A stretch of 64,000 bases of DNA from Vibrio bathopelagicus (GTDB taxonomy: Bacteria; Pseudomonadota; Gammaproteobacteria; Enterobacterales; Vibrionaceae). Both the position numbers and the translations under genes were made by a program. The notes beneath the pieces are model-generated. The model was not told where the DNA came from, did no database searches, and was given only the letters and a program-made list of their open reading frames with translations. The stretch spans positions 3,100,001-3,164,000 of the forward strand of contig NZ_CP062500.1 of the NCBI RefSeq assembly GCF_014879975.1, given 5' to 3'. This document shows positions 1 through 64,000 of this stretch, in pieces (position 1 is the first letter of the stretch; each line of letters starts with the position of its first letter).

Positions 1-28
1 TAACTCTTTGATAGCGATAAGCTTAATG

Positions 29-47
29 ACTCATACCATTTAAAGTA
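29..47. repeat. Candidate left attachment-like repeat of the mutS-proximal element
   Basis: ACTCAT, three bases, then ATTTAAAGTA. The same two blocks, separated by two bases, occur at 8072-8088 just before mutS, beyond the 5' end of the integrase. The pair would bracket an element of about 8 kb containing all the accessory genes. The match is short and has an indel, so it may be chance. Confidence 0.3.
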
Positions 48-123
48 GACGCATTTTCCAGTCGACGTATAAGCAAGACCACATTTTACATTCGGTATAG
101 GGTTGTGGCCTACCTTCCCTTAT

Positions 124-1413
124 TTACACCGTTTGTGATTGTACAAGAGCAGACTCACGAATCTGCTTCTCTTTGAAACTCGATAATATAAACATCATCA
201 TGTATCCAGAGCACAATGCGGTAATGATCGCCACGACATTGTCAGTAAACGCCGATATTACATAGAACATAATTACTAGCGTTGCGATACCCGCGAGGCG
301 TATAAATAGACTCGTTTTAAAGTGCCCGTTTGCTTTAATGTAGGCCAGTTGGTAGGCATTCAGCATCATAAAAATGAAGAACATCGAGAAGTGGAACAGT
401 ACTGGTACCGCTCCGATATATTCAGCAGGGAAAAGCGCTTCTACAAGGTTCGAACCAAACAGCAGCATCGTCAAGAAAAACGCCCCGCTGACAACAAATG
501 ACAACTTAAACACCCATCGACGGATAAGCTGAATCTCAGAGAATTCACCATTTCGTACCTTCACAGACAGTTCAGGCAGAACAAAGCGGTAAATTGGGAA
601 TACGAATAACATCGTCATGTATGTGAAGACCGGACGCACTACAACCTGAAAATCGCCCAGTTCATCGACGCTGAAGTAGCGTATAGTCAACAACACAGCA
701 ATGTAAATCATAAGAATGCTTGCTCCTGCTTCGAGTGTTGCAGTAAAGCTTTTTTTCACATAACCGTACATGTCTGAATTAAGCTGCACAGGCTTAATTG
801 GCAGGGTCGATATCTCTTTTCTTCGGCTGATATACATATAGAGCGCCGTTATTAACGAAGATATGGTCAAACCATAGAACAACGCCGTTAACGCACTGAA
901 TCCAGCAATATAGTAAGCGAATAGAAACAAAGCCACGTTCAACGCAGGATCAAGCCAAGTGGTACGGTTAGTGATATCGTACAAACGATACATGGCAACT
1001 AAATTGGCAAAGTAGAGCTTAAGCCCCAAACCAAAAATGATGCCCACCAACTGTAAGTATTCGACACCAATATCTAAGCTGTGCTTGATGTAAGGAATCA
1101 CCCCACCCCACGTCATTAGAACGACGAAAATAAGGGTAAAGCGGAAGATATTGATAATATCGATATCATTCTTAGTTTGAGAATACGTCACGACCATGGA
1201 TGAGCGGAAGCCCGTCATCAGAATCATGGACAGAGAAATGATATCAACGACAGTATGAAAGAGTGCCAAATCGGCTTTTGCTACCCACCCCGCAAGCCAG
1301 ATCTTGAAGGTAAAACCTATCGCAATGCTGAGTAATGTTGCCCATATACCGGAAAGAAACGCCTTCTTTACCTTGGTGACTGATTGTGAATGCATTTCGA
1401 ATACTACTGTCAT
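124..1413 (-). CDS. Polysaccharide flippase-like multispanning membrane protein
   Basis: A 429-residue, very hydrophobic protein with roughly a dozen membrane segments along its length. The pattern of paired helices with short charged loops, and an N-terminal half starting near AFLSGIWATLLSIAIGF, resembles Wzx/MATE-like polysaccharide exporters, which move lipid-linked sugar units across the inner membrane. This is a fold-level resemblance; the substrate is unknown. I place the start at 1413 because AAGGGGA lies about 8 nt upstream. A longer frame from a GTG at 1473 has its purine-rich stretch directly abutting the start, which is too close. No glycosyltransferases are nearby, unusual for a flippase, so it may be cargo of the adjacent element or the edge of a separate locus cut by the window. 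Confidence 0.6.
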   Translation of the reverse strand: MTVVFEMHSQSVTKVKKAFLSGIWATLLSIAIGFTFKIWLAGWVAKADLALFHTVVDIISLSMILMTGFRSSMVVTYSQTKNDIDIINIFRFTLIFVVLMTWGGVIPYIKHSLDIGVEYLQLVGIIFGLGLKLYFANLVAMYRLYDITNRTTWLDPALNVALFLFAYYIAGFSALTALFYGLTISSLITALYMYISRRKEISTLPIKPVQLNSDMYGYVKKSFTATLEAGASILMIYIAVLLTIRYFSVDELGDFQVVVRPVFTYMTMLFVFPIYRFVLPELSVKVRNGEFSEIQLIRRWVFKLSFVVSGAFFLTMLLFGSNLVEALFPAEYIGAVPVLFHFSMFFIFMMLNAYQLAYIKANGHFKTSLFIRLAGIATLVIMFYVISAFTDNVVAIITALCSGYMMMFILSSFKEKQIRESALVQSQTV

Positions 1414-1680
1414 AGGTGAGTTCCCCTTATGGTATTGAAAACTATTCTCATTTACAACAAAACTCTGTTGCACCTCCTACGACTCTAGGGAAAAGTATGC
1501 TAGCCAGCAAAATGCGCTACTACCTGCTCTCGCCCCCACATCGCATCAGCCTATGGATATATGTTATCTATAAAAACGCTTAACGCTATCCTAAAGACGA
1601 ATCACTGTTCCTAGGGGGCAAGGCATAAATACGACCGCACAGCCTGCTAGCGGTCTGCCAACAAACTGTGCTCTATCTTC

Positions 1681-2121
1681 TTACTCGGCTTCTGCCGCTT
1701 CAACGGCTAACAAGTCTGCCATGTCATTACCCTTATTACCTGAATGAGCTTTGACCTTTCTTACCTCTACGTATTTCTGTGAACGCAGTTCGTCGATTTG
1801 TTGCCATAGATGGCGGTTCTTTACTGGCTTTTTGTCTGACTTACGCCAACCTTTATCCTTCCAGTTATCTAACCAACCGTTATACCCCTTCACACAAAAG
1901 TCACTGTCTGAGTAGATGACATCGCCATCCTGCGCATACTCTAGACCTTCGATTAAGGCCATTAGCTCTAATTCTGCATTGGTGGTACTGCGTCTGATAG
2001 TGATGCCATCTTGATACTCTAGTTCACCGTGCTCATTAAAGGCTGCAATACCAATTCCACCCTGTGTGCATCCGTGTTGATTGTTTGGTGCTGCGCCATC
2101 TACGTAAATTGAAAAACTCAT
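1681..2121 (-). CDS. Accessory ribonuclease HI
   Basis: A 146-residue RNase H domain with nothing else attached. Expected catalytic residues are visible: D8 in IYVDGAAPN, E52 in NAELELMA, D72 in YSDSDF, H126 in VKAHSGNKG and D136 in NDMADLLA. RNase HI cuts the RNA strand of RNA-DNA hybrids. The domain begins at the ATG at 2121, with AGAGAGAAA upstream; the open frame extends about 55 codons further but that part covers the alpA-rnh gap and is not RNase H-like. It lies about 80 nt downstream of the alpA gene in the same direction. Vibrio normally has its rnhA beside dnaQ, so this is probably a second copy carried by the element, perhaps for primer or hybrid removal during its replication. Confidence 0.85.
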   Translation of the reverse strand: MSFSIYVDGAAPNNQHGCTQGGIGIAAFNEHGELEYQDGITIRRSTTNAELELMALIEGLEYAQDGDVIYSDSDFCVKGYNGWLDNWKDKGWRKSDKKPVKNRHLWQQIDELRSQKYVEVRKVKAHSGNKGNDMADLLAVEAAEAE

Positions 2122-2200
2122 TTTATTTCTCTCTCTAATTGAAAAGGGAGCCCTCAATGGCTCCCTGTTGATGTGGTCAGTATGTTTGCTGTAAATTGGA

Positions 2201-2389
2201 TTATTCTTGGCTCTCTCGTAATCCCAAGCATGATTCCATCCAATCATCAATCTCGCCATCAACCCAAGCAACAGCTCTATCTCCAAGGTTGACTGATAAT
2301 GGAAAGTTACCGTTATTCATTTTTCGGTAAATCGCTGAACGACTTAAAGCCGTTTTCTCCATCACTTCTTTTAACTTTAGAAATCTCAT
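2201..2389 (-). CDS. AlpA-family phage/island transcriptional regulator
   Basis: A 62-residue protein typical of AlpA: an N-terminal MerR-like winged helix (LKEVMEKTALSRSAIYRKM), the loop NGNFPLSV, and the ending VAWVDGEIDDWMES. AlpA proteins are small DNA-binding activators of island functions; in E. coli CP4-57, AlpA promotes excision through the integrase. AGGAG lies 10 nt before the ATG. It sits between the three YagK/YfjJ-like genes and the RNase HI, all on the minus strand and likely one transcription unit. The pairing of alpA with a yfjJ-like gene matches CP4-57-type elements. Confidence 0.9.
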   Translation of the reverse strand: MRFLKLKEVMEKTALSRSAIYRKMNNGNFPLSVNLGDRAVAWVDGEIDDWMESCLGLRESQE

Positions 2390-2458
2390 TGGGAATGGTC
2401 TCCTGTATTTTGTATATACCCATGAGATAAGCCACCGCTGTAAAAAAGTGCGGTGGGG

Positions 2459-3058
2459 TTAATCCTCGCTAGAGCCAAAACAGTAATGCTCTTCTTCCCA
2501 TGCCTCAGCTAAACGGCTCATGCGATGAAATACATTGTTCTTTACTACGCTACTTTTACTCTTGCAGCGCGTCCCTAAGCCGTAGTTACCTCGGTCGTTA
2601 AATAATACCAATGAACGCTCTTTGCCTTCGTAGTGGCTCTGTACAGCCTCTTGCCATGCCTCTTTAAGGTGGTTGGCTAATTGATTACGTTTATCCCAAC
2701 AGATAGCGGAGCCAAAGTACTGGTTGTAATCAAGCAAGAGTATGACTTGGTAATTGTGTGAGGGGGATTTATCGGCTCGCTTACGCCACGAGCAATAGAG
2801 TGAGTCTGTATTAAGTTTCTTTTTAAGCTGGTGGATGTAGTCATTGATGATGGTTAAATCGGTGTCTGGGTGGTCTTTAGGAAGGTATAGCCCCAAATGC
2901 ATGACTAACGTGAACTCAAACTGCTCTAGTGCCTGTTCAAAGAGGTTGGTCATACTCGTAAGGGCAGATTCATACAGCCCGTGCTCACTGTAGATCACGG
3001 GATAATCGTTAAAGGTGGTGGAATGGGTTATTGCTGGTGTATGGGGAGTGTGGGGCAT
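2459..3058 (-). CDS. YagK/YfjJ (inovirus Gp2-like) paralogue 1, degenerate motifs
   Basis: A 199-residue member of the YagK/YfjJ C-terminal (inovirus Gp2-like) family, and the most diverged of three adjacent paralogues. Shared landmarks are the LVMHLGLYLP strand (residues 51-60), the YQVILLLD strand (103-110) and the ending FHRMSRLAE. Where paralogue 3 has His-Tyr-His, this copy has N102-Y103-Q104, and where paralogue 3 has YLAK it has RLAE. If the family acts through HUH-type chemistry, this protein should be catalytically dead and could serve as a regulator or DNA-binding partner. The family assignment is from pattern recognition; the nuclease reading is inference. The ATG at 3058 follows AGG by 9 nt, inside a leader hairpin arm. 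Confidence 0.7.
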   Translation of the reverse strand: MPHTPHTPAITHSTTFNDYPVIYSEHGLYESALTSMTNLFEQALEQFEFTLVMHLGLYLPKDHPDTDLTIINDYIHQLKKKLNTDSLYCSWRKRADKSPSHNYQVILLLDYNQYFGSAICWDKRNQLANHLKEAWQEAVQSHYEGKERSLVLFNDRGNYGLGTRCKSKSSVVKNNVFHRMSRLAEAWEEEHYCFGSSED

Positions 3059-3062
3059 GAGA

Positions 3063-3097
3063 CAGTACCTATGGCTAGTTGAATGACATAAGTACTG
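3063..3097 (-). repeat. Leader hairpin at the ribosome binding site of Gp2-like paralogue 1
   Basis: CAGTAC at 3063-3068 pairs with GTACTG at 3092-3097, with one mismatch and one more pair inside. On the transcript the 3' arm contains the AGG used as ribosome binding site for the gene ending at 3058. It is the weakest of three equivalent leader hairpins. Confidence 0.45.
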
Positions 3098-3118
3098 CTT
3101 GTGGTGTGATTTTTTAGG

Positions 3119-3799
3119 TTATCGACGACTGCAACCAAAACTCGTACTACGGTTATCGCCGTGTTTGGTAATGGGCTTCGCGAGACGACTCATTCGATAG
3201 AAGAACTCGTTTAGCTGTAACGGGAACGTTTCTGTGTCGGAGAAAAGCTCAAAACCTTCATTGTTAGGGGAATACGCTAACCCTGAGCATCGTTGGTTAG
3301 AGTGAGCTTCCATCACCCTATCCCATGTCTTTCTTACTTTTTTGTAGAGAAAACGCCCCCAACTATCTCGACCTGTTCCTAAGCTTTGGAAGAGCTCTCG
3401 ATCAAAGAGCAAGATAAGATGATACTGGCTAGTGGAGTCACACTCCCTCGCCCAGATATAGCGGATCACCGTTTGTGGATGTTGATAGGTGTTATTGGCG
3501 TATTTGTCCTTACAGAGTTCATTAGTCTCCAATTCTAAAGTATGAAAGAAATGGGCAAACACCGTTAGGTAATCGCCCCTGAAGTGACTCGGTAGATTTA
3601 GGTTGAGGTGAACAGCAAAGAGTCTCGGATATTGATTTAGTGCTTCAGTCAGTACTTGATCGATATCCTCCAAATACTCAAGGATAAGACCACTCTCGTG
3701 GTAGTAGAGTGGCTTTCCATTAAACGTTCGGTCATGAGTGACGGTGAGGTGGTTAGACGCTTCTGAGTGATGTTGAGTGGCGTTGAGCTGGTTTGGCAT
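3119..3799 (-). CDS. YagK/YfjJ (inovirus Gp2-like) paralogue 2, partly degenerate
   Basis: A 226-residue paralogue of its two neighbours, with the same layout: FAVHLNLNLP strand (residues 61-70), IWARE (115-119), QYHLILLFD (125-133), a conserved W159 helix and the ending YRMSRLAK, TKHG, FG. The His-Tyr-His of paralogue 3 is Q125-Y126-H127 here, and the YLAK tyrosine is R205. It is therefore intermediate between paralogues 3 and 1. Family members occur in P4-like islands and filamentous phages, where Gp2 is the replication endonuclease. The ATG at 3799 is preceded by AGGAA, which lies in the 3' arm of an 11-bp perfect hairpin. Loss of motif residues suggests a non-catalytic role, but this is inferred. 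Confidence 0.75.
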   Translation of the reverse strand: MPNQLNATQHHSEASNHLTVTHDRTFNGKPLYYHESGLILEYLEDIDQVLTEALNQYPRLFAVHLNLNLPSHFRGDYLTVFAHFFHTLELETNELCKDKYANNTYQHPQTVIRYIWARECDSTSQYHLILLFDRELFQSLGTGRDSWGRFLYKKVRKTWDRVMEAHSNQRCSGLAYSPNNEGFELFSDTETFPLQLNEFFYRMSRLAKPITKHGDNRSTSFGCSRR

Positions 3800-3802
3800 T
3801 CT

Positions 3803-3837
3803 AGTTCCTGTGGTTTGTTGTTAATCCCACAGGAACT
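3803..3837 (-). repeat. Leader hairpin masking the ribosome binding site of Gp2-like paralogue 2
   Basis: AGTTCCTGTGG (3803-3813) and CCACAGGAACT (3827-3837) form an 11-bp perfect inverted repeat around 13 nt. In the minus-strand transcript the second arm carries AGGAA, the ribosome binding site of the gene starting at 3799, so folding would hide it. It could equally be a DNA-level site for the Rep-like neighbours. Confidence 0.65.
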
Positions 3838-3858
3838 GTCACTACCGTAATTTTTAAA

Positions 3859-4539
3859 CTACTTATGACTATGGCCGAAATTCCGCCTACCGCTACCAAA
3901 GTGCTTCGTATCTTCTTTGGCTAAATAACTAATGTGCTTAAATAGCTCATCAAACGCGTCGTCAAAGTCATCAGAGTTACGGTTCAAGCGATGAATAACC
4001 ACGCTGTCACTATTCTTCTTCTTTGAGAAATGTACTAATCCATTTGCCTCTTCATAATCAACACCGACGACTCTCGCCCATGCCTCCACGATAAAGGAGC
4101 CTAAATTATCATTTGGTGTTTGAGTTTGTCCCAACCAGTTAAATCTATCCTTATTGAACATGAGTAATAAGTGATAGTGGTCATTCATTGAGGTAGAGCG
4201 CTCTCTAACCCAAACATTTCGAACCTTGCAGGGATGAACCCTACCACCCTCTTGTCTTTTTTTTCGCTTGCCAGAGTAAGCTATCTGAGACTGTAACGAG
4301 CGGATAAAGTCAGTGATGACATTGCCACACTCTTCATTGGCTCTTAGCTTGGGAAATCTCAAATCTACACGGATAGCCATAAGACGAGGATAGTCATCTA
4401 ATGCTCGTTCAATGGTGGCGTGCATTATTTCTAAGTAGTCGAGGTACAGTGGACCGTGTGCCGTCTGGATAGGATGACCAAGAAAGGTTTTCTTAATGGT
4501 GAGTCTAAGGTTTTTGTTTTTTCGAGAACGTACATTCAT
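3859..4539 (-). CDS. YagK/YfjJ (inovirus Gp2-like) paralogue 3, intact His-Tyr-His
   Basis: A 226-residue family member that keeps all apparent motifs. Landmarks are LMAIRVDLRFP (residues 53-63), VWVRE (109-113), H121-Y122-H123 in DHYHLLLMF, and Y205-L-A-K208 in HISYLAK. A His-hydrophobic/aromatic-His pair followed about 80 residues later by Tyr-x-x-Lys recalls the HUH motif and catalytic tyrosine of rolling-circle replication initiators, which fits the inovirus Gp2 relationship. That it nicks DNA is inference. It is the first gene of the minus-strand run (paralogues 3, 2, 1, alpA, rnh) and lies next to a 0.76-kb AT-rich non-coding stretch that could hold its promoter and origin. The N-terminal 15 residues are strongly basic. 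Confidence 0.75.
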   Translation of the reverse strand: MNVRSRKNKNLRLTIKKTFLGHPIQTAHGPLYLDYLEIMHATIERALDDYPRLMAIRVDLRFPKLRANEECGNVITDFIRSLQSQIAYSGKRKKRQEGGRVHPCKVRNVWVRERSTSMNDHYHLLLMFNKDRFNWLGQTQTPNDNLGSFIVEAWARVVGVDYEEANGLVHFSKKKNSDSVVIHRLNRNSDDFDDAFDELFKHISYLAKEDTKHFGSGRRNFGHSHK

Positions 4540-4541
4540 TG

Positions 4542-4573
4542 CTATCTATTCCTGTGTTGAGGTTCATAGATAG
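4542..4573 (-). repeat. Leader hairpin before Gp2-like paralogue 3
   Basis: CTATCTAT (4542-4549) and ATAGATAG (4566-4573) form an 8-bp perfect inverted repeat with a 16-nt loop. In the transcript the loop ends in CACAGGA, the likely ribosome binding site of the gene starting at 4539, and the second arm fills the gap to the start codon. Confidence 0.55.
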
Positions 4574-5202
4574 GTCGATGCCGTTATTTATAATGGTGTA
4601 CTGTGAGTCACTTGGTGTGACTCAGGGATATGTGATGATGTAGTCGTGTACTAGGTATGGTAGATGTTTAGTTATTAACGTAATAATACTAACCAGACAG
4701 ACATATCCTCCTTCCCCCGATCAAGGTTTAAAGCGTTTCAATTAGGCTTTCACACTATTCAAACCAACAACAAGCATACAAATAATCAACAACTGATGGT
4801 GCATTTTTATAGGAATGAAATACCCCTTCGCTTTCAAGTTACATGATGACAACTGAATACAAACAAAGGTGATAGGCTCATTTAACACTCCGGGTTATCT
4901 CAAATAACGCTCCTTCATCAACTAATCAAACTGATTCACTCCTATCATCTCTATTTCATGTTTTTATTTGAGAAGTTGGATGACGTACTCCCTTAAAGTT
5001 TGATTTTATACCAAAAGAAAGCAGTACTAATTTTTGCAAGACGACACTTCTCAACTACATGCTCAAACAAATTTTTCATAGAAGAAATAACAATAGATTA
5101 CTGTAATACAAAACACCAAAATGTAGAACTTCTTAAAATAAACCTTATAGCACCATGATCAAGTATAGGGCCCACCCCATCTCAATCAATGAAAATTCTT
5201 GC

Positions 5203-5214
5203 CGAAATATTTCG
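5203..5214. promoter_or_regulatory. Perfect 12-bp palindrome, possible operator
   Basis: CGAAATATTTCG reads the same on both strands. It ends 12 nt before a TATAAT (5227-5232) and about 83 nt before the start of the orphan gene at 5298, a position suited to an operator. No regulator is identified. Confidence 0.35.
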
Positions 5215-5297
5215 ATTTTTCTTGTCTATAATTTGTAATTTCCAACTGAAAAATATAATGTATTTCTTTCGAAAATGCCTACGAGAGTGCATGACTT

Positions 5298-6476
5298 ATG
5301 AAAGGTCCTAGCTATCGATTTACCCTTGTGCGAGATACGGCTGATAACACTCAGCTTCGCTTTTACATAAGCTACCTATACTTCAAACAAAACAATCACC
5401 TATTAAATGGCTATGACTTATCTGTTATGCAACAGCGCGGTCTCAAGCATCACTTCACTGAAATTGTTGCTGAAAAACTAGACATTGAAACAGAAGTGTT
5501 AGAGAACGGAAGTTTCAGTCTTGATGTGAAGGAGCAGCTACAAACACTCTTGAATGACCTACTTTACATAGCAAAAAAATGCATAATTCCAAATTTCTAT
5601 ATATCTTGGCTCAACAGTACAAGGGCGGATTTTTTTCTTTACTCACTAATTAAACTATCCATAAAAAGCAACATACTGATAACAAGCAACCGTTATTCAA
5701 AAATTTATATAGGTCAGGTTTTTTGGCCTAAATTTAACTCTATTGGACACCAAACACGGGAAAGTAAGCTGCGTGATATTAAACGGAAAAGAATTGTTAA
5801 GGATAGGGAGCGTGAAGGAAAAGCCTGCGATCCTGAGCTGGTTGATCAGCTAGTCGACAAACTTATAGTAAAAGATAAAGAAGAAATAACTAAGATCCAA
5901 AAGGAGTATGAACCATACATAGAAGCCTTAAGGCCAATAGAACACTATGACCCGGTAAATGACCCGAATGCTATAGAAAAAATGATTGATCACTTCCATA
6001 CCATTGCTTTTACAAAAGAAGCATATCGTTCTGAAAACATACGTTTCATCACGCAAGCTAAGCGGCTCTATCAGCAATGTTATGGCAAAGTGCCTGCATC
6101 TCGAGGCATTATGAAAAATGATAGTAGTGAGCTGATTAACAAAACCTACGAAAGACTTATTAAACAATACAGTATCCTTCGATTTTATCCGCCAGTTGAA
6201 AACCCTACCATTAGGCAATACTGCATTATCTCATTTCTTGACATCCTCTATACTACGACGAAGAAAGAAGAATTTGAAGATCGGTTCAAACTGATAGGAG
6301 ATAAGTTTTCCTTAGACAAGAGTGAGTGCAAAGACTTCACTCTAACCTTTTCTCAAAAGCAATGGGATATGCTTATCGGTATAACTGAATCAAAGTATCC
6401 ATCAAAAATCAAACAAGCTCTCAATAAAATAATCAGGCAAGAATATAAGAGTCTGAAAAAGACGAAAGAAGATTAA
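5298..6476 (+). CDS. Unrecognised 392-residue element-encoded protein
   Basis: I do not recognise this protein. It is rich in Lys, Ile, Asn and Tyr and its DNA is clearly AT-richer than the core genes, as expected for transferred cargo. Visible parts: an N-terminal region with beta-like patches (residues 1-160), a highly charged helical stretch at about 160-205 (RESKLRDIKRKR, VKDREREGK), a helical middle, and a C-terminal segment from about 346 (DFTLTFSQKQWDML, then PSKIKQALNKIIRQEY). That segment has the strand-helix-helix order of ribbon-helix-helix DNA-binding domains; this is a weak inference. There is no signal peptide or membrane segment. It stands alone, divergent from the Gp2-like run and convergent with the integrase. 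Candidate roles are element regulation or a defence-type cargo function; neither is shown. Confidence 0.75.
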   Translation: MKGPSYRFTLVRDTADNTQLRFYISYLYFKQNNHLLNGYDLSVMQQRGLKHHFTEIVAEKLDIETEVLENGSFSLDVKEQLQTLLNDLLYIAKKCIIPNFYISWLNSTRADFFLYSLIKLSIKSNILITSNRYSKIYIGQVFWPKFNSIGHQTRESKLRDIKRKRIVKDREREGKACDPELVDQLVDKLIVKDKEEITKIQKEYEPYIEALRPIEHYDPVNDPNAIEKMIDHFHTIAFTKEAYRSENIRFITQAKRLYQQCYGKVPASRGIMKNDSSELINKTYERLIKQYSILRFYPPVENPTIRQYCIISFLDILYTTTKKEEFEDRFKLIGDKFSLDKSECKDFTLTFSQKQWDMLIGITESKYPSKIKQALNKIIRQEYKSLKKTKED

Positions 6477-6584
6477 CCATTTAAATGTCAGATGCAAATG
6501 GCAACGAGCAGAGCAGCCCTCAAGGTTAAAACTTATAGCGGTAAAGGGGATAAATATAGGCATCTCCCCCTTTACCCTACGACA

Positions 6585-7919
6585 TTATACCACTTCGGGA
6601 AACTGAACAATATTAGTCTTAACGTTTACTATCGAGTCTAACTCATCAGCCCAGCGCTGTAGCCACTCTCGACACTCAGCTTCATAGCGGTGCAAATTAT
6701 ATGTTCCCTCAATGCCTTTAACACTATGCCCTAATACTGCTTCAGCAACTCCCGTAGGGCATCCCATACGTGCTAATTCCGTTCGTACTGTTCGTCGTAG
6801 ATCGTGAGGAGTCCAAAGCGGCATATCAATCATTAATCCATCTCTACGCATTCGCCACGTATACTGAGTTAGTTGTTTTTGAACTACGTGAGAACCTCCT
6901 TTAGAAGTAGAAAAAACATAGATAGATTGAGGGTATGATTTAACCTCTTTCCATTTACGTAACCACTGAACAGCTTGAGAAGGCAGCTGAACATAACGAG
7001 AGTTACCATTTTTTGTTTCAGTTAAATAAATGGTGTTCTTATCAAAATCAATCTGCTGCCACTCTAAGTCGCAAACCTCTCCAGTACGACAGCCTGTCCA
7101 CAGCGTCATTCGGAGAATACCTCTTATGTTTTTAGAAAAACTCGAATTCGGCAACCATTTGATAAATCTAGATAACTCAGAATGGTCTAACACTCTCTTA
7201 CCTTTATTATTAGTCAGCTTAACCTTACTCTTCTTAAACTTATTAATAGCCAACAGCGCTGGATTGACAAAGTTTTCAGGGAGATAATCCATACCAATAG
7301 CATACTCATAGGCACTGGATAGCTCTCGTAACACAGAGCCTGCTTGTACTGGCGCACCTCTATCAATGATCCCTTGAATTAAATACGTAATGTCACTTTT
7401 GCCGACTTCCATAACAGATCTATCTCCAAGAAGAGCGACAATATCAACATACAAGGTTCGTCTAACTTCTTTTTGTCCTTTTGCCTTACGAGCTCCTGAG
7501 ATCACTCCACCAGAAGAAGTAAATCTGTCTTGAATATAATTTTCTAAATAATGATCGATCACATCTTTGAGAGTAATGCTATTAACACGCTCAGTCTTTA
7601 ATAACTTACGCCGCTCTTGTTCTTGCCTTTCTAAGTCAGCCTTTGGACATATTCCCCGCTCTCTTATGGCTTTCATTTCGCGAAGCTTAATGCGAGCTTG
7701 CTCAAGTGACATATCAGGAAAGGTACCTAGCTTAATCTGTACAAGTTTACCACCTGACTCTGGGCTTCTATAGCGATAGGTAAAAGTTTTCCTGCCCGTC
7801 TTTCCACAGGCTATTCTTAGCCCTCGGTTTTCTCCAGTATCAGACAAGACACCTTTCTTAGCCGTTAGCGCCTCAATTGTCTTATTCGTTATAGATTTGA
7901 TATTCTTCTTATCAGCCAT
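6585..7919 (-). CDS. P4-type tyrosine recombinase / integrase
   Basis: A 444-residue integrase. The N-terminus (about 10-95) is the DUF4102-type arm-binding domain (LSDTGENRGLRI, KLGTFPDMSLEQAR), the middle (about 115-225) the SAM-like core-binding domain, and the C-terminus the catalytic domain with the full set R278 (GCRTGEVCDLEW), K303 (ETKNGNSR), H372 and R375 (PHDLRRT), H398 (LGHS) and Y407. All six residues are present, so it should be active. It inserts or excises the neighbouring element at its attachment site. It faces away from mutS across 174 bp, which puts the attachment site most likely in that gap. Unlike most P4-type integrases there is no tRNA or tmRNA beside it. Confidence 0.95.
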   Translation of the reverse strand: MADKKNIKSITNKTIEALTAKKGVLSDTGENRGLRIACGKTGRKTFTYRYRSPESGGKLVQIKLGTFPDMSLEQARIKLREMKAIRERGICPKADLERQEQERRKLLKTERVNSITLKDVIDHYLENYIQDRFTSSGGVISGARKAKGQKEVRRTLYVDIVALLGDRSVMEVGKSDITYLIQGIIDRGAPVQAGSVLRELSSAYEYAIGMDYLPENFVNPALLAINKFKKSKVKLTNNKGKRVLDHSELSRFIKWLPNSSFSKNIRGILRMTLWTGCRTGEVCDLEWQQIDFDKNTIYLTETKNGNSRYVQLPSQAVQWLRKWKEVKSYPQSIYVFSTSKGGSHVVQKQLTQYTWRMRRDGLMIDMPLWTPHDLRRTVRTELARMGCPTGVAEAVLGHSVKGIEGTYNLHRYEAECREWLQRWADELDSIVNVKTNIVQFPEVV

Positions 7920-7991
7920 TTATCGGGGTCCCTTATCGCAATATTGTGCGGCGATTGTATTATCTAGTATAGGAAATAAAAAAACTACACT

Positions 7992-8020
7992 TTTACCTAC
8001 ACTAATGATCGCGCTGTAGT
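7992..8020 (+). promoter_or_regulatory. Weak candidate mutS promoter in the integrase-mutS gap
   Basis: TTTACC (7992-7997), a 17-bp spacer and TGTAGT (8015-8020) match four of six positions of each sigma-70 box. No better promoter is apparent between the integrase and mutS. If the element ends at 8088, this promoter would belong to the element and not to native mutS. Confidence 0.25.
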
Positions 8021-8071
8021 GAAATCCTTTGATACTTAGTGGGACTTGTTGAAGATCCCATAAATTCATAA

Positions 8072-8088
8072 CTCATTGATTTAAAGTA
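8072..8088. repeat. Candidate right attachment-like repeat, next to the mutS start
   Basis: ACTCAT, two bases, ATTTAAAGTA; partner of 29-47. It ends 5 nt before the mutS ATG at 8094, so a recombination event here would exchange the whole mutS upstream region. Confidence 0.3.
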
Positions 8089-8093
8089 ACTTA

Positions 8094-10679
8094 ATGCAAA
8101 AAGAAACCACTAAAAACAAAGACATAAAAGCAGCGCATACACCTATGATGCAGCAGTACCTAAAACTAAAAGCAGAAAATCCAGAAATTTTGCTGTTCTA
8201 CCGCATGGGAGATTTCTACGAGCTTTTCTACGATGATGCTAAAAAAGCCTCTCAACTCCTCGATATTTCGCTAACCAAGCGTGGCTCTTCAAATGGTGAG
8301 CCTATTCCTATGGCTGGCGTTCCATACCACGCCGTTGAAGGTTACCTTGCGAAGTTAGTGCAGTTAGGCGAGTCCGTAGCAATTTGTGAACAGATTGGTA
8401 ATCCAGCAACTTCAAAGGGCCCGGTTGATCGCGCTGTCGTAAGAATTGTGACACCCGGCACCGTGACCGATGAAGCATTGCTTTCTGAGCGTGTTGATAA
8501 CCTGATTGCCTCCATTTACCACCACAATGGTAAGTTTGGCTACGCGACGCTTGATATTACTTCTGGCCGATTCCAACTATGTGAGCCGGAAACCGAAGAA
8601 GCGATGGCGGCAGAGCTACAAAGAACATCACCACGTGAACTGCTATTCCCTGAAGATTTCGAACCCGTTAATTTGATGGCAAGTCGTAATGGCAATCGCC
8701 GTCGTCCGGTATGGGAATTTGAATTAGATACAGCAAAGCAGCAACTCAATCAACAATTTGGTACTCGTGACCTAGTTGGCTTTGGCGTTGAAAGCGCAAA
8801 ACTTGGTTTATGTGCTGCGGGTTGTTTGATTCAATACGTAAAAGACACGCAACGTACTGCTCTTCCACACATCCGTTCACTCACAATGGATAAGCAAGAT
8901 CACTCAGTGATCCTTGATGCGGCTACTCGCCGTAATCTGGAGATCACCCAAAATCTTAGTGGCGGCACAGATAACACCTTAGCCGAAGTGCTTGATCACA
9001 CCGCGACTGCTATGGGTAGCCGTATGCTTAAGCGTTGGTTACATCAACCAATGCGTAATATTTCAGCTCTTGATCAACGCCTAGATGCGATTGGTGAAAT
9101 GAAAGATTTGGCTCTGTTTACTGAGTTACAACCAACGCTGAAACAGATCGGTGATATCGAGCGTATTCTTGCACGTCTTGCCCTTCGCTCTGCACGTCCA
9201 CGTGATATGGCACGACTTCGCCAAGCAATGGAATACTTACCAGAGCTTGCAGAAACTCTGACGCAACTTAAGCACCCATACCTGACTCAGCTTGCTCAGT
9301 ATGCATCTCCTGTGGATGAAGTATCAGAGCTGCTTGAGCGTGCGATCAAAGAAAACCCACCGGTGGTGATCCGCGATGGTGGCGTGATAGCTGAAGGCTA
9401 CAACGCAGAACTCGATGAGTGGCGCGACCTTGCGGCTGGTGCAACCGAGTTTCTGGATAAGCTTGAGCAAGAAGAGCGTGAACGTCACGGTATCGACACG
9501 CTTAAAGTTGGCTACAACAACGTACACGGTTTCTTCATTCAAGTTAGCCGTGGACAAAGCCACCTTGTGCCACCACACTATGTTCGCCGTCAAACACTGA
9601 AAAATGCAGAACGCTACATTATTCCTGAGCTGAAAGAGCACGAAGACAAAGTTCTCAGCTCTAAATCGAAAGCCCTAGCTATCGAGAAGAAGTTGTGGGA
9701 AGAGTTGTTTGATTTGTTACTGCCTTATCTAGAGCGACTACAAAACATTGCTTCTTCAGTGTCTCAACTGGATGTTCTACAAAACTTAGCTGAACGTGCA
9801 GACACCCTTGATTACTGTCGTCCAACCATGACTGAGTCTGCTGGTGTACAAATTCAGGCGGGTCGCCATCCCGTTGTTGAACAAGTTATGGACGAACCGT
9901 TTATTGCTAACCCTATCGACCTTAATGATCAACGTAAGATGCTGATCATCACAGGTCCAAACATGGGTGGTAAGTCGACCTACATGCGTCAGACTGCACT
10001 CATTGCACTGATGGCTCATATCGGTTGCTATGTTCCAGCAGAAAGCGCGACGATTGGTTCTATCGACCGTATCTTTACGCGTATTGGCGCCTCTGATGAT
10101 TTGGCTTCAGGCCGTTCAACCTTCATGGTTGAGATGACAGAAACCGCGAATATTCTGCACAACGCAACACCAAGTAGCCTGGTGTTAATGGATGAAATCG
10201 GTCGTGGTACCAGTACTTACGATGGCCTGTCTCTGGCTTGGGCAAGTGCAGAGTGGCTAGCTAATCAAATCAATGCGATGACACTATTTGCAACGCACTA
10301 CTTTGAGCTAACTGAGCTACCAAACCAAATACCAACCTTAGCGAACGTACACTTAGATGCGGTTGAACATGGCGACAGCATTGCCTTTATGCACGCAGTT
10401 CAAGAAGGTGCGGCAAGTAAATCTTACGGCCTTGCGGTTGCCGGATTGGCTGGCGTACCTAAAGCAGTGATCAAAAACGCACGTGCGAAGCTGACTCAGC
10501 TAGAAGCATTGAGTATCGACTCTCCGACATCAAAACCAAGTGGCGTTGATATCGCGAACCAACTGAGCCTGATACCTGAACCAAGTGAAGTAGAACAAGC
10601 ACTCGCGAATGTTGATCCAGATGATTTAACCCCTCGCCAAGCATTAGAAGAGCTCTACCGCTTGAAGAAGTTGCTTTAG
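8094..10679 (+). CDS. mutS: DNA mismatch repair protein MutS
   Basis: An 861-residue full-length MutS. The mismatch-reading Phe-x-Glu is F41/E43 in GDFYELF, the connector and clamp domains follow, and the ATPase shows Walker [10 protein letters not shown] from residue 621 and Walker [17 protein letters not shown]. MutS dimers bind mismatches and recruit MutL to start repair. The ribosome binding site before 8094 is weak (TAAAGTAA). In Vibrio mutS commonly follows recA and a CinA-like gene; here an integrase and accessory element lie directly upstream, so promoter and expression may differ from strains without the element. It converges on rpoS across a shared terminator. Confidence 0.99.
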
Positions 10680-10750
10680 TCTCTTTTCTCTTTCCAAGTA
10701 GGTTGCTATTGTCGTTTTGTACTGTCGCTTGAGTAGGCAGCATCAAATAC

Positions 10751-10785
10751 AAAAAAACGCTGACTTAAAGTCAGCGTTTTTATTT
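10751..10785. terminator. Bidirectional terminator between mutS and rpoS
   Basis: AACGCTGACTT faces AAGTCAGCGTT around a single A, giving a stem of about 10 bp in practice with a TTAAA loop. Runs of A on the left and T on the right let it end both the rightward mutS and the leftward rpoS transcripts. Confidence 0.9.
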
Positions 10786-10817
10786 GTCTTCTATTCAAAG
10801 AAACATCATCAGTTCAT

Positions 10818-11798
10818 TTAGTCGTTTTCTACGTTGAACAGATTTTCCATGTTCAAGCCTTGCTTGATTAGAATCTCACGTAGACGACGAAGACCTTCAA
10901 CTTGGATTTGACGAACACGTTCACGAGTCAGGCTGATTTCGCGGCCTACTTCTTCTAATGTTGACGGTTCATAGCCAAGTAATCCAAAGCGACGCGCAAG
11001 CACCTCTTTCTGTTTAGGGTTCAGCTCATCAAACCAGAAAATCAACGAATTCTTTATATCGCTATCTTGAGTTGAAACCTCAGGATCTGAGTTGTTGATG
11101 TCTGGAATAATATCCAGTAGCGCTTTCTCACCATCACCACCAATCGGCGTATCAACGGAGCTCACTCTTTCGTTTAGACGAAGCATCTTACTCACATCAC
11201 CAACTGGTTTATCTAGCTTAGAAGCAATTTCTTCTGCCGTTGGTTCGTGGTCAAGTTTTTGTGATAGCTCTCGTGCAGTACGCAAGTAGATATTCAGCTC
11301 TTTCACAACATGAATTGGTAAACGGATAGTGCGAGTCTGATTCATTAGCGCACGTTCAATGGTTTGACGAATCCACCATGTCGCGTAAGTTGAGAAGCGG
11401 AAGCCGCGCTCTGGGTCAAACTTCTCTACGGCGCGAATCAAACCTAGGTTGCCTTCTTCAATAAGATCGAGAAGTGCAAGACCACGGTTGCTATAACGAC
11501 GAGAAATTTTTACCACCAAACGCAGGTTACTTTCGATCATGCGTTTGCGTGCTGCTTCATCACCGCGTAGAGCTCGACGTGCATACAGCACTTCTTCTTC
11601 AGCGGTTAATAGTGGTGAGAAACCGATTTCGCCTAAGTAGAGTTGAGTAGCATCTAAACTCTTAGATGTAACTTCAGTCTCTTCTTTCGTTTCGGCTTTC
11701 TTTTTGACTGTTCGTTTTGCTTTTCCAAGAGCTTCCGGTTCCGTGGTTGCTTGGTTAAGATCGAACTCTTCTTTGGTTACTGCATTGCTTATACTCAT
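10818..11798 (-). CDS. rpoS: RNA polymerase sigma factor RpoS (sigma-38)
   Basis: A 326-residue stationary-phase and general stress sigma factor. After a variable N-terminus come region 1.2 ([11 protein letters not shown]), region 2 ([27 protein letters not shown]), region 3 and region 4 with the helix-turn-helix ([19 protein letters not shown]). It directs polymerase to stationary-phase, osmotic and starvation genes. I choose the ATG at 11798 over an upstream in-frame start at 11825 because GGGGGAGG lies 4-5 nt before it and the protein then matches Vibrio RpoS. It follows nlpD in the same direction; in E. coli the main rpoS promoter lies inside nlpD, so the same is likely here, but I cannot point to it. 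Confidence 0.99.
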
Positions 11799-11895
11799 AA
11801 CGCCTCCCCCTGGCGAAATTAGCATGACATTACAACTTCATATGTCGCTAAATGACTGTGTCACTCCATACAATACGTAATTTTTCATACTGTAT

Positions 11896-12810
11896 TTAAG
11901 GTAAATATCGTTTTGGATTAACGGATTTACCTTGGTAACGAATCTCAAAGTGCAGCCTAACACTGCTGGCTCCAGAGCTTCCCATTGTTGCAATCTTCTG
12001 CCCTGGTTTCACACTTTGCCCTTCAGATACTAATAGTCGGTCGTTATGCGCGTATGCACTTAAGTAATTATCATTGTGCTTCACAATCACTAGATTGCCG
12101 TAGCCTCGTAGTGCATTACCCGAATAAACAACCGTTCCCCCTGCAGTAGATACTATTGGCTGACCTCGCTGTCCTGCTATGTCTATGCCTTTATTTCCTT
12201 GTTCGCCTACAGAGAAATTCTTGATTACTCTCCCTTTAGTTGGCCATAACCATTTGGATACTTTATCACTTGTTGGTTTGGTGGACGGTGTAACATTCTG
12301 TTTACCTTTAGACCCAACATACTCCTTTGATTTGGATTGTTCAACCTTCTTTGGTGGATCTTTTTTCACCGGTTTGGCGGAAGTTTGCGCAGGCTTGGAA
12401 TTAGAGCTCTTACTCTTTACTGGCGTAGTTTTAGGCTTACTACTCGCAGACGCTGTAGTGGCCGCGGCTGCAGGAGCAACCACTGCTGCTGCAACGACAG
12501 TTGATTTACCATACGCTGGCGCGCTATAGCTAGGACGCCATAACTTAAGCTTCTGTCCAGGATGAATAGTGTAAGGTGCTGCGAGGTTGTTATAACTCAC
12601 AAGGTCTTTAACGTCTTTATTGGTGACATAAGCAATGAAATAAAGGGTATCGCCTTTTTTGACTTCATAGTAACTGCCACGATAACTACCACGATCGATC
12701 GATGAGTAATTCTTGTTTAGGCTAGAAACTGGCGCAGGCGAGTTAGCCGCACACCCAACAAGTGCACAGCTAAGTAACAAAGTACTTCCTTTAAAAACCT
12801 TCGAACGCAT
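11896..12810 (-). CDS. nlpD: Murein hydrolase activator NlpD (lipoprotein)
   Basis: A 304-residue outer-membrane lipoprotein. The signal ends in the lipobox LVGC with C20 as lipidated residue. A LysM domain (YYEVKKGDTLYFIAYV to PGQKLKLW, about 48-91) binds peptidoglycan, a low-complexity Ala/Ser/Thr/Pro/Lys linker follows, and the C-terminus is a LytM/M23 fold. Zinc ligands of active M23 peptidases are missing (GIDIAG where His is expected; only one His in LHFEI), which is normal for NlpD: it does not cut murein but activates the amidase AmiC at the septum. It lies between pcm and rpoS in the conserved order. Confidence 0.96.
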   Translation of the reverse strand: MRSKVFKGSTLLLSCALVGCAANSPAPVSSLNKNYSSIDRGSYRGSYYEVKKGDTLYFIAYVTNKDVKDLVSYNNLAAPYTIHPGQKLKLWRPSYSAPAYGKSTVVAAAVVAPAAAATTASASSKPKTTPVKSKSSNSKPAQTSAKPVKKDPPKKVEQSKSKEYVGSKGKQNVTPSTKPTSDKVSKWLWPTKGRVIKNFSVGEQGNKGIDIAGQRGQPIVSTAGGTVVYSGNALRGYGNLVIVKHNDNYLSAYAHNDRLLVSEGQSVKPGQKIATMGSSGASSVRLHFEIRYQGKSVNPKRYLP

Positions 12811-12845
12811 CGACTATCTATCCACCTACACCATTAGTCTTGTTA

Positions 12846-13472
12846 TTAAGCTAACTCACCAGGAACAAGAGGTACAAACCTTACCATTTCAATCACGCTG
12901 GATAAGAACTCATCACCATGGCGAACAATTTTCAGCAACTGTTGCTCATCATCACCAACAGGAATCAACAAGCGACCACCATCTTTTAGCTGCTGCAGGA
13001 GTGCTTGAGGGATCGACTCCGCTGCTGCTGTTACAATAATGGCATCAAAAGGCGCCTTTGCTGCCCAGCCTTGCCAACCATCACCATGTTTGGTTGATAT
13101 GTTGTAGAAGTCGAGCTGTTTGAGACGACGCTTAGCATCCCATTGCAATGATTTAATTCTTTCAACCGAATACACATGATCAACCAGCTGAGCCAAGACA
13201 GCCGTTTGATAGCCAGACCCCGTACCGATTTCTAAAACACGGCTATTTTGCTGTAATTCTAGCAACTCTGTCATCTTAGCGACAATGTACGGCTGAGAAA
13301 TCGTCTGGCCCTGTCCGATAGGAAGCGCATTATTATCATAGGCTTGATGATACATCGCCTGTGATAAAAAGCTCTCTCTCGGCAGTTGATAAATAGCATC
13401 GAGAACCTTTTGATCCTGAATACCATTTTCAATCAGAAAAGTAATTAAGCGCTCTGCTTGAGGATTACTCAC
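12846..13472 (-). CDS. pcm: Protein-L-isoaspartate O-methyltransferase
   Basis: A 208-residue type I isoaspartyl methyltransferase. It uses S-adenosylmethionine to methylate isoaspartate in ageing proteins so the bond can be repaired. The SAM motif [18 protein letters not shown] is plain, and [16 protein letters not shown] is the family substrate motif. Translation starts at a GTG (13472) that directly follows the surE stop codon; GGAG six bases upstream serves it, pointing to translational coupling. The surE-pcm-nlpD-rpoS order is the standard stress-survival cluster. Confidence 0.98.
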
Positions 13473-14216
13473 TTACTTCTCCCCTAACCATATTGTCATC
13501 GCACCTAGCGACTCATGCGCTGTCAGGTCAACTTGTAACGGTGTTACTGACACAAATCCATGCTCGATAGCGTAAAAATCGGTGCCTTCACCCGCATCTT
13601 GCTCTTTGCCAGGAGGGCCAAGCCAATAGATATCATGACCGCGTGGGTCTTTTTGCTTAATCATATCTTCAGCATGATGACGAGCACCTAGGCGTGTCAC
13701 CTGAGTGCCAGACAACTGCTCCAAAGCTAAATCAGGGATATTGACGTTTAACAGGCGATTGGTTGGGATTGGGTTTACTAAATGTTGTTCGACGATACGA
13801 CGAGCAATGGCCGCCGCTGTCTTAAAATGTTTTTTACCCACCAGAGAAAACGCCACCGATTGAACACCTAAAAAATGCCCTTCCATGGCTGCTGCCACTG
13901 TGCCTGAATAAAGCACATCATCACCTAGGTTAGCACCGTGATTAATACCCGTTAATACTAGATCGGGCATATCATTCTTTAGCAATTCATTTAACGCAAA
14001 ATGTACACAGTCGGTCGGTGTTCCTTGTACCGAATATGTATTTTCGGTAATTTCTTGAACACGTAGGGGCTGTTCTAAAGTTAATGAATTTGAAGCACCC
14101 GAGCGATTACGGTCAGGTGCAACAATGATAATTTCAGCAAGATCACGTAATTCATTGGCCAGCTCATGAATACCTTGAGCGTGCACACCATCATCGTTGC
14201 TGAGTAAAATCTTCAT
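13473..14216 (-). CDS. surE: 5'/3'-nucleotidase SurE
   Basis: A 247-residue metal-dependent nucleotidase that dephosphorylates nucleoside monophosphates (and short polyphosphate in characterised homologues). The N-terminal metal site [10 protein letters not shown] (D8/D9) and the SGASNSLT and [18 protein letters not shown] motifs are intact. The start at 14216 is chosen for AGGA seven bases upstream and the canonical N-terminus; an upstream in-frame start would add ten unrelated residues. Its stop abuts the pcm GTG start. Confidence 0.98.
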
Positions 14217-14292
14217 CTTGTATCCTTTCTTTTGTTCCAATGCCAAGTCACTTAATTTCCGATATCAAGTGACTTCGCTCCAAGCAGAATCG

Positions 14293-15339
14293 TTATTGCT
14301 CGTAGCTTCGCTCTACGTGAACTTCTTCAACCAATTCACGAACAATAGCGGTTGCGAAACAACCCGCATCGAGAGAGAACTTAAGAGTGACATTGTCTTC
14401 GTTCACTTCCCACGCTAAACCCATCGGCTTTAACGAAGCTTCACGGCGATCATGGCGCATACGGTTGCCACAAATAAGAGCCATTAGATCCGGTTCAGCA
14501 TCAAGATGTTTCTGCTCTAAAGCTTGAGACGCATCAGTCGTCGGTAACGCATTATCTCCAGCCAAAGCAACTGTAATAAACGTAGAACCGTTCGCGATAT
14601 CTTGATTTACCGTTTCAATGTTGTCTGCAGTCACAGCTAATTGCGCGCCGTCTTTAACGACGATATCGCCAACCAATGCCGACGCAAACGCATCTTGCTC
14701 AATACGGTCAGAAAGGATTAAGTTATAGATCCAAGAACGAGCTGCAGAGAGATACAAGCTGCGCTTATTTTGATTACGCGTACGAACGTTTTCACGACCC
14801 CAACGACGAGCTTCAGATAAGTTGTTACCTTCATTACCGAAGCGCTGAGCACCAAAGTAATTTGGCACGCCGACTTGAGCGACTTTTTCTAAACGCTTTA
14901 CCACATCATCACAGTCCGTTACTTCAGACAAAGTCAGCTCGAATTGGTTGCCAACTAAATCGCCTGGACGTAACTTTTTGTTGTGACGTGCTGTCGCCAA
15001 GATCTCAATGCTTGGATATTGTGCTAGAAAAGCAGAAAAGTCAGGTTCACCTTTTGGCAGATGCACGCTTAACCACTGCTCTGTCACAGCATGACGGTCT
15101 TTCAAACCAGCCCAACTGACGTCTTTCGACTTAACACCACACGCTTTAGCCAGCTCGTTTGCTACGAAGCTCGTGTTCTCACCAGTTTTACGAATACGCA
15201 CCATTAAGTGCTCGCCTTCACCAGTAAACTCAAAACCCAAGTCTTCATTAACGACAAAGTGTTCGGCTTTTGCTTTTAGTTTTGCTTTCGCAGTTGGTTT
15301 ACCGTTTAGGTAAGCCAATGAAGATAAAATATCTGACAT
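14293..15339 (-). CDS. truD: tRNA pseudouridine(13) synthase TruD
   Basis: A 348-residue TruD that makes pseudouridine at position 13 of tRNA-Glu. The catalytic Asp is D81 in AGLKDRHAVTEQW, and PNYFGAQRFG is the family signature. The start at 15339 (MSDILSSLAY) is used because the ten-residue longer version overlaps the ispF stop and does not match the family; AAAAGAAC before it is only a modest ribosome binding site. It lies in the ispD-ispF-truD-surE run with short gaps. Confidence 0.97.
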   Translation of the reverse strand: MSDILSSLAYLNGKPTAKAKLKAKAEHFVVNEDLGFEFTGEGEHLMVRIRKTGENTSFVANELAKACGVKSKDVSWAGLKDRHAVTEQWLSVHLPKGEPDFSAFLAQYPSIEILATARHNKKLRPGDLVGNQFELTLSEVTDCDDVVKRLEKVAQVGVPNYFGAQRFGNEGNNLSEARRWGRENVRTRNQNKRSLYLSAARSWIYNLILSDRIEQDAFASALVGDIVVKDGAQLAVTADNIETVNQDIANGSTFITVALAGDNALPTTDASQALEQKHLDAEPDLMALICGNRMRHDRREASLKPMGLAWEVNEDNVTLKFSLDAGCFATAIVRELVEEVHVERSYEQ

Positions 15340-15361
15340 GCTGTTCTTTTCGTGTTGGTGC

Positions 15362-15844
15362 TTACGCACTTTTAGTAATTAGGACCACCGCTTCACATGC
15401 GATGCCCTCTTTGCGACCTGTAAAACCTAAACGCTCAGTAGTCGTGGCTTTTACATTCACATTGCTAATACTCGTTTCTAAATCTTGAGCAATGGCTTGG
15501 CACATAGAGTCTATATGAGGAGCCATCTTTGGAGCTTGCGCCATGATAGTAATATCAGCATTACCAATCACATAGCCTTGCTCTTTTACTCGACGGTAAA
15601 CATCTTTAAGTAATTCGCGGCTATCTGCACCTTTCCACTCATCATCCGTATCAGGGAAATGACGACCAATATCACCCGCTGCAATTGAACCCAGTAAAGC
15701 ATCACATAATGCATGCAGGGCAACATCACCGTCTGAGTGTGCGATAAGACCTTGCTCATAAGGGACGCTCACGCCACCAATAATTACTGGGCCTTCACCA
15801 CCAAATTTGTGTACATCAAAGCCATGGCCAATACGAATCATCAT
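15362..15844 (-). CDS. ispF: 2-C-methyl-D-erythritol 2,4-cyclodiphosphate synthase
   Basis: A 160-residue IspF, the fifth step of the MEP pathway to isoprenoid precursors. Metal-binding GHGFDVHKF at the N-terminus and [18 protein letters not shown] are intact. Two adjacent ATGs exist: the first (15844) overlaps the ispD stop by one base, the second (15841) sits at a better distance from AAGGA and may be the true start. The enzyme before it in the pathway except one, IspD, is encoded immediately upstream. Confidence 0.98.
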
Positions 15845-16545
15845 TATTCCTTATTCTGACTTAAATAGAACTCAGCCAAAGCCAAATCTTCAGGCTGAGT
15901 AATCTTAAAATTATCTGAACGCCCAGCAATTAGTGCTGGTGATAAACCCTTCCACTCAAACGCAGAGGCCTCATCGGTAATCGAAACGCCTTGTTGCAAG
16001 GCCTCGCTCAAGACTTTCCGTAAAGGCTGAGATCGAAACATCTGAGGGGTAAGCGCATGCCAGAGGTCTACACGATCAACCGTGTGTTCAATTTGTCCTT
16101 GCGCACCACGTTTCATTGTATCGCGAACAGGCGCAGCTAAAATCGCACCAACATCATGGGTCATAGCACCAGAGATCAGTTTGTCGATGTCGCTCAATTG
16201 GATACAAGGCCTAGCGGCGTCATGCACCATCACCCAATCACTGAGTTGCTGTTGGGCAATATAATCCAGAGCAGAAAGCACCGAGTCGGCCCTTTCCGTT
16301 CCACCGGAAACTCTGATCACTTGTGGATTAAGGTTAAGCGGTAATTCAGGGTAATAAGGATCATCGTCGCTGACCGCTACCACGATTTTAGACACCTGGG
16401 GGTGAGACAACAGTTTCTCAACGGTGTGCTCTAAAATCGTTTTACCGTGAATTAGAAGATATTGCTTGGGACGGTCTGCCTTCATTCGGCTGCCGACGCC
16501 CGCAGCAGGGACCACTGCAATAACGCTTTGAAGTTGGTTCGACAT
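15844..16545 (-). CDS. ispD: 2-C-methyl-D-erythritol 4-phosphate cytidylyltransferase
   Basis: A 233-residue IspD that joins MEP to CTP in the MEP isoprenoid pathway. The nucleotide-binding [19 protein letters not shown] start, VHDAARPC and the late [12 protein letters not shown] motif are all present. Its first base overlaps the last base of ftsB, and its stop overlaps the ispF start, so ftsB-ispD-ispF are translationally linked. Confidence 0.98.
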
Positions 16546-16826
16546 TAATGAGATTCCTCACCAATAATACGATAAAACGTTTCGCCTTCTTTCACCATTC
16601 CCAGCTCATGACGTGCGCGCTCTTCTATCGCGTCTAAGCCTTGGCGTAGATCGTCAATTTCCGCAAACATCTCAGCATTACGAAGATGAAGCTTTTCATT
16701 TACTTGCTGCTGAACTTGGATTTCGTTGTTCACACCGTAGTAATCAGAAATACCATTTTTACCGAGCCACAGTGTGTGTTGTAGCCAGCCAAACACTATG
16801 AGCAGTACTAAAGCAAAAATTCGCAT
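16545..16826 (-). CDS. ftsB: Cell division protein FtsB
   Basis: A 93-residue bitopic membrane protein: one N-terminal membrane segment ([17 protein letters not shown]) and a periplasmic coiled coil ending in the DivIC-type [14 protein letters not shown]. FtsB joins FtsL and FtsQ in the divisome at the septum. It overlaps ispD by one base and begins the ftsB-ispD-ispF-truD-surE-pcm-nlpD-rpoS run, separated from eno by a terminator. Confidence 0.97.
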
Positions 16827-17017
16827 AACACCTTTCGCCGGTTGAAAAAGAAGGAACTAGAATAAGGCACATATATACCATAATGAGCTTATTGGTGCGA
16901 GATATGTGGTGTCAGGGAATCAATAAGTCGGGGAATTATTGGACAGAATAGTGAGTGGTAACAATGAAGTTCCCTACACCTTTCTTCGTTAGTCTAGGGA
17001 ATGACGAATTTGAAGCA

Positions 17018-17045
17018 AAAAAATGCCCCGCATTAGCGAGGCATT
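17018..17045 (-). terminator. Intrinsic terminator downstream of eno
   Basis: On the minus strand AATGCCTCGC pairs with GCGGGGCATT (one G-T pair) around TAAT, followed by seven T. It ends the pyrG-eno transcript before ftsB. Confidence 0.9.
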
Positions 17046-17089
17046 CAAAGCTTAGATTAACAATTCCTTTGGTTTAAAAACCAGAGAGA

Positions 17090-18445
<1,356 letters not shown>

Positions 18446-18469
18446 TTACGCAGCTACCTGGATTCCTTT

Positions 18470-20182
<1,713 letters not shown>

Positions 20183-20242
20183 TTATCGCCACAACGTGAA
20201 ATCTATCACACTGCAATTTTTTATTTTTTGCTTCAAATCAAT

Positions 20243-21058
20243 TCATGATAAAAGCTTTGATGATCTTTTCTCCGCCACTTTGACTTCATCCCACATGGAA
20301 TCAAGCTGTTGTAGAGAAAAGTCGGTCAAAATTTTATCTTGCTGACGAACTTTTTGTTCCACGCCTTTAAAGCGGCGTGAAAATTTCAGATTGGCTTTAT
20401 TGAGAGCCGTTTCTGGATTTTTACCCAAATGTCGCACTAAATTGACCGTCGCAAACAATAAATCACCCAGTTCTTCTTCAACTAAATCTTCGTTTGGCGT
20501 TACTTGAAGCGCTTCTTCTAGCACCTCATCAACTTCCTCTAAAACCTTATCGGCGACTGGGCCAATAGAGTCCCAATCAAAGCCAAATTTCGCGACTTGC
20601 TTTTGAATTTTTGTAGCACGCGAAAGTGCAGGTAGAGAGTTTGGTATTGAGTCTAGAATACTTTCTTGAGTTTTGCCTGCCTGTGCTTTTTCTTTGGCTT
20701 TTTCAGCTTCCCAGTTAGCATTAATTTCTTCATCACTCGCAAATTCTGTATCAGAAAACACATGTGGATGACGGCGCGTCAGCTTCTCACTAATACCGTC
20801 GACCACATCAGAGAACTCAAACAAGCCCTGCTCTTTCGCCAGTTGGCTGTAGAAGATCACCTGAAACAACAAGTCGCCCAACTCTTCTTGTAGATTCGGC
20901 CAATCTTTGTTGTGAATCGCGTCCACCACCTCATACGTTTCTTCGATAGTATGCGGCACAATTGTTTCAAAATTTTGTTTCAAATCCCAAGGACAGCCAC
21001 CTTCAGGATCGCGCAGCTTAGTCATAATCTGTTCAAGTTGTTCAATCGGGTGATTCAT
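20243..21058 (-). CDS. mazG: Nucleoside triphosphate pyrophosphohydrolase MazG
   Basis: A 271-residue protein with two MazG domains. Each has the metal-binding E-E-x(n)-E-x-x-D pattern: [10 protein letters not shown] with [11 protein letters not shown] in the first half, and [14 protein letters not shown] with [10 protein letters not shown] in the second. It hydrolyses NTPs to NMP and pyrophosphate and in E. coli is linked to ppGpp levels; here it follows relA in the same direction, as in many gammaproteobacteria. AGGAAG lies six bases before the ATG. A hairpin with a T run at 21114-21145 lies between relA and mazG and may reduce read-through. Confidence 0.97.
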
Positions 21059-21113
21059 CGTTTTCTTCCTATTACTGTCTTTGATTTTTAAATTTATAAC
21101 GTCTTCTAAAACT

Positions 21114-21145
21114 AAAAAGGTGAGCAGCCAAAACTACTCACCTTT
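21114..21145 (-). terminator. Hairpin with T run between relA and mazG
   Basis: On the minus strand AAAGGTGAG and CTCACCTTT form a 9-bp stem around a 12-nt loop, followed by two further T directly after the stem. It may terminate relA or attenuate into mazG. Confidence 0.65.
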
Positions 21146-21177
21146 GTTGATACTGTCTAATTCTCTAAATTACGCAC

Positions 21178-21303
21178 CTTTCACTAAGCAGTTGTTACTT
21201 TAACAAGGCAACAAGCTTTCGCGATTCCTGAGCATAGCTCGCCTATGTGATGGAACAAGAAAGCGCAGTTAACGCAGTAAAAGTGACTAATGCAACGTGA
21301 AAG
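21178..21303. repeat. Palindromic intergenic element beside relA
   Basis: About 126 bp bounded by CTTTCAC and GTGAAAG, with a nested imperfect hairpin in the centre (TTCCTGAGCATAG at 21225-21237 against CTATGTGATGGAA at 21243-21255). Nested symmetry between two genes is typical of dispersed intergenic repeats in Vibrio. It ends exactly at the relA stop codon. No second copy was found in this window. Confidence 0.55.
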
Positions 21304-23532
21304 TTAGCCTAGACGTTTGACCGACATAACATCTTTGATTTGTTCTACTCGACTTGTCACGCGACTCAGAATCTCAATGTTGGTCACTTCCAAATCGAAA
21401 TCCATCACCGACAACTGACGTTTATAGTCAATACGGCTCTTCATTGTCGTCACACTGACTTTTTCGTTCAAGAACAGGGATGTTATATCTTTCAACAAGC
21501 CGGTACGTTCCAGCGCCTCTACACGCAGCGTTAAGATATACGAGCCTACAAAACCATCGCCCCACACAGTATCGATGATACGTTCAGGAGCATGCAGATT
21601 AAGTTCACTCAACTGTTCGCAATCGCTGCGGTGTACTGAGATACCACGTCCTTGAGTAATGTATCCTTTGATCACATCGCCGGGAATAGGCTGACAACAA
21701 CGAGCCAAGTGGGTCATTAGGTTATCGACACCTTCAACAACGACAGCATCCTTTTTCGGACGGCTCTGATGCGCTGGCTTATTGTCTGACTCAAGCAACT
21801 TCTCTAGCGCTTTCTTGTCTTCTTCTTCCGCCGTTGGCTTGTTGACCAAAGCATTGATGTGATTAACGACTTGGTTGATACGCAAATCACCGCTACCAAT
21901 ACCTGCATACAATTCATCTGGAGTGTTGACGTTGAATCGTTTCAGCGCGTATTGCTCAGCATCTTTCAGTGTTGCGCCGACTCTGCCTAGCTCTACTTCT
22001 AGAATATCTCGTCCGGCTTCGAGGTTTTTCTCACGACTCTGAGCGCGGAACCAGGCGTTAATTTTTGCACGAGCTCGACTTGAATGAACAAAGCCTGTGG
22101 TCGGATTCAACCAATCGCGTGAAGGGTTCGGTTCTTTTTGAGTGATGATCTCAACCTGATCGCCCATCGCCAATTTATGAGTAAACGGAACGATTCGACC
22201 TGCCACTTTGGCACCGATACAACGGTGTCCAACCATCGAGTGAATGTGGTAAGCAAAATCCAACGGTGTTGCACCCATTGGTAAATCGACCACATCACCG
22301 CGTGGCGTAAAGGCATAGACACGGTCATCAAAGACTTGGCTACGTACTTCATCCAGCATTTCGCCAGAGTCCGACATCTCTTCTTGCCAATCGATAAGCT
22401 TACGCAACCAGGTGATTTTCTCATCGTAGCCACTGCGTACGCCGCTAGATGCACCTTCTTTGTATTTCCAGTGCGCAGCAACGCCCAATTCAGAGTCTTC
22501 ATGCATCTGCTTGGTACGAATCTGAATTTCAATGGTCTTGCCTTCAGGGCCAAGCACTACGGTATGAATCGACTGATAGCCATTCGGCTTAGGGTTCGCC
22601 ACATAGTCATCAAATTCACTGGGTAGGTGTTTATATTTGGTGTGAACCACACCTAAGCCGGCATAACAGTCTTGCAGCTGGTCTGCGATAATACGCACCG
22701 CACGCACGTCAAAAAGCTCATCAAACTCTAAGCCTTTTTTCTGCATTTTACGCCAGATACTGTAGATGTGTTTTGGTCGACCGCTGACTTCAGCATTGAT
22801 GCTTGAACGGTTCATTTCTGACGTGAGATCGTCAACAAAGTCGGTTATGTATTGTTCGCGCACAATACGACGCTCAGACAGCTGTTTAGCAATCTGCTTG
22901 TATGTTTCTGGTTGTTGGTAGCGGAAAGCGTAATCTTCAATTTCCCACTTTAGCTGACCAATACCTAAACGGTTTGCAAGAGGCGCATAGATGTTGGCAC
23001 ACTCTTTTGCTGCCGCACGGCGCACAGCATCAGGGGCCTTTTTCACTTCTATGAGGTTACAAATTCGCTCTGCTAGTTTGATGACTACGCAGCGGAAATC
23101 ATCCACCATAGCAAGTAGCATTCGTCGAACATTATCGACTTGACCCGAGGCAGCACTGCCTTCAAGGGTCACATTTAGCTGGCCCAAAGCCGCCATTTCT
23201 TCCACGCCATCAATCAGCTTTACGGTTTCCTTGCCGTAACTTTCTTCAAACGCTTCACGCTCAAAAACACCGCTTGATACGACTGGGAAGAGTTGCGCCG
23301 CCACTAAGGTTGCGCGATCCATAGACAAGGTGACCAAGATTTCGATCATCTCGCGCCCACGCCAAAGCAGAAGTTCGCCTTGCTCGTGATCTTTTAATAA
23401 CTCTTCACAGTGACGATAAACTTTAGTCAGTTTATTCGAGGTTTTTGCGTCTTGATTCAGTGACGCAATCCAATTATCTAGCTCAAACTGTTCGCTTGGG
23501 TTTAAATGTGCGCTTCGTACCGCAACCATCAT
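21304..23532 (-). CDS. relA: GTP pyrophosphokinase RelA, (p)ppGpp synthetase I
   Basis: A 742-residue RelA that makes (p)ppGpp on stalled ribosomes. Order: an N-terminal pseudo-hydrolase domain without the His-Asp pair (LFPVVSSGVF), the synthetase domain (RPKHIYSIWRKMQKK, FDVRAVRI) with the acidic EFDD variant typical of monofunctional RelA, TGS (VYAFTPRGDVVDLP), the zinc-finger-like CC...HRSDC, and a C-terminal ACT/RRM domain. Loss of hydrolase residues is normal for RelA. The second of two adjacent Met codons may be the real start. It lies downstream of rlmD. Confidence 0.98.
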   Translation of the reverse strand: MMVAVRSAHLNPSEQFELDNWIASLNQDAKTSNKLTKVYRHCEELLKDHEQGELLLWRGREMIEILVTLSMDRATLVAAQLFPVVSSGVFEREAFEESYGKETVKLIDGVEEMAALGQLNVTLEGSAASGQVDNVRRMLLAMVDDFRCVVIKLAERICNLIEVKKAPDAVRRAAAKECANIYAPLANRLGIGQLKWEIEDYAFRYQQPETYKQIAKQLSERRIVREQYITDFVDDLTSEMNRSSINAEVSGRPKHIYSIWRKMQKKGLEFDELFDVRAVRIIADQLQDCYAGLGVVHTKYKHLPSEFDDYVANPKPNGYQSIHTVVLGPEGKTIEIQIRTKQMHEDSELGVAAHWKYKEGASSGVRSGYDEKITWLRKLIDWQEEMSDSGEMLDEVRSQVFDDRVYAFTPRGDVVDLPMGATPLDFAYHIHSMVGHRCIGAKVAGRIVPFTHKLAMGDQVEIITQKEPNPSRDWLNPTTGFVHSSRARAKINAWFRAQSREKNLEAGRDILEVELGRVGATLKDAEQYALKRFNVNTPDELYAGIGSGDLRINQVVNHINALVNKPTAEEEDKKALEKLLESDNKPAHQSRPKKDAVVVEGVDNLMTHLARCCQPIPGDVIKGYITQGRGISVHRSDCEQLSELNLHAPERIIDTVWGDGFVGSYILTLRVEALERTGLLKDITSLFLNEKVSVTTMKSRIDYKRQLSVMDFDLEVTNIEILSRVTSRVEQIKDVMSVKRLG

Positions 23533-23564
23533 GCCTTCCTAGTTATTATGTTTTATACCCAATT

Positions 23565-23605
23565 CAATATGACTAACTGGTTCCACGTTAGTTCGACTCA
23601 TATTG
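23565..23605. repeat. Bulged hairpin between rlmD and relA
   Basis: CAATATG-ACTAAC and GTTAGT-(TCGACT)-CATATTG form a 13-bp stem with a six-base bulge on one side and a 9-nt loop. A second small hairpin (GGTGC...GCACC, 23611-23630) follows. They sit in the relA leader and could be a repeat element or an attenuating structure. Confidence 0.5.
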
Positions 23606-23665
23606 ATATCGGTGCAGGCAGCCCCGCACCTTTGTAATACATTTTTAAGCCTAATTTAAGGGCTT

Positions 23666-24985
23666 CTAAGCCTTGATAAAGAGAGCCATCGATTCGAGAT
23701 GACTGGTATGAGGGAACATGTCCAACATGCCTAGCTTAGCCAATTGGTAACCTTGTTTTTCTAAGCTCTCTGAATCTCTAGCTAGAGTAGCAGGATTACA
23801 CGAAACATAAACCACACGCTTCGCTCCTAACCCTGAAATTTGATCAACGATCCCACTCGCTCCTGCACGTGCTGGATCAAGTAAGATTTTATCAAATCTT
23901 TCTTTTGCCCAAGGTTGTGAAGACAGCTCTTCTTCAAGGTTCGCTTGGTAGAACTCTGTATTACTTAATTGATTCAAAATTGCGTTAGACGTTGCCTGCT
24001 GAACCATTTCATCGACACCTTCAACACCCACCACAAACGCAGATTGTTGTGCGATAGGTAGGCTGAAGTTCCCCAAACCACAAAACAAGTCGAGCACTCG
24101 CTCATCGGCTTGGGGTTCTAACCATTCAATCGCTTGAGTCACCATCTGTTGATTGACCTTTTGATTCACTTGGATGAAGTGGTTTGGCTCAAAAGGCAAG
24201 GTTACGCCGGTTTCGCTATAGCTTGGCGTATCACCCACCAAACGAATCAACTTGTCAGTTTCTGGCATAGAATACAGCGTAGTGCCTTCTGCCTGAGCCA
24301 ACTCAATCAAAGATTGCTCATCTTTTTCAAGCAAAGGCTTAAGGTGACGTAGCACCATAACAGGGCCAGTATCCCCGATCACTAATTCAACGTGTCCTAA
24401 AGAAGTAAGGTTGCTGAAAGTATTCAGTAAATTTTTTAGCTTTGGCAGCAAGATATTGATACGAGGGTCAAGCACCGCACAATCGGTAATATTTTCAATC
24501 TGCTTACTTTGCTTTTTACGGAAACCAAATTGAAGCTGTTGTGTTTTTTTATCAACAAATAGGCTGATGCGCGCACGGCGGCGATAACCTGTTTCATCAC
24601 CAATAATCGGTTCAACAACGTCTGTTTTATCTGTTTGATATTGGCTCATCAGGTGGTTCAAAGACTGCGCTTTATGTTCTACCTGAGAAGAGTAGCCAAG
24701 ATGCTGGAGATGGCAGCCACCGCACTGATTAAAATGCTTACAGAAAGGCTTCAAACGCAGTTCGCTTGGCTCCAGTAATTTAATCAGTTTTGCTCGCGCA
24801 TATTTACTCTTACTCTCGATGAGCTGAATAACAACCTGCTCACCCGGCAATGCACCATCAATAAAAACAGGCTTATTCTTTTGATAAGCAATCCCTGCCC
24901 CATTGTGATCCATTCGTTCAACCAAAACCGATTGATGCTTGGTCTCGAATTGAGTTTTCTTTTTTGGTTGAAAAAAACGTGCCAT
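23666..24985 (-). CDS. rlmD: 23S rRNA (uracil-1939-C5)-methyltransferase
   Basis: A 439-residue RlmD (RumA), which methylates U1939 of 23S rRNA using SAM. Order: TRAM domain (about 15-75), four Fe-S cysteines ([10 protein letters not shown] and a later CAVLDPR), the SAM site [16 protein letters not shown], and the catalytic [10 protein letters not shown] with its Cys. It lies 133 bp before relA, the same neighbours as in E. coli, and is divergent from the hybrid kinase gene. Confidence 0.97.
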
Positions 24986-25150
24986 TGCTTGTGCCTAATG
25001 TATCTTTTAAGAAGTAATTTGTATCCAGGACTCACTATTATGTCTTGGAATCATTGTCGAACGTCACGGCTTTGATTAAGCTTACCGTTCACTTAACCGC
25101 CATTGTGCGCGTTATTTTCCCATATCCAGACCTCGATGTAATTAAAGAAC

Positions 25151-27964
25151 ATGACCAGATATGGCTTAAGAGCCCGTGTAATTACCTTAACTCTAGCTCC
25201 AACCCTAATTATTGGGCTGCTATTGAGTGCATTTTTTTCATTTAACCGCTATCAAGACCTTGAGGGTCAGGTGGTTAACACTGGTACTAGCATTATAGAA
25301 CCGCTTGCGATTGCGAGCGCATCTGGCATGCAACTCGAAAGCCGAGAGTCCGTTCGCCAGCTCATCAGCTATGCACATCGAAAAAACTCTAACCTTGTGC
25401 GCAGTATCGCGGTGTTTGATGAACGCCATGAGTTGTTCGTAACCTCAAACTTCCACCCCGACTTTGAAAGCCTCACTTATCCCAAAGATAAGCCGATACC
25501 ACATTTGAGCTCTTCGAACCTACTCGATAACACGCTGATTCTCAGGACGCCCATCATAGCTGAGGGGCAATACATCAACTCAGCCAACGGACAATCGCAA
25601 GCTAACCAAGCGATCGGCTATATCGCGATTGAGCTCGACCTATCTTCATTGCGATTACAGCAGTATCAAGAGGTGTTCTCTGCTTTCTTGGTGTTGATTC
25701 TGGGACTTGGTTTATCGGGCGTGTTTGCGTTCCGCTTAATGCACGATGTAACTCAACCGATCACGCACATGAAAAACATGGTTGACCGGATTCGACGTGG
25801 TCACCTCGATGTACGTATCGAAGGCAAGATGCATGGTGAGCTAGATTCACTGAAAAACGGTATCAACGCGATGGCGGTATCGCTGTCAGAGTATCACGTT
25901 GAGATGCAACACAGCATTGACCAAGCCACGTCTGATCTGCGTGAAACCCTAGAGCAATTAGAGATTCAAAACGTTGAGTTAGACATTGCGAAAAAACGCG
26001 CTCAAGAAGCAGCACGTGTTAAGTCTGAGTTCTTGGCTAACATGTCTCACGAATTGAGAACACCACTCAACGGTGTGATTGGCTTTACTCGTCAGATGCT
26101 TAAGACCCATCTATCGACCAGCCAAACAGACTACTTGCAAACCATTGAACGCTCTGCCAATAACCTACTTAGCATCATCAACGATATTCTTGATTTCTCG
26201 AAGTTGGAAGCCGGTAAATTAGCACTCGAAAACATTCCATTTGAATTCCAAGCCAGCCTTGAAGAAGTTGTAAACCTTCAAGCTACCAACGCCCACGAAA
26301 AAGGCCTAGAGCTGACACTTAAGATAGACCCGAAAGTGCCACCAGGCGTGGTTGGCGACCCATTACGTATTCAACAGATCCTAACCAACCTTGTTGGTAA
26401 CTCAATCAAGTTTACCGAGCGTGGCAATATCGATATCAGTGTTGAACTTCGTTCTCAGACCGAAGACAATATCGAGCTTCAATTCATGGTTCGAGACACT
26501 GGCATTGGTATCTCAGAACGTCAACAAGCTCAGCTATTCCAAGCCTTCAGCCAAGCGGATGCGAGTATCTCTCGTCGCTATGGTGGTACCGGCCTTGGTC
26601 TCGTTATCACACAGAAATTGGTGAGCCAGATGGGCGGTGAGATCAGCCTAACCAGTCGCCTACACCAAGGTTCAACCTTCTGGTTTACTTTAAGGCTATC
26701 AACGACTGATATGCCAATGACCGAGCTTATCGAAACTCAATGTCTACAAGACAAACAGTTGTTGTTGATCGAGCCAAACATGCAAGCCGCATCAATCACT
26801 CAGCAGATCTTGACCCAAGAAGGGCTGGTCGTCACTTATCGTTCAGTGATGCCTGACGAAAGCACCTCTTATGACTACGTATTGCTTAACCTTGCCGCAA
26901 ACCAAGAGTACCAACTTGATACCGTCAGTGGCTGGGCAATTGGTGCGAAGAAGATTGCCCAGAACGTAATTATTGGTACACCAAGTACTGAACTTGCATT
27001 AGGCGAGCAACTGATGAAAGAGGTCGATGTTCAATGCATTACCAAACCTCTCTCTCGTAAGAAGCTGCTGCAAACTCTGATCTCTAATCAAGCTCCAACC
27101 TTGATTGCTCCAGCGATTGAAACGCACTCAGAAGAAAAATTGCCGTTGACGGTACTGGCGGTAGACGATAACCCAGCCAACCTTAAGTTGATTACTGCGT
27201 TATTGAAAGAGCGAGTGGAAACCGTGATCAGCTGTACCAACGGTCAGCAGGCGATCGACAAAGCGACCACCACACCGTTTGATATCATCTTCATGGATAT
27301 CCAAATGCCACAAATGGATGGTGTGACCGCTTGTCAGCACATTAAGAAGCTAGCTAACAACGCCAACACACCTATTATCGCGGTAACCGCACACGCCATG
27401 ACGGGTGAACGAGATCGATTGCTAGCTGCGGGTATGGATGATTATCTGACCAAGCCTATCGAAGAACATGTCTTACAGCAGGTTCTACTCCACTGGAGTC
27501 CGGCTTCAGAGGTTGAGCATATCGATAAAATAGACCCTGAACACCCTGCCGTCGCAGTTGAGATCGATAGTAGCCAGCCGCAGGAAACGGAAGCGAACGT
27601 GCACAAAAACATCATCATTGATTGGCAGGCCGCAATGAAGCAAGCTGCTAACAAAGAGGATCTCGCACGCGATATGCTACGAATGTTAGTGGACTTTATT
27701 CCTGAGGTTTATGAAGCTGCAGAGAAAGCGATAGAAGACAACGACTTCCCTGTTGAAGAACTGATACATATCATCCACAAGATGCACGGTAGCAGCTCAT
27801 ACAGCGGCGTACCAAGGCTAAAATCGGTATGTGCGACGATAGAAAAAGAGTTGCGCTCAGGCACTTCCATTGAGGCCATTGAGCCAGAGCTGTTTGAATT
27901 ACAGGATGAATTAGACAAAGTTCAGGCAACGGCGATCCATTACTTGCAGCCGATTAGCAGTTAA
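25151..27964 (+). CDS. barA: Hybrid sensor histidine kinase BarA/VarS
   Basis: A 937-residue tripartite sensor kinase, orthologue of E. coli BarA and Vibrio VarS. Two membrane segments (about 8-30 and 173-195) flank a periplasmic domain, followed by HAMP, HisKA with H300 (NMSHELRTPLNG), the ATPase (NLVGNSIKFTERG, GGTGLGLVI), a degenerate receiver-like region, a true receiver with D672/D673 and phospho-acceptor D716 (FMDIQMPQMDG), and an HPt domain with H876 (HKMHGSS). It would phosphorylate UvrY/VarA, which drives the Csr small RNAs. It is divergent from rlmD, as in E. coli. Confidence 0.96.
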   Translation: MTRYGLRARVITLTLAPTLIIGLLLSAFFSFNRYQDLEGQVVNTGTSIIEPLAIASASGMQLESRESVRQLISYAHRKNSNLVRSIAVFDERHELFVTSNFHPDFESLTYPKDKPIPHLSSSNLLDNTLILRTPIIAEGQYINSANGQSQANQAIGYIAIELDLSSLRLQQYQEVFSAFLVLILGLGLSGVFAFRLMHDVTQPITHMKNMVDRIRRGHLDVRIEGKMHGELDSLKNGINAMAVSLSEYHVEMQHSIDQATSDLRETLEQLEIQNVELDIAKKRAQEAARVKSEFLANMSHELRTPLNGVIGFTRQMLKTHLSTSQTDYLQTIERSANNLLSIINDILDFSKLEAGKLALENIPFEFQASLEEVVNLQATNAHEKGLELTLKIDPKVPPGVVGDPLRIQQILTNLVGNSIKFTERGNIDISVELRSQTEDNIELQFMVRDTGIGISERQQAQLFQAFSQADASISRRYGGTGLGLVITQKLVSQMGGEISLTSRLHQGSTFWFTLRLSTTDMPMTELIETQCLQDKQLLLIEPNMQAASITQQILTQEGLVVTYRSVMPDESTSYDYVLLNLAANQEYQLDTVSGWAIGAKKIAQNVIIGTPSTELALGEQLMKEVDVQCITKPLSRKKLLQTLISNQAPTLIAPAIETHSEEKLPLTVLAVDDNPANLKLITALLKERVETVISCTNGQQAIDKATTTPFDIIFMDIQMPQMDGVTACQHIKKLANNANTPIIAVTAHAMTGERDRLLAAGMDDYLTKPIEEHVLQQVLLHWSPASEVEHIDKIDPEHPAVAVEIDSSQPQETEANVHKNIIIDWQAAMKQAANKEDLARDMLRMLVDFIPEVYEAAEKAIEDNDFPVEELIHIIHKMHGSSSYSGVPRLKSVCATIEKELRSGTSIEAIEPELFELQDELDKVQATAIHYLQPISS

Positions 27965-27973
27965 AAGTTAGCT

Positions 27974-28001
27974 GTTGCTAGTTGCTAGTTGCTAGTTGCT
28001 A
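27974..28001. repeat. Four tandem copies of heptamer GTTGCTA
   Basis: Four perfect head-to-tail copies of GTTGCTA directly after barA, followed by a partial GT. A related TTACTAGTAACTAG string lies before acpS near 28597. A short tandem repeat like this is prone to copy-number change, and is non-coding here. Confidence 0.85.
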
Positions 28002-28027
28002 GTAAACTGTAACGCGTTCAGATAATA

Positions 28028-28058
28028 AAAAAGCAGAGCCACGAGCTCTGCTTTTTTT
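28028..28058. terminator. Bidirectional terminator between barA and acpS
   Basis: AAGCAGAGC (28031-28039) and GCTCTGCTT (28045-28053) with loop CACGA, flanked by A and T runs. It serves both the rightward barA and leftward acpS transcripts. Confidence 0.92.
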
Positions 28059-28158
28059 AACTTGAATATTTGGTCAGTGTTAATCAATTCGTTCGGTGTC
28101 TAAACGCGTTCGTTGCCTAAACATGCTCGTAGTCTAAACACATGGTTCAGTCCCAAGT

Positions 28159-28539
28159 TTACGACTCAAGCAATACCGTCGCCACCGCGTAGTGCCGCTC
28201 ATCGGAAATCGTCAGATGAATCGACTTTGTGCCATTCGCCAGTGCGATTTCCTGAGCTTTTTTATGCAAGCTCAAAACGGGCTTGCCATGCTCATCGTTC
28301 GATATTTCAAAATCGTGAAAGGTCACACCAAGAGCGATACCCGTGCCTAGCGCTTTAGATGCCGCTTCTTTAGCCGCAAAACGCTTCGCAAGATAACGCC
28401 CTTTTTGCTTGAGCTGCTGGAATACTTCAAATTCAGAATCCGTCAAAATACGTTGAGCGAAAGCCTCACCACTTCGTGACAGTGCTTTTTCTACACGTTC
28501 GATTTCTGCGATATCTGTACCTAATCCAACAACAGCCAT
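28159..28539 (-). CDS. acpS: Holo-[acyl-carrier-protein] synthase
   Basis: A 126-residue AcpS that transfers 4'-phosphopantetheine from CoA to ACP. The metal-binding [13 protein letters not shown] at the N-terminus and [15 protein letters not shown] in the middle are the family signatures. It is the last gene of the rnc-era-recO-pdxJ-acpS run, 77 nt behind pdxJ. Confidence 0.98.
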
Positions 28540-28616
28540 GTTTACCTTACTATCAAACTTCGATTTATTGATTCTATTGGTTTTTGATTAACCACTTACT
28601 AGTAACTAGTTAGAAG

Positions 28617-29354
28617 TTAAGCGTTGTTACGTGCTGTTTCCATGATTGCTTTCATGTCTGCAACGGCTTTGTTCAAGCCATCAAACACTGCACGTCCCAT
28701 GATCGAGTGACCGATGTTCAGCTCGTAGATCTCAGGAAGTGCCGCAATTGGTGCTACGTTGTGGTAAGTCAGGCCATGACCTGCATTGACTGTAATACCA
28801 AGATCATCTGCGTAGCTTGCGCCTGCAGCAATCTTTTTAAGCTCATCTTGCTGATCCTCTTCTGTTTTCGCATCAGCGTAATGACCAGTGTGAAGCTCAA
28901 TGAAAGGCGCACCACATGCTTTTGATGCATCAATTTGCTCACGATCAGCATCGATAAACAGAGAGACCTTAATACCTGCAGCCGACAGTTTTTCGGTCGC
29001 CGCTTTGATCTTCTCTAGTTGACCGACAACATCCAAGCCACCTTCAGTGGTTAGCTCTTCACGCTTTTCAGGAACCAAGCAAACGAACTCAGGGTTGGTA
29101 TCAAGTGCGATTTGAACCATTTCGTCCGTCACGGCCATCTCAAGATTCATACGAGTTTGGATAGTCTCAGCCAGAATACGTACATCACGGTCAACGATAT
29201 GACGGCGATCTTCGCGCAGGTGAATCGTGATGCCGTCAGCGCCAGCACGTTCAGCAATCTCAGCTGCGTGTACTGGATCTGGATATTTAGTACCACGTGC
29301 ATTACGTAGTGTTGCAATATGGTCGATATTAACGCCTAAAAGGATTGAGCTCAT
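28617..29354 (-). CDS. pdxJ: Pyridoxine 5'-phosphate synthase
   Basis: A 245-residue PdxJ that condenses 1-deoxyxylulose 5-phosphate with 3-amino-2-oxopropyl phosphate to give pyridoxine 5'-phosphate. The N-terminal [25 protein letters not shown], and [11 protein letters not shown] motifs are intact. Its ATG overlaps the recO stop codon (ATGA), so the two are translationally coupled. The epd product made elsewhere in this window (57 kb) feeds the same vitamin B6 pathway. Confidence 0.98.
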
Positions 29355-30079
29355 TTTCCAATACTCCGTGCTCTAGAGAGGGCTATTGTTGGCATAAATA
29401 GCTCTCTACTTTTTAATGGTTTGCCGCCAAGATACGGCTTTAAGGCTATGCGTGTAAAGCGTTTTGCCGCTTTTAACTGCTCTTTAGTGATAAACCTACG
29501 TTCACTGATTGCGATAAGTTCATCGCCCATAAAAGTCAGGTTATCTCGACGTACCGATGCGATAAAACCTTTCTGCTCTCGATAACGATAAGTCATGCTC
29601 GGATCAATCGGCTCACCGGTACCCGCACAGTGTAAAAAGTCGACGCCATACCCCATAGCGGAAAGTAGAGCCAATTCAAAACGACGTAGCGCTGGCTCAG
29701 GATTCTCATTATGAGCGAGTTCTGTTAAGGCATGAAGATAGTCGTGAAAAAATGCGGGCATGGCCACTTCGGCCATCAACACTCGCCCAACTAACTCATT
29801 GACGTACATGGCTGAATACAGATTGATCCCGGCAAGAGGAAGCCCCAAGCTGATGGGTTCAGCTTGGCGCAACGTTTTCATTGAACCATTACCGGACCAC
29901 TTAAGCAGTAGAGGCGTAAAAGGTTGCAATGCACCTTTCAAATTAGAACGCTTACTCCGCGCACCTTTAGACATCAACGTCACCCGACCGTACTCTTCAC
30001 TGAAGACGTCCAGAATCAGGCTCGACTCACTGTATGGTCGACGGTGCAACACAAAGCATCGCTGTAACCCTTCGCTCAA
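29351..30079 (-). CDS. recO: DNA repair protein RecO (TTG start)
   Basis: A 242-residue RecO that loads RecA onto SSB-coated DNA in RecF-pathway repair. The N-terminal OB-fold ([32 protein letters not shown]) is typical. I place the start at a TTG (30079): AAGGG lies seven bases upstream, the length then matches the family, and the only upstream ATG (30121) sits inside the era terminator hairpin. The stop overlaps the pdxJ start. Confidence 0.93.
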
Positions 30080-30100
30080 TAACTTACCCTTCTTACAGAT

Positions 30101-30129
30101 ACAAAAAGAGAGAGTTCGCACTCTCTCTT
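30101..30129 (-). terminator. Intrinsic terminator after era
   Basis: AAGAGAGAGT (30106-30115) and ACTCTCTCTT (30120-30129) form a perfect 10-bp stem. On the minus strand the tetraloop is GCGA (GNRA type) and a T run follows. It ends the lepB-rnc-era transcript, at least partly, ahead of recO. Confidence 0.85.
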
Positions 30130-30181
30130 GTATTTATATTCAATTCAACTTTCTTAATATCAGAAAGTGACGTTCAATATA

Positions 30182-31153
30182 TTATAGATCGTCGATGTAG
30201 CCTAACGAGCGAAGTGCACGCTCATCGTCAGCCCAACCAGACTTAACTTTAACCCAAGTCTCTAGGTAAACCTTACGACCGAATAGTTCTTCCATATCGA
30301 TACGAGCTTCACGACCAATTGTTTTGATCTTCTCGCCCGCTTTACCAATCACCATCTTCTTCTGACCAGTACGTTCAACAAGAATCAAAGCATTGATGTG
30401 GAAACCATCGTTATCTGGGTTGTAATCAAAACGCTCGATTTCAACCGTTACAGAGTAAGGTAGCTCTTCGCCTGTGAATCGCATCAGTTTTTCACGGATG
30501 ATTTCAGAGGCCATAAAGCGCTGTGAGCGATCCGTTACGTACTCTTCAGGGAAGTGGTGCGTCGCTTTTGGTAAAGAGTTACGAACGTGCTTGCGCAGTA
30601 CATCGATATTCTTACCTTGCTTCGCTGAAATTGGCACAACATCAAGGAAGTCCATCTTCTTAGACACTTCCATCATGTGTTGCATTACGTCGGTACGGTC
30701 TTGAACGTTGTCTACTTTGTTAATACAAAGGACAACTGGGAAATCTGTTTTTCTCAGCTTGTTCAATACCATTTCATCGTCGTCAGTCCAGTGAGTACCG
30801 TCAACAAGGAAAAATACTAGGTTCACATCGCTCAGTGAGCTGTTTGCCGCACGGTTCATCAAACGGTTGATTGCACGCTTTTCTTCGATGTGAAGTCCAG
30901 GAGTATCAACGTAGATCGCTTGGTAATCACCTTCAGTTTCTACGCCCATAATACGGTGACGTGTCGTCTGAGGTTTACGTGATGTGATCGAGATTTTCTG
31001 ACCCAAAATATGGTTCAGAAGCGTCGATTTACCTACGTTTGGTCGACCCACGATAGCGATGAAGCCACAGTGTTGGTTTTCCGGTAGGCCCGTTTTTTTG
31101 CTATCAGATGAAAAGAATGCATCGATATCGAAATCTTGATTGTTATCAGACAT
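30182..31153 (-). CDS. era: GTPase Era
   Basis: A 323-residue Era, which binds the 3' end of 16S rRNA and helps 30S assembly. G motifs: G1 [10 protein letters not shown]3 DTPG, G4 NKVD; the C-terminal KH domain ends with [15 protein letters not shown]. An acidic N-terminal extension of about 25 residues ([16 protein letters not shown]) is longer than in E. coli. The ATG overlaps the last eight bases of rnc. Confidence 0.98.
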
Positions 31154-31823
31154 TGCTTAGTTGCTCTAATGCTGTTTCAGCAGCCGCTTGTTCTGCCTTG
31201 CGGCGGCTAGTGCCTTTACCGATAACAGGTTTATCCACACCTGCCACTTCACACTCAACCGTAAACTCTTGGTTGTGTGCTTCACCTTTAATATTAGTCA
31301 CTGTGTAGACAGGTAGGGGATTTCTTCGACCTTGTAAAAACTCTTGTAAACGAGTTTTCGGATCTTTTTGAGATACACCAGGCTGAATAGACTCTAGGCG
31401 AGATTGGTACCAGCTTAAAATAATGCGGCGAACAACCTCAGTATCACTATCTAAATAGACAGCACCGATGATCGCTTCTACTGCATCCGCTAGAATAGAA
31501 TCACGACGGAAACCGCCACTCTTCAACTCACCTGGACCTAATTTTAAGTAATCTCCTAGTTCGAATTCACGACCTAGTTCTGCCAATGTATGACCACGTA
31601 CTAATGTTGCGCGCATGCGGCTCATATCACCTTCGTTTACCTTAGGGAAACGGTGGTAAAGATCATCAGCGATAACAAAACTTAAAATTGAATCGCCCAG
31701 AAACTCAAGACGTTCGTTGTGTTTACCTGCGGCGCTGCGGTGAGTCAGCGCCAGATGGATAAGATCGGCATCATTAAACTGATAGCCAATCTTTCTCTCT
31801 AGTTTATCAATTGGAGAATTCAT
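31146..31823 (-). CDS. rnc: Ribonuclease III
   Basis: A 225-residue RNase III that cuts double-stranded RNA in rRNA processing and mRNA decay. The catalytic signature [15 protein letters not shown] and a second acidic site ([15 protein letters not shown]) are present, and the last 70 residues are the dsRNA-binding domain. It overlaps era by eight bases and follows lepB by 26. In E. coli RNase III cuts its own operon leader; a long perfect hairpin upstream of lepB here is a candidate for the same control. Confidence 0.98.
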
Positions 31824-31849
31824 GCTCTCTCGATGTGTTATGTGATCGA

Positions 31850-32746
31850 TTAGTGAATCCCACCGATGCGATTAAAACGCACACCAGTAGGAATCCATGT
31901 TGGAAGTACACTGTCTGAACCACGTTCGAATTCGAAGCTGATCCAAATAGCAACAGCCTTACCAACAAGGTTTGCTTCAGGGACAAAGCCCCAGTAACGG
32001 CTATCAGCACTGTTGTCACGGTTATCACCCATCACAAAGTATTGGCCTTCTGGAACGATCCACTCGTTAACACCATTGCGAGGTTGATATGCTTGCACAC
32101 GATCACGGCGTAATGGGTTAACTAAAATTTGGTGCTCTACATCTCCAAGCTGTTCGTTCAGCTGAATCAGAGGCACACCATCTTGAATAAATTGGCTTTC
32201 TTCAACATTACTTAGTTTCACTGGTTCACAGCTACTTGTACCCTTCGCTTGAATGCAGACCTCTTTGCGGCTGCTGTAGCGAATTGTGTCGCCAGGCATA
32301 CCAACAACACGTTTGATGTAGTCGATATTCGGCTGAGGTGGGTACTTAAATACGATTGAATCACCACGCTCTGGCTTGCCAGTTTCGACCAGTTGAGTGC
32401 GCCATACCGGGTCTTTAAGACCGTACGCGTACTTCTCTACTAAGATGAAATCACCAACCAAAAGAGTTGGCATCATCGAACCAGATGGGATTTGAAACGG
32501 TTCATAAATAAATGAACGCAAAACCAAAACAAATGCAATTACAGGGAAAATGGACACACTGTTCTCAACCCACCAAGGCTGAGCCGTAACTTTTGCGCTG
32601 GTTTCAGCGTCTAGGCCATTCGATTGTGCTTCAACGTCAGCCAGTTTTTGTTGGCGCTTCTTCGCCCACACAAACTTTTCCAACGCCCATACAATGCCGG
32701 TCACTAGAGTTACGATCACTAAGATAAGCGAAAATGTATTAGCCAT
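31850..32746 (-). CDS. lepB: Signal peptidase I
   Basis: A 298-residue LepB with two N-terminal membrane segments and a periplasmic catalytic domain. The Ser-Lys dyad is S90 in [10 protein letters not shown] and K145 in [11 protein letters not shown]; the [14 protein letters not shown] box is also intact. It removes signal peptides from exported preproteins. It lies between lepA and rnc, the standard order. Confidence 0.98.
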
Positions 32747-32781
32747 TGATATCCCTTAAATTTCATTTCTTTAAAAATAAC

Positions 32782-32817
32782 GAAAGTGAAAGAGTAGCGA
32801 GCTACTCTTTCACTTTC
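32782..32817. repeat. 17-bp perfect hairpin between lepA and lepB
   Basis: GAAAGTGAAAGAGTAGC and its exact complement flank just two bases. In RNA the top pairs would open, leaving at least 15 bp of unbroken duplex. No long T run follows on the minus strand (GTTATTTTT comes five bases later), so it is not a classic terminator. It lies in the leader of lepB-rnc-era. Confidence 0.85.
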
Positions 32818-32843
32818 AATTATTCGTTTAACGCTGGATAAAG

Positions 32844-34637
32844 TTAATCTTTACCAACATGAAGAATCGCTAAGAATGCTTCTTGAGGCAGTTCAACGTT
32901 ACCGATCTGCTTCATACGCTTCTTACCTTCTTTTTGTTTCTTAAGAAGTTTCTTCTTACGACTGATATCACCACCGTAACATTTTGCGATTACGTTCTTA
33001 CGCAGTTGTTTCACTGTAGAACGAGCAATGATGTGGTTACCAATCGCTGCTTGAATCGCGATATCAAACATTTGACGAGGGATGAACTCTTTCATCTTCT
33101 CAACCAATAGACGACCACGAGACTGTGCAATATCTTTGTGCGTAATGATAGCCAGTGCGTCAACCGTTTCGCCATTAAGCAATACGTCTACACGAACCAT
33201 ATTCGACATTTCAAAACGTTGGAAGTTGTAATCCAGTGACGCATAGCCACGAGATGTTGATTTCAAACGGTCGAAGAAGTCTAGAACTACTTCTGCCATT
33301 GGCAGGTCGTAAGTCACAGCAACTTGCTTACCGTGATAAACCATATCAACTTGAACACCACGTTTTTCTACACATAAGGTAATTACGTTACCTAGGTAGT
33401 CAGACGGTACAAGGATATTACAACGAGCGATAGGCTCACGAATTTCTTCTACATCATTAGTCGCAGGCAGTTTAGCCGGGCTATCAACGTAAAGAATGCT
33501 GCCATCCGTTTTTACAACTTCGTACACTACGGTTGGTGCCGTTGTGATTAGGTCTAGATCGTATTCACGCTCTAAACGCTCTTGGATGATCTCCATGTGA
33601 AGCATTCCTAAGAAGCCACAACGGAAACCAAAGCCAAGTGCTGCTGAACTTTCTGGTTCGTAGAACAGTGATGCATCGTTCAGGCTTAGTTTGCCTAGTG
33701 CGTCACGGAAGTTTTCGTAGTCATCAGACGATACTGGGAATAGACCTGCGTATACCTGAGGCTTCACTTTTTGGAAACCAGGTAGACGTTCTGTGCTGCC
33801 GCCTTTTGCAAGCGTCAACGTATCACCAACAGGTGCGCCAAGGATGTCTTTAATACCACAAACAACCCAACCAACTTCGCCCGTATTTAGCTCAGTTGTG
33901 TCGATTTGCTTAGGTGTGAAGATACCTAGACGGTCAACACCCCAAACTTGGTCTGTCGACATTACTTTAATCTTGTCGTTCTTCTTCAACTTACCGTTCT
34001 TGATACGAACCAAAGAAACAACACCTAAGTAGTTATCGAACCAAGAGTCGATGATCAGCGCTTGTAGTGGCGCTTCTGGATCACCTTCCGGTGGTGGAAT
34101 AGCAGTTACGATGTTTTCAAGAACGTCGTCAACACCGATACCGGTTTTTGCAGAACAACGAGTCGCTTCCATCGCATCGATACCAACGATCTCTTCAATT
34201 TCTTCAGCAACACGTTCAGGTTCAGCAGCAGGTAAGTCAATCTTGTTCAAGATTGGCACTACTTCCAGTTCCATTTCGATCGCGGTGTAACAGTTTGCTA
34301 GAGTTTGTGCTTCAACACCTTGACCAGCATCCACAACCAATAGCGCGCCTTCACAAGCTGCTAGAGAACGAGATACTTCGTAAGAGAAATCTACGTGTCC
34401 TGGAGTGTCGATAAAGTTAAGTTGGTAAGTTTCACCATCTTTCGCTTTGTAATCTAAAGTCACACTCTGCGCTTTAATTGTAATACCACGCTCGCGTTCT
34501 ATATCCATAGAATCGAGGACTTGAGCTGCCATCTCACGTTCACTTAACCCTCCACAAACTTGGATTAAGCGGTCAGAAAGGGTCGACTTACCGTGGTCGA
34601 TGTGGGCGATAATCGAAAAATTACGAATGTGCTTCAT
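32844..34637 (-). CDS. lepA: Elongation factor 4 (LepA)
   Basis: A 597-residue translational GTPase. G motifs are clear: [32 protein letters not shown]; domains II, III and V of EF-G type follow, and the C-terminus is the LepA-specific domain ([25 protein letters not shown]). It acts on ribosomes during initiation and elongation stress. It stands between rseC and lepB. Confidence 0.99.
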
Positions 34638-34680
34638 AGGCTTGGTGTGACTAAACTCTTTGAATAGGGATAATAAGAAA

Positions 34681-34720
34681 GCCGCGACGCGTCCAATCTA
34701 CAGTCAGCATTGGTGGCGGC
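34681..34720 (-). terminator. Two-part stem-loop between rseC and lepA
   Basis: GCCGC/GCGGC outer pairs and CCAAT/ATTGG inner pairs, with unequal internal loops. On the minus strand TTTCTTATT follows. A weak terminator or attenuator shape. Confidence 0.4.
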
Positions 34721-34774
34721 ATTTCAATCAAGTTGGCAGATTCTACCCAATTTAAGGGCAAGAAGCATCATAAA

Positions 34775-35245
34775 TTAGACGAGAGGCTCGCCAAGGATTC
34801 GAATCAAGACGACTTCTTGCTTGGATTTGTCTTCCATAGGTTTGGCTAACCGCTTCGCTAAGGCAATACCACCAGCAGTAAACAGCGCAGCAGTTAAGAT
34901 AACAATGCCCTCGCCCCCTTGGAGTAAGGGTTGCAATAAGAGTTGTCCAAAACCAGCACCAATCATCAACATGAAAAGTGGAATGAGGTAAACAATCGCC
35001 GCCGACTGAAGTAGGCTTTTTTCTGGAAAGCCAATTTCTACGATTTGTCCTGCTTTAACTAAACTTTTGGTTTTAAGCTGCCAAAACAAAGATTTATTGC
35101 CGACAGCTTTAGTGACAATACCGGTTCCACAGCTTTTTTGAGAGGAACAGCTACTGCAACTGGTTTGTTGTTCGCAGCTCAGATGAACAAAAAATTGCTT
35201 ACCTTTTTGTTCGACTGAGCTGACGGTAGCAAGCGCGGTCATCAT
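34775..35245 (-). CDS. rseC: SoxR-reducing / sigma-E regulatory protein RseC
   Basis: A 156-residue inner-membrane protein with an N-terminal cysteine cluster (CEQQTSCSSCSSQKSCG) and two membrane helices (AAIVYLIPLFMLMIGAGF and GIVILTAALFTAGGIALA). RseC/RsxC-related proteins modulate SoxR and sigma-E signalling. The start is within the rseB stop region (ATGATG), pointing to coupling. It is the last gene of rpoE-rseA-rseB-rseC. Confidence 0.95.
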   Translation of the reverse strand: MMTALATVSSVEQKGKQFFVHLSCEQQTSCSSCSSQKSCGTGIVTKAVGNKSLFWQLKTKSLVKAGQIVEIGFPEKSLLQSAAIVYLIPLFMLMIGAGFGQLLLQPLLQGGEGIVILTAALFTAGGIALAKRLAKPMEDKSKQEVVLIRILGEPLV

Positions 35246-36204
35246 TGTGCTGGAACCGAATTAGCAAACTTGATCGATTGAGCAATGCGCTTAGCGGTTG
35301 CTGGCGGAATGTCACCCACAACAGAGATCTCGCGGTTTCCATTCACTAAACTATGTAACGTTCTGCGTCCTTGACGCACCAACTGACCTTTCAATGAATG
35401 TTCATCTTTATCGGCAACATACACCGAAAAACTGAATAGCCCATCACTGAACAGTTGGCTCTCAACCATTTTATTGGTTGCCGCCATTGGATAACGACTG
35501 AGTTCTTTTGACTTAAAACCTTCCGGAATCCAAGACACTTCCCAGTTCGTTTCACTCACTAAGCCTTCAGGTAATGACAATACTTTCGGCAGTTGAGCGC
35601 TATTCAAGCCCCCCATCGCCTCTGCAATTTTGTCATTCACCACGTAAGAAATAGTGCGGTACTGTTCGAGGACTTCACCGTCACGATCAAGAAGGTCGGC
35701 ACGTAACGGAAGACTGGTTTTTTCATCAACCCATACGACATAAGAATAGCGAAGCCCATCTTTCGGAACCACTCGCAATACTTGTGTGGTACTTCCAGCT
35801 TCACGAGCTCGACCAACTTTAACGAAATCGTAGTAGTCGTTGAGCGCGTCAATATCTCGGTTAATCATAGGAATGACAGGTGCAACCATACTGCCAGACT
35901 GGATAGTGAATGGTTCTGTACCCGGTTCTATATAGCTAACTTCGTTGCCACGTCGAATGACTTCGCGAACAGGGCCGCTTAAGTAAACAAGGTGTGCTAG
36001 TTGTTGGTCGTCGTTAACTGCATGACGATAAAGCAGAGGTTCAATACTGCTCTTCTTTATCAAAATATAGGAGAGTTCGTAATTTAGATGCTGACTGGCC
36101 TCGTTCATTTGATGCAATAACGCCTTTGCAGTAATTTCCTCTGCAAAGGCCGTTGGAGACATCAAGCTGAACAGTGTCAGTGCACTGACCAGGATTTTCT
36201 TCAT
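35242..36204 (-). CDS. rseB: Sigma-E factor regulatory protein RseB
   Basis: A 320-residue periplasmic protein with a cleavable signal (MKKILVSALTLFSLMSPTAFA) and the MucB/RseB fold: a LolA-like N-terminal domain and a smaller C-terminal domain. It binds the periplasmic part of RseA and shields it from DegS; lipopolysaccharide intermediates release it. Its ATG overlaps the rseA stop by four bases. Confidence 0.97.
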   Translation of the reverse strand: MKKILVSALTLFSLMSPTAFAEEITAKALLHQMNEASQHLNYELSYILIKKSSIEPLLYRHAVNDDQQLAHLVYLSGPVREVIRRGNEVSYIEPGTEPFTIQSGSMVAPVIPMINRDIDALNDYYDFVKVGRAREAGSTTQVLRVVPKDGLRYSYVVWVDEKTSLPLRADLLDRDGEVLEQYRTISYVVNDKIAEAMGGLNSAQLPKVLSLPEGLVSETNWEVSWIPEGFKSKELSRYPMAATNKMVESQLFSDGLFSFSVYVADKDEHSLKGQLVRQGRRTLHSLVNGNREISVVGDIPPATAKRIAQSIKFANSVPAQ

Positions 36205-36824
36205 TCAATGTCCGATTCTAGATGTGCATCTTGCATTGGCGATGCATCACTGTTTAATCTTAGCTGTAACTCATAATCTTCTAACAATGCATGAACGCGT
36301 TTGCGCTGCTCTTGCAAGTTAGCTTCAGATGCTGGTTTCTCAACAGAGTCACGCGTTAAGCTTACTGGTTCAGCAGAACCCGCAAACGGAATCGTCTGGA
36401 GTACTGGCAGCTGTTCTGGTGCTGCTGGGTCACTGCCACCATATTGTTGAACACCTAACACAACCGCTAGAGAAACACAGGCTGCAACAGCAACTTGTCC
36501 AAACTGTTGTAACCAAGCAGGAAGCTGGCGCTTCGCTTGCTGAGGTTTCGGTTGTTCTTCAATTGGAGCAACAACAGGTTCTACATTCACTTGGTGCAAG
36601 TTCGACATTGAACCGTGTGCTGGCTCGCTTTCAAGCGCAGCGGCAACACTGTTAGCAATGTTCCAACCTTGACTTTCTGGCGCATCCCCACGCATTACAT
36701 CACCAATTAAATGGTAATTCTGCCAGGTATCCATGCTTTCTTGATCAGACTCCAACTCTGCAATCAGAGCTTTGTCGATCATTTCTCCATCCATGAGTGT
36801 CGAAAGCTTTTCTTTATCAGCCAT
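36201..36824 (-). CDS. rseA: Anti-sigma-E factor RseA
   Basis: A 207-residue single-pass inner-membrane protein. The N-terminal cytoplasmic domain (MADKEKLSTLMDGE) binds sigma-E, a membrane helix lies at about 100-120 (VAVAACVSLAVVLGV), and the rest is periplasmic and binds RseB. Stress cleavage by DegS and RseP frees sigma-E. I prefer the ATG at 36824 with GGTGA upstream; an ATG 12 bases earlier is possible. Confidence 0.96.
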   Translation of the reverse strand: MADKEKLSTLMDGEMIDKALIAELESDQESMDTWQNYHLIGDVMRGDAPESQGWNIANSVAAALESEPAHGSMSNLHQVNVEPVVAPIEEQPKPQQAKRQLPAWLQQFGQVAVAACVSLAVVLGVQQYGGSDPAAPEQLPVLQTIPFAGSAEPVSLTRDSVEKPASEANLQEQRKRVHALLEDYELQLRLNSDASPMQDAHLESDIE

Positions 36825-36850
36825 TATTTTCACCATAATTATTACAAGTT

Positions 36851-37429
36851 CTAGCGTTGTAAAAGAGGTTTAATTTTCTTTTCCACTGCTTCACGAGCTC
36901 GGAAAATACGCGAACGTACGGTTCCTACAGGGCAATCCATTACTTCTGCAATCTCTTCGTAGCTCAAACCTTCGAGCTCACGCAGCGTCATTGCAGTTTT
37001 TAAGTCTTCTGGTAACGCTTCAATCGCACCAAAAACGACCTGTTTCAATTCTTTGGACAGCGTTAAGTTCTCAGGGTTCGATATTTCTTTTAACGCGCTG
37101 CCTGTTTCGTAATATTCTGCATCTTCTGCATCAACATCTGTTGCTGGCGGCCTACGGCTCTGAGCAACAATATGATTTTTAGCGGTGTTCACGGCAATTC
37201 GGTACAACCATGTATAGAAAGCACTTTCGCCACGAAAATTAGGTATCGCGCGGTAAGCTTTAATAAAAGCTTCTTGTGCTACATCAGGTACATCACCAGA
37301 ATTATTCACGTATCGAGAGATAAGGTTACAAACTTTATTTTGGTACTTAACCACTAGTAAGTTAAATGCCTGCTTATCTCCACTCTGCACTCGCTCAATC
37401 AACACTTGATCGGTTAGCTGCTCGTTCAT
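36851..37429 (-). CDS. rpoE: RNA polymerase sigma-E factor RpoE
   Basis: A 192-residue ECF sigma factor for envelope stress. Regions 2 (AFNLLVVKYQNKVCNLI, DVAQEAFIKAYRAIPNFRG) and 4 (LSYEEIAEVMDCPVGTVRSRIFRAREAV) are intact. It is the first gene of rpoE-rseA-rseB-rseC and has a sigma-E-type promoter about 100 bp upstream, so it should activate itself. Confidence 0.99.
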   Translation of the reverse strand: MNEQLTDQVLIERVQSGDKQAFNLLVVKYQNKVCNLISRYVNNSGDVPDVAQEAFIKAYRAIPNFRGESAFYTWLYRIAVNTAKNHIVAQSRRPPATDVDAEDAEYYETGSALKEISNPENLTLSKELKQVVFGAIEALPEDLKTAMTLRELEGLSYEEIAEVMDCPVGTVRSRIFRAREAVEKKIKPLLQR

Positions 37430-37818
37430 TCGAGCGGGTACTCCTATTGTTATAACCCTTACCTTCGCAGATATGGGTACTAATTATGCGAAATGTAGTA
37501 TTGACACCACCGTCTACAAGAGCACTATTGTGACTAAGCCAAATACTGAAAGTTCCAACTTTCTTAAAATTATTTGCCATTATTGTTTCACAATGTGATG
37601 TAATAAAAATAGCTATCCCTATTAATTTGGGGAAACTTGAGCAAAAGCAATGGTATTGAGCAATTAAATATTTCTAGATAGCTGTCTATATCTTGATTTT
37701 GCATAGCGTTTTAGGATGGCACTCCGGGGATTATAACAGTCTTACCCCAACTCCTAAAACAAGACAGAGTCAATTGAGAGTGGACAACTCTACTATAGCC
37801 CGGGATTTAATAAGTTTT
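37430..37818. other. Divergent rpoE-nadB intergenic region
   Basis: It holds the sigma-E-type rpoE promoter (37529-37556) and must hold the nadB promoter on the other strand. Short open frames extending into it from nadB show no coding character. No other clear site was seen. Confidence 0.6.
37529..37556 (-). promoter_or_regulatory. Sigma-E-type promoter for rpoE
   Basis: On the minus strand GGAACTT (37556-37550), a 16-bp spacer, and TCACA (37533-37529). The -35 box is a perfect match to the sigma-E consensus and spacing fits; the -10 matches TCTGA in three of five positions. It lies 100 bp before rpoE and fits the known self-activation of this operon. Confidence 0.75.
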
Positions 37819-39435
37819 ATGAACGCAAACCGTGAACATCAGTGTGATGTATTAGTGGTAGGAAGTGGTGCGGCAGGCTTGTCATTAGCCTTACGTGTAG
37901 CAGAACATGCAAAAGTAATTGTATTAAGCAAAGGACCACGTAGCGAAGGATCGACGTATTACGCACAAGGTGGTATTGCCGCGGTATTCGATGAATCAGA
38001 CAGTATTGAGTCTCACGTAGAAGATACTCAAATTGCTGGTGCTGGGCTATGTGAAGAAGATACAGTTCAATTCATTGCTGAAAATGCAAAAGAGTGTGTG
38101 CAGTGGCTAATTGATGGCGGTGTTCCATTTGATAAAGATGAGAACAGCACCGAAGGCCAACCTAAATATCACCTCACTCGTGAAGGTGGGCACAGCCACC
38201 GCAGAATTTTGCACGCTGCCGATGCAACTGGCATGGCGATGCAAACCTCACTACAAGACAACGTCAATAATCACCCCAACATCGAGATCTTTGAGCGTCA
38301 CAATGCGCTTGATTTGATCACTGAAGATAAAGTTGGTGGTTCAAAAGACAAGGTTATCGGTGCCTACATCTGGAACCGTAACCAAGAACACGTAGAAACC
38401 GTACGTGCTAAATTTGTGGTACTAGCAACTGGCGGCGCTTCCAAAGTTTATCAATACACTTCAAACCCTGATGTCTCTTCAGGTGATGGTATTGCTATCG
38501 CTTGGCGTGCAGGTTGTCGTGTCGCAAACCTCGAATTCAACCAATTCCACCCAACATGTCTATTCCACCCAGAAGCGCGTAACTTCCTTCTGACGGAAGC
38601 ATTGCGTGGTGAAGGCGCTTATTTACGTCGCCCTGATGGTTCAAGATTCATGAAAGACTTCGACGAGCGTGGTGAACTGGCTCCTCGTGATGTGGTTGCT
38701 CGCGCAATTGACTTCGAAATGAAGCGTTTAGGCGCAGACTGTATGTATGTAGACATCAGCCACAAGCCTGAAGAGTTCATTACAACGCATTTCCCAATGA
38801 TCCACACGCGTTTGATGGATTTGGGTATCGACATGACCAAAGAGCCGATCCCTATCGTACCGGCTGCGCACTACACTTGTGGTGGCGTTATGGTTAACCA
38901 ACAAGGTCAAACCGATCTCACTAACTTGTATGCGATTGGTGAAGTCAGCTACACGGGCCTGCATGGTGCGAACCGTATGGCTTCGAACTCACTACTTGAG
39001 TGTGTGGTGTATGCTTGGTCAGCGGCAAAAGATATTGTTGAGAACATCGACCAATCTCAACTGTGTGCAGAACTTCCAGCGTGGGATGAAAGCCAAGTCA
39101 CTAACAGTGATGAAGAGGTGATCATTCAACATAACTGGCACGAACTGCGCCTGTTTATGTGGGATTACATGGGGATCGTTCGAACTGATAAGCGCCTAGA
39201 ACGTGCATTGCGCCGTATTCAGATGCTGCAACAGGAAACACACGAGTATTACAGCTACTTTAAGGTTTCGAACAATCTGCTTGAACTGCGTAACTTATTA
39301 CAAGTAGCTGAATTGATGGTGCGTTGTGCGATGCAGCGTAAAGAGAGCCGAGGCCTACACTATACGCTGGATTACCCAGAGCTTGCAGAAGACAGCGGCC
39401 CAACCATTCTCACACCAGAGAGAAACCAATCATAA
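37819..39435 (+). CDS. nadB: L-aspartate oxidase
   Basis: A 538-residue flavoenzyme that oxidises L-aspartate to iminoaspartate, the first step of NAD synthesis. FAD motif [16 protein letters not shown], the [10 protein letters not shown] motif, HTAG-type HPTCLF and the C-terminal helical domain of the succinate dehydrogenase family are present. The start at 37819 gives the family N-terminus; 42 further upstream codons have no match. It is divergent from rpoE, as in E. coli, and convergent with ygfX-sdhE. Confidence 0.98.
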
Positions 39436-39487
39436 ACATTGGTTTAAAGTTATTAGCGACTTAGTGCGTTAACTAAAAGCAATCAAA

Positions 39488-39518
39488 TGAAAGGGAGCCA
39501 AGCGCTCTCTTTTCTTTT
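39488..39518 (+). terminator. Terminator after nadB
   Basis: AAAGGGAGC and GCTCTCTTT pair (one G-T) around CAAGC, followed by TTCTTTTAT. It ends the nadB transcript. Confidence 0.8.
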
Positions 39519-39545
39519 ATCTACGCTTTCTTTTTATTGGATGCT

Positions 39546-39974
39546 CTAGTTTATCTCTCGGGCTCGTTGTAGGTTTGCCAGAAAATGTCGATACTCACGC
39601 TCATTGCAACTATCTCGCCATAACAGTACCGAATGCCCACATTCAAAACTCAGCTTAACGAAAAATTGCGCCCAAACCTTATCGACAGTCTTGAGAACAT
39701 AATGTTGGTCATTCAATCTAACTTCCCCATCGAGCTTGTAATCGAAACAACCTTGAGCCGCATTAACCACAACCGTATCGGTTTTGAATAAAGAGATCAT
39801 GAGATGCAAACAGTAGAGACTGGCAACAAGAGGGATGGAAGAGAATACGATGAAAAACAAAAGGCACCCAAAAATAGTGCCTTTTGCAAATAATGCGGAA
39901 TATGAAGGGTTAAGCTGAAGCCTAACGAACCTTGCTGAGGTTATGTGCGACAATTTTATCAACCATTGATGCAT
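39546..39974 (-). CDS. ygfX: YgfX/CptA-like membrane protein
   Basis: A 142-residue protein with two adjacent membrane helices (about 32-67: GTIFGCLLFFIVFSSIPL and LVASLYCLHLMISLF) and a C-terminal soluble part, as in YgfX, which in E. coli affects cytoskeletal proteins and has been described as a toxin partner of YgfY. The only standard start overlaps sdhE by 53 bases; a later unusual start is possible because residues 1-20 do not look family-like. A perfect terminator-shaped hairpin lies inside its first membrane segment codons. It follows sdhE in the same direction. Confidence 0.7.
   Translation of the reverse strand: MHQWLIKLSHITSARFVRLQLNPSYSALFAKGTIFGCLLFFIVFSSIPLVASLYCLHLMISLFKTDTVVVNAAQGCFDYKLDGEVRLNDQHYVLKTVDKVWAQFFVKLSFECGHSVLLWRDSCNEREYRHFLANLQRAREIN
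39852..39886 (-). terminator. Terminator-shaped hairpin inside ygfX, just after sdhE
   Basis: CAAAAGGCAC and GTGCCTTTTG form a perfect 10-bp stem with a 9-nt loop, and on the minus strand TTTTTC follows one base region later. It begins 36 bp past the sdhE stop and lies in ygfX codons, so a fraction of transcripts may end here after sdhE. Confidence 0.6.
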
Positions 39975-40182
39975 GACCTAGGTTTTCACTGCGCCCGTGT
40001 CCCATCACCCAAGTAAACAGATCTGGGTCATCACACTCTAATAGAGAAACAAACTCTCGCTGTTCCTGCTCTTGCAATGAATCAAAACACTCTTCAAAAA
40101 ATGGCATGATGACTACATCAAGTTCTAACATGCCGCGACGGCAACCCCATTTAATTCGTGCTTTCTGCTCTGCAGTGTACAT
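39922..40182 (-). CDS. sdhE: FAD assembly factor SdhE
   Basis: An 86-residue all-helical protein with the conserved RGxxE motif (CRRGMLELD). SdhE (YgfY, CptB) promotes covalent FAD attachment to succinate dehydrogenase and fumarate reductase. It is divergent from ygfZ and sits near nadB, another member of the same flavoprotein superfamily, which is the common gammaproteobacterial arrangement. Confidence 0.93.
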
Positions 40183-40349
40183 TGGCTATCCTCACCTATA
40201 ATTTTTCTTTCTCGGAGTGTAACAAGTCATACGCTCTGCAACTACTATGTGAGTCACAGTCCCTATCTAAGCTCACAAAAAAACCTAGGCTGACAAAGAA
40301 ACAGAACCGGATTAACATAGAGCCAAATAAAATTTTTAGGAAAGATAAA

Positions 40350-41321
40350 ATGGATTGGAAAAACACATTTCAGCCGCTCGCTCATACGCAAAATGAATCG
40401 CTTCCAGAACTGATGATGACATACGTGTCAGATTGGAGCGCAATTACCATGATGGGCGATGACAAAAAGTCGTACCTACAAGGTCAAGTTACGTGCGATG
40501 TCGTCACTCTTCCTAATGATGAATCTACATTAGGCGCGCATTGTGATGCGAAAGGAAAGGTATGGAGTATCTTTCGCTTGTTCCACCACAACGGTGGCTA
40601 CGCACTCATGCAGCCTAAATCGGCAATTGAAGTCGAGTTAGTTGAAATCAAGAAATACGCCGTATTCTCTAAGGTTGATATCGAGCAAACGTCTGACGTT
40701 GTTATCGGTGTCATGGGCGCGTCAGCTGATCAATACATTGACTCCATTTCAGAAAGCCAAGGTAAAGTACGTGTTATCTCTGGTGGCACAGCAGTTCAAG
40801 TCTCTGACAACCGTTGGGCTCTACTTGTTACACAAGAAGTAGCCGAAACCTTGGTATCAAGCAGCTCTGCAGAAAAAGTATCGGAAGCGCTTTGGCAGTA
40901 TCATGAAATTATTGACGCTCAGCCGAACCTATCGAAAGCAGAGCAAAATGAGCATATTCCTCAAGCACTTAACCTGCAAGCGATTGGTGGTATCAGCTTT
41001 TCAAAAGGCTGCTACACTGGCCAAGAAACGGTTGCTCGTGCTAAGTACCGTGGCATGAACAAGCGTGAAATGCGCATTGTTTCAGGAACGACTTCAGATG
41101 TACTGTCTCTAGAGAATACGATTGAACTAGAGCGTAGCGTGGGTGAAAACTGGCGTGGTGCAGGCAGACTATTAAACATGTATCAATTTGCGGATAACCA
41201 CGCGATTGGTTTGATGGTGTTACCAAACAACCTTGATGACGATGTTCAGCTTCGATTGACAGCACAACCTGACCAAGCGTGGAACATTCTGCCACTGCCT
41301 TACAGCCTTGACGAAGAGTAA
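40350..41321 (+). CDS. ygfZ: tRNA-modifying protein YgfZ
   Basis: A 323-residue folate-binding protein needed for activity of Fe-S enzymes such as MiaB. The signature is K-G-C-Y-T-G-Q-E in [19 protein letters not shown], with the essential Cys. The start at 40350 has AGGAAAG upstream and matches the family; upstream codons overlap the sdhE promoter region and are unlikely to be translated. A deacylase gene follows four bases after its stop. Confidence 0.96.
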
Positions 41322-41325
41322 CCAC

Positions 41326-41787
41326 GTGGAAACACTGATTACACAATGGTTAGATCAACAGCAGGTGGACTATCGCCTGCTGATGCAAAGCAAACCAACC
41401 ACCAGCATCGAAGAGACAGCGCAAGAACGAGGCATCGATGCCTCTCAAATGGTCAAGTGCATCCTGCTCAAGGATATGGGAAACCAGTATGCGTTAGCTT
41501 GTATTGCTGGTGATCGCTCTGTCGACCCTAAGAAAGTACGCTCGGTACTGAATTGCCGCCGAATGACCTGCGTATCACTGAAAGATGTTGAAGCTATCAC
41601 CGGCTTTAAAGCTGGGTGTATCGGGCCGCTTGCTCTAAAGAGACACATGCCGATCATTTTTGATCCTTCCCTGCAGAACAACGCCTTCGTGACGATTAGC
41701 TCTGGCGATCGAATGGCTGGCATCGCACTGGATCTCGATGATCTTATGGCTTTGTGCGCCCCTATCGTCGCAGAGATCAGTCGATGA
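41326..41787 (+). CDS. YbaK/EbsC-family aminoacyl-tRNA deacylase
   Basis: A 153-residue single-domain protein of the YbaK/ProX superfamily, which hydrolyses mischarged aminoacyl-tRNAs. Recognisable parts are SIEETAQERGIDASQMVKCILLK-type start, the central KKVRSVL, and the GCIGPLAL loop that lines the pocket (GxxxP). I choose the GTG at 41326, four bases after the ygfZ stop; a TTG start overlapping ygfZ is possible. Likely an operon with ygfZ. Which tRNA it edits cannot be read from sequence. Confidence 0.88.
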   Translation: METLITQWLDQQQVDYRLLMQSKPTTSIEETAQERGIDASQMVKCILLKDMGNQYALACIAGDRSVDPKKVRSVLNCRRMTCVSLKDVEAITGFKAGCIGPLALKRHMPIIFDPSLQNNAFVTISSGDRMAGIALDLDDLMALCAPIVAEISR

Positions 41788-42034
41788 TCGACTTTAAGGC
41801 GCAATTGATCGCAAACCTCACTTAAAGTTTTCATTAAATACATATTTTGTGTGAAGTTCGTCATAAGAAAAACACATTAATAGTAAATATTTAATCAAAT
41901 TAAAAGCATAAGTAGTCACAAAGTTAAATCTGCGTTATTGTTAATTTACTGACTAGCCTTTAGGTAAACCAGTACAAGTGAATCCACTGAGTAACATCAG
42001 TATCCACTTTTGTGTAATGCATCTGTGACTATTC

Positions 42035-42058
42035 GCCCGTTTTAGACGGGCTTTTTTT
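42035..42058 (+). terminator. Intrinsic terminator, distant from upstream gene
   Basis: GCCCGT and ACGGGC around TTTAG, followed by seven T. It may end a long 3' UTR of the ygfZ-deacylase transcript or a small RNA. Confidence 0.85.
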
Positions 42059-42265
42059 ATGTCTAAAATTTACAATTTGATTACACAAATAAAAAAATCC
42101 CGCCTATTCTTATACTTGTAACATCTCTACTGCTTAATACCGAACAGGAAAGTTCACGGCAGTTTCCCTACTCACTATTATTTTGAGGAGAAGCTCACGT
42201 AAAAATAGGTATTTACTATAGGAAGTGCTTAGAACAGCACAAATATCTAATAAACGTCAACTCTG

Positions 42266-42324
42266 CTGCATATTAATCCACGCTTATCACAATTATTATC
42301 ACGGATTTTTTCTATAATATGCAG
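42266..42324. promoter_or_regulatory. 10-bp inverted repeat carrying the -10 of a small gene
   Basis: CTGCATATTA (42266-42275) and TAATATGCAG (42315-42324) are exact complements 39 bases apart. The right arm overlaps TATAAT (42313-42318), a good -10 for the gene at 42352; no strong -35 was seen. Spacing suits a looped or paired operator. Confidence 0.4.
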
Positions 42325-42351
42325 GCTAGGTAAATATAAGGATAATTAAGA

Positions 42352-42558
42352 ATGAGACTGTTTAAGCGCTATACACCGGGTATGATTGCTAAACATGTAA
42401 GTCGACTTTTCAAAGGACGAATCTACATTTACGGCGTCGGCAAATTTGAGTTTGATAATGGCAAGCTCGTACTACCGGAGCGAGCAGAGAAACGTCATTT
42501 TCAAACCGTGAAAGAGATCAACAGTGAAATCATGAAGCTGCGTTGTGCATACGCCTAA
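42352..42558 (+). CDS. Small conserved-looking protein, 68 residues
   Basis: Not recognised. It is basic and compact, with a central beta-like IYIYGVGKFEFDNGKLVLPE and a helical end (HFQTVKEINSEIMKLR). It has its own promoter-like region, AAGGATAA before the ATG, and a strong terminator after the stop, which together support a real single-gene unit. There is no signal peptide or membrane helix. Confidence 0.75.
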   Translation: MRLFKRYTPGMIAKHVSRLFKGRIYIYGVGKFEFDNGKLVLPERAEKRHFQTVKEINSEIMKLRCAYA

Positions 42559-42583
42559 TCTGATTATCTAAAGAATTCGAAAT

Positions 42584-42618
42584 AAAAAGGGTTGGCATAT
42601 TAATGCCAACCCTTTTTT
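42584..42618. terminator. Bidirectional terminator after the 68-residue gene
   Basis: A 14-bp stem (AAGGGTTGGCAT and ATGCCAACCCTT at its core) with loop ATTA, flanked by A and T runs. It separates the small gene from convergent ubiI. Confidence 0.92.
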
Positions 42619-42693
42619 AGTGCTTATGATTCTGAAAACCTGTTCTGCGCGAGTTATTCGTTATGAATGCTCAATAGCTTAACCATTAAATCA

Positions 42694-43917
42694 CTATCGG
42701 TGAGTCACGGGACGTTTTGCTAAATCAGGAAGGTTCCCTGATAGGCCGAGTGCTCTTTTCATAATTTCATCTTTTGCGCCAGGCAATTGACCCGCAAGCT
42801 TCATACCGATGCCACGAATCAACTTCTTGGCTGGATTATCGCCTTCAAACAGATCTTTAAAGCCCTGCATCGACGCAATCATCTTAGCCGCTTCTGCTTT
42901 TCTCCAGCGCTCATAGCCACGAAGGTTACGTTTAGTCCCAATATCCTCGCCAGCAGCCCACAGCGTTAACAGCTCTTGCGCTAAGCTTGCAGCATCTAAT
43001 AGCCCTAGGTTGACACCTTGCCCCGCTAAAGGGTGAATCGTATGAGCAGCATCACCAACTAAAGCTACACGCTCTACCGCGAAATCTCGTGCGTATCGCA
43101 TGCGCAGCGGGAAAGCAAAACGCTCACCAACCACTTCGCACAATCCAAGCTTGGCATCAAATTCAGCCGTTAGCTGTTTATTGAAATCAGCATCCGACAT
43201 GGATACAAGCTTCTCGGCACGATTTGGTTCCGTAGACCAAACGATAGAGCTCATATTCGCTGGCTGCATTGGCAGGAACGCCAACGGCCCTTGCGGTGTG
43301 AATATTTGACGAGCAACACTATGGTGCGGTTCTGTTGTTTTGATGTTCGCGACAATCGCACTGTGGCCGTAATCCCAATGTGTCAGCGGGATATCTTGTT
43401 GTTTGCGAACCCAAGAGTTTGCACCGTCAGCTCCAACAACTAACTTAGCAGTCAGCGCTTGGCCATTGTCTAGAGTTAACCATGCTTCACTCTCACCAAT
43501 CGCCATCGTTTTGCACGTGGCTGGCATATATAGGCTGACATTGTCTTGCTTCTTAACCTGCTCAAGCAATGCCAATTGAATCACGCGGTTCTCTACAATA
43601 TGGCCAAGGTTAGGCTGCGCTAAACGTGTTGAATCAAATTCAATACGAGCGAAGCTATCTTGCTCCCATACTTCCATCGCTTGGTACGGAGCTGCACGTC
43701 TTTGATCAATACCTTGCCATGCACCTAGGTTACGCAGAATGACTTCACTCGAACGGCTCAGTGCCGACACACGCACATCGGGTAATTCACTAAGCCCTTC
43801 ACTGGGCGCTTTGCCTTCAATGACCGCAACTCTTAAGTCACTGTCTTTCAAGGCGGCCGCAAGCGCTAGGCCAACCATGCCACCGCCCACAATGGCGATA
43901 TCAACACTTTGCATCAT
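42694..43917 (-). CDS. ubiI: FAD-dependent 2-octaprenylphenol hydroxylase UbiI (VisC)
   Basis: A 407-residue aromatic-ring flavin monooxygenase that adds the C5 hydroxyl in ubiquinone synthesis. GGGMVGLALA binds FAD; VVGADGANSWVR and LVGDAAHTIHPLAGQGVNLG are the other flavin motifs. Similarity to E. coli VisC extends to the ends (MQGFRDLF-like MQGFKDLFEGDNPAKKL). It lies 11 nt behind ubiH. Confidence 0.95.
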   Translation of the reverse strand: MMQSVDIAIVGGGMVGLALAAALKDSDLRVAVIEGKAPSEGLSELPDVRVSALSRSSEVILRNLGAWQGIDQRRAAPYQAMEVWEQDSFARIEFDSTRLAQPNLGHIVENRVIQLALLEQVKKQDNVSLYMPATCKTMAIGESEAWLTLDNGQALTAKLVVGADGANSWVRKQQDIPLTHWDYGHSAIVANIKTTEPHHSVARQIFTPQGPLAFLPMQPANMSSIVWSTEPNRAEKLVSMSDADFNKQLTAEFDAKLGLCEVVGERFAFPLRMRYARDFAVERVALVGDAAHTIHPLAGQGVNLGLLDAASLAQELLTLWAAGEDIGTKRNLRGYERWRKAEAAKMIASMQGFKDLFEGDNPAKKLIRGIGMKLAGQLPGAKDEIMKRALGLSGNLPDLAKRPVTHR

Positions 43918-43928
43918 TATTTTTTACC

Positions 43929-45110
43929 TTATCTATCTACTAGGCCAAGCGTATGACGCAAAAGTGGACCTTTAAGAGATGGGAGGTTATCGATTACAGC
44001 TAACCCAAGATTACGCCCAATACGAGCGGTCATAAAATCGTTTGAGAACAGATGAACTAGACTTGAAGTCAGCGTGATCGTGGTGTCTCTGTCTTGTTCT
44101 CTACGCTTTCTAAAGTTAACAAGACCAGTGTAACGCCCAACATCATCCAGTTGAGTACATAACTCTTCCGCCAAAGAAGCGACGTCACGAATGCCCAGGT
44201 TAAAGCCTTGGCCCGCAATGGGGTGAAGCGTTTGAGCGGCATTGCCTACGATCGCAAAGCGATGAGAAATATTCTGCTGGCGATGACGAAGGATTAATGG
44301 GTAACTCGCACGTTTACCCACTTTTTCTAATCGGCCAAGTCGCCAACCAAAGTCTTTCTGCAGTTGCTCAAGAAATTCATCATCGTTTAAAGCGATGACT
44401 TGCTGTGCTTGCGCTGGTGGCAGACACCAAACCAGAGACAAACGATTGTCACTCATCGGTAAGAGAGCAACTGGCCCATGATGGGTAAAACGCTCAAAGG
44501 CTCGACCTTGATGGGGTTCACTTGCAACAATATTGGCAATCACCGCAACTTGTTCAAAGTCATGTTCACTCAATGGGATATTCAATTGCTGACAGCACGT
44601 TGAGATAGCACCGTCAGCTGCAACCAATAACTTAGTTGTTACTATTTGTCCACTTGTCAGCTCAATCGTCGTTAACGATTCATCACGTTCAACGGTTCTA
44701 ACCGACTCAGGGCAAAACATCGTAATTGCAGCTTCTGATTCTAATTTCTGCTGGTAGATCCGACCAACATCCGCCAACTCCACCACATAGCCAAGCGCAT
44801 CAACCGCAAGGTCTTTACTGTAGATATCCGTCATTCCAGCATGACCTCGATCTGATACATGAATATCTTTGATCGGGGTTGCAACGGGAGCGATAGATTG
44901 CCACAACTGCAAAGAGTCAAGGATCTGCACTGTGCCATAAGACAAAGCGATAGAACGAGAATCGAATCCAGGGTGAGCTTGATGATCAACCTGATAAGGC
45001 TCCACTACCGCAATAGACAGAGAGCCTTGACTTAAGTGGTTCAGAGCAAGGGCTAAGGTTGCCCCCGCCATTGCACCACCAGCAATTACAACATCATACT
45101 GAGCCATCAT
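43929..45110 (-). CDS. ubiH: 2-octaprenyl-6-methoxyphenol hydroxylase UbiH
   Basis: A 393-residue flavin monooxygenase for another ring hydroxylation of ubiquinone synthesis. FAD motifs are GGAMAGATLALAL, AADGAIST and IVGNAAQTLHPIAGQGFNLG; the Asn in place of Asp in GNAAQ is usual for UbiH. Adjacent ubiI is a distant paralogue. ubiH follows ygfB by 21 nt with no pepP between them. Confidence 0.95.
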   Translation of the reverse strand: MMAQYDVVIAGGAMAGATLALALNHLSQGSLSIAVVEPYQVDHQAHPGFDSRSIALSYGTVQILDSLQLWQSIAPVATPIKDIHVSDRGHAGMTDIYSKDLAVDALGYVVELADVGRIYQQKLESEAAITMFCPESVRTVERDESLTTIELTSGQIVTTKLLVAADGAISTCCQQLNIPLSEHDFEQVAVIANIVASEPHQGRAFERFTHHGPVALLPMSDNRLSLVWCLPPAQAQQVIALNDDEFLEQLQKDFGWRLGRLEKVGKRASYPLILRHRQQNISHRFAIVGNAAQTLHPIAGQGFNLGIRDVASLAEELCTQLDDVGRYTGLVNFRKRREQDRDTTITLTSSLVHLFSNDFMTARIGRNLGLAVIDNLPSLKGPLLRHTLGLVDR

Positions 45111-45131
45111 AACCTCAAGCGAGCAAGCGAA

Positions 45132-45707
45132 TTAGTGAATGGTTGGAGCGGCATCTTCAGATGGACGAGCACCAAACTCAGCATGAATCGTTAATGCACA
45201 CGCTTTGACATGCTCGATAACGTGTTCTAGAAGCTGTGCTTGTTCTTCTAAGTCGTCTTCTTCATCAATACCCAACTTCGCCATCTCTTCCAGGTCAGCT
45301 AAGGCTTCTTTGGTGCCATCAGACGCTTTGTTTAATGGAGCGCCCACTAAACCCAAACCAGAAATAAAGTGATTAATCCAATCAGAAACACCGTCAGCAA
45401 GATCAAATAGGCTTGCACTTGCATCTTCATCAGGTAGCAACATAGATAATTCCATGCCAGAACCGGTAATTTCGCTGGTAGTCACCTTTAATGTAGCTTC
45501 AGCTAACGTTAAGACACGATCAGGCCAACCCATGCCTTCATTGGTGTAATCAAAGATCAGTGGTTGCCAGCTTTTATCTGTAAGGTTTAAACCTCCACTT
45601 AACATACCCGTTAACAGACCATGCATTTCAGCAGGTGTTACGGCTAGGCTTGCCGATTGAAGTTCAGTCGCAACCGTTAGGTAGTCAGGTAAAGTAGTTT
45701 CGCTCAT
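45132..45707 (-). CDS. ygfB: YgfB/UPF0149 family protein
   Basis: A 191-residue acidic, helical protein of the YecA/YgfB family, with [15 protein letters not shown] near the start and a D/E-rich region at about 150-160. Its function is unsettled; in Pseudomonas YgfB influences beta-lactam resistance. It begins the ygfB-ubiH-ubiI run and is divergent from zapA, as in E. coli. Confidence 0.92.
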
Positions 45708-46014
45708 CAGTAGCTCGCTCAGTTATTCTTTATATCGATAGTATAATCGTACCACTTCACCCCAATTCTGGTAAGCATCGATCCCCAGCAATTGAAGGAT
45801 GACTGACTACCAAATGTTCAATTTGCTGAATTACTGTGTGCTCAAGCTCTCATTTACAAACAGTCACTCTGAAAAGCTTGAATCTTAATAGCGGTTTACC
45901 TATAGTTTCTCCCTCAGAGGAGATTGCTTCCTCAGCGGTGTTTGCTCTTTTTCTTTTTCAAAAATGAGAAAGTGCAACAGCCTTAAAAATAGCGCGTTAA
46001 AGAGTTCATCCATC
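45708..46014. other. Divergent ygfB-zapA intergenic region
   Basis: It holds promoters for both sides. An imperfect CCTC/GAGG stem near 45,912-45,940 is the only visible structure. No gene was seen. Confidence 0.5.
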
Positions 46015-46323
46015 ATGAGTAATCAAGCGGTAGACGTTGAAATATTAGGAAAACTGACTCGAGTTAATTGTCCTCCTGGGCAAGAAGAGTCATTAATTGC
46101 AGCGGCGGCCGATCTTGATAATCGATTGAAAGAGATGGCTGAACGTACTAAGGTAACCAATGAAGTGAAGCTGCTAACGATCGCAGCTCTGAATATTTGT
46201 TATGAGCTACAAACTAAGAAGTTTGAAGCAAGCGACGAACAAGACGCACTGACCGAGCGAATGGAACAGCTCACGACATCACTTTCAGATGTCCTCAGTA
46301 AGGTTAAGCACGGACAGCAATAG
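46015..46323 (+). CDS. zapA: Cell division protein ZapA
   Basis: A 102-residue ZapA that bundles FtsZ filaments. N-terminal globular part (VDVEILGKLTRVNCPPGQEE) and C-terminal coiled coil (LTERMEQLTTSLSDVLSKV) are typical. The start at 46015 is chosen for the family N-terminus. It is followed directly by 6S RNA and ygfA, the conserved gammaproteobacterial order. Confidence 0.95.
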   Translation: MSNQAVDVEILGKLTRVNCPPGQEESLIAAAADLDNRLKEMAERTKVTNEVKLLTIAALNICYELQTKKFEASDEQDALTERMEQLTTSLSDVLSKVKHGQQ

Positions 46324-46337
46324 CGTACACAAAATTT

Positions 46338-46513
46338 ACCCTGGAGTGTTTGTCAGAGGATTCACGTCCCCGAGCCGATAAGCAATCCCTAAGGGTTAGT
46401 ACTTGAGTGCTATTGAGCATGCTCGGTCCGCCGAGAAGCCTACGGTAATCATTGCTGATCCGCCTTGAACTCGCTGGTTCAAGGGCCATCTATTCTCAAC
46501 GGCACTTTGGGGT
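46338..46513 (+). ncRNA. ssrS: 6S RNA
   Basis: A 176-nt RNA between zapA and ygfA, its invariant location. Ends pair (ACCCTGGAGTG with CACTTTGGGGT) to form the closing stem, and the conserved GTCCCCGAGCCGATA and GAGCATGCTCGGTCCG segments match E. coli 6S. It mimics an open promoter and sequesters the sigma-70 polymerase in stationary phase. It ends ten bases before ygfA, so one primary transcript likely yields both. Confidence 0.95.
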
Positions 46514-46523
46514 ATCCCTTCTT

Positions 46524-47123
46524 ATGAAGACGCTCACACGCAGCGAATTTCGCAAACAGATCCGCATAAAACGCAATGCCTTATCTGGCGACCAACAAAC
46601 TCAATCAGGTATAGACTTAGTTAAGCAGTGTTCTCAGCTCAATGAGATTCAGTCTGCTCAGCATATTGCACTTTATATCTCTATTGATGGCGAACTCGAT
46701 ACTCAGCCTTTAATTGAATGGTTATGGGCGCAAGGTAAGCAAACTTATTTACCAGTATTACACCCCTTCTCTGCCGGACACCTGTTATTTCTTCACTATT
46801 CTCCAGACACACCGACCGTCCTCAATAAATACGGAATCGTTGAACCTCAGCTAAATCAATTGCTCGTCAAGCCCTGCCAACAACTTGATCTTATTCTCAC
46901 ACCACTGGTTGGCTTTGACTCTCAAGGGCATCGCTTAGGAATGGGCGGCGGGTATTACGATCGCACTTTGGCTCGATGGTTTGAGACTGGCAACGGTGCA
47001 ACCCCAATTGGTTTGGCTCATGATTGCCAACATGTCGATACCTTACCGACTGAAGAATGGGACATTCCGTTACCTAAAATCGTGACTCCGAGTAAAACTT
47101 GGCAATGGGAAAACAACCATTAA
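46524..47123 (+). CDS. ygfA: 5-formyltetrahydrofolate cyclo-ligase
   Basis: A 199-residue enzyme that converts 5-formyltetrahydrofolate to 5,10-methenyltetrahydrofolate with ATP. The basic N-terminus RSEFRKQIRIKRNAL and the nucleotide-binding GFDSQGHRLGMGGGYYDRTL are the family signatures. The start at 46524 lies ten bases past 6S RNA; a longer frame would run through the RNA. In E. coli ygfA shares the 6S transcript and influences persistence. Confidence 0.96.
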   Translation: MKTLTRSEFRKQIRIKRNALSGDQQTQSGIDLVKQCSQLNEIQSAQHIALYISIDGELDTQPLIEWLWAQGKQTYLPVLHPFSAGHLLFLHYSPDTPTVLNKYGIVEPQLNQLLVKPCQQLDLILTPLVGFDSQGHRLGMGGGYYDRTLARWFETGNGATPIGLAHDCQHVDTLPTEEWDIPLPKIVTPSKTWQWENNH

Positions 47124-47226
47124 AGCGCTATAATCGCGCCCGCAAACGTTAACCTCGATATACAAACGTTAACTTCAATACGCGAATGATTAATTCAAAG
47201 CGCACGACCTTATTCAGGAGAATGGC

Positions 47227-47883
47227 ATGACTCAAGATGAAATGAAAAAAGCAGCTGGCTGGGCAGCACTTCAATATGTTGAAGAAGGCAGCATTGTAGG
47301 TGTCGGTACTGGCTCTACAGTAAATCACTTCATCGACGCACTTGGCACAATGAAAGATAAAATCAAAGGTGCGGTTTCAAGCTCTGTCGCTTCTACTGAA
47401 AAACTAGAAGCACTAGAAATCAAAGTTTTTGAGTGCAACGACGTTTTCAAACTAGACGTTTATGTCGATGGTGCTGACGAAATTAACGGTTCACGTGACA
47501 TGATTAAAGGCGGCGGCGCTGCTCTTACTCGTGAAAAAATCGTAGCGGCAATCTCAGATAAGTTTATTTGTATCGTAGATGGCACGAAAGCGGTTGATGT
47601 TTTAGGTAAATTCCCTCTTCCTGTTGAAGTTATCCCGATGGCACGCTCATACGTAGCTCGCGAGCTAGTGAAACTTGGTGGTGACCCAGTTTACCGCGAT
47701 GGTTGCACAACAGATAACGGCAACATGATCCTAGACGTGTACGGCATGGCGATCGAAAATCCAAAACAACTAGAAGATATTATCAATGGTATCGCTGGTG
47801 TAGTGACGGTTGGCCTATTCGCTCATCGCGGCGCAGATGTGGTTATCACTGGCACGCCTGAAGGTGCAAAAATCGAAGAATAA
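47227..47883 (+). CDS. rpiA: Ribose-5-phosphate isomerase A
   Basis: A 218-residue RpiA that interconverts ribose 5-phosphate and ribulose 5-phosphate. [13 protein letters not shown] binds the phosphate, [11 protein letters not shown] has the catalytic Asp residues, and [12 protein letters not shown] the catalytic Glu/Lys. CAGGAGA precedes the ATG. It stands before serA, as in E. coli in opposite order, and has its own terminator. Confidence 0.99.
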
Positions 47884-47921
47884 ATAATAGAAGATTGAGT
47901 TTTTCTGTTACTTCATTACAT

Positions 47922-47948
47922 ACGGTGCCTAAGGGCGCCGTTTTTTTT
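47922..47948 (+). terminator. Terminator after rpiA
   Basis: ACGGTGCC and GGCGCCGT (one G-T pair) around TAAG, then eight T. Confidence 0.93.
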
Positions 47949-48144
47949 GCTTTATACCTGTAAAATTATGTCTTATTCCGTAATTTTCTTACCCAAAACA
48001 TTTTTTTTTTGTTACTTTATTGTTCAGAAGACGCACAGGGAAAACGTTTGTCTCCTAACAAAGTGGTGAATTTGTTCCCCTTTCAGCCATTTTGTAGCAC
48101 GTGCGCCGCATTTGCCCAACCTTTCCATTTTAAGGACGAGAACA

Positions 48145-49374
48145 ATGGCCAAAGTTTCACTGGAAAAAGAAAAAATAAAAATTCTACTTCTAGAAGGTCT
48201 TCACCCTTCTTCTGTAGAAGTACTGCAAGCCGCTGGTTACACTAATATTGAGTACCACAAAGGCTCGCTACCTGAAGATGAACTTCTTGAAGCAGTTAAA
48301 GATGCTCACTTCATTGGTATCCGTTCTCGCACAAACATCTCCCAAGAAGTTATTGATGCGGCTGAAAAGCTGGTTGCAGTTGGTTGTTTCTGTATTGGTA
48401 CTAACCAAGTAAACCTTCAAGCGGCAGCAAAACGTGGTATCCCTGTGTTCAACGCACCGTTCTCAAACACTCGAAGTGTTGCTGAGCTGGTTCTTGGTCA
48501 GGTTCTATTGCTACTGCGTGGTATTCCAGAAAAGAACGCTCTTGCTCACCGTGGCATCTGGAAAAAGAGTGCAGACAACTCTTACGAAGCTCGTGGTAAG
48601 CGTTTAGGTATTATTGGCTACGGTCACATTGGTACTCAGCTGGGTATTATTGCTGAAAACCTTGGTATGCGTGTTTACTTCTACGATATCGAAAACAAGC
48701 TGTCTTTGGGTAACGCAACTCAAGTCCATACCATGACAGATCTTCTGAACAAGTGTGATGTCATTTCTCTGCATGTTCCGGAAACCAATGAAACCAAGAA
48801 CATGATGGGCAAAGAAGAATTCGAGCGCATGAAACCAGGCTCGATTTTCATCAATGCCGCACGTGGCACTGTTGTTGATATCCCTGCTCTTTGTGGTGCT
48901 CTAGATTCTGGTCACCTTGCGGGTGCAGCGATCGATGTTTTCCCAACAGAGCCAAAAACTAATGCTGACCCATTTGAGTCGCCATTGATGCAGTTCGATA
49001 ACGTGATTCTCACCCCTCACGTTGGTGGTTCAACACAGGAAGCACAAGAGAACATCGGTGTAGAAGTTGCAGGTAAGCTTGCTAAGTACTCTGATAATGG
49101 CTCTACGCTATCAAGTGTTAACTTCCCTGAGGTTTCACTGCCATTGCATACAGGCACTTCTCGTTTGCTACACATCCACGAGAACCGTCCAGGTATTCTT
49201 ACTCAGATCAACACCATCTTCGCTGAAGAAGGGATCAACATTGCAGGTCAGTATCTACAAACTGCCGCTGATATGGGTTATGTGGTTATTGATGTGGAAG
49301 CCGATCGTTCACAAGAAGCTCTGCTTAAATTGAAAGAGATCGAAGGCACAATCCGTGCTCGTCTTCTTCACTAA
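48145..49374 (+). CDS. serA: D-3-phosphoglycerate dehydrogenase
   Basis: A 409-residue SerA, the first enzyme of serine synthesis. NAD site GIIGYGHIGTQLG, catalytic Arg/Glu/His regions (RGTVVDIPAL, LTPHVGGSTQEAQ), and a C-terminal ACT domain from about 335 for serine feedback. AAGGACGAG lies before the ATG at 48145; an 11-codon longer frame has no family match. Its 260-bp upstream region carries no obvious gene. Confidence 0.98.
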   Translation: MAKVSLEKEKIKILLLEGLHPSSVEVLQAAGYTNIEYHKGSLPEDELLEAVKDAHFIGIRSRTNISQEVIDAAEKLVAVGCFCIGTNQVNLQAAAKRGIPVFNAPFSNTRSVAELVLGQVLLLLRGIPEKNALAHRGIWKKSADNSYEARGKRLGIIGYGHIGTQLGIIAENLGMRVYFYDIENKLSLGNATQVHTMTDLLNKCDVISLHVPETNETKNMMGKEEFERMKPGSIFINAARGTVVDIPALCGALDSGHLAGAAIDVFPTEPKTNADPFESPLMQFDNVILTPHVGGSTQEAQENIGVEVAGKLAKYSDNGSTLSSVNFPEVSLPLHTGTSRLLHIHENRPGILTQINTIFAEEGINIAGQYLQTAADMGYVVIDVEADRSQEALLKLKEIEGTIRARLLH

Positions 49375-49403
49375 TCGTCGAATTAGACCATAAGTAAAAA
49401 CAG

Positions 49404-49432
49404 AAAAGGCTCTCGCAATGAGAGCCTTTTAG
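49404..49432. terminator. Bidirectional terminator between serA and yggE
   Basis: AAAAGGCTCTC and GAGAGCCTTTT around GCAAT; symmetric A and T ends suit both convergent genes. Confidence 0.9.
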
Positions 49433-49493
49433 TATTTGGCCTATGGTAGGTAATTAGATCATGATGATCCAAAACCTTATTAAGGTGCGTTCA

Positions 49494-50207
49494 CTACTCT
49501 TCTAATTGGTAGATCACGTTAACACGATCACGAATGGTGATCGTTGAATCTTCATAAGAGTTCGATTCCGTTCTTGCATCCATCGCCATTGAACGCATTA
49601 GCACGGGCTGTGAAGACTGTGCGTTGTAATCCACACGCCACACATCACCTAAATCACGCTCAAAACCATTCGCCAATGACTTGGCTTTCGATCTCGCATC
49701 CTTGATTGCTTCTAAACGAGCCTGCTCTTGATACTTAGCTTGATCACGTACCTGAAGTTGAATGTTATCGATCTGGTTAATGCCCTGACCAATAGCAATA
49801 TCCATGTAATCATTTAGGTTAGCTAAATCATTAACTTGAACCGTCACATTACGTGAAGCACGGTAGCCAACCAGTTCAGGCTTACCATCTTTCGGGTAAT
49901 GGTATTGAGGAGACAAATACAGGTTAGAGCTGTGTACGCTAGCCTCATCTACACCGGCTTGATGTAGTTTATTGAGGAAGCCTGTCACGACTTTATCAAC
50001 CGTATTTTTAGCCTGTTCAGCGGTCATCGTCGATTCTACGACTCTAACAGAAAATGTTGCCATATCAGGTGTCGCAACTACTTCACCATAGCCCGTCGTT
50101 GAAATATGCGGGAAAGAGGGAGAGTCTGCCAATGACGGAAAGCTCACAGCACTCAACGCTGCAGTAAGAGTAAGAGACGTTGCTAAGATTTTTGGTACAA
50201 ACTTCAT
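49494..50207 (-). CDS. SIMPL-domain periplasmic protein YggE
   Basis: A 237-residue exported protein: signal peptide of about 27 residues (ending SFPSLADS) and a SIMPL (DUF541) domain starting TTGYGEVVATPDMATFSV. E. coli YggE, next to argO in that genome too, lowers oxidative stress by an unknown mechanism. Single gene, convergent with serA. Confidence 0.9.
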   Translation of the reverse strand: MKFVPKILATSLTLTAALSAVSFPSLADSPSFPHISTTGYGEVVATPDMATFSVRVVESTMTAEQAKNTVDKVVTGFLNKLHQAGVDEASVHSSNLYLSPQYHYPKDGKPELVGYRASRNVTVQVNDLANLNDYMDIAIGQGINQIDNIQLQVRDQAKYQEQARLEAIKDARSKAKSLANGFERDLGDVWRVDYNAQSSQPVLMRSMAMDARTESNSYEDSTITIRDRVNVIYQLEE

Positions 50208-50317
50208 TAGGAAAACCCATGCTGAACAAATGTTCTTTTATCATAGAGTAATTTGCCGCATAGCCAATCCTGATACCTAACTTCTAACAGAACTTTGACG
50301 ATTAAAAAACCAACAAC

Positions 50318-51214
50318 TTACTGTGGTAAGTGGTTGTGAGCATAACTTAATATGGCTTGAGAGATCTCTTTCAACACCCCACTTTCAAGCTGCCAATGGT
50401 GCCAGTAGATACGATAAGACAACAAGAAACCTGGCGTAACATCAATCAATGTTCCTGATTCCAACTCTTCAACAATCTGCAATCGAGGGATCAAACAATA
50501 GGCGACACCAGATAAGGCGAGTCGAACAAAAGCTTCTGAACTTCCTACCGTATGATTGATAACACTGTCTCTTGGAACATTAAAATGATCATGCAAAAAT
50601 TTCTTATGCAGATCATCGTATTGATCGTACGAAACCGCGGGAGCTTTTGTTAGTGTCGAATAGTTCACTCCATCAGAGAAGTAGCGTCGATGAAAGCTAG
50701 GACTCGCCACACACACGTAGTCCATACGACCGAGATAGTCAGCGCTGCATCCAGGAATAGGCTGTGATTCAAGACTGATCGCCCCTGCTACTTCTCCACT
50801 CTTAATTTTTTCTATCGTTCTCGACTCACCATGAATCGCAAGGTTCAACTCAACTTGACGTGAGTTCATCACATCAGATAACGCGGGCAACAGCCATGTC
50901 GCCAAGCTATCAGCATTGGTCGCAATAGACAGAGAAAGGGGTTGGGTACCCTCTTCATTCATCAACTCAGGGACAAGCTCGTGCTCTAACAAGCGAACAC
51001 GACGATACAAACCCAACAATTTTTTTCCTGCCGGTGTTGGCCTTGGGGGGCTTTCTCTCACAAGCGCGGGTTGGGCTAACCATTTTTCCAGTTGTTTGAT
51101 ACGTTGAGATACCGCAGATTGGGAGATGTACAACTGCTCAGCCGCCCTTTCAAAGCTACGTTGTTTCACTACTGCATCCAGTGCTTCTATCCATTTGTAA
51201 TCCAATCCACGCAT
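50318..51214 (-). CDS. argP: LysR-type regulator ArgP
   Basis: A 298-residue LysR regulator. The helix-turn-helix [20 protein letters not shown] is N-terminal, followed by the effector domain. In E. coli ArgP activates argO in response to arginine and lysine; here it is divergent from argO with a LysR-type box between. The start at 51214 has AGGAAG seven bases upstream. Confidence 0.95.
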
Positions 51215-51249
51215 CAACTTGCTTCCTTTTTGACCTAATTACCATTAAC

Positions 51250-51264
51250 ATTAGCAACTCTAAT
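51250..51264. promoter_or_regulatory. LysR-type box between argP and argO
   Basis: ATTAG and CTAAT in inverted orientation around five bases, containing T-N11-A, the classic LysR-type site. It lies 36 bp from argP and 93 bp from argO, as expected for ArgP control. Confidence 0.6.
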
Positions 51265-51356
51265 AATAGATTAAAATCATTAATTATACTTATTTTAAGG
51301 GTCGGAGTATCTTCGCCATATAGCACGTAAATATCGTTAAATAAGTGGAGGTTAAA

Positions 51357-51986
51357 ATGAATTTTTGGGTTTTATTACAAGGTTTTGGTCTAGGGGCAAG
51401 CATGATCATCCCTATTGGCGCTCAGAATGCGTACGTCTTAAATCAAGGGATAAAACGCAATCACCACCTAACCACAGCAACGATTTGTAGTCTGCTCGAT
51501 ACCTTATTCATCTCACTAGGTATTTTTGGTGGCGGAGCGATCTTGTCACAGAATGAATTACTGCTCACCTCTGTGACATTGGGTGGTATCGCCTTTCTTA
51601 CGGTTTATGGCTTGCTATCACTGCGCAGTGCGTTCAGAACGCGTACCAGTGATGAATCAAAGGGTGAGATACTAGCTCGCGGTAAGCGTACTGTTATTTT
51701 AGGTGCATTGGCGGTAACCGTATTAAACCCACACCTCTATTTAGATACCGTAGTGATTCTAGGCTCTATTGGCGGGCAGTTTGAAGGCAACGACAGAATT
51801 GCTTTTGCTATAGGGACGATCTTAGCTTCATTCGTGTGGTTTTACTCTTTGTCATTAGGCGCTGCAAAGCTAGGCCCAACGCTATCTAAACCGCAGGTTA
51901 AGAAAGGCATTGATATCGCAGTCGCGACCATGATGTTTGCCATTGCTCTTGTGCTCGCTAATGGGTTAATTGAACAGTATTGGTAA
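51357..51986 (+). CDS. argO: Arginine exporter ArgO (LysE family)
   Basis: A 209-residue inner-membrane protein with about six helices. The LysE/ArgO start LLQGFGLGASMIIPIGAQNAYV and the mid-protein LNPHLYLDTVVILG are diagnostic. It exports arginine (and some basic analogues). GGAGG lies six bases before the ATG at 51357. A deacylase gene follows five bases after the stop. Confidence 0.96.
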   Translation: MNFWVLLQGFGLGASMIIPIGAQNAYVLNQGIKRNHHLTTATICSLLDTLFISLGIFGGGAILSQNELLLTSVTLGGIAFLTVYGLLSLRSAFRTRTSDESKGEILARGKRTVILGALAVTVLNPHLYLDTVVILGSIGGQFEGNDRIAFAIGTILASFVWFYSLSLGAAKLGPTLSKPQVKKGIDIAVATMMFAIALVLANGLIEQYW

Positions 51987-51990
51987 TCAC

Positions 51991-52494
51991 ATGAATATTA
52001 TTGATAGCCACATAGATAGTTTAATCACCTTATATCAACGTAATATTGAACTGCTCACTCTAGCAAATATTACATACAGAGAATGGAAGCATGAACCTAT
52101 TCTGGATTTTGCAACCGATGAGAAAGTCGCCCAACAACTTGGTTGGACTGGTACACACTCAAAAAGCTTATTCCTAAAAACCAAGGCGGGAGACTACGCG
52201 CTATACCTTACAGAAAAGGATAAACGCCTTGACAGCAAAGCGATCAAATCAGTGTTAGGAAAGCGTGTTTCCATTTGTAAGGATGAAGAAATGATTGAGC
52301 AGCTTGATTGTGTCCCTGGAGCTGTCTGTCCATTTGGTATACCACAACACGTAGAAATCATCATTGATTGTGAATTGCTCGAGCATCAAGAGCTCCTCTA
52401 TACACCAGGACTCCCTGAGTACACCCTTGGATTTAGTGGTTCGCAATTAAAAGTGCTAGCTGCGCTATTGCCCAACCAAGTTCATTGGCTCTAG
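51991..52494 (+). CDS. YbaK/prolyl-tRNA deacylase-like protein (second copy)
   Basis: A 167-residue YbaK-superfamily protein. The core is visible: LFLKTKAGDYALYLTEKDKR, KAIKSVLGKRVSI, and the pocket loop DCVPGAVCPFGI. It resembles the YeaK/ProX branch more than the gene at 41326, which has a shorter insert. Probably hydrolyses mischarged tRNA. The ATG at 51991 lies five bases past argO with no strong ribosome binding site, so translation may depend on argO. Confidence 0.85.
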   Translation: MNIIDSHIDSLITLYQRNIELLTLANITYREWKHEPILDFATDEKVAQQLGWTGTHSKSLFLKTKAGDYALYLTEKDKRLDSKAIKSVLGKRVSICKDEEMIEQLDCVPGAVCPFGIPQHVEIIIDCELLEHQELLYTPGLPEYTLGFSGSQLKVLAALLPNQVHWL

Positions 52495-52558
52495 TGTAGG
52501 TGATAACTTATCCCTGCGTATTCGTTATAAACTATTCCAATCAACATTAAATAAAAAA

Positions 52559-52582
52559 GGCGGATAACCTCAGTTATCCGCC
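52559..52582 (-). terminator. Terminator after mscS
   Basis: GGCGGATAAC and GTTATCCGCC around four bases; six T follow on the minus strand. Confidence 0.9.
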
Positions 52583-52611
52583 TCTGTCATAATAGAGCTA
52601 ATCAGTGACGA

Positions 52612-53478
52612 TTAAGCTTCTACTTTATTCATGTGAACATCCATTTGTGGGAATGGGATTTCAATACCTTCGTTATCCAAGCCTTCTTTGATTGCTTGCA
52701 TAAGGTCAAAATACACATCCCAGTACTCTGCAGTTTTAACCCATGGACGAACCACGAAGTTAACTGAAGAGTCAGCTAGCGTATGAACACCAACTTGAAC
52801 ACCAGGCTCTTTTAGTACGCGCTCATCAGATTCGCAAATCTTAGTTAGCAAAGCTTTTGTCTTTTGCAGATCGGCGTTGTAAGAAACACCAATCATTAGA
52901 TCAATACGACGCGTATCATGACGAGAGTAGTTAGTAATTGGGCTACCAATAACGCTACCATTCGGTACTACAACCATTTTGTTGTCTGGCGTTGTTAGAA
53001 CTGTTTGGAAGATTTGAATTGAATCAACCGAACCTGCTACACCACCAATCTCCACGTAGTCACCAGACTTGAATGGACGGAATGCAACGATAAGTACACC
53101 AGCTGCAAAGTTAGATAGTGAGCCTTGTAGCGCTAAGCCTACCGCTAAACCAGCCGCACCAATAACAGCAACCACAGATGCAGTTTGAACGCCTAAACGA
53201 CCAAGTGCAGCAATTAAAACAATAACAAACAACAAGTAACGAACTAAACCATGGACGAACTCCACAACTGCTCGGTCCATTTTCTTCTTCTGAAGAACCT
53301 TAGACACGCTATTCGCTACTGCTTTAACAATAATGTTACCAATAAATAGAATTATCAGTGCTGAGATAATGTTTACACCGTATTGAATAAACAGATCTGA
53401 GTTATTTGTTAACCACTGCTCTGCGTGAGACAAACCATCCACAAGTGGAGTCTCAATCGCTGTCGAACTATCAGCCAT
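52612..53478 (-). CDS. mscS: Small-conductance mechanosensitive channel MscS
   Basis: A 288-residue MscS: three membrane helices, with the pore-lining third helix from AAGLAVGLALQGSLSNFAAGVLI, then the beta domain (FKSGDYVEIGGVAGSV, VVPNGSVIGSPITNYSR) and C-terminal cage. It opens under membrane tension to release solutes. The start at 53478 has GAGGAT upstream; the ATG nine bases earlier overlaps that site. It follows fba, as in E. coli. Confidence 0.97.
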   Translation of the reverse strand: MADSSTAIETPLVDGLSHAEQWLTNNSDLFIQYGVNIISALIILFIGNIIVKAVANSVSKVLQKKKMDRAVVEFVHGLVRYLLFVIVLIAALGRLGVQTASVVAVIGAAGLAVGLALQGSLSNFAAGVLIVAFRPFKSGDYVEIGGVAGSVDSIQIFQTVLTTPDNKMVVVPNGSVIGSPITNYSRHDTRRIDLMIGVSYNADLQKTKALLTKICESDERVLKEPGVQVGVHTLADSSVNFVVRPWVKTAEYWDVYFDLMQAIKEGLDNEGIEIPFPQMDVHMNKVEA

Positions 53479-53609
53479 AATGTGCATCCTCTATATAATA
53501 TGCTATGAGCTAAACTGCCTTAAGCCAAACTTACCCAACAACAAAATAAACCGTTCAATTTACGTTAAGTCGTTGTGTTAAAAGTAAATTAAAACCAAGT
53601 CCTTTTTAT

Positions 53610-53630
53610 AAACTGAACCAAGTTCAGTTT
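53610..53630. promoter_or_regulatory. Perfect palindrome resembling a TetR-type operator
   Basis: AAACTGAAC, CAA, GTTCAGTTT. The TGAAC-N3-GTTCA core resembles sites of TetR-family repressors. It lies 132 bp upstream of mscS. It could also be a small terminator (T run to its right), though no rightward gene ends there. Confidence 0.5.
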
Positions 53631-53796
53631 TTCGGCACGATATCCTATCTTTGACAGATTGCAAAGTCATATTTATGTAAGCTTTTGAATTAATAAAACT
53701 TACCGATAAACACAAATACCGATAACTAAAAGACTACGAGATTTATTCACCGCACGCTAGGTTTTTCACATATTTAATACAAGTTTTTATCAGACA

Positions 53797-53828
53797 TAAA
53801 AAAACCCGCTCAATGAGCGGGTTTTTAA
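53797..53828 (-). terminator. Terminator after fba
   Basis: AAAACCCGCT and AGCGGGTTTT around CAATG, with further T on the minus strand. Confidence 0.93.
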
Positions 53829-53855
53829 AACTTAAAGAGTACTTAATTCAAAGAA

Positions 53856-54932
53856 TTACAGTACGTCTACAGCGTTAAGGTCAGCGAATGCTTTCTCAAG
53901 ACGAGTAACCATTGAAGACTGACCAGCACGTAGCCATACGCGTGGATCGTAGAACTTCTTGTTTGGAGCAGCTTCGCCAGTTGGGTTACCGATTTGACCT
54001 TGTAGGAAATCACGGTTCTCAGCTTCGTAAGTACGAACGCCATCCCATGAAGCCCACTGAGTATCAGTATCGATGTTCATTTTGATAACGCCGTAACCGA
54101 TAGACTCTTGGATTTCAGCTTCTGAAGAACCTGAACCACCGTGGAATACGAAGTTAAGAGCGTCAGCTGCAATGCCAAACTTCTCAGCACAGTATGCTTG
54201 AGAGTCACGCAGGATAGTTGGAGTAAGTACAACGTTACCAGCTTGGTAAACACCGTGTACGTTACCGAAAGAAGCTGCGATAGTGAAACGTGGGCTAACT
54301 GCGTTTAGTTTCTCGTATGCGTATGCAACATCTTCAGGAGAAGTGTAAAGCTCAGATGCGTCCATATCAGAGTTATCAACGCCGTCTTCTTCACCACCAG
54401 TACAACCAAGTTCGATCTCGATTGTCATGTTTAGTTTAGCCATGCGAGCTAAGTAAGCTGCACATGTTTCGATGTTCTCTTCTAGAGACTCTTCAGAAAG
54501 GTCTAGCATGTGAGAAGAGAATAGTGGCTTACCAGTTTGTGCGAAGAACTCTTCACCAGCGTCTAGTAGACCGTCGATCCATGGAAGAAGTTTCTTAGCA
54601 GCGTGGTCAGTATGAAGAATAACTGGAACGCCGTAAGATTCTGCTACTGCGTGAACGTATTTTGCACCAGCTACAGCGCCAAGAATTTGTGCGCCTTGAC
54701 CTTCAAGTTTAACGCCTTTACCAGCGAAGAAACCAGCACCGCCGTTAGAGAACTGAACAACAACTGGAGCTTTTGCTTTAGCAGCAGCTTCAAGAACAGC
54801 GTTGATAGTATCAGTGTTGATTACGTTTACTGCAGGAAGAGCAAATTTATTTGCTTTTGCTACTTCAAATACTTTCTGTACGTCATCGCCAGAAATCACA
54901 CCAGGTTTTACAAAATCGAAGATCTTAGACAT
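53856..54932 (-). CDS. fbaA: Class II fructose-bisphosphate aldolase
   Basis: A 358-residue zinc-dependent aldolase of glycolysis and gluconeogenesis. Zinc ligands are in HTDHAAKKLLPW, IELGCTGGEEDGVD and GNVHGVYQ, and the phosphate loop is FHGGSGSSE. Codon usage is that of a highly expressed gene. Separate terminators follow both pgk and fba, so the epd-pgk-fba row is at most partly co-transcribed. Confidence 0.99.
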   Translation of the reverse strand: MSKIFDFVKPGVISGDDVQKVFEVAKANKFALPAVNVINTDTINAVLEAAAKAKAPVVVQFSNGGAGFFAGKGVKLEGQGAQILGAVAGAKYVHAVAESYGVPVILHTDHAAKKLLPWIDGLLDAGEEFFAQTGKPLFSSHMLDLSEESLEENIETCAAYLARMAKLNMTIEIELGCTGGEEDGVDNSDMDASELYTSPEDVAYAYEKLNAVSPRFTIAASFGNVHGVYQAGNVVLTPTILRDSQAYCAEKFGIAADALNFVFHGGSGSSEAEIQESIGYGVIKMNIDTDTQWASWDGVRTYEAENRDFLQGQIGNPTGEAAPNKKFYDPRVWLRAGQSSMVTRLEKAFADLNAVDVL

Positions 54933-55051
54933 GGAAATAGTCCTATTTATTCTATCGTTTTAAGATTAAAAAACTTAAGTTTAAAAATTTGCAATCGTTT
55001 GCTCACAACTTATGCCATTCTAGCAAAAAAGTGTGATATGCAGCAAACGTT

Positions 55052-55079
55052 AAAAGGCGAGATTCACATCTCGCCTTTC
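55052..55079 (-). terminator. Terminator after pgk
   Basis: AAAGGCGAGAT and ATCTCGCCTTT around four bases; the minus-strand T run is short, so partial read-through into fba is likely. Confidence 0.8.
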
Positions 55080-55087
55080 TAAATCAA

Positions 55088-56251
55088 TTATGCTTTAGCA
55101 CGCTCTTCAAGCATTGCTACTGCAGGAAGTACTTTACCTTCAACAAACTCAAGGAAAGCGCCGCCGCCAGTAGAGATGTAAGAAACATCTGCTTTGATAC
55201 CGAACTTGTCGATAGCTGCTAGCGTGTCACCACCGCCTGCTACTGAGAAACCTTCAGAATCAGCGATTGCTTTAGAAATACCAGCAGTACCCGCTTCGAA
55301 GTTTTTGAATTCGAATACGCCTACAGGGCCGTTCCAAAGAATCGTTTTTGCGTTGCCGATGATTTCAGCTAGAGCTGCTGTTGAATCTGGGCCAAGGTCG
55401 AAGATCATGTCGTCGTCTTGAACTTCAGAAACGTGCTTGATTTCAGCTTCTGCGTTTTCGTCGAATGCTTTAGCACATGCAACGTCAGTCGCTACTGGGA
55501 TAGCACACTCTTTCATTAGCTTCTTAGCTGTTTCAACTAGGTCAGCTTCGTATAAAGACTTACCTACGTTGTGGCCTTCAGCAGCGATGAACGTGTTCGC
55601 GATACCACCACCAACAACAAGTTGGTCAGCGATTTTAGAAAGAGATTCTAGAACGGTTAGTTTAGTAGAAACTTTAGAACCACCAACAATAGCCACTAGT
55701 GGGCGAGCTGGGTTGTCCATTGCTTTACCAAGAGCTTCAAGCTCAGCAGCTAGAAGAGGACCAGCACACGCTACAGGAGCGTAAGTACCAACACCGTGTG
55801 TAGAAGCTTGAGCACGGTGAGCTGTACCGAATGCGTCCATCACGAAGATGTCACATAGCGCAGCGTATTGCTTAGAAAGTGCTTCTTCGTTCTTCTTCTC
55901 GCCTTTGTTAAAGCGAACGTTTTCAAGAACAGTGAGTTCGCCAGCGTTTAGCTCTAGGCCATTTACGTAATCTTTCGCTAGCTTAACTTCGCAGTCTAGT
56001 GCGTCGTTTAGGTAGTTAACTACAGGAGCTAGAGAGAACTCTTCGTTGTATTCGCCTTCAGTAGGACGACCAAGGTGAGAAGTAACCATAACTTTTGCGC
56101 CAGCTTCTAGGCAAAGTTTGATAGTTGGTAGAGATGCTAGGATACGTGCATCTGAAGTTACTTTACCGTCTTTTACTGGTACGTTTAGGTCAGCACGGAT
56201 AAATACGCGTTTACCTGCAAGTTCCAGGTCAGTCATCTTGATCACAGACAT
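55088..56251 (-). CDS. pgk: Phosphoglycerate kinase
   Basis: A 387-residue monomeric kinase that makes ATP from 1,3-bisphosphoglycerate. Substrate sites RADLNVP, SHLGRP and the ATP-binding GGGDTLAA are intact. GAGAGGAC lies before the ATG at 56251; the frame extends five codons upstream without support. epd-pgk-fba is the conserved row. Confidence 0.99.
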
Positions 56252-56417
56252 GATTTGTCCTCTCAAATTTAAATAAAAATAAAGTTTTGGAAACTCAGCA
56301 ACCCTGCTAAGCCTATAAATTATTCAACTGGTAATTCTTTAACTACTAGTAATATGTGGACACTTAGCATTTAATTCAAGCTAAAAAATAAATAATCCAC
56401 ACATTTGCTTCTAGGTC

Positions 56418-57467
56418 TTACTTCTTGCCTTCAGAAGCTTCCATTGCAAGAACCGTATCCAGCATTCGGTTTGCAAAGCCCCATTCATTGTCGCACCACA
56501 CCAGCATTTTCACTAAGTGGCCGTTGCTCACTCGAGTTTGTGAACCATCAACAATTGCGCTATGGGGATCGTGATTAAAATCGATGGAAACGAGCGGCGC
56601 TTCAGTATAGTCAACTATATTGTGTAATGTACACTGGGATGCATTAACAATGGTTTGATTTACGTCATTAACTTTCACATTTGCATTAATTGTGACACTT
56701 AAATCCATCGCAGTGACGTTTACCGTTGGCACACGCACAGATATCGCTTCAAATTTGTTAGAAAATTTCGGGAAGATTCTTTCAATACCTTTATGCAATT
56801 TGGTATCGACAGGAATGATTGATTGGCTTGCTGCTCGAGTTCGACGAAGGTCGCTGTGGTATGCATCGATAACTTGCTGGTCATTCATAGAAGAGTGAAT
56901 GGTCGTAATCGTACCGGACTCAATACCAAAAGCATCATCAAGCACCTTGATGATAGGGACAATACAGTTGGTAGTGCATGAACCGTTGGAAACGATTCGA
57001 TGATCAGCTGTGATAGTGTCGTGATTCACACCGTAAATAATGGTGTTATCCAGATCGTTAGCACCAGGGTGTGAAAACAGCACCTTTTTCGCTCCAGCAG
57101 CAATGTGCGCTAGACCGTCATCACGGCAACCGTAAACACCGGTACAGTCGAGAACAATATCAACCTCGAGGTCACGCCAAGGCAACAACTCTATATCAGC
57201 AAGGTGTAAGATACGAATGGTATCAAACTCTCCTTTATCTTCAGCACCAATGCCATGATGAACATAGATGTGCTCTTGATCGTGAGAGATTTTCTTGCCG
57301 AAGCGGCCGTGACTGGTGTCGTATTGCAATAGGTGAGCCATAGCGTCAGGCTGAGCAAGCTCATTGACTGCTACTACTTTGATCTGTTGGCTTTTGCCAC
57401 TTTCATAGACAGCGCGTAATACATTACGCCCTATTCTTCCAAATCCGTTTATCGCGACTTTTAGCAT
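56418..57467 (-). CDS. epd: D-erythrose-4-phosphate dehydrogenase
   Basis: A 349-residue member of the GAPDH family. NAD site [16 protein letters not shown] and catalytic Cys in SNGSCTTNC. It is called Epd and not GapA because of its place before pgk and family features such as [15 protein letters not shown] and [16 protein letters not shown] that match E. coli Epd. It oxidises erythrose 4-phosphate for pyridoxal phosphate synthesis, feeding PdxJ. An ATG 12 bases earlier is an alternative start. Confidence 0.95.
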
Positions 57468-57584
57468 AGTTCCGTACATCTAACCAAAATTTCGTGCAAC
57501 AGATGATAACTGAATCCTACCCAAAAGGCATTACTTGAATAACTCAGTCGACCTAGGACAGATTGTTCTGCTGCTTGTAGGGGT

Positions 57585-57759
57585 ATACCAATCGTAGTAA
57601 ATAACTGTTCACCCTAGCTTGTTAAAACACTCGATAACGTCGTTAGAATTTTTGATTGTAGAATAACTACTTATCGAAACTTCTTGTCGAAAAGAGCCGC
57701 CTTGTTCTCAAGCGTTTTTCCTACGCTATTTCTGATCACTTACTTACTGTGATTGGTAT
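57585..57759. mobile_element. MITE-like element with 16-bp terminal inverted repeats
   Basis: ATACCAATCGTAGTAA at the left and TTACTGTGATTGGTAT at the right match as inverted repeats in 14 of 16 positions. The 143-bp interior has no reading frame for a transposase. The ends resemble a dispersed non-coding repeat I recall from Vibrio and relatives, but I cannot confirm copy number from this window; no second copy was seen here. No clear target duplication is visible. Confidence 0.75.
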
Positions 57760-57788
57760 GAGTCTAGGAGAAAACAAATCCCAGATAC

Positions 57789-57817
57789 AAAAAACCGAGC
57801 TCAGCGCTCGGTTTTTT
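57789..57817 (-). terminator. Terminator after tkt
   Basis: ACCGAGC and GCTCGGT around TCAGC, flanked by six A and six T. Confidence 0.92.
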
Positions 57818-57856
57818 CCGTCATTTAACTGTTAGCACAAGGCCATCAGTTAATGA

Positions 57857-59851
57857 TTAAGCAAGAAGCTCTTTCGCTGTGTTTACTACGTTTTCAGTAG
57901 TGAAACCGAACATCTTGAATAGCTCGCCTGCTGGTGCAGATTCGCCGAACGTTGTCATACCGATGATCTTGCCACCGAAGCCAACGTACTTGTACCAGAA
58001 GTCAGCGATGCCAGCTTCTACTGCGATACGTGCTGTAACGTCAGATGGAAGTACAGACTCACGGTATTCAGCGTCTTGCTTGTCGAATGCGTCAGTTGCA
58101 GGCATAGAGACTACGCGTACTTTCTTACCTTCGGCTGTCAGTTCAGCAGCAGCGCTAACCGCTAGTTCAACTTCAGAACCAGTCGCGATAAGGATAAGCT
58201 CTGGTTTGCCTTCACAATCTTTCAGGATGTAACCACCCTTAGCGATGTTAGCCACTTGCTCAGCGTCACGATCTTGTTGTGCAAGGTTCTGACGAGAGAA
58301 GATAAGCGCAGAAGGACCATCTTTGCGTTCGATTGCCAGTTTCCAAGCAACAGCAGATTCAACTTGGTCACATGGACGCCATGTGCTCATGTTTGGAGTC
58401 AGACGTAAAGAAGCGATCTGCTCAACCGGTTGGTGAGTAGGACCATCTTCGCCTAGGCCGATAGAATCGTGCGTGTAAACTTGGATGTTCTGAATTTTCA
58501 TCAGAGCAGCCATACGCATAGCGTTACGCGCGTATTCCATGAACATGAGGAACGTTGCGCCGTATGGTACGAAACCACCGTGCAGAGCGATACCGTTCAT
58601 GATAGCCGTCATACCGAATTCACGTACACCGTAGTGGATGTAGTTACCTGAGAAGTCGTTCGCTTCAAGCGACTTAGAACCAGACCACATAGTCAGGTTA
58701 GAAGGCGCAAGGTCAGCAGAGCCGCCCATGAATTCAGGTAGCATAGCACCGAACGCTTCTAGAGCATTTTGAGATGCTTTACGTGATGCGATGTTTGCAG
58801 GGTTAGCTTGAAGGTCAGCAATGATTGCGTTTGCTTTCTCTTCCCACTCAGCTGGAAGCTCGCCGTTAGTACGACGTTTGAATTCTGCTGCTAGCTCAGG
58901 GTGAGCCGCTGCGTATGCGTCAAACTTTGCATTCCAAGCCGCTTCTTTAGCTGCGCCCGCTTCTTTCGCATTCCACTCAGCTGCGATATCTGCTGGGATT
59001 TCGAAAGGACCGTGTTCCCAACCAAGTGCCGCTTTAGTTGCTGTAATTTCATCAGCGCCTAGTGGAGCACCGTGACAGTCGTGCGTACCCGCTTTGTTTG
59101 GAGAACCAAAACCGATGATAGTTTTAGTACAGATAAGTGTTGGACGAGGATCCGCTTTAGCTGCTTCGATAGCCGCGTTGATAGCGTCAGCATCGTGGCC
59201 ATCAACCGCTGGAATTACGTGCCAGCCGTAAGCTTCAAAACGCTTAGGTGTATCATCAGAGAACCAACCTTCCACTTCGCCATCGATAGAGATGCCGTTG
59301 TCATCCCAGAAAGCAACCAGCTTACCAAGACCTAGCGTACCAGCTAGAGAACATGCTTCGTGAGAGATACCTTCCATCAGACAACCATCACCCATAAACG
59401 CATAAGTGAAGTGGTCTACGATGTCGTGGCCTTCTTTGTTGAACTGTGCAGCCAATGCTTTCTCAGCCATCGCCATACCAACAGCGTTGGTGATGCCTTG
59501 ACCTAGAGGACCCGTCGTTGTTTCGATACCAGGAGCGTAACCGTACTCTGGGTGACCAGGAGTCTTAGAGTGCAGTTGACGGAAGTTCTTAAGGTCTTCA
59601 ATTGAAAGCTCGTAACCTGCAAGATGAAGCAGAGAGTAAATCAACATTGAACCATGGCCGTTAGACAGGATAAAACGGTCGCGGTCAGCCCACTCTGGGT
59701 TTGCTGGGTTGTGGTTCAAGTGACCACGCCAAAGAACTTCAGCGATGTCAGCCATACCCATAGGTGCGCCAGGGTGGCCTGAATTTGCTTGTTGAACGCC
59801 ATCCATGCTAAGTGCGCGAATTGCATTGGCTAGATCTTTACGAGAAGGCAT
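57857..59851 (-). CDS. tkt: Transketolase
   Basis: A 664-residue thiamine-diphosphate enzyme of the pentose phosphate pathway. The TPP/Mg motif is [19 protein letters not shown] to DDNGISIDG, the pyrimidine domain has GVREFGM, and the C-terminal domain [16 protein letters not shown] lies five bases before the ATG at 59851. Its product erythrose 4-phosphate is the substrate of Epd next door. Divergent from metK. Confidence 0.98.
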
Positions 59852-60206
59852 GTCTGCTCCTGAGTACATAAGCGATTTAAAAAAGAGATTGATGCTAAAA
59901 TTTTCATTTTTATTAGCGCGGGTATTCTCTCAAACGACTTTAGTGACTGCAAACGTTTTACTGGCATTTTAACGGTCATTTTTCGCAATTTTCGAACATT
60001 TACATCACTTAGGAATGCCTTATCTCGAACGATACGCAAACGTTTAGTTATGACATATCATAAAAAAGAGCTTGTAATTCGACCGCTGGAATTTAGAATA
60101 GCCGTCTAGATGTAGAAACACCTACAAAATATACTGTATTTAATGGCGGCGCTTCCTAGCTTGCGACGCCTGAAATTAGCACCTAAAAACTAAAAGTGGA
60201 GCTCTC
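59852..60206. other. Divergent tkt-metK intergenic region
   Basis: It contains a candidate metK promoter and MetJ site at 60072-60115. The tkt side has no recognisable site. No gene was seen. Confidence 0.6.
60072..60115 (+). promoter_or_regulatory. Candidate metK promoter with MetJ boxes
   Basis: TTGTAA (60072-60077), 16 bp, TAGAAT (60094-60099), immediately followed by AGCCGTCT (7 of 8 to the met box AGACGTCT) and AGATGTAG (5 of 8). MetJ represses metK in gammaproteobacteria, so a site just downstream of the -10 is in the right place. About 90 bp of leader separate it from metK. Confidence 0.5.
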
Positions 60207-61361
60207 ATGGCTAAGCACCTATTCACTTCTGAATCTGTTTCAGAAGGCCATCCAGATAAAATTGCAGACCAAATCTCTGATGCTGTTCTTGATGCCATCT
60301 TGGAACAAGATCCAAAAGCACGTGTTGCTTGTGAGACTTACGTAAAAACCGGCATGGTTATGGTTGGCGGTGAAGTAACAACGTCTGCATGGGTTGATAT
60401 CGAAGAAATCACTCGTGAAACAGTTCGTGAAATTGGTTACGTTCATTCTGATATGGGCTTTGACGCTGACTCTTGTGCAGTACTAAACACAATTGGTAAG
60501 CAGTCTCCAGACATCAACCAAGGTGTTGATAAAGCCGATCCTAAAGATCAAGGCGCAGGCGACCAAGGTATCATGTTTGGTTACGCGACTAACGAAACAC
60601 CAATCCTAATGCCAGCTCCAATTACTTACTCTCACCTTCTTGTTAAGAAGCAAGCTGAAGTACGTAAGAGCGGCAAGCTTGACTTCCTTCGCCCAGATGC
60701 AAAGTCTCAAGTTACGTTCCAATACGACCAAGGTAAGATCGTTGGTATCGATGCTGTTGTTCTTTCGACTCAACACTGTGATTCAGTAACGACACCTGAC
60801 CTACGTGAAGCGGTAATGGAAGAGATCATCAAGCCAGTACTTCCTTCAGAGTGGATCAACAAAGACACTAACTTCTTCATCAACCCAACAGGCCGTTTCG
60901 TAATCGGTGGCCCAATGGGTGACTGTGGTCTAACTGGTCGTAAGATCATCGTTGATACCTACGGCGGCGCAGCTCGTCACGGTGGCGGCGCATTTTCTGG
61001 TAAAGATCCATCAAAGGTTGACCGTTCTGCGGCTTACGCAGCACGTTACGTTGCGAAAAACATCGTTGCTGCTGGCATGGCTGACCGTTGTGAGATTCAA
61101 CTGTCTTACGCTATCGGTGTAGCAGATCCAACATCTATCATGGTTGAAACGTTTGGTACTGAGAAAGTAGCTCACGAAATCATCATTGAAGCCGTTCGTC
61201 AAAACTTCGACCTACGTCCATACGGTCTTCAAGAGATGCTGAATCTTCTTCAACCTATCTACAAACAGACAGCTGCATACGGCCACTTCGGTCGTGAAGA
61301 GTTCCCTTGGGAAGCAACTGACAAAGCGGCAATGCTTGCAGACTTTGCTGGCCTAAAATAA
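60207..61361 (+). CDS. metK: S-adenosylmethionine synthase
   Basis: A 384-residue SAM synthase. Motifs: [32 protein letters not shown], and [16 protein letters not shown] (phosphate loop). It joins methionine and ATP to give the methyl donor used by Pcm, RlmD and others. GTGGAG precedes the ATG. Strong terminator at 61387-61414. Confidence 0.99.
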
Positions 61362-61386
61362 TTTAGCCAAAGCAAACCACTTCTTT

Positions 61387-61420
61387 AAAGCCCTTACTTG
61401 CTAGTAAGGGCTTTATTTTT
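61387..61420 (+). terminator. Terminator after metK
   Basis: AAAGCCCTTACT and AGTAAGGGCTTT around TGCT, followed by ATTTTTAT. Confidence 0.92.
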
Positions 61421-61728
61421 ATGTACTTACCTCTCCCAACCCAATCTATCTGCCTTTCAAAAGACACCTTTACCGTTAACCACTTAGTATAAAAACCCAC
61501 CGATAATTTGTGTTTTCGAACACTACTGACAATAGTTAAGGTAACTCCTAGGCGATCAAGCTCACATTTAACTCAAAGTAATTCAGTCTGATAGCTCTCG
61601 TTAAATGCACGCTAGAACAATAACTGGGACGAAAAAGAGCATTTTAGCTCAACACCATAATCCTCATATGATCGCAATACTGAGCTTTATGGAACTATAA
61701 CTAGGACGTTATTTAACTAGGGGGATAT
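61421..61728. other. Non-coding stretch between metK and the DUF2189 gene
   Basis: 308 bases with no gene on either strand and no repeat that I can recognise. It should contain the promoter of the DUF2189 gene. Confidence 0.5.
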
Positions 61729-62526
61729 ATGCCTCGTACTGTACACCCATCCGAATTGAACGATAAAAAAGACAGAGTCAGCGATCGTGATTACGCTCGT
61801 ACGATTCCTTGTAACCAAGTAAGCATATCCGCCCCATTTCACTGGCTTTCTCTCGCCCTGCATGACTTAGTGAAAATGCCAATAATCAGCGCATTTTACG
61901 GACTGTGCTTTATGGGAGCGGCAATCGTGATTGTTCAACTTGTCCAATGGCAAGGAACACACTTGGTCGTAATGCCAAGCCTGATCGTGTACATGCTGAT
62001 AGGGCCCTTTCTTGCACTGGGCTTGTATGACGCAGCTTGGGAAAGAGAAAAAGGGCACAACGCCAGCCTACTGCACTCGATGAAAGCAATTACTCGCAAC
62101 TCCACGCACCAATGGGCCTTTGCGATTGTGTTGATGGTTGCAATGATATTTTGGATGCGGATTGCTGCGTTATTGCATGCACTCTACCCTTCCGTACAAG
62201 GAGCACCATTAAGCGAGTTTGCGCCATTCCTTATTACTGGTTCGGTGATTGGATTGGTTATCGCGAGTCTCATATTCAGCATCTCAGCATTTTCGATTCC
62301 ATTGATGATGGAAAGACGTGTTGATGTGATGAGTGCCATTTTCACTAGCTTCAACGCCGTTAAATCCAACATCCCTGCGATGGTCGTTTGGGCCGGTATC
62401 ATTGGTACTGGTATCTTAGTCGGCTTCGCGACCTACGGTGTAGGTATGATTGTAACGATGCCATTACTTGGTTACGGAACATGGCATGCTTACCACGAAA
62501 TCATCAAAAAGAAACATCACGTTTAA
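61729..62526 (+). CDS. DUF2189-family inner-membrane protein
   Basis: A 265-residue integral membrane protein with about six helices in pairs. The order fits DUF2189: a soluble N-terminus, helix pair, GPFLALGLYDAAWEREKG, further helices and SIPLMMERRVDVMSAI. No function is established. GGGGG lies seven bases before the ATG. It is a single gene ending in its own terminator. Confidence 0.85.
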   Translation: MPRTVHPSELNDKKDRVSDRDYARTIPCNQVSISAPFHWLSLALHDLVKMPIISAFYGLCFMGAAIVIVQLVQWQGTHLVVMPSLIVYMLIGPFLALGLYDAAWEREKGHNASLLHSMKAITRNSTHQWAFAIVLMVAMIFWMRIAALLHALYPSVQGAPLSEFAPFLITGSVIGLVIASLIFSISAFSIPLMMERRVDVMSAIFTSFNAVKSNIPAMVVWAGIIGTGILVGFATYGVGMIVTMPLLGYGTWHAYHEIIKKKHHV

Positions 62527-62561
62527 ATCGTTTCACGATCGATGAGCAATGTTATAATGAG

Positions 62562-62591
62562 GCCTTAGCTTAAACGCTGAGGCTTTTTTTT
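62562..62591 (+). terminator. Terminator before sprT
   Basis: GCCTTAGC and GCTGAGGC (one G-T pair) around TTAAAC, then eight T. It lies only 15 bases before the sprT start; TATAAT at 62553-62558 just upstream could be a -10 whose start site falls in the hairpin. Confidence 0.8.
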
Positions 62592-62605
62592 GGAGTTAAC
62601 AACGC

Positions 62606-63106
62606 TTGTCTTACACCGCGCAACAACATCGAGTAAATAAGAAACTGGGCGAATGCCTAGCTATTGCTAATCAACATTTTTCTCGTGAATTTCCATGTCC
62701 AACCGTCACTTACAAGTTAAGAGGAAAAGCAGCGGGAAAAGCCTACCTCCAGTTAAACGAGATAAAACTCAACCAAGTGCTATTCAGCGAAAATGAAGAC
62801 GCCTTTATTAACGAAGTCGTGCCTCATGAACTCGCACATCTGATCACACATCAGGTCTTCGGACGAGTTAGGCCTCACGGGAATGAGTGGAAATACGTGA
62901 TGGAAAAGGTATTCAATGTACCGGCCAGAACGACCCACAGCTTGGAGATCACCTCAGTGCAGGGAAAAACCTTTGAGTACAGCTGTGATTGCACCACTTA
63001 TCCCCTGTCGATAAGACGACACAACAAAGTCATCCGCAACCAATCAACTTATCGTTGCCAACAATGCCAGCAAACCTTAGCTTTTACCGGCCTTCAACTG
63101 AGCTAA
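62606..63106 (+). CDS. sprT: SprT-family zinc metalloprotein (TTG start)
   Basis: A 166-residue SprT-like protein. HELAHLITH is the HExxH zinc site; the C-terminus has a zinc ribbon (CDC and CQQC). Related to the SPRTN proteases, but the bacterial role is unclear. It starts with TTG at 62606, GGAG about ten bases upstream. It precedes endA, as is usual. Confidence 0.92.
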   Translation: MSYTAQQHRVNKKLGECLAIANQHFSREFPCPTVTYKLRGKAAGKAYLQLNEIKLNQVLFSENEDAFINEVVPHELAHLITHQVFGRVRPHGNEWKYVMEKVFNVPARTTHSLEITSVQGKTFEYSCDCTTYPLSIRRHNKVIRNQSTYRCQQCQQTLAFTGLQLS

Positions 63107-63203
63107 GTCTTAAGCTCACAAGTTAACGCGAATAAATGTAATAGAGAGAACTAACATTTGAGTGCTAGACTGTTGTTTATCATACTTTCATCAGTCTTCT
63201 TCT

Positions 63204-63935
63204 ATGCAAAAAACCACTCTAAAAGCATTTGGCCTACCACTGTCTTTTTACCTATCAATAGTATTTGGCCTACTGGTAACCCAAAGCGTTTTCGCCGCTC
63301 CACCAAGTTCATTCTCCAAAGCAAAAAAAGAAGCCGTGAAGATTTATCTCGATCACCCGACTTCATTTTATTGTGGTTGTGACATTACTTGGAAAGACAA
63401 AAAGAAAGGTATCCCCGACCTCGACGGCTGTGGTTATCAAGTGAGAAAACAGCAAAAGCGCGCTTCCCGTATTGAGTGGGAACACGTGGTTCCAGCTTGG
63501 CAATTCGGCCACCAGCGTCAGTGCTGGCAAGATGGCGGACGTAAGAACTGCACTCGTAATGACAAAATATTTAAATCTATGGAAGCCGATCTCCATAACC
63601 TGACTCCGGCAATTGGCGAGGTTAACGGTGATCGCTCCAATTACAATTTCAGTCAGTGGAATGGAATGGATGGCGTGAGCTATGGTCAGTGTGAAATGCA
63701 GGTCAACTTCAAACAACGTAAGGTTATGCCGCCAGACAGAGCAAAAGGTTCTATCGCGCGTACTTATCTTTACATGAGCCAAGAGTATGGTTTCAAGCTA
63801 TCTAAGCAGCAGACTAACCTAATGATGGCGTGGAACAAGCAATTCCCTGTCGATAAGTGGGAATGTACTCGTGATGAGCGAATCTATGCGATCCAAGGTA
63901 ATCACAACCCATTTGTTTTCCCTGCTTGTAATTAA
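63204..63935 (+). CDS. endA: Endonuclease I (periplasmic/extracellular DNase)
   Basis: A 243-residue secreted nuclease. The signal peptide ends near TQSVFAA, the catalytic site is [11 protein letters not shown] with the conserved His, and [16 protein letters not shown] is the metal site; several Cys pairs ([13 protein letters not shown]) fit the Vibrio chloride-binding EndA/Vvn type. It degrades foreign DNA. The start at 63204 gives a normal signal peptide; upstream in-frame starts would precede it with non-signal sequence. Confidence 0.95.
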
Positions 63936-64000
63936 CACGACTCAGGCAACCAACATCTCCAATAGCCTCCATCTCAAACAAGAGTTTCAGAATTGCCCCT

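Follow-up and report, generated by a model that had tools for sequence, protein, structure and literature searches.

Mobile elements lodged in mutS were described by Chu et al. in 2017, where excision in Vibrio splendidus 12B01 removed 2 bp and produced a hypermutator, excision was clean in three other species, and scarring, in the portion of that paper drawn on here, "might be specific" to 12B01 (PMC5296598). In Streptococcus pyogenes the SpyCI/SpyCIM1 islands occupy the 5′ end of mutL, and in strain Manfredo an island promoter is reported to drive mutL (PMC3430984, PMC4689407, PMC4129442). Islands, SPI-1 included, also accumulate beside mutS at the fhlA-mutS hotspot of Enterobacteriaceae, where the cited section sees no phage integration site (PMC7232297). 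Three further papers, as far as their cited sections go, have no bearing on insertion into mutS: one on a V. cholerae mutS deletion (PMC5603330), one listing V. parahaemolyticus inserts (PMC4359782) and one on a recA island (PMC4334540).

The window analysed here is a stretch of 64,000 bp from Vibrio bathopelagicus (NZ_CP062500.1, positions 3,100,001 to 3,164,000; genome G000 below). Our main reading, to which we give a probability of roughly 85%, is that a 31.8-kb island sits in mutS codons 7–11 (HTPMM), has stranded the native start and supplies a new start plus 14 codons, and that its excision is predicted either to restore the native start or to leave a 2-bp frameshift. The sequence itself shows where the island entered, where it begins and ends, that the native start is stranded and a new one supplied, and that the left end is short of the bases AT. 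Mapped end to end, the element measures 31,786 bp; positions 1–8135 of the window are its right quarter, and the remaining 23,651 bp come before the window begins (G000:C1:3076350-3100000). The left end was set where the match to the element-free genome G011 ceases, and the flank beyond it (C1:3074850-3076370) is 98% identical to L004 1-1523 and carries the native mutS GTG start; calling this flank the recA/pncC side relies on gene names assigned by eye. The left end reads CATACTCCT-GATGCA as against CATACTCCTATGATGCA, thus without the two target bases, and both it and the right attachment site (Table 1) fit insertion in the HTPMMQQ motif of mutS.

A sequence-only reading of this DNA had proposed an 8-kb element beside mutS, bounded by two copies of ACTCAT-N(2-3)-ATTTAAAGTA. 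Both copies are present (29–47 and 8071–8088) with no other in the window and 0 expected from 100 shuffles, so the pair is genuine beyond chance; the start of the second copy is at 8071, not 8072 as had been given, and this copy stops 5 nt before the mutS ATG. However, homologous element sequence continues leftward for another 23.7 kb until it meets the native mutS start, which makes the copy at 29–47 interior, and the right junction falls within mutS (8136–8151) rather than at the second copy. The repeats are excluded as ends by these mapped junctions, and we regard an element confined between them as next to impossible. That an integrative element took over the start of mutS was correct; its proposed ends and size were not.

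The new ATG is in frame with mutS, the frame is open to 10679, and the same 14 element codons are found, identical, in the G024 and G169 elements. Alignment of the nearest element-free relatives to this mutS begins only at 8136 (codon 15), and these relatives have a different mutS start and a different upstream region, which bears out the earlier proposal that the element replaces both; the same 150+ bp upstream of mutS is not kept in them. The native upstream region, the GTG start and the first nine codons now lie 31.8 kb from mutS, the orphaned host start at the left end being GTGAAAGCCGATCAAAAACATACTCCT. A native mutS promoter left in place before the gene is at odds with this stranding, and the presence of the native start at the far end supports the suggestion that removing the element would restore the host's own start. 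A pattern for the native start (at most 3 mismatches) matched in 132 of 227 Vibrio genomes; the other 95 include the five integrase carriers and natural N-terminal variants and are not a count of insertions.

Table 1. Features of the element and of mutS (window coordinates unless a genome or locus is named).
Feature	Position	Strand	Remarks
Cargo ORF, 449 aa	124..1473	-	Absent from G024 and G169 elements; no Pfam or NCBIfam match
RNase H gene on element	1681..2121	-	PF00075, E 1e-31
AlpA-family regulator	2201..2389	-	PF05930, E 1.1e-24
YagK/YfjJ C-terminal domain protein	2459..3058	-	PF11726, E 8.8e-33
YagK/YfjJ C-terminal domain protein	3119..3799	-	PF11726, E 4.3e-46
YagK/YfjJ C-terminal domain protein	3859..4539	-	PF11726, E 5.2e-51
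Conserved element gene, 392 aa	5298..6476	+	Identity to the copies in the G024 and G169 elements 95-99.7%; product without match in Pfam or NCBIfam
Tyrosine integrase, 444 aa	6585..7919	-	Pfam Phage_integrase PF00589, E 4e-27
Divergent integrase-mutS region, 174 bp	7920..8093	.	Would need to contain the promoter and ribosome site of mutS
ACTTTTACCTACACTAA	7989..8005	+	Also found 72 bp within the true left end; candidate arm-type site for the integrase
TAACTCATTGAT	8069..8080	+	Also found 99 bp within the true left end; overlaps with the repeat copy at 8071
mutS, 861 codons	8094..10679	+	Open; N-terminus element-derived
Element-supplied mutS ATG and 14 codons	8094..8135	+	Before HTPMMQQ; replaces native MKADQK
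attR, right attachment site	8136..8158	+	CATACACCT-ATGATGCAGCAGTA; encodes HTPMMQQY of MutS; right end inside mutS
attL, left counterpart of attR	G000:C1:3076350		CATACTCCT-GATGCATTAGTA
Second small gene beside attL, AlpA-like look	L036 2625-2849	-	97-99% conserved in G024 and G169; no NCBIfam match

The integrase is divergent from mutS and lies within 300 bp of it. Residues R278, K303, H372, R375, H398 and Y407 are unchanged across five aligned relatives, and we take them to be the tyrosine-recombinase catalytic set. An integrase with all six catalytic residues, 174 bp from mutS and facing away, had been recognised at the outset, and the open frame, the Pfam match and the invariant residues agree with this; ends lying outside mutS had been proposed along with it, and here the right end is inside the gene. 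While the element is integrated, transcription of mutS would be driven from the intergenic region, although a consensus promoter scan of 7500–8300 gave 0 sites against 1.9 expected by chance. A weak promoter had been suggested at 7992–8020; the overlap of this stretch with ACTTTTACCTACACTAA, which recurs inside the left end, makes an integrase arm site the better reading. The motif ACCTAYACT occurs near both ends in all five Vibrio elements. Further cargo comprises QatABCD, Drt8 and a type I restriction system. For excision itself we predict that the integrase acts, probably aided by an AlpA-like protein.

Searching more widely, the integrase was found at E <= 1e-60 in five of 227 Vibrio genomes and adjoined mutS in every one, within elements of 31,786, 34,100, 25,180, 4,936 and 6,866 bp. 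These integrases form two lineages, 52–53% identical, each keeping an in-frame new mutS start; in one carrier (G017) mutS is broken for another reason. A contig filed under a Lacinutrix MAG has an 83% identical integrase and an in-frame new mutS start, with MTKNTTKNKELKTS. Non-Vibrio genomes with the integrase have it beside mutS in eight of nine cases (G635 included); the relative in G521 is not at mutS. In E. coli, integrase DNA was detected in 20 of 5426 genomes, with a coverage of 80% or more in 13 of them, and the six regions examined divide into four at mutS and two integrase fragments elsewhere. The junction of strain ET490 was present at 80% or more in 12 of 5426 genomes, and one listed match, strain 405, proved element-free. 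The K-12 native mutS region was found at 80% or more in one place in 5186 of 5426 genomes and with any match in 5369, the 183 between being candidates only, of which two were examined (L138, L139). Viral contigs gave two relatives at only 25% identity, and 26 of the 28 loci from the genome-contig search were distant (22–37% identity), without a mutS match.

It is possible that the element no longer moves and that mutS is merely driven from the end of a frozen relic. Small elements with little cargo exist (4.9 and 6.9 kb), the integrase frame of G584 has nine internal stops while its mutS start stays open, and in the cited description no excision was seen in Enterovibrio norvegicus FF-162 (PMC5296598). 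Against this, the integrase frame here is full length with the residues noted above. Recent movement is also suggested, because the G000 and G169 integrases are 99.8% identical while the nearest mutS relatives of their hosts differ, as does the cargo, and we consider a relic improbable. A wobble base beside the junction (CCT on both sides in G169, CCC in its nearest four relatives) was set aside as too weak an argument.

To compare excision outcomes we turned to the left ends, of which 16 were mapped; left out were G384, where no left end could be located, G521, whose integrase is not at mutS, and L057, where the end falls off the contig. The two bases are missing in seven (all five Vibrio plus two others) and kept in nine, all four E. 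coli among them. The left ends of G372 and G537 are on contigs other than that of the integrase and were assigned through a mutS-like start; L138 and L139 stand outside the 16, with junctions a few codons further in, no integrase seen and the two bases kept. With these bases gone, recombination within the shared GATGCA would put mutS out of frame. When the flanks of the five Vibrio elements were joined in silico, a CCT crossover gave an open frame in all five and a GATGCA crossover a frameshift, with mutS two bases short and a stop after 18–38 codons. Loss through CCT would then be a clean excision without a mutator, and cells losing the island through GATGCA would become mutators, so that mismatch repair would be held hostage.

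A milder interpretation is that insertion only spares the gene: the landing site is conserved, the start is re-supplied, excision is clean and any effect on the level of mutS is a by-product. We find this plausible, if somewhat short of an even chance. The nine left ends that keep the two bases would yield intact mutS from either crossover position, and the supplied N-terminus is often host-like (MSIIENLDS, MSTIENLDS, MSLNDNVNLDS and MSTPENFDA in E. coli, against MSAIENFDA in K-12), matching the host start exactly in G584 and G537. Excision is reported as clean in E. coli 536, P. putida F1 and B. multivorans CF2 (PMC5296598). On the other hand, the seven remaining left ends, that of this element included, share the larger common word GATGCA, which leads to a frameshift, and 12B01 excision is described as leaving that same 2-bp scar (PMC5296598).

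We think it likely that the island holds mismatch repair hostage, and the scar-prone left ends look like the property of a branch. The missing bases are not easily derived by the route reported for 12B01, because a circle that brought the two bases into an intact mutS should leave them at the left end, and all five Vibrio left ends lack them. A stronger proposal is that in a branch including the Vibrio elements the left end has been kept two bases short by selection, so that GATGCA loss cripples mutS and the host comes to depend on the element, a conserved device and no accident of 12B01; this we hold to be rather unlikely. The trait occurs in both integrase lineages of Vibrio, in a second genus of the Vibrionaceae and in one family beyond it.

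In one more Vibrio, then, the start signals for mismatch repair come from a mobile element laden with phage-defence genes. The 2017 question of whether scarring is special to 12B01 becomes a trait readable from sequence, where two bases present or absent would predict mutators on loss, and E. coli carriers from public collections, such as ET490, EC476, VREC0864 and STEC434, are of the clean type and offer a contrast set. If the island were lost, DNA repair would probably be switched or broken, as the cited account reports for another marine Vibrio (PMC5296598).

Among known systems, the dusA islands such as IMEVchUSA3 differ, as described, in their target, in mobilisation by IncC plasmids and in having no mutator effect (PMC8409611). 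The E. coli elements found here enter mutS itself, unlike the islands merely beside it in the account of the fhlA-mutS hotspot (PMC7232297). SpyCI likewise occupies the start of a gene for mismatch repair, although there, in the cited description, integration usually silences mutL and excision restores it, whereas here mutS stays open and excision may break it (PMC3430984). The target here is mutS, not the mutL 5′ end that defines SpyCI. SXT/R391 elements resemble this one in integrating at a 5′ end (of prfC) and re-supplying the gene with a start, and differ in being conjugative and in using another gene and integrase. The closest likeness is to the 12B01 element, which by its published description shares the HTPMMQQ insertion, the orphaned host start upstream, the element-supplied start and the integrase beside mutS, and is of similar size (27 kb against 31.8 kb here) (PMC5296598). 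The present element differs in genome and cargo, and its 2-bp frameshift on excision is predicted from joined ends where that of 12B01 was measured (PMC5296598). It is also one of several scar-prone left ends (five of five Vibrio and two other genomes), in contrast to the paper's suggestion of a 12B01-specific scar (PMC5296598). The sequence-only reading had suggested an independent Gram-negative counterpart to the S. pyogenes switch; such a counterpart had already been published for 12B01 (PMC5296598), and the present element is a further case of the mutS-integrated elements described in 2017, to which the survey of left ends is what we add.

The ends of the element were mapped by searching 148 Vibrio genomes with window positions 8060-8700. 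The alignment of the closest relatives begins only at 8136 (e.g. G011, at 97%); in some distant genomes it starts slightly before 8136 too, and the two genomes that extend further left, G024 (from 8062) and G017 (from 8101), turned out to be element carriers. Element-free relatives (30 loci printed) show the empty site ...GTGAAAGCCGATCAAAAACATACTCC(T/C)ATGATGCAGCAG... The native flank of mutS in the V. bathopelagicus genome (G000) has 98% identity to G011 across 1,523 bases and contains a CinA/PncC-like gene, recA (both named by eye) and the native GTG plus nine codons, after which foreign sequence begins (left junction CATACTCCT-GATGCATTAG). The mutS body picks up again at 8136, reading CATACACCT-ATGATGCAG. 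Since the junctions are 31,786 bp apart and the right one is at 8136, the window holds the right 8.1 kb of the element. The sequence-only reading had described the integrase and mutS as divergent with 174 bp between them, which was borne out; the ACTCAT-N(2-3) repeat that it proposed as element ends exists, at 29-47 and 8071-8088, but does not mark the ends.

An element-supplied ATG and 14 residues precede the HTPMMQQ motif, leaving the mutS frame open over 861 codons, and the stranded native MKADQK start leads into a short dead-end reading frame. A consensus promoter scan upstream of mutS found none. Because the integrase-mutS region is short and divergent, and given the published case, we infer that it contains the mutS promoter. 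The insertion and the new start are evident from the sequence itself; excision is predicted, and a mutator outcome may follow.

At E <= 1e-60 the integrase was found in 5/227 Vibrio genomes, in all five against mutS. Identity is 98-100% among G000, G024 and G169, versus 52-53% to those three for G120 and G017, and therefore the Vibrio carriers hold two integrase lineages. The three large elements have a common backbone (the integrase, a 392-aa gene, three YagK/YfjJ genes, two AlpA-like genes, an RNase H, a RadC-like gene and others) and differ in what cargo they bring; the G017 and G120 elements have the integrase and one left-end gene in common. At family level 6/329 genomes carry the integrase, the sole non-Vibrio carrier (G635) also at mutS. 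At order level there are 11/394, eight of them outside Vibrio and seven of those adjoining mutS, with stop codons inside several of the frames (nine in G584). In E. coli it lies at mutS, between mutS and ygbA, in four of six regions opened. The integrase of this element also occurs, together with a mutS start of Vibrio type, on a contig filed under an uncultured Lacinutrix MAG, which was probably misbinned.

The G000 element is a defence island. PADLOC, applied to nine cargo proteins from the part outside the window, identified QatA, B, C and D (E 1e-205 to 2e-56), a Drt8 reverse transcriptase (E 1e-139) with its PDDEXK partner (E 9e-62), and the R, M and S subunits of a type I restriction-modification system. 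No clear DarT was identified beside the DarG-like gene; the G169 element has a 202-aa ORF in that position.

Coordinates of the mutS element and related loci
Feature	Location	Strand	Evidence
Integrase	window 6585-7919	-	
mutS, element-supplied start	window 8094-10679	+	
Native mutS flank	G000:C1:3074850-3076370		
Defence cargo of G000 element	L002 81-16037 (G000:C1:3080081-3096037)		PADLOC
DarG-like antitoxin gene, adjoining left end	L036 3031-4107		NCBIfam E 4e-124
Truncated mutS locus, G017	L093 2073-3600 (G017:C1:521073-522600)		
Lacinutrix MAG contig	L057 1-302 (CAKZMU010000003.1)		

In the carrier G017 the mutS 3′ end is missing, IS66-type transposase-like ORFs lie between the truncated mutS and a shortened nlpD-like gene, and no rpoS ORF is listed at this locus; G017 may be devoid of both MutS function and RpoS. 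In E. coli AH65 and mussel_type_A_ST536 (L138, L139) the break in mutS falls some codons deeper into the gene (HTPMMQQY). One of the two loci adjoins an annotated retron Ec48-type effector, and a different integrase family may be using the same gene.

All five Vibrio elements have the left end ACTCCT-GATGCA, two bases (AT) shorter than the target. When the flanks were joined in silico, the outcome depended on where the crossover fell: in 5/5 elements mutS stayed open if it lay in the shared CCT, and was frameshifted with an early stop if it lay in the shared GATGCA. The simulation covered these five; by sequence, the left ends of the non-Vibrio carriers G635 and G526 are also short of the AT. 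Both bases are kept in G372, G383, G458, G584, G537 and 4/4 mapped E. coli elements. Scar-prone ends thus number 7 of 16 mapped, representing about four lineages because the three G000-like elements are near-identical. In G537 (L128, L117) and G584 (L116, L123) the mutS start that the element brings agrees at the amino-acid level with the stranded host one (in G537, identically over the 60 bases shown), so the end repeat there includes the start codon.

The idea that such an element controls mutS was right in kind but not new, because Chu et al. 2017 (PMC5296598) published such elements, reporting them in hundreds of Beta- and Gammaproteobacteria. In V. splendidus 12B01 they describe an element of 27 kb that occupies the same motif and supplies the mutS start. 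Its excision, in about 1 in 10,000 genomes, deletes 2 bp from mutS and produces a hypermutator; the two lost bases were recovered in the circle. Excision was reported to be clean in E. coli 536, P. putida F1 and B. multivorans CF2, whereas E. norvegicus FF-162 gave none that could be detected. A circle carrying the two bases, entering an intact mutS, should leave a left end with both; contrary to this expectation from the 12B01 route, 5/5 natural Vibrio left ends lack them. Transferred circles may be products of the clean crossover, the short overlap may be resolved unevenly during strand exchange, or shortening of left ends may occur and then be retained by selection; the more speculative reading, of a left end held short by selection, builds on the third of these. 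The G000 element is a further, well-bounded case of the already known mutS-integrated elements.
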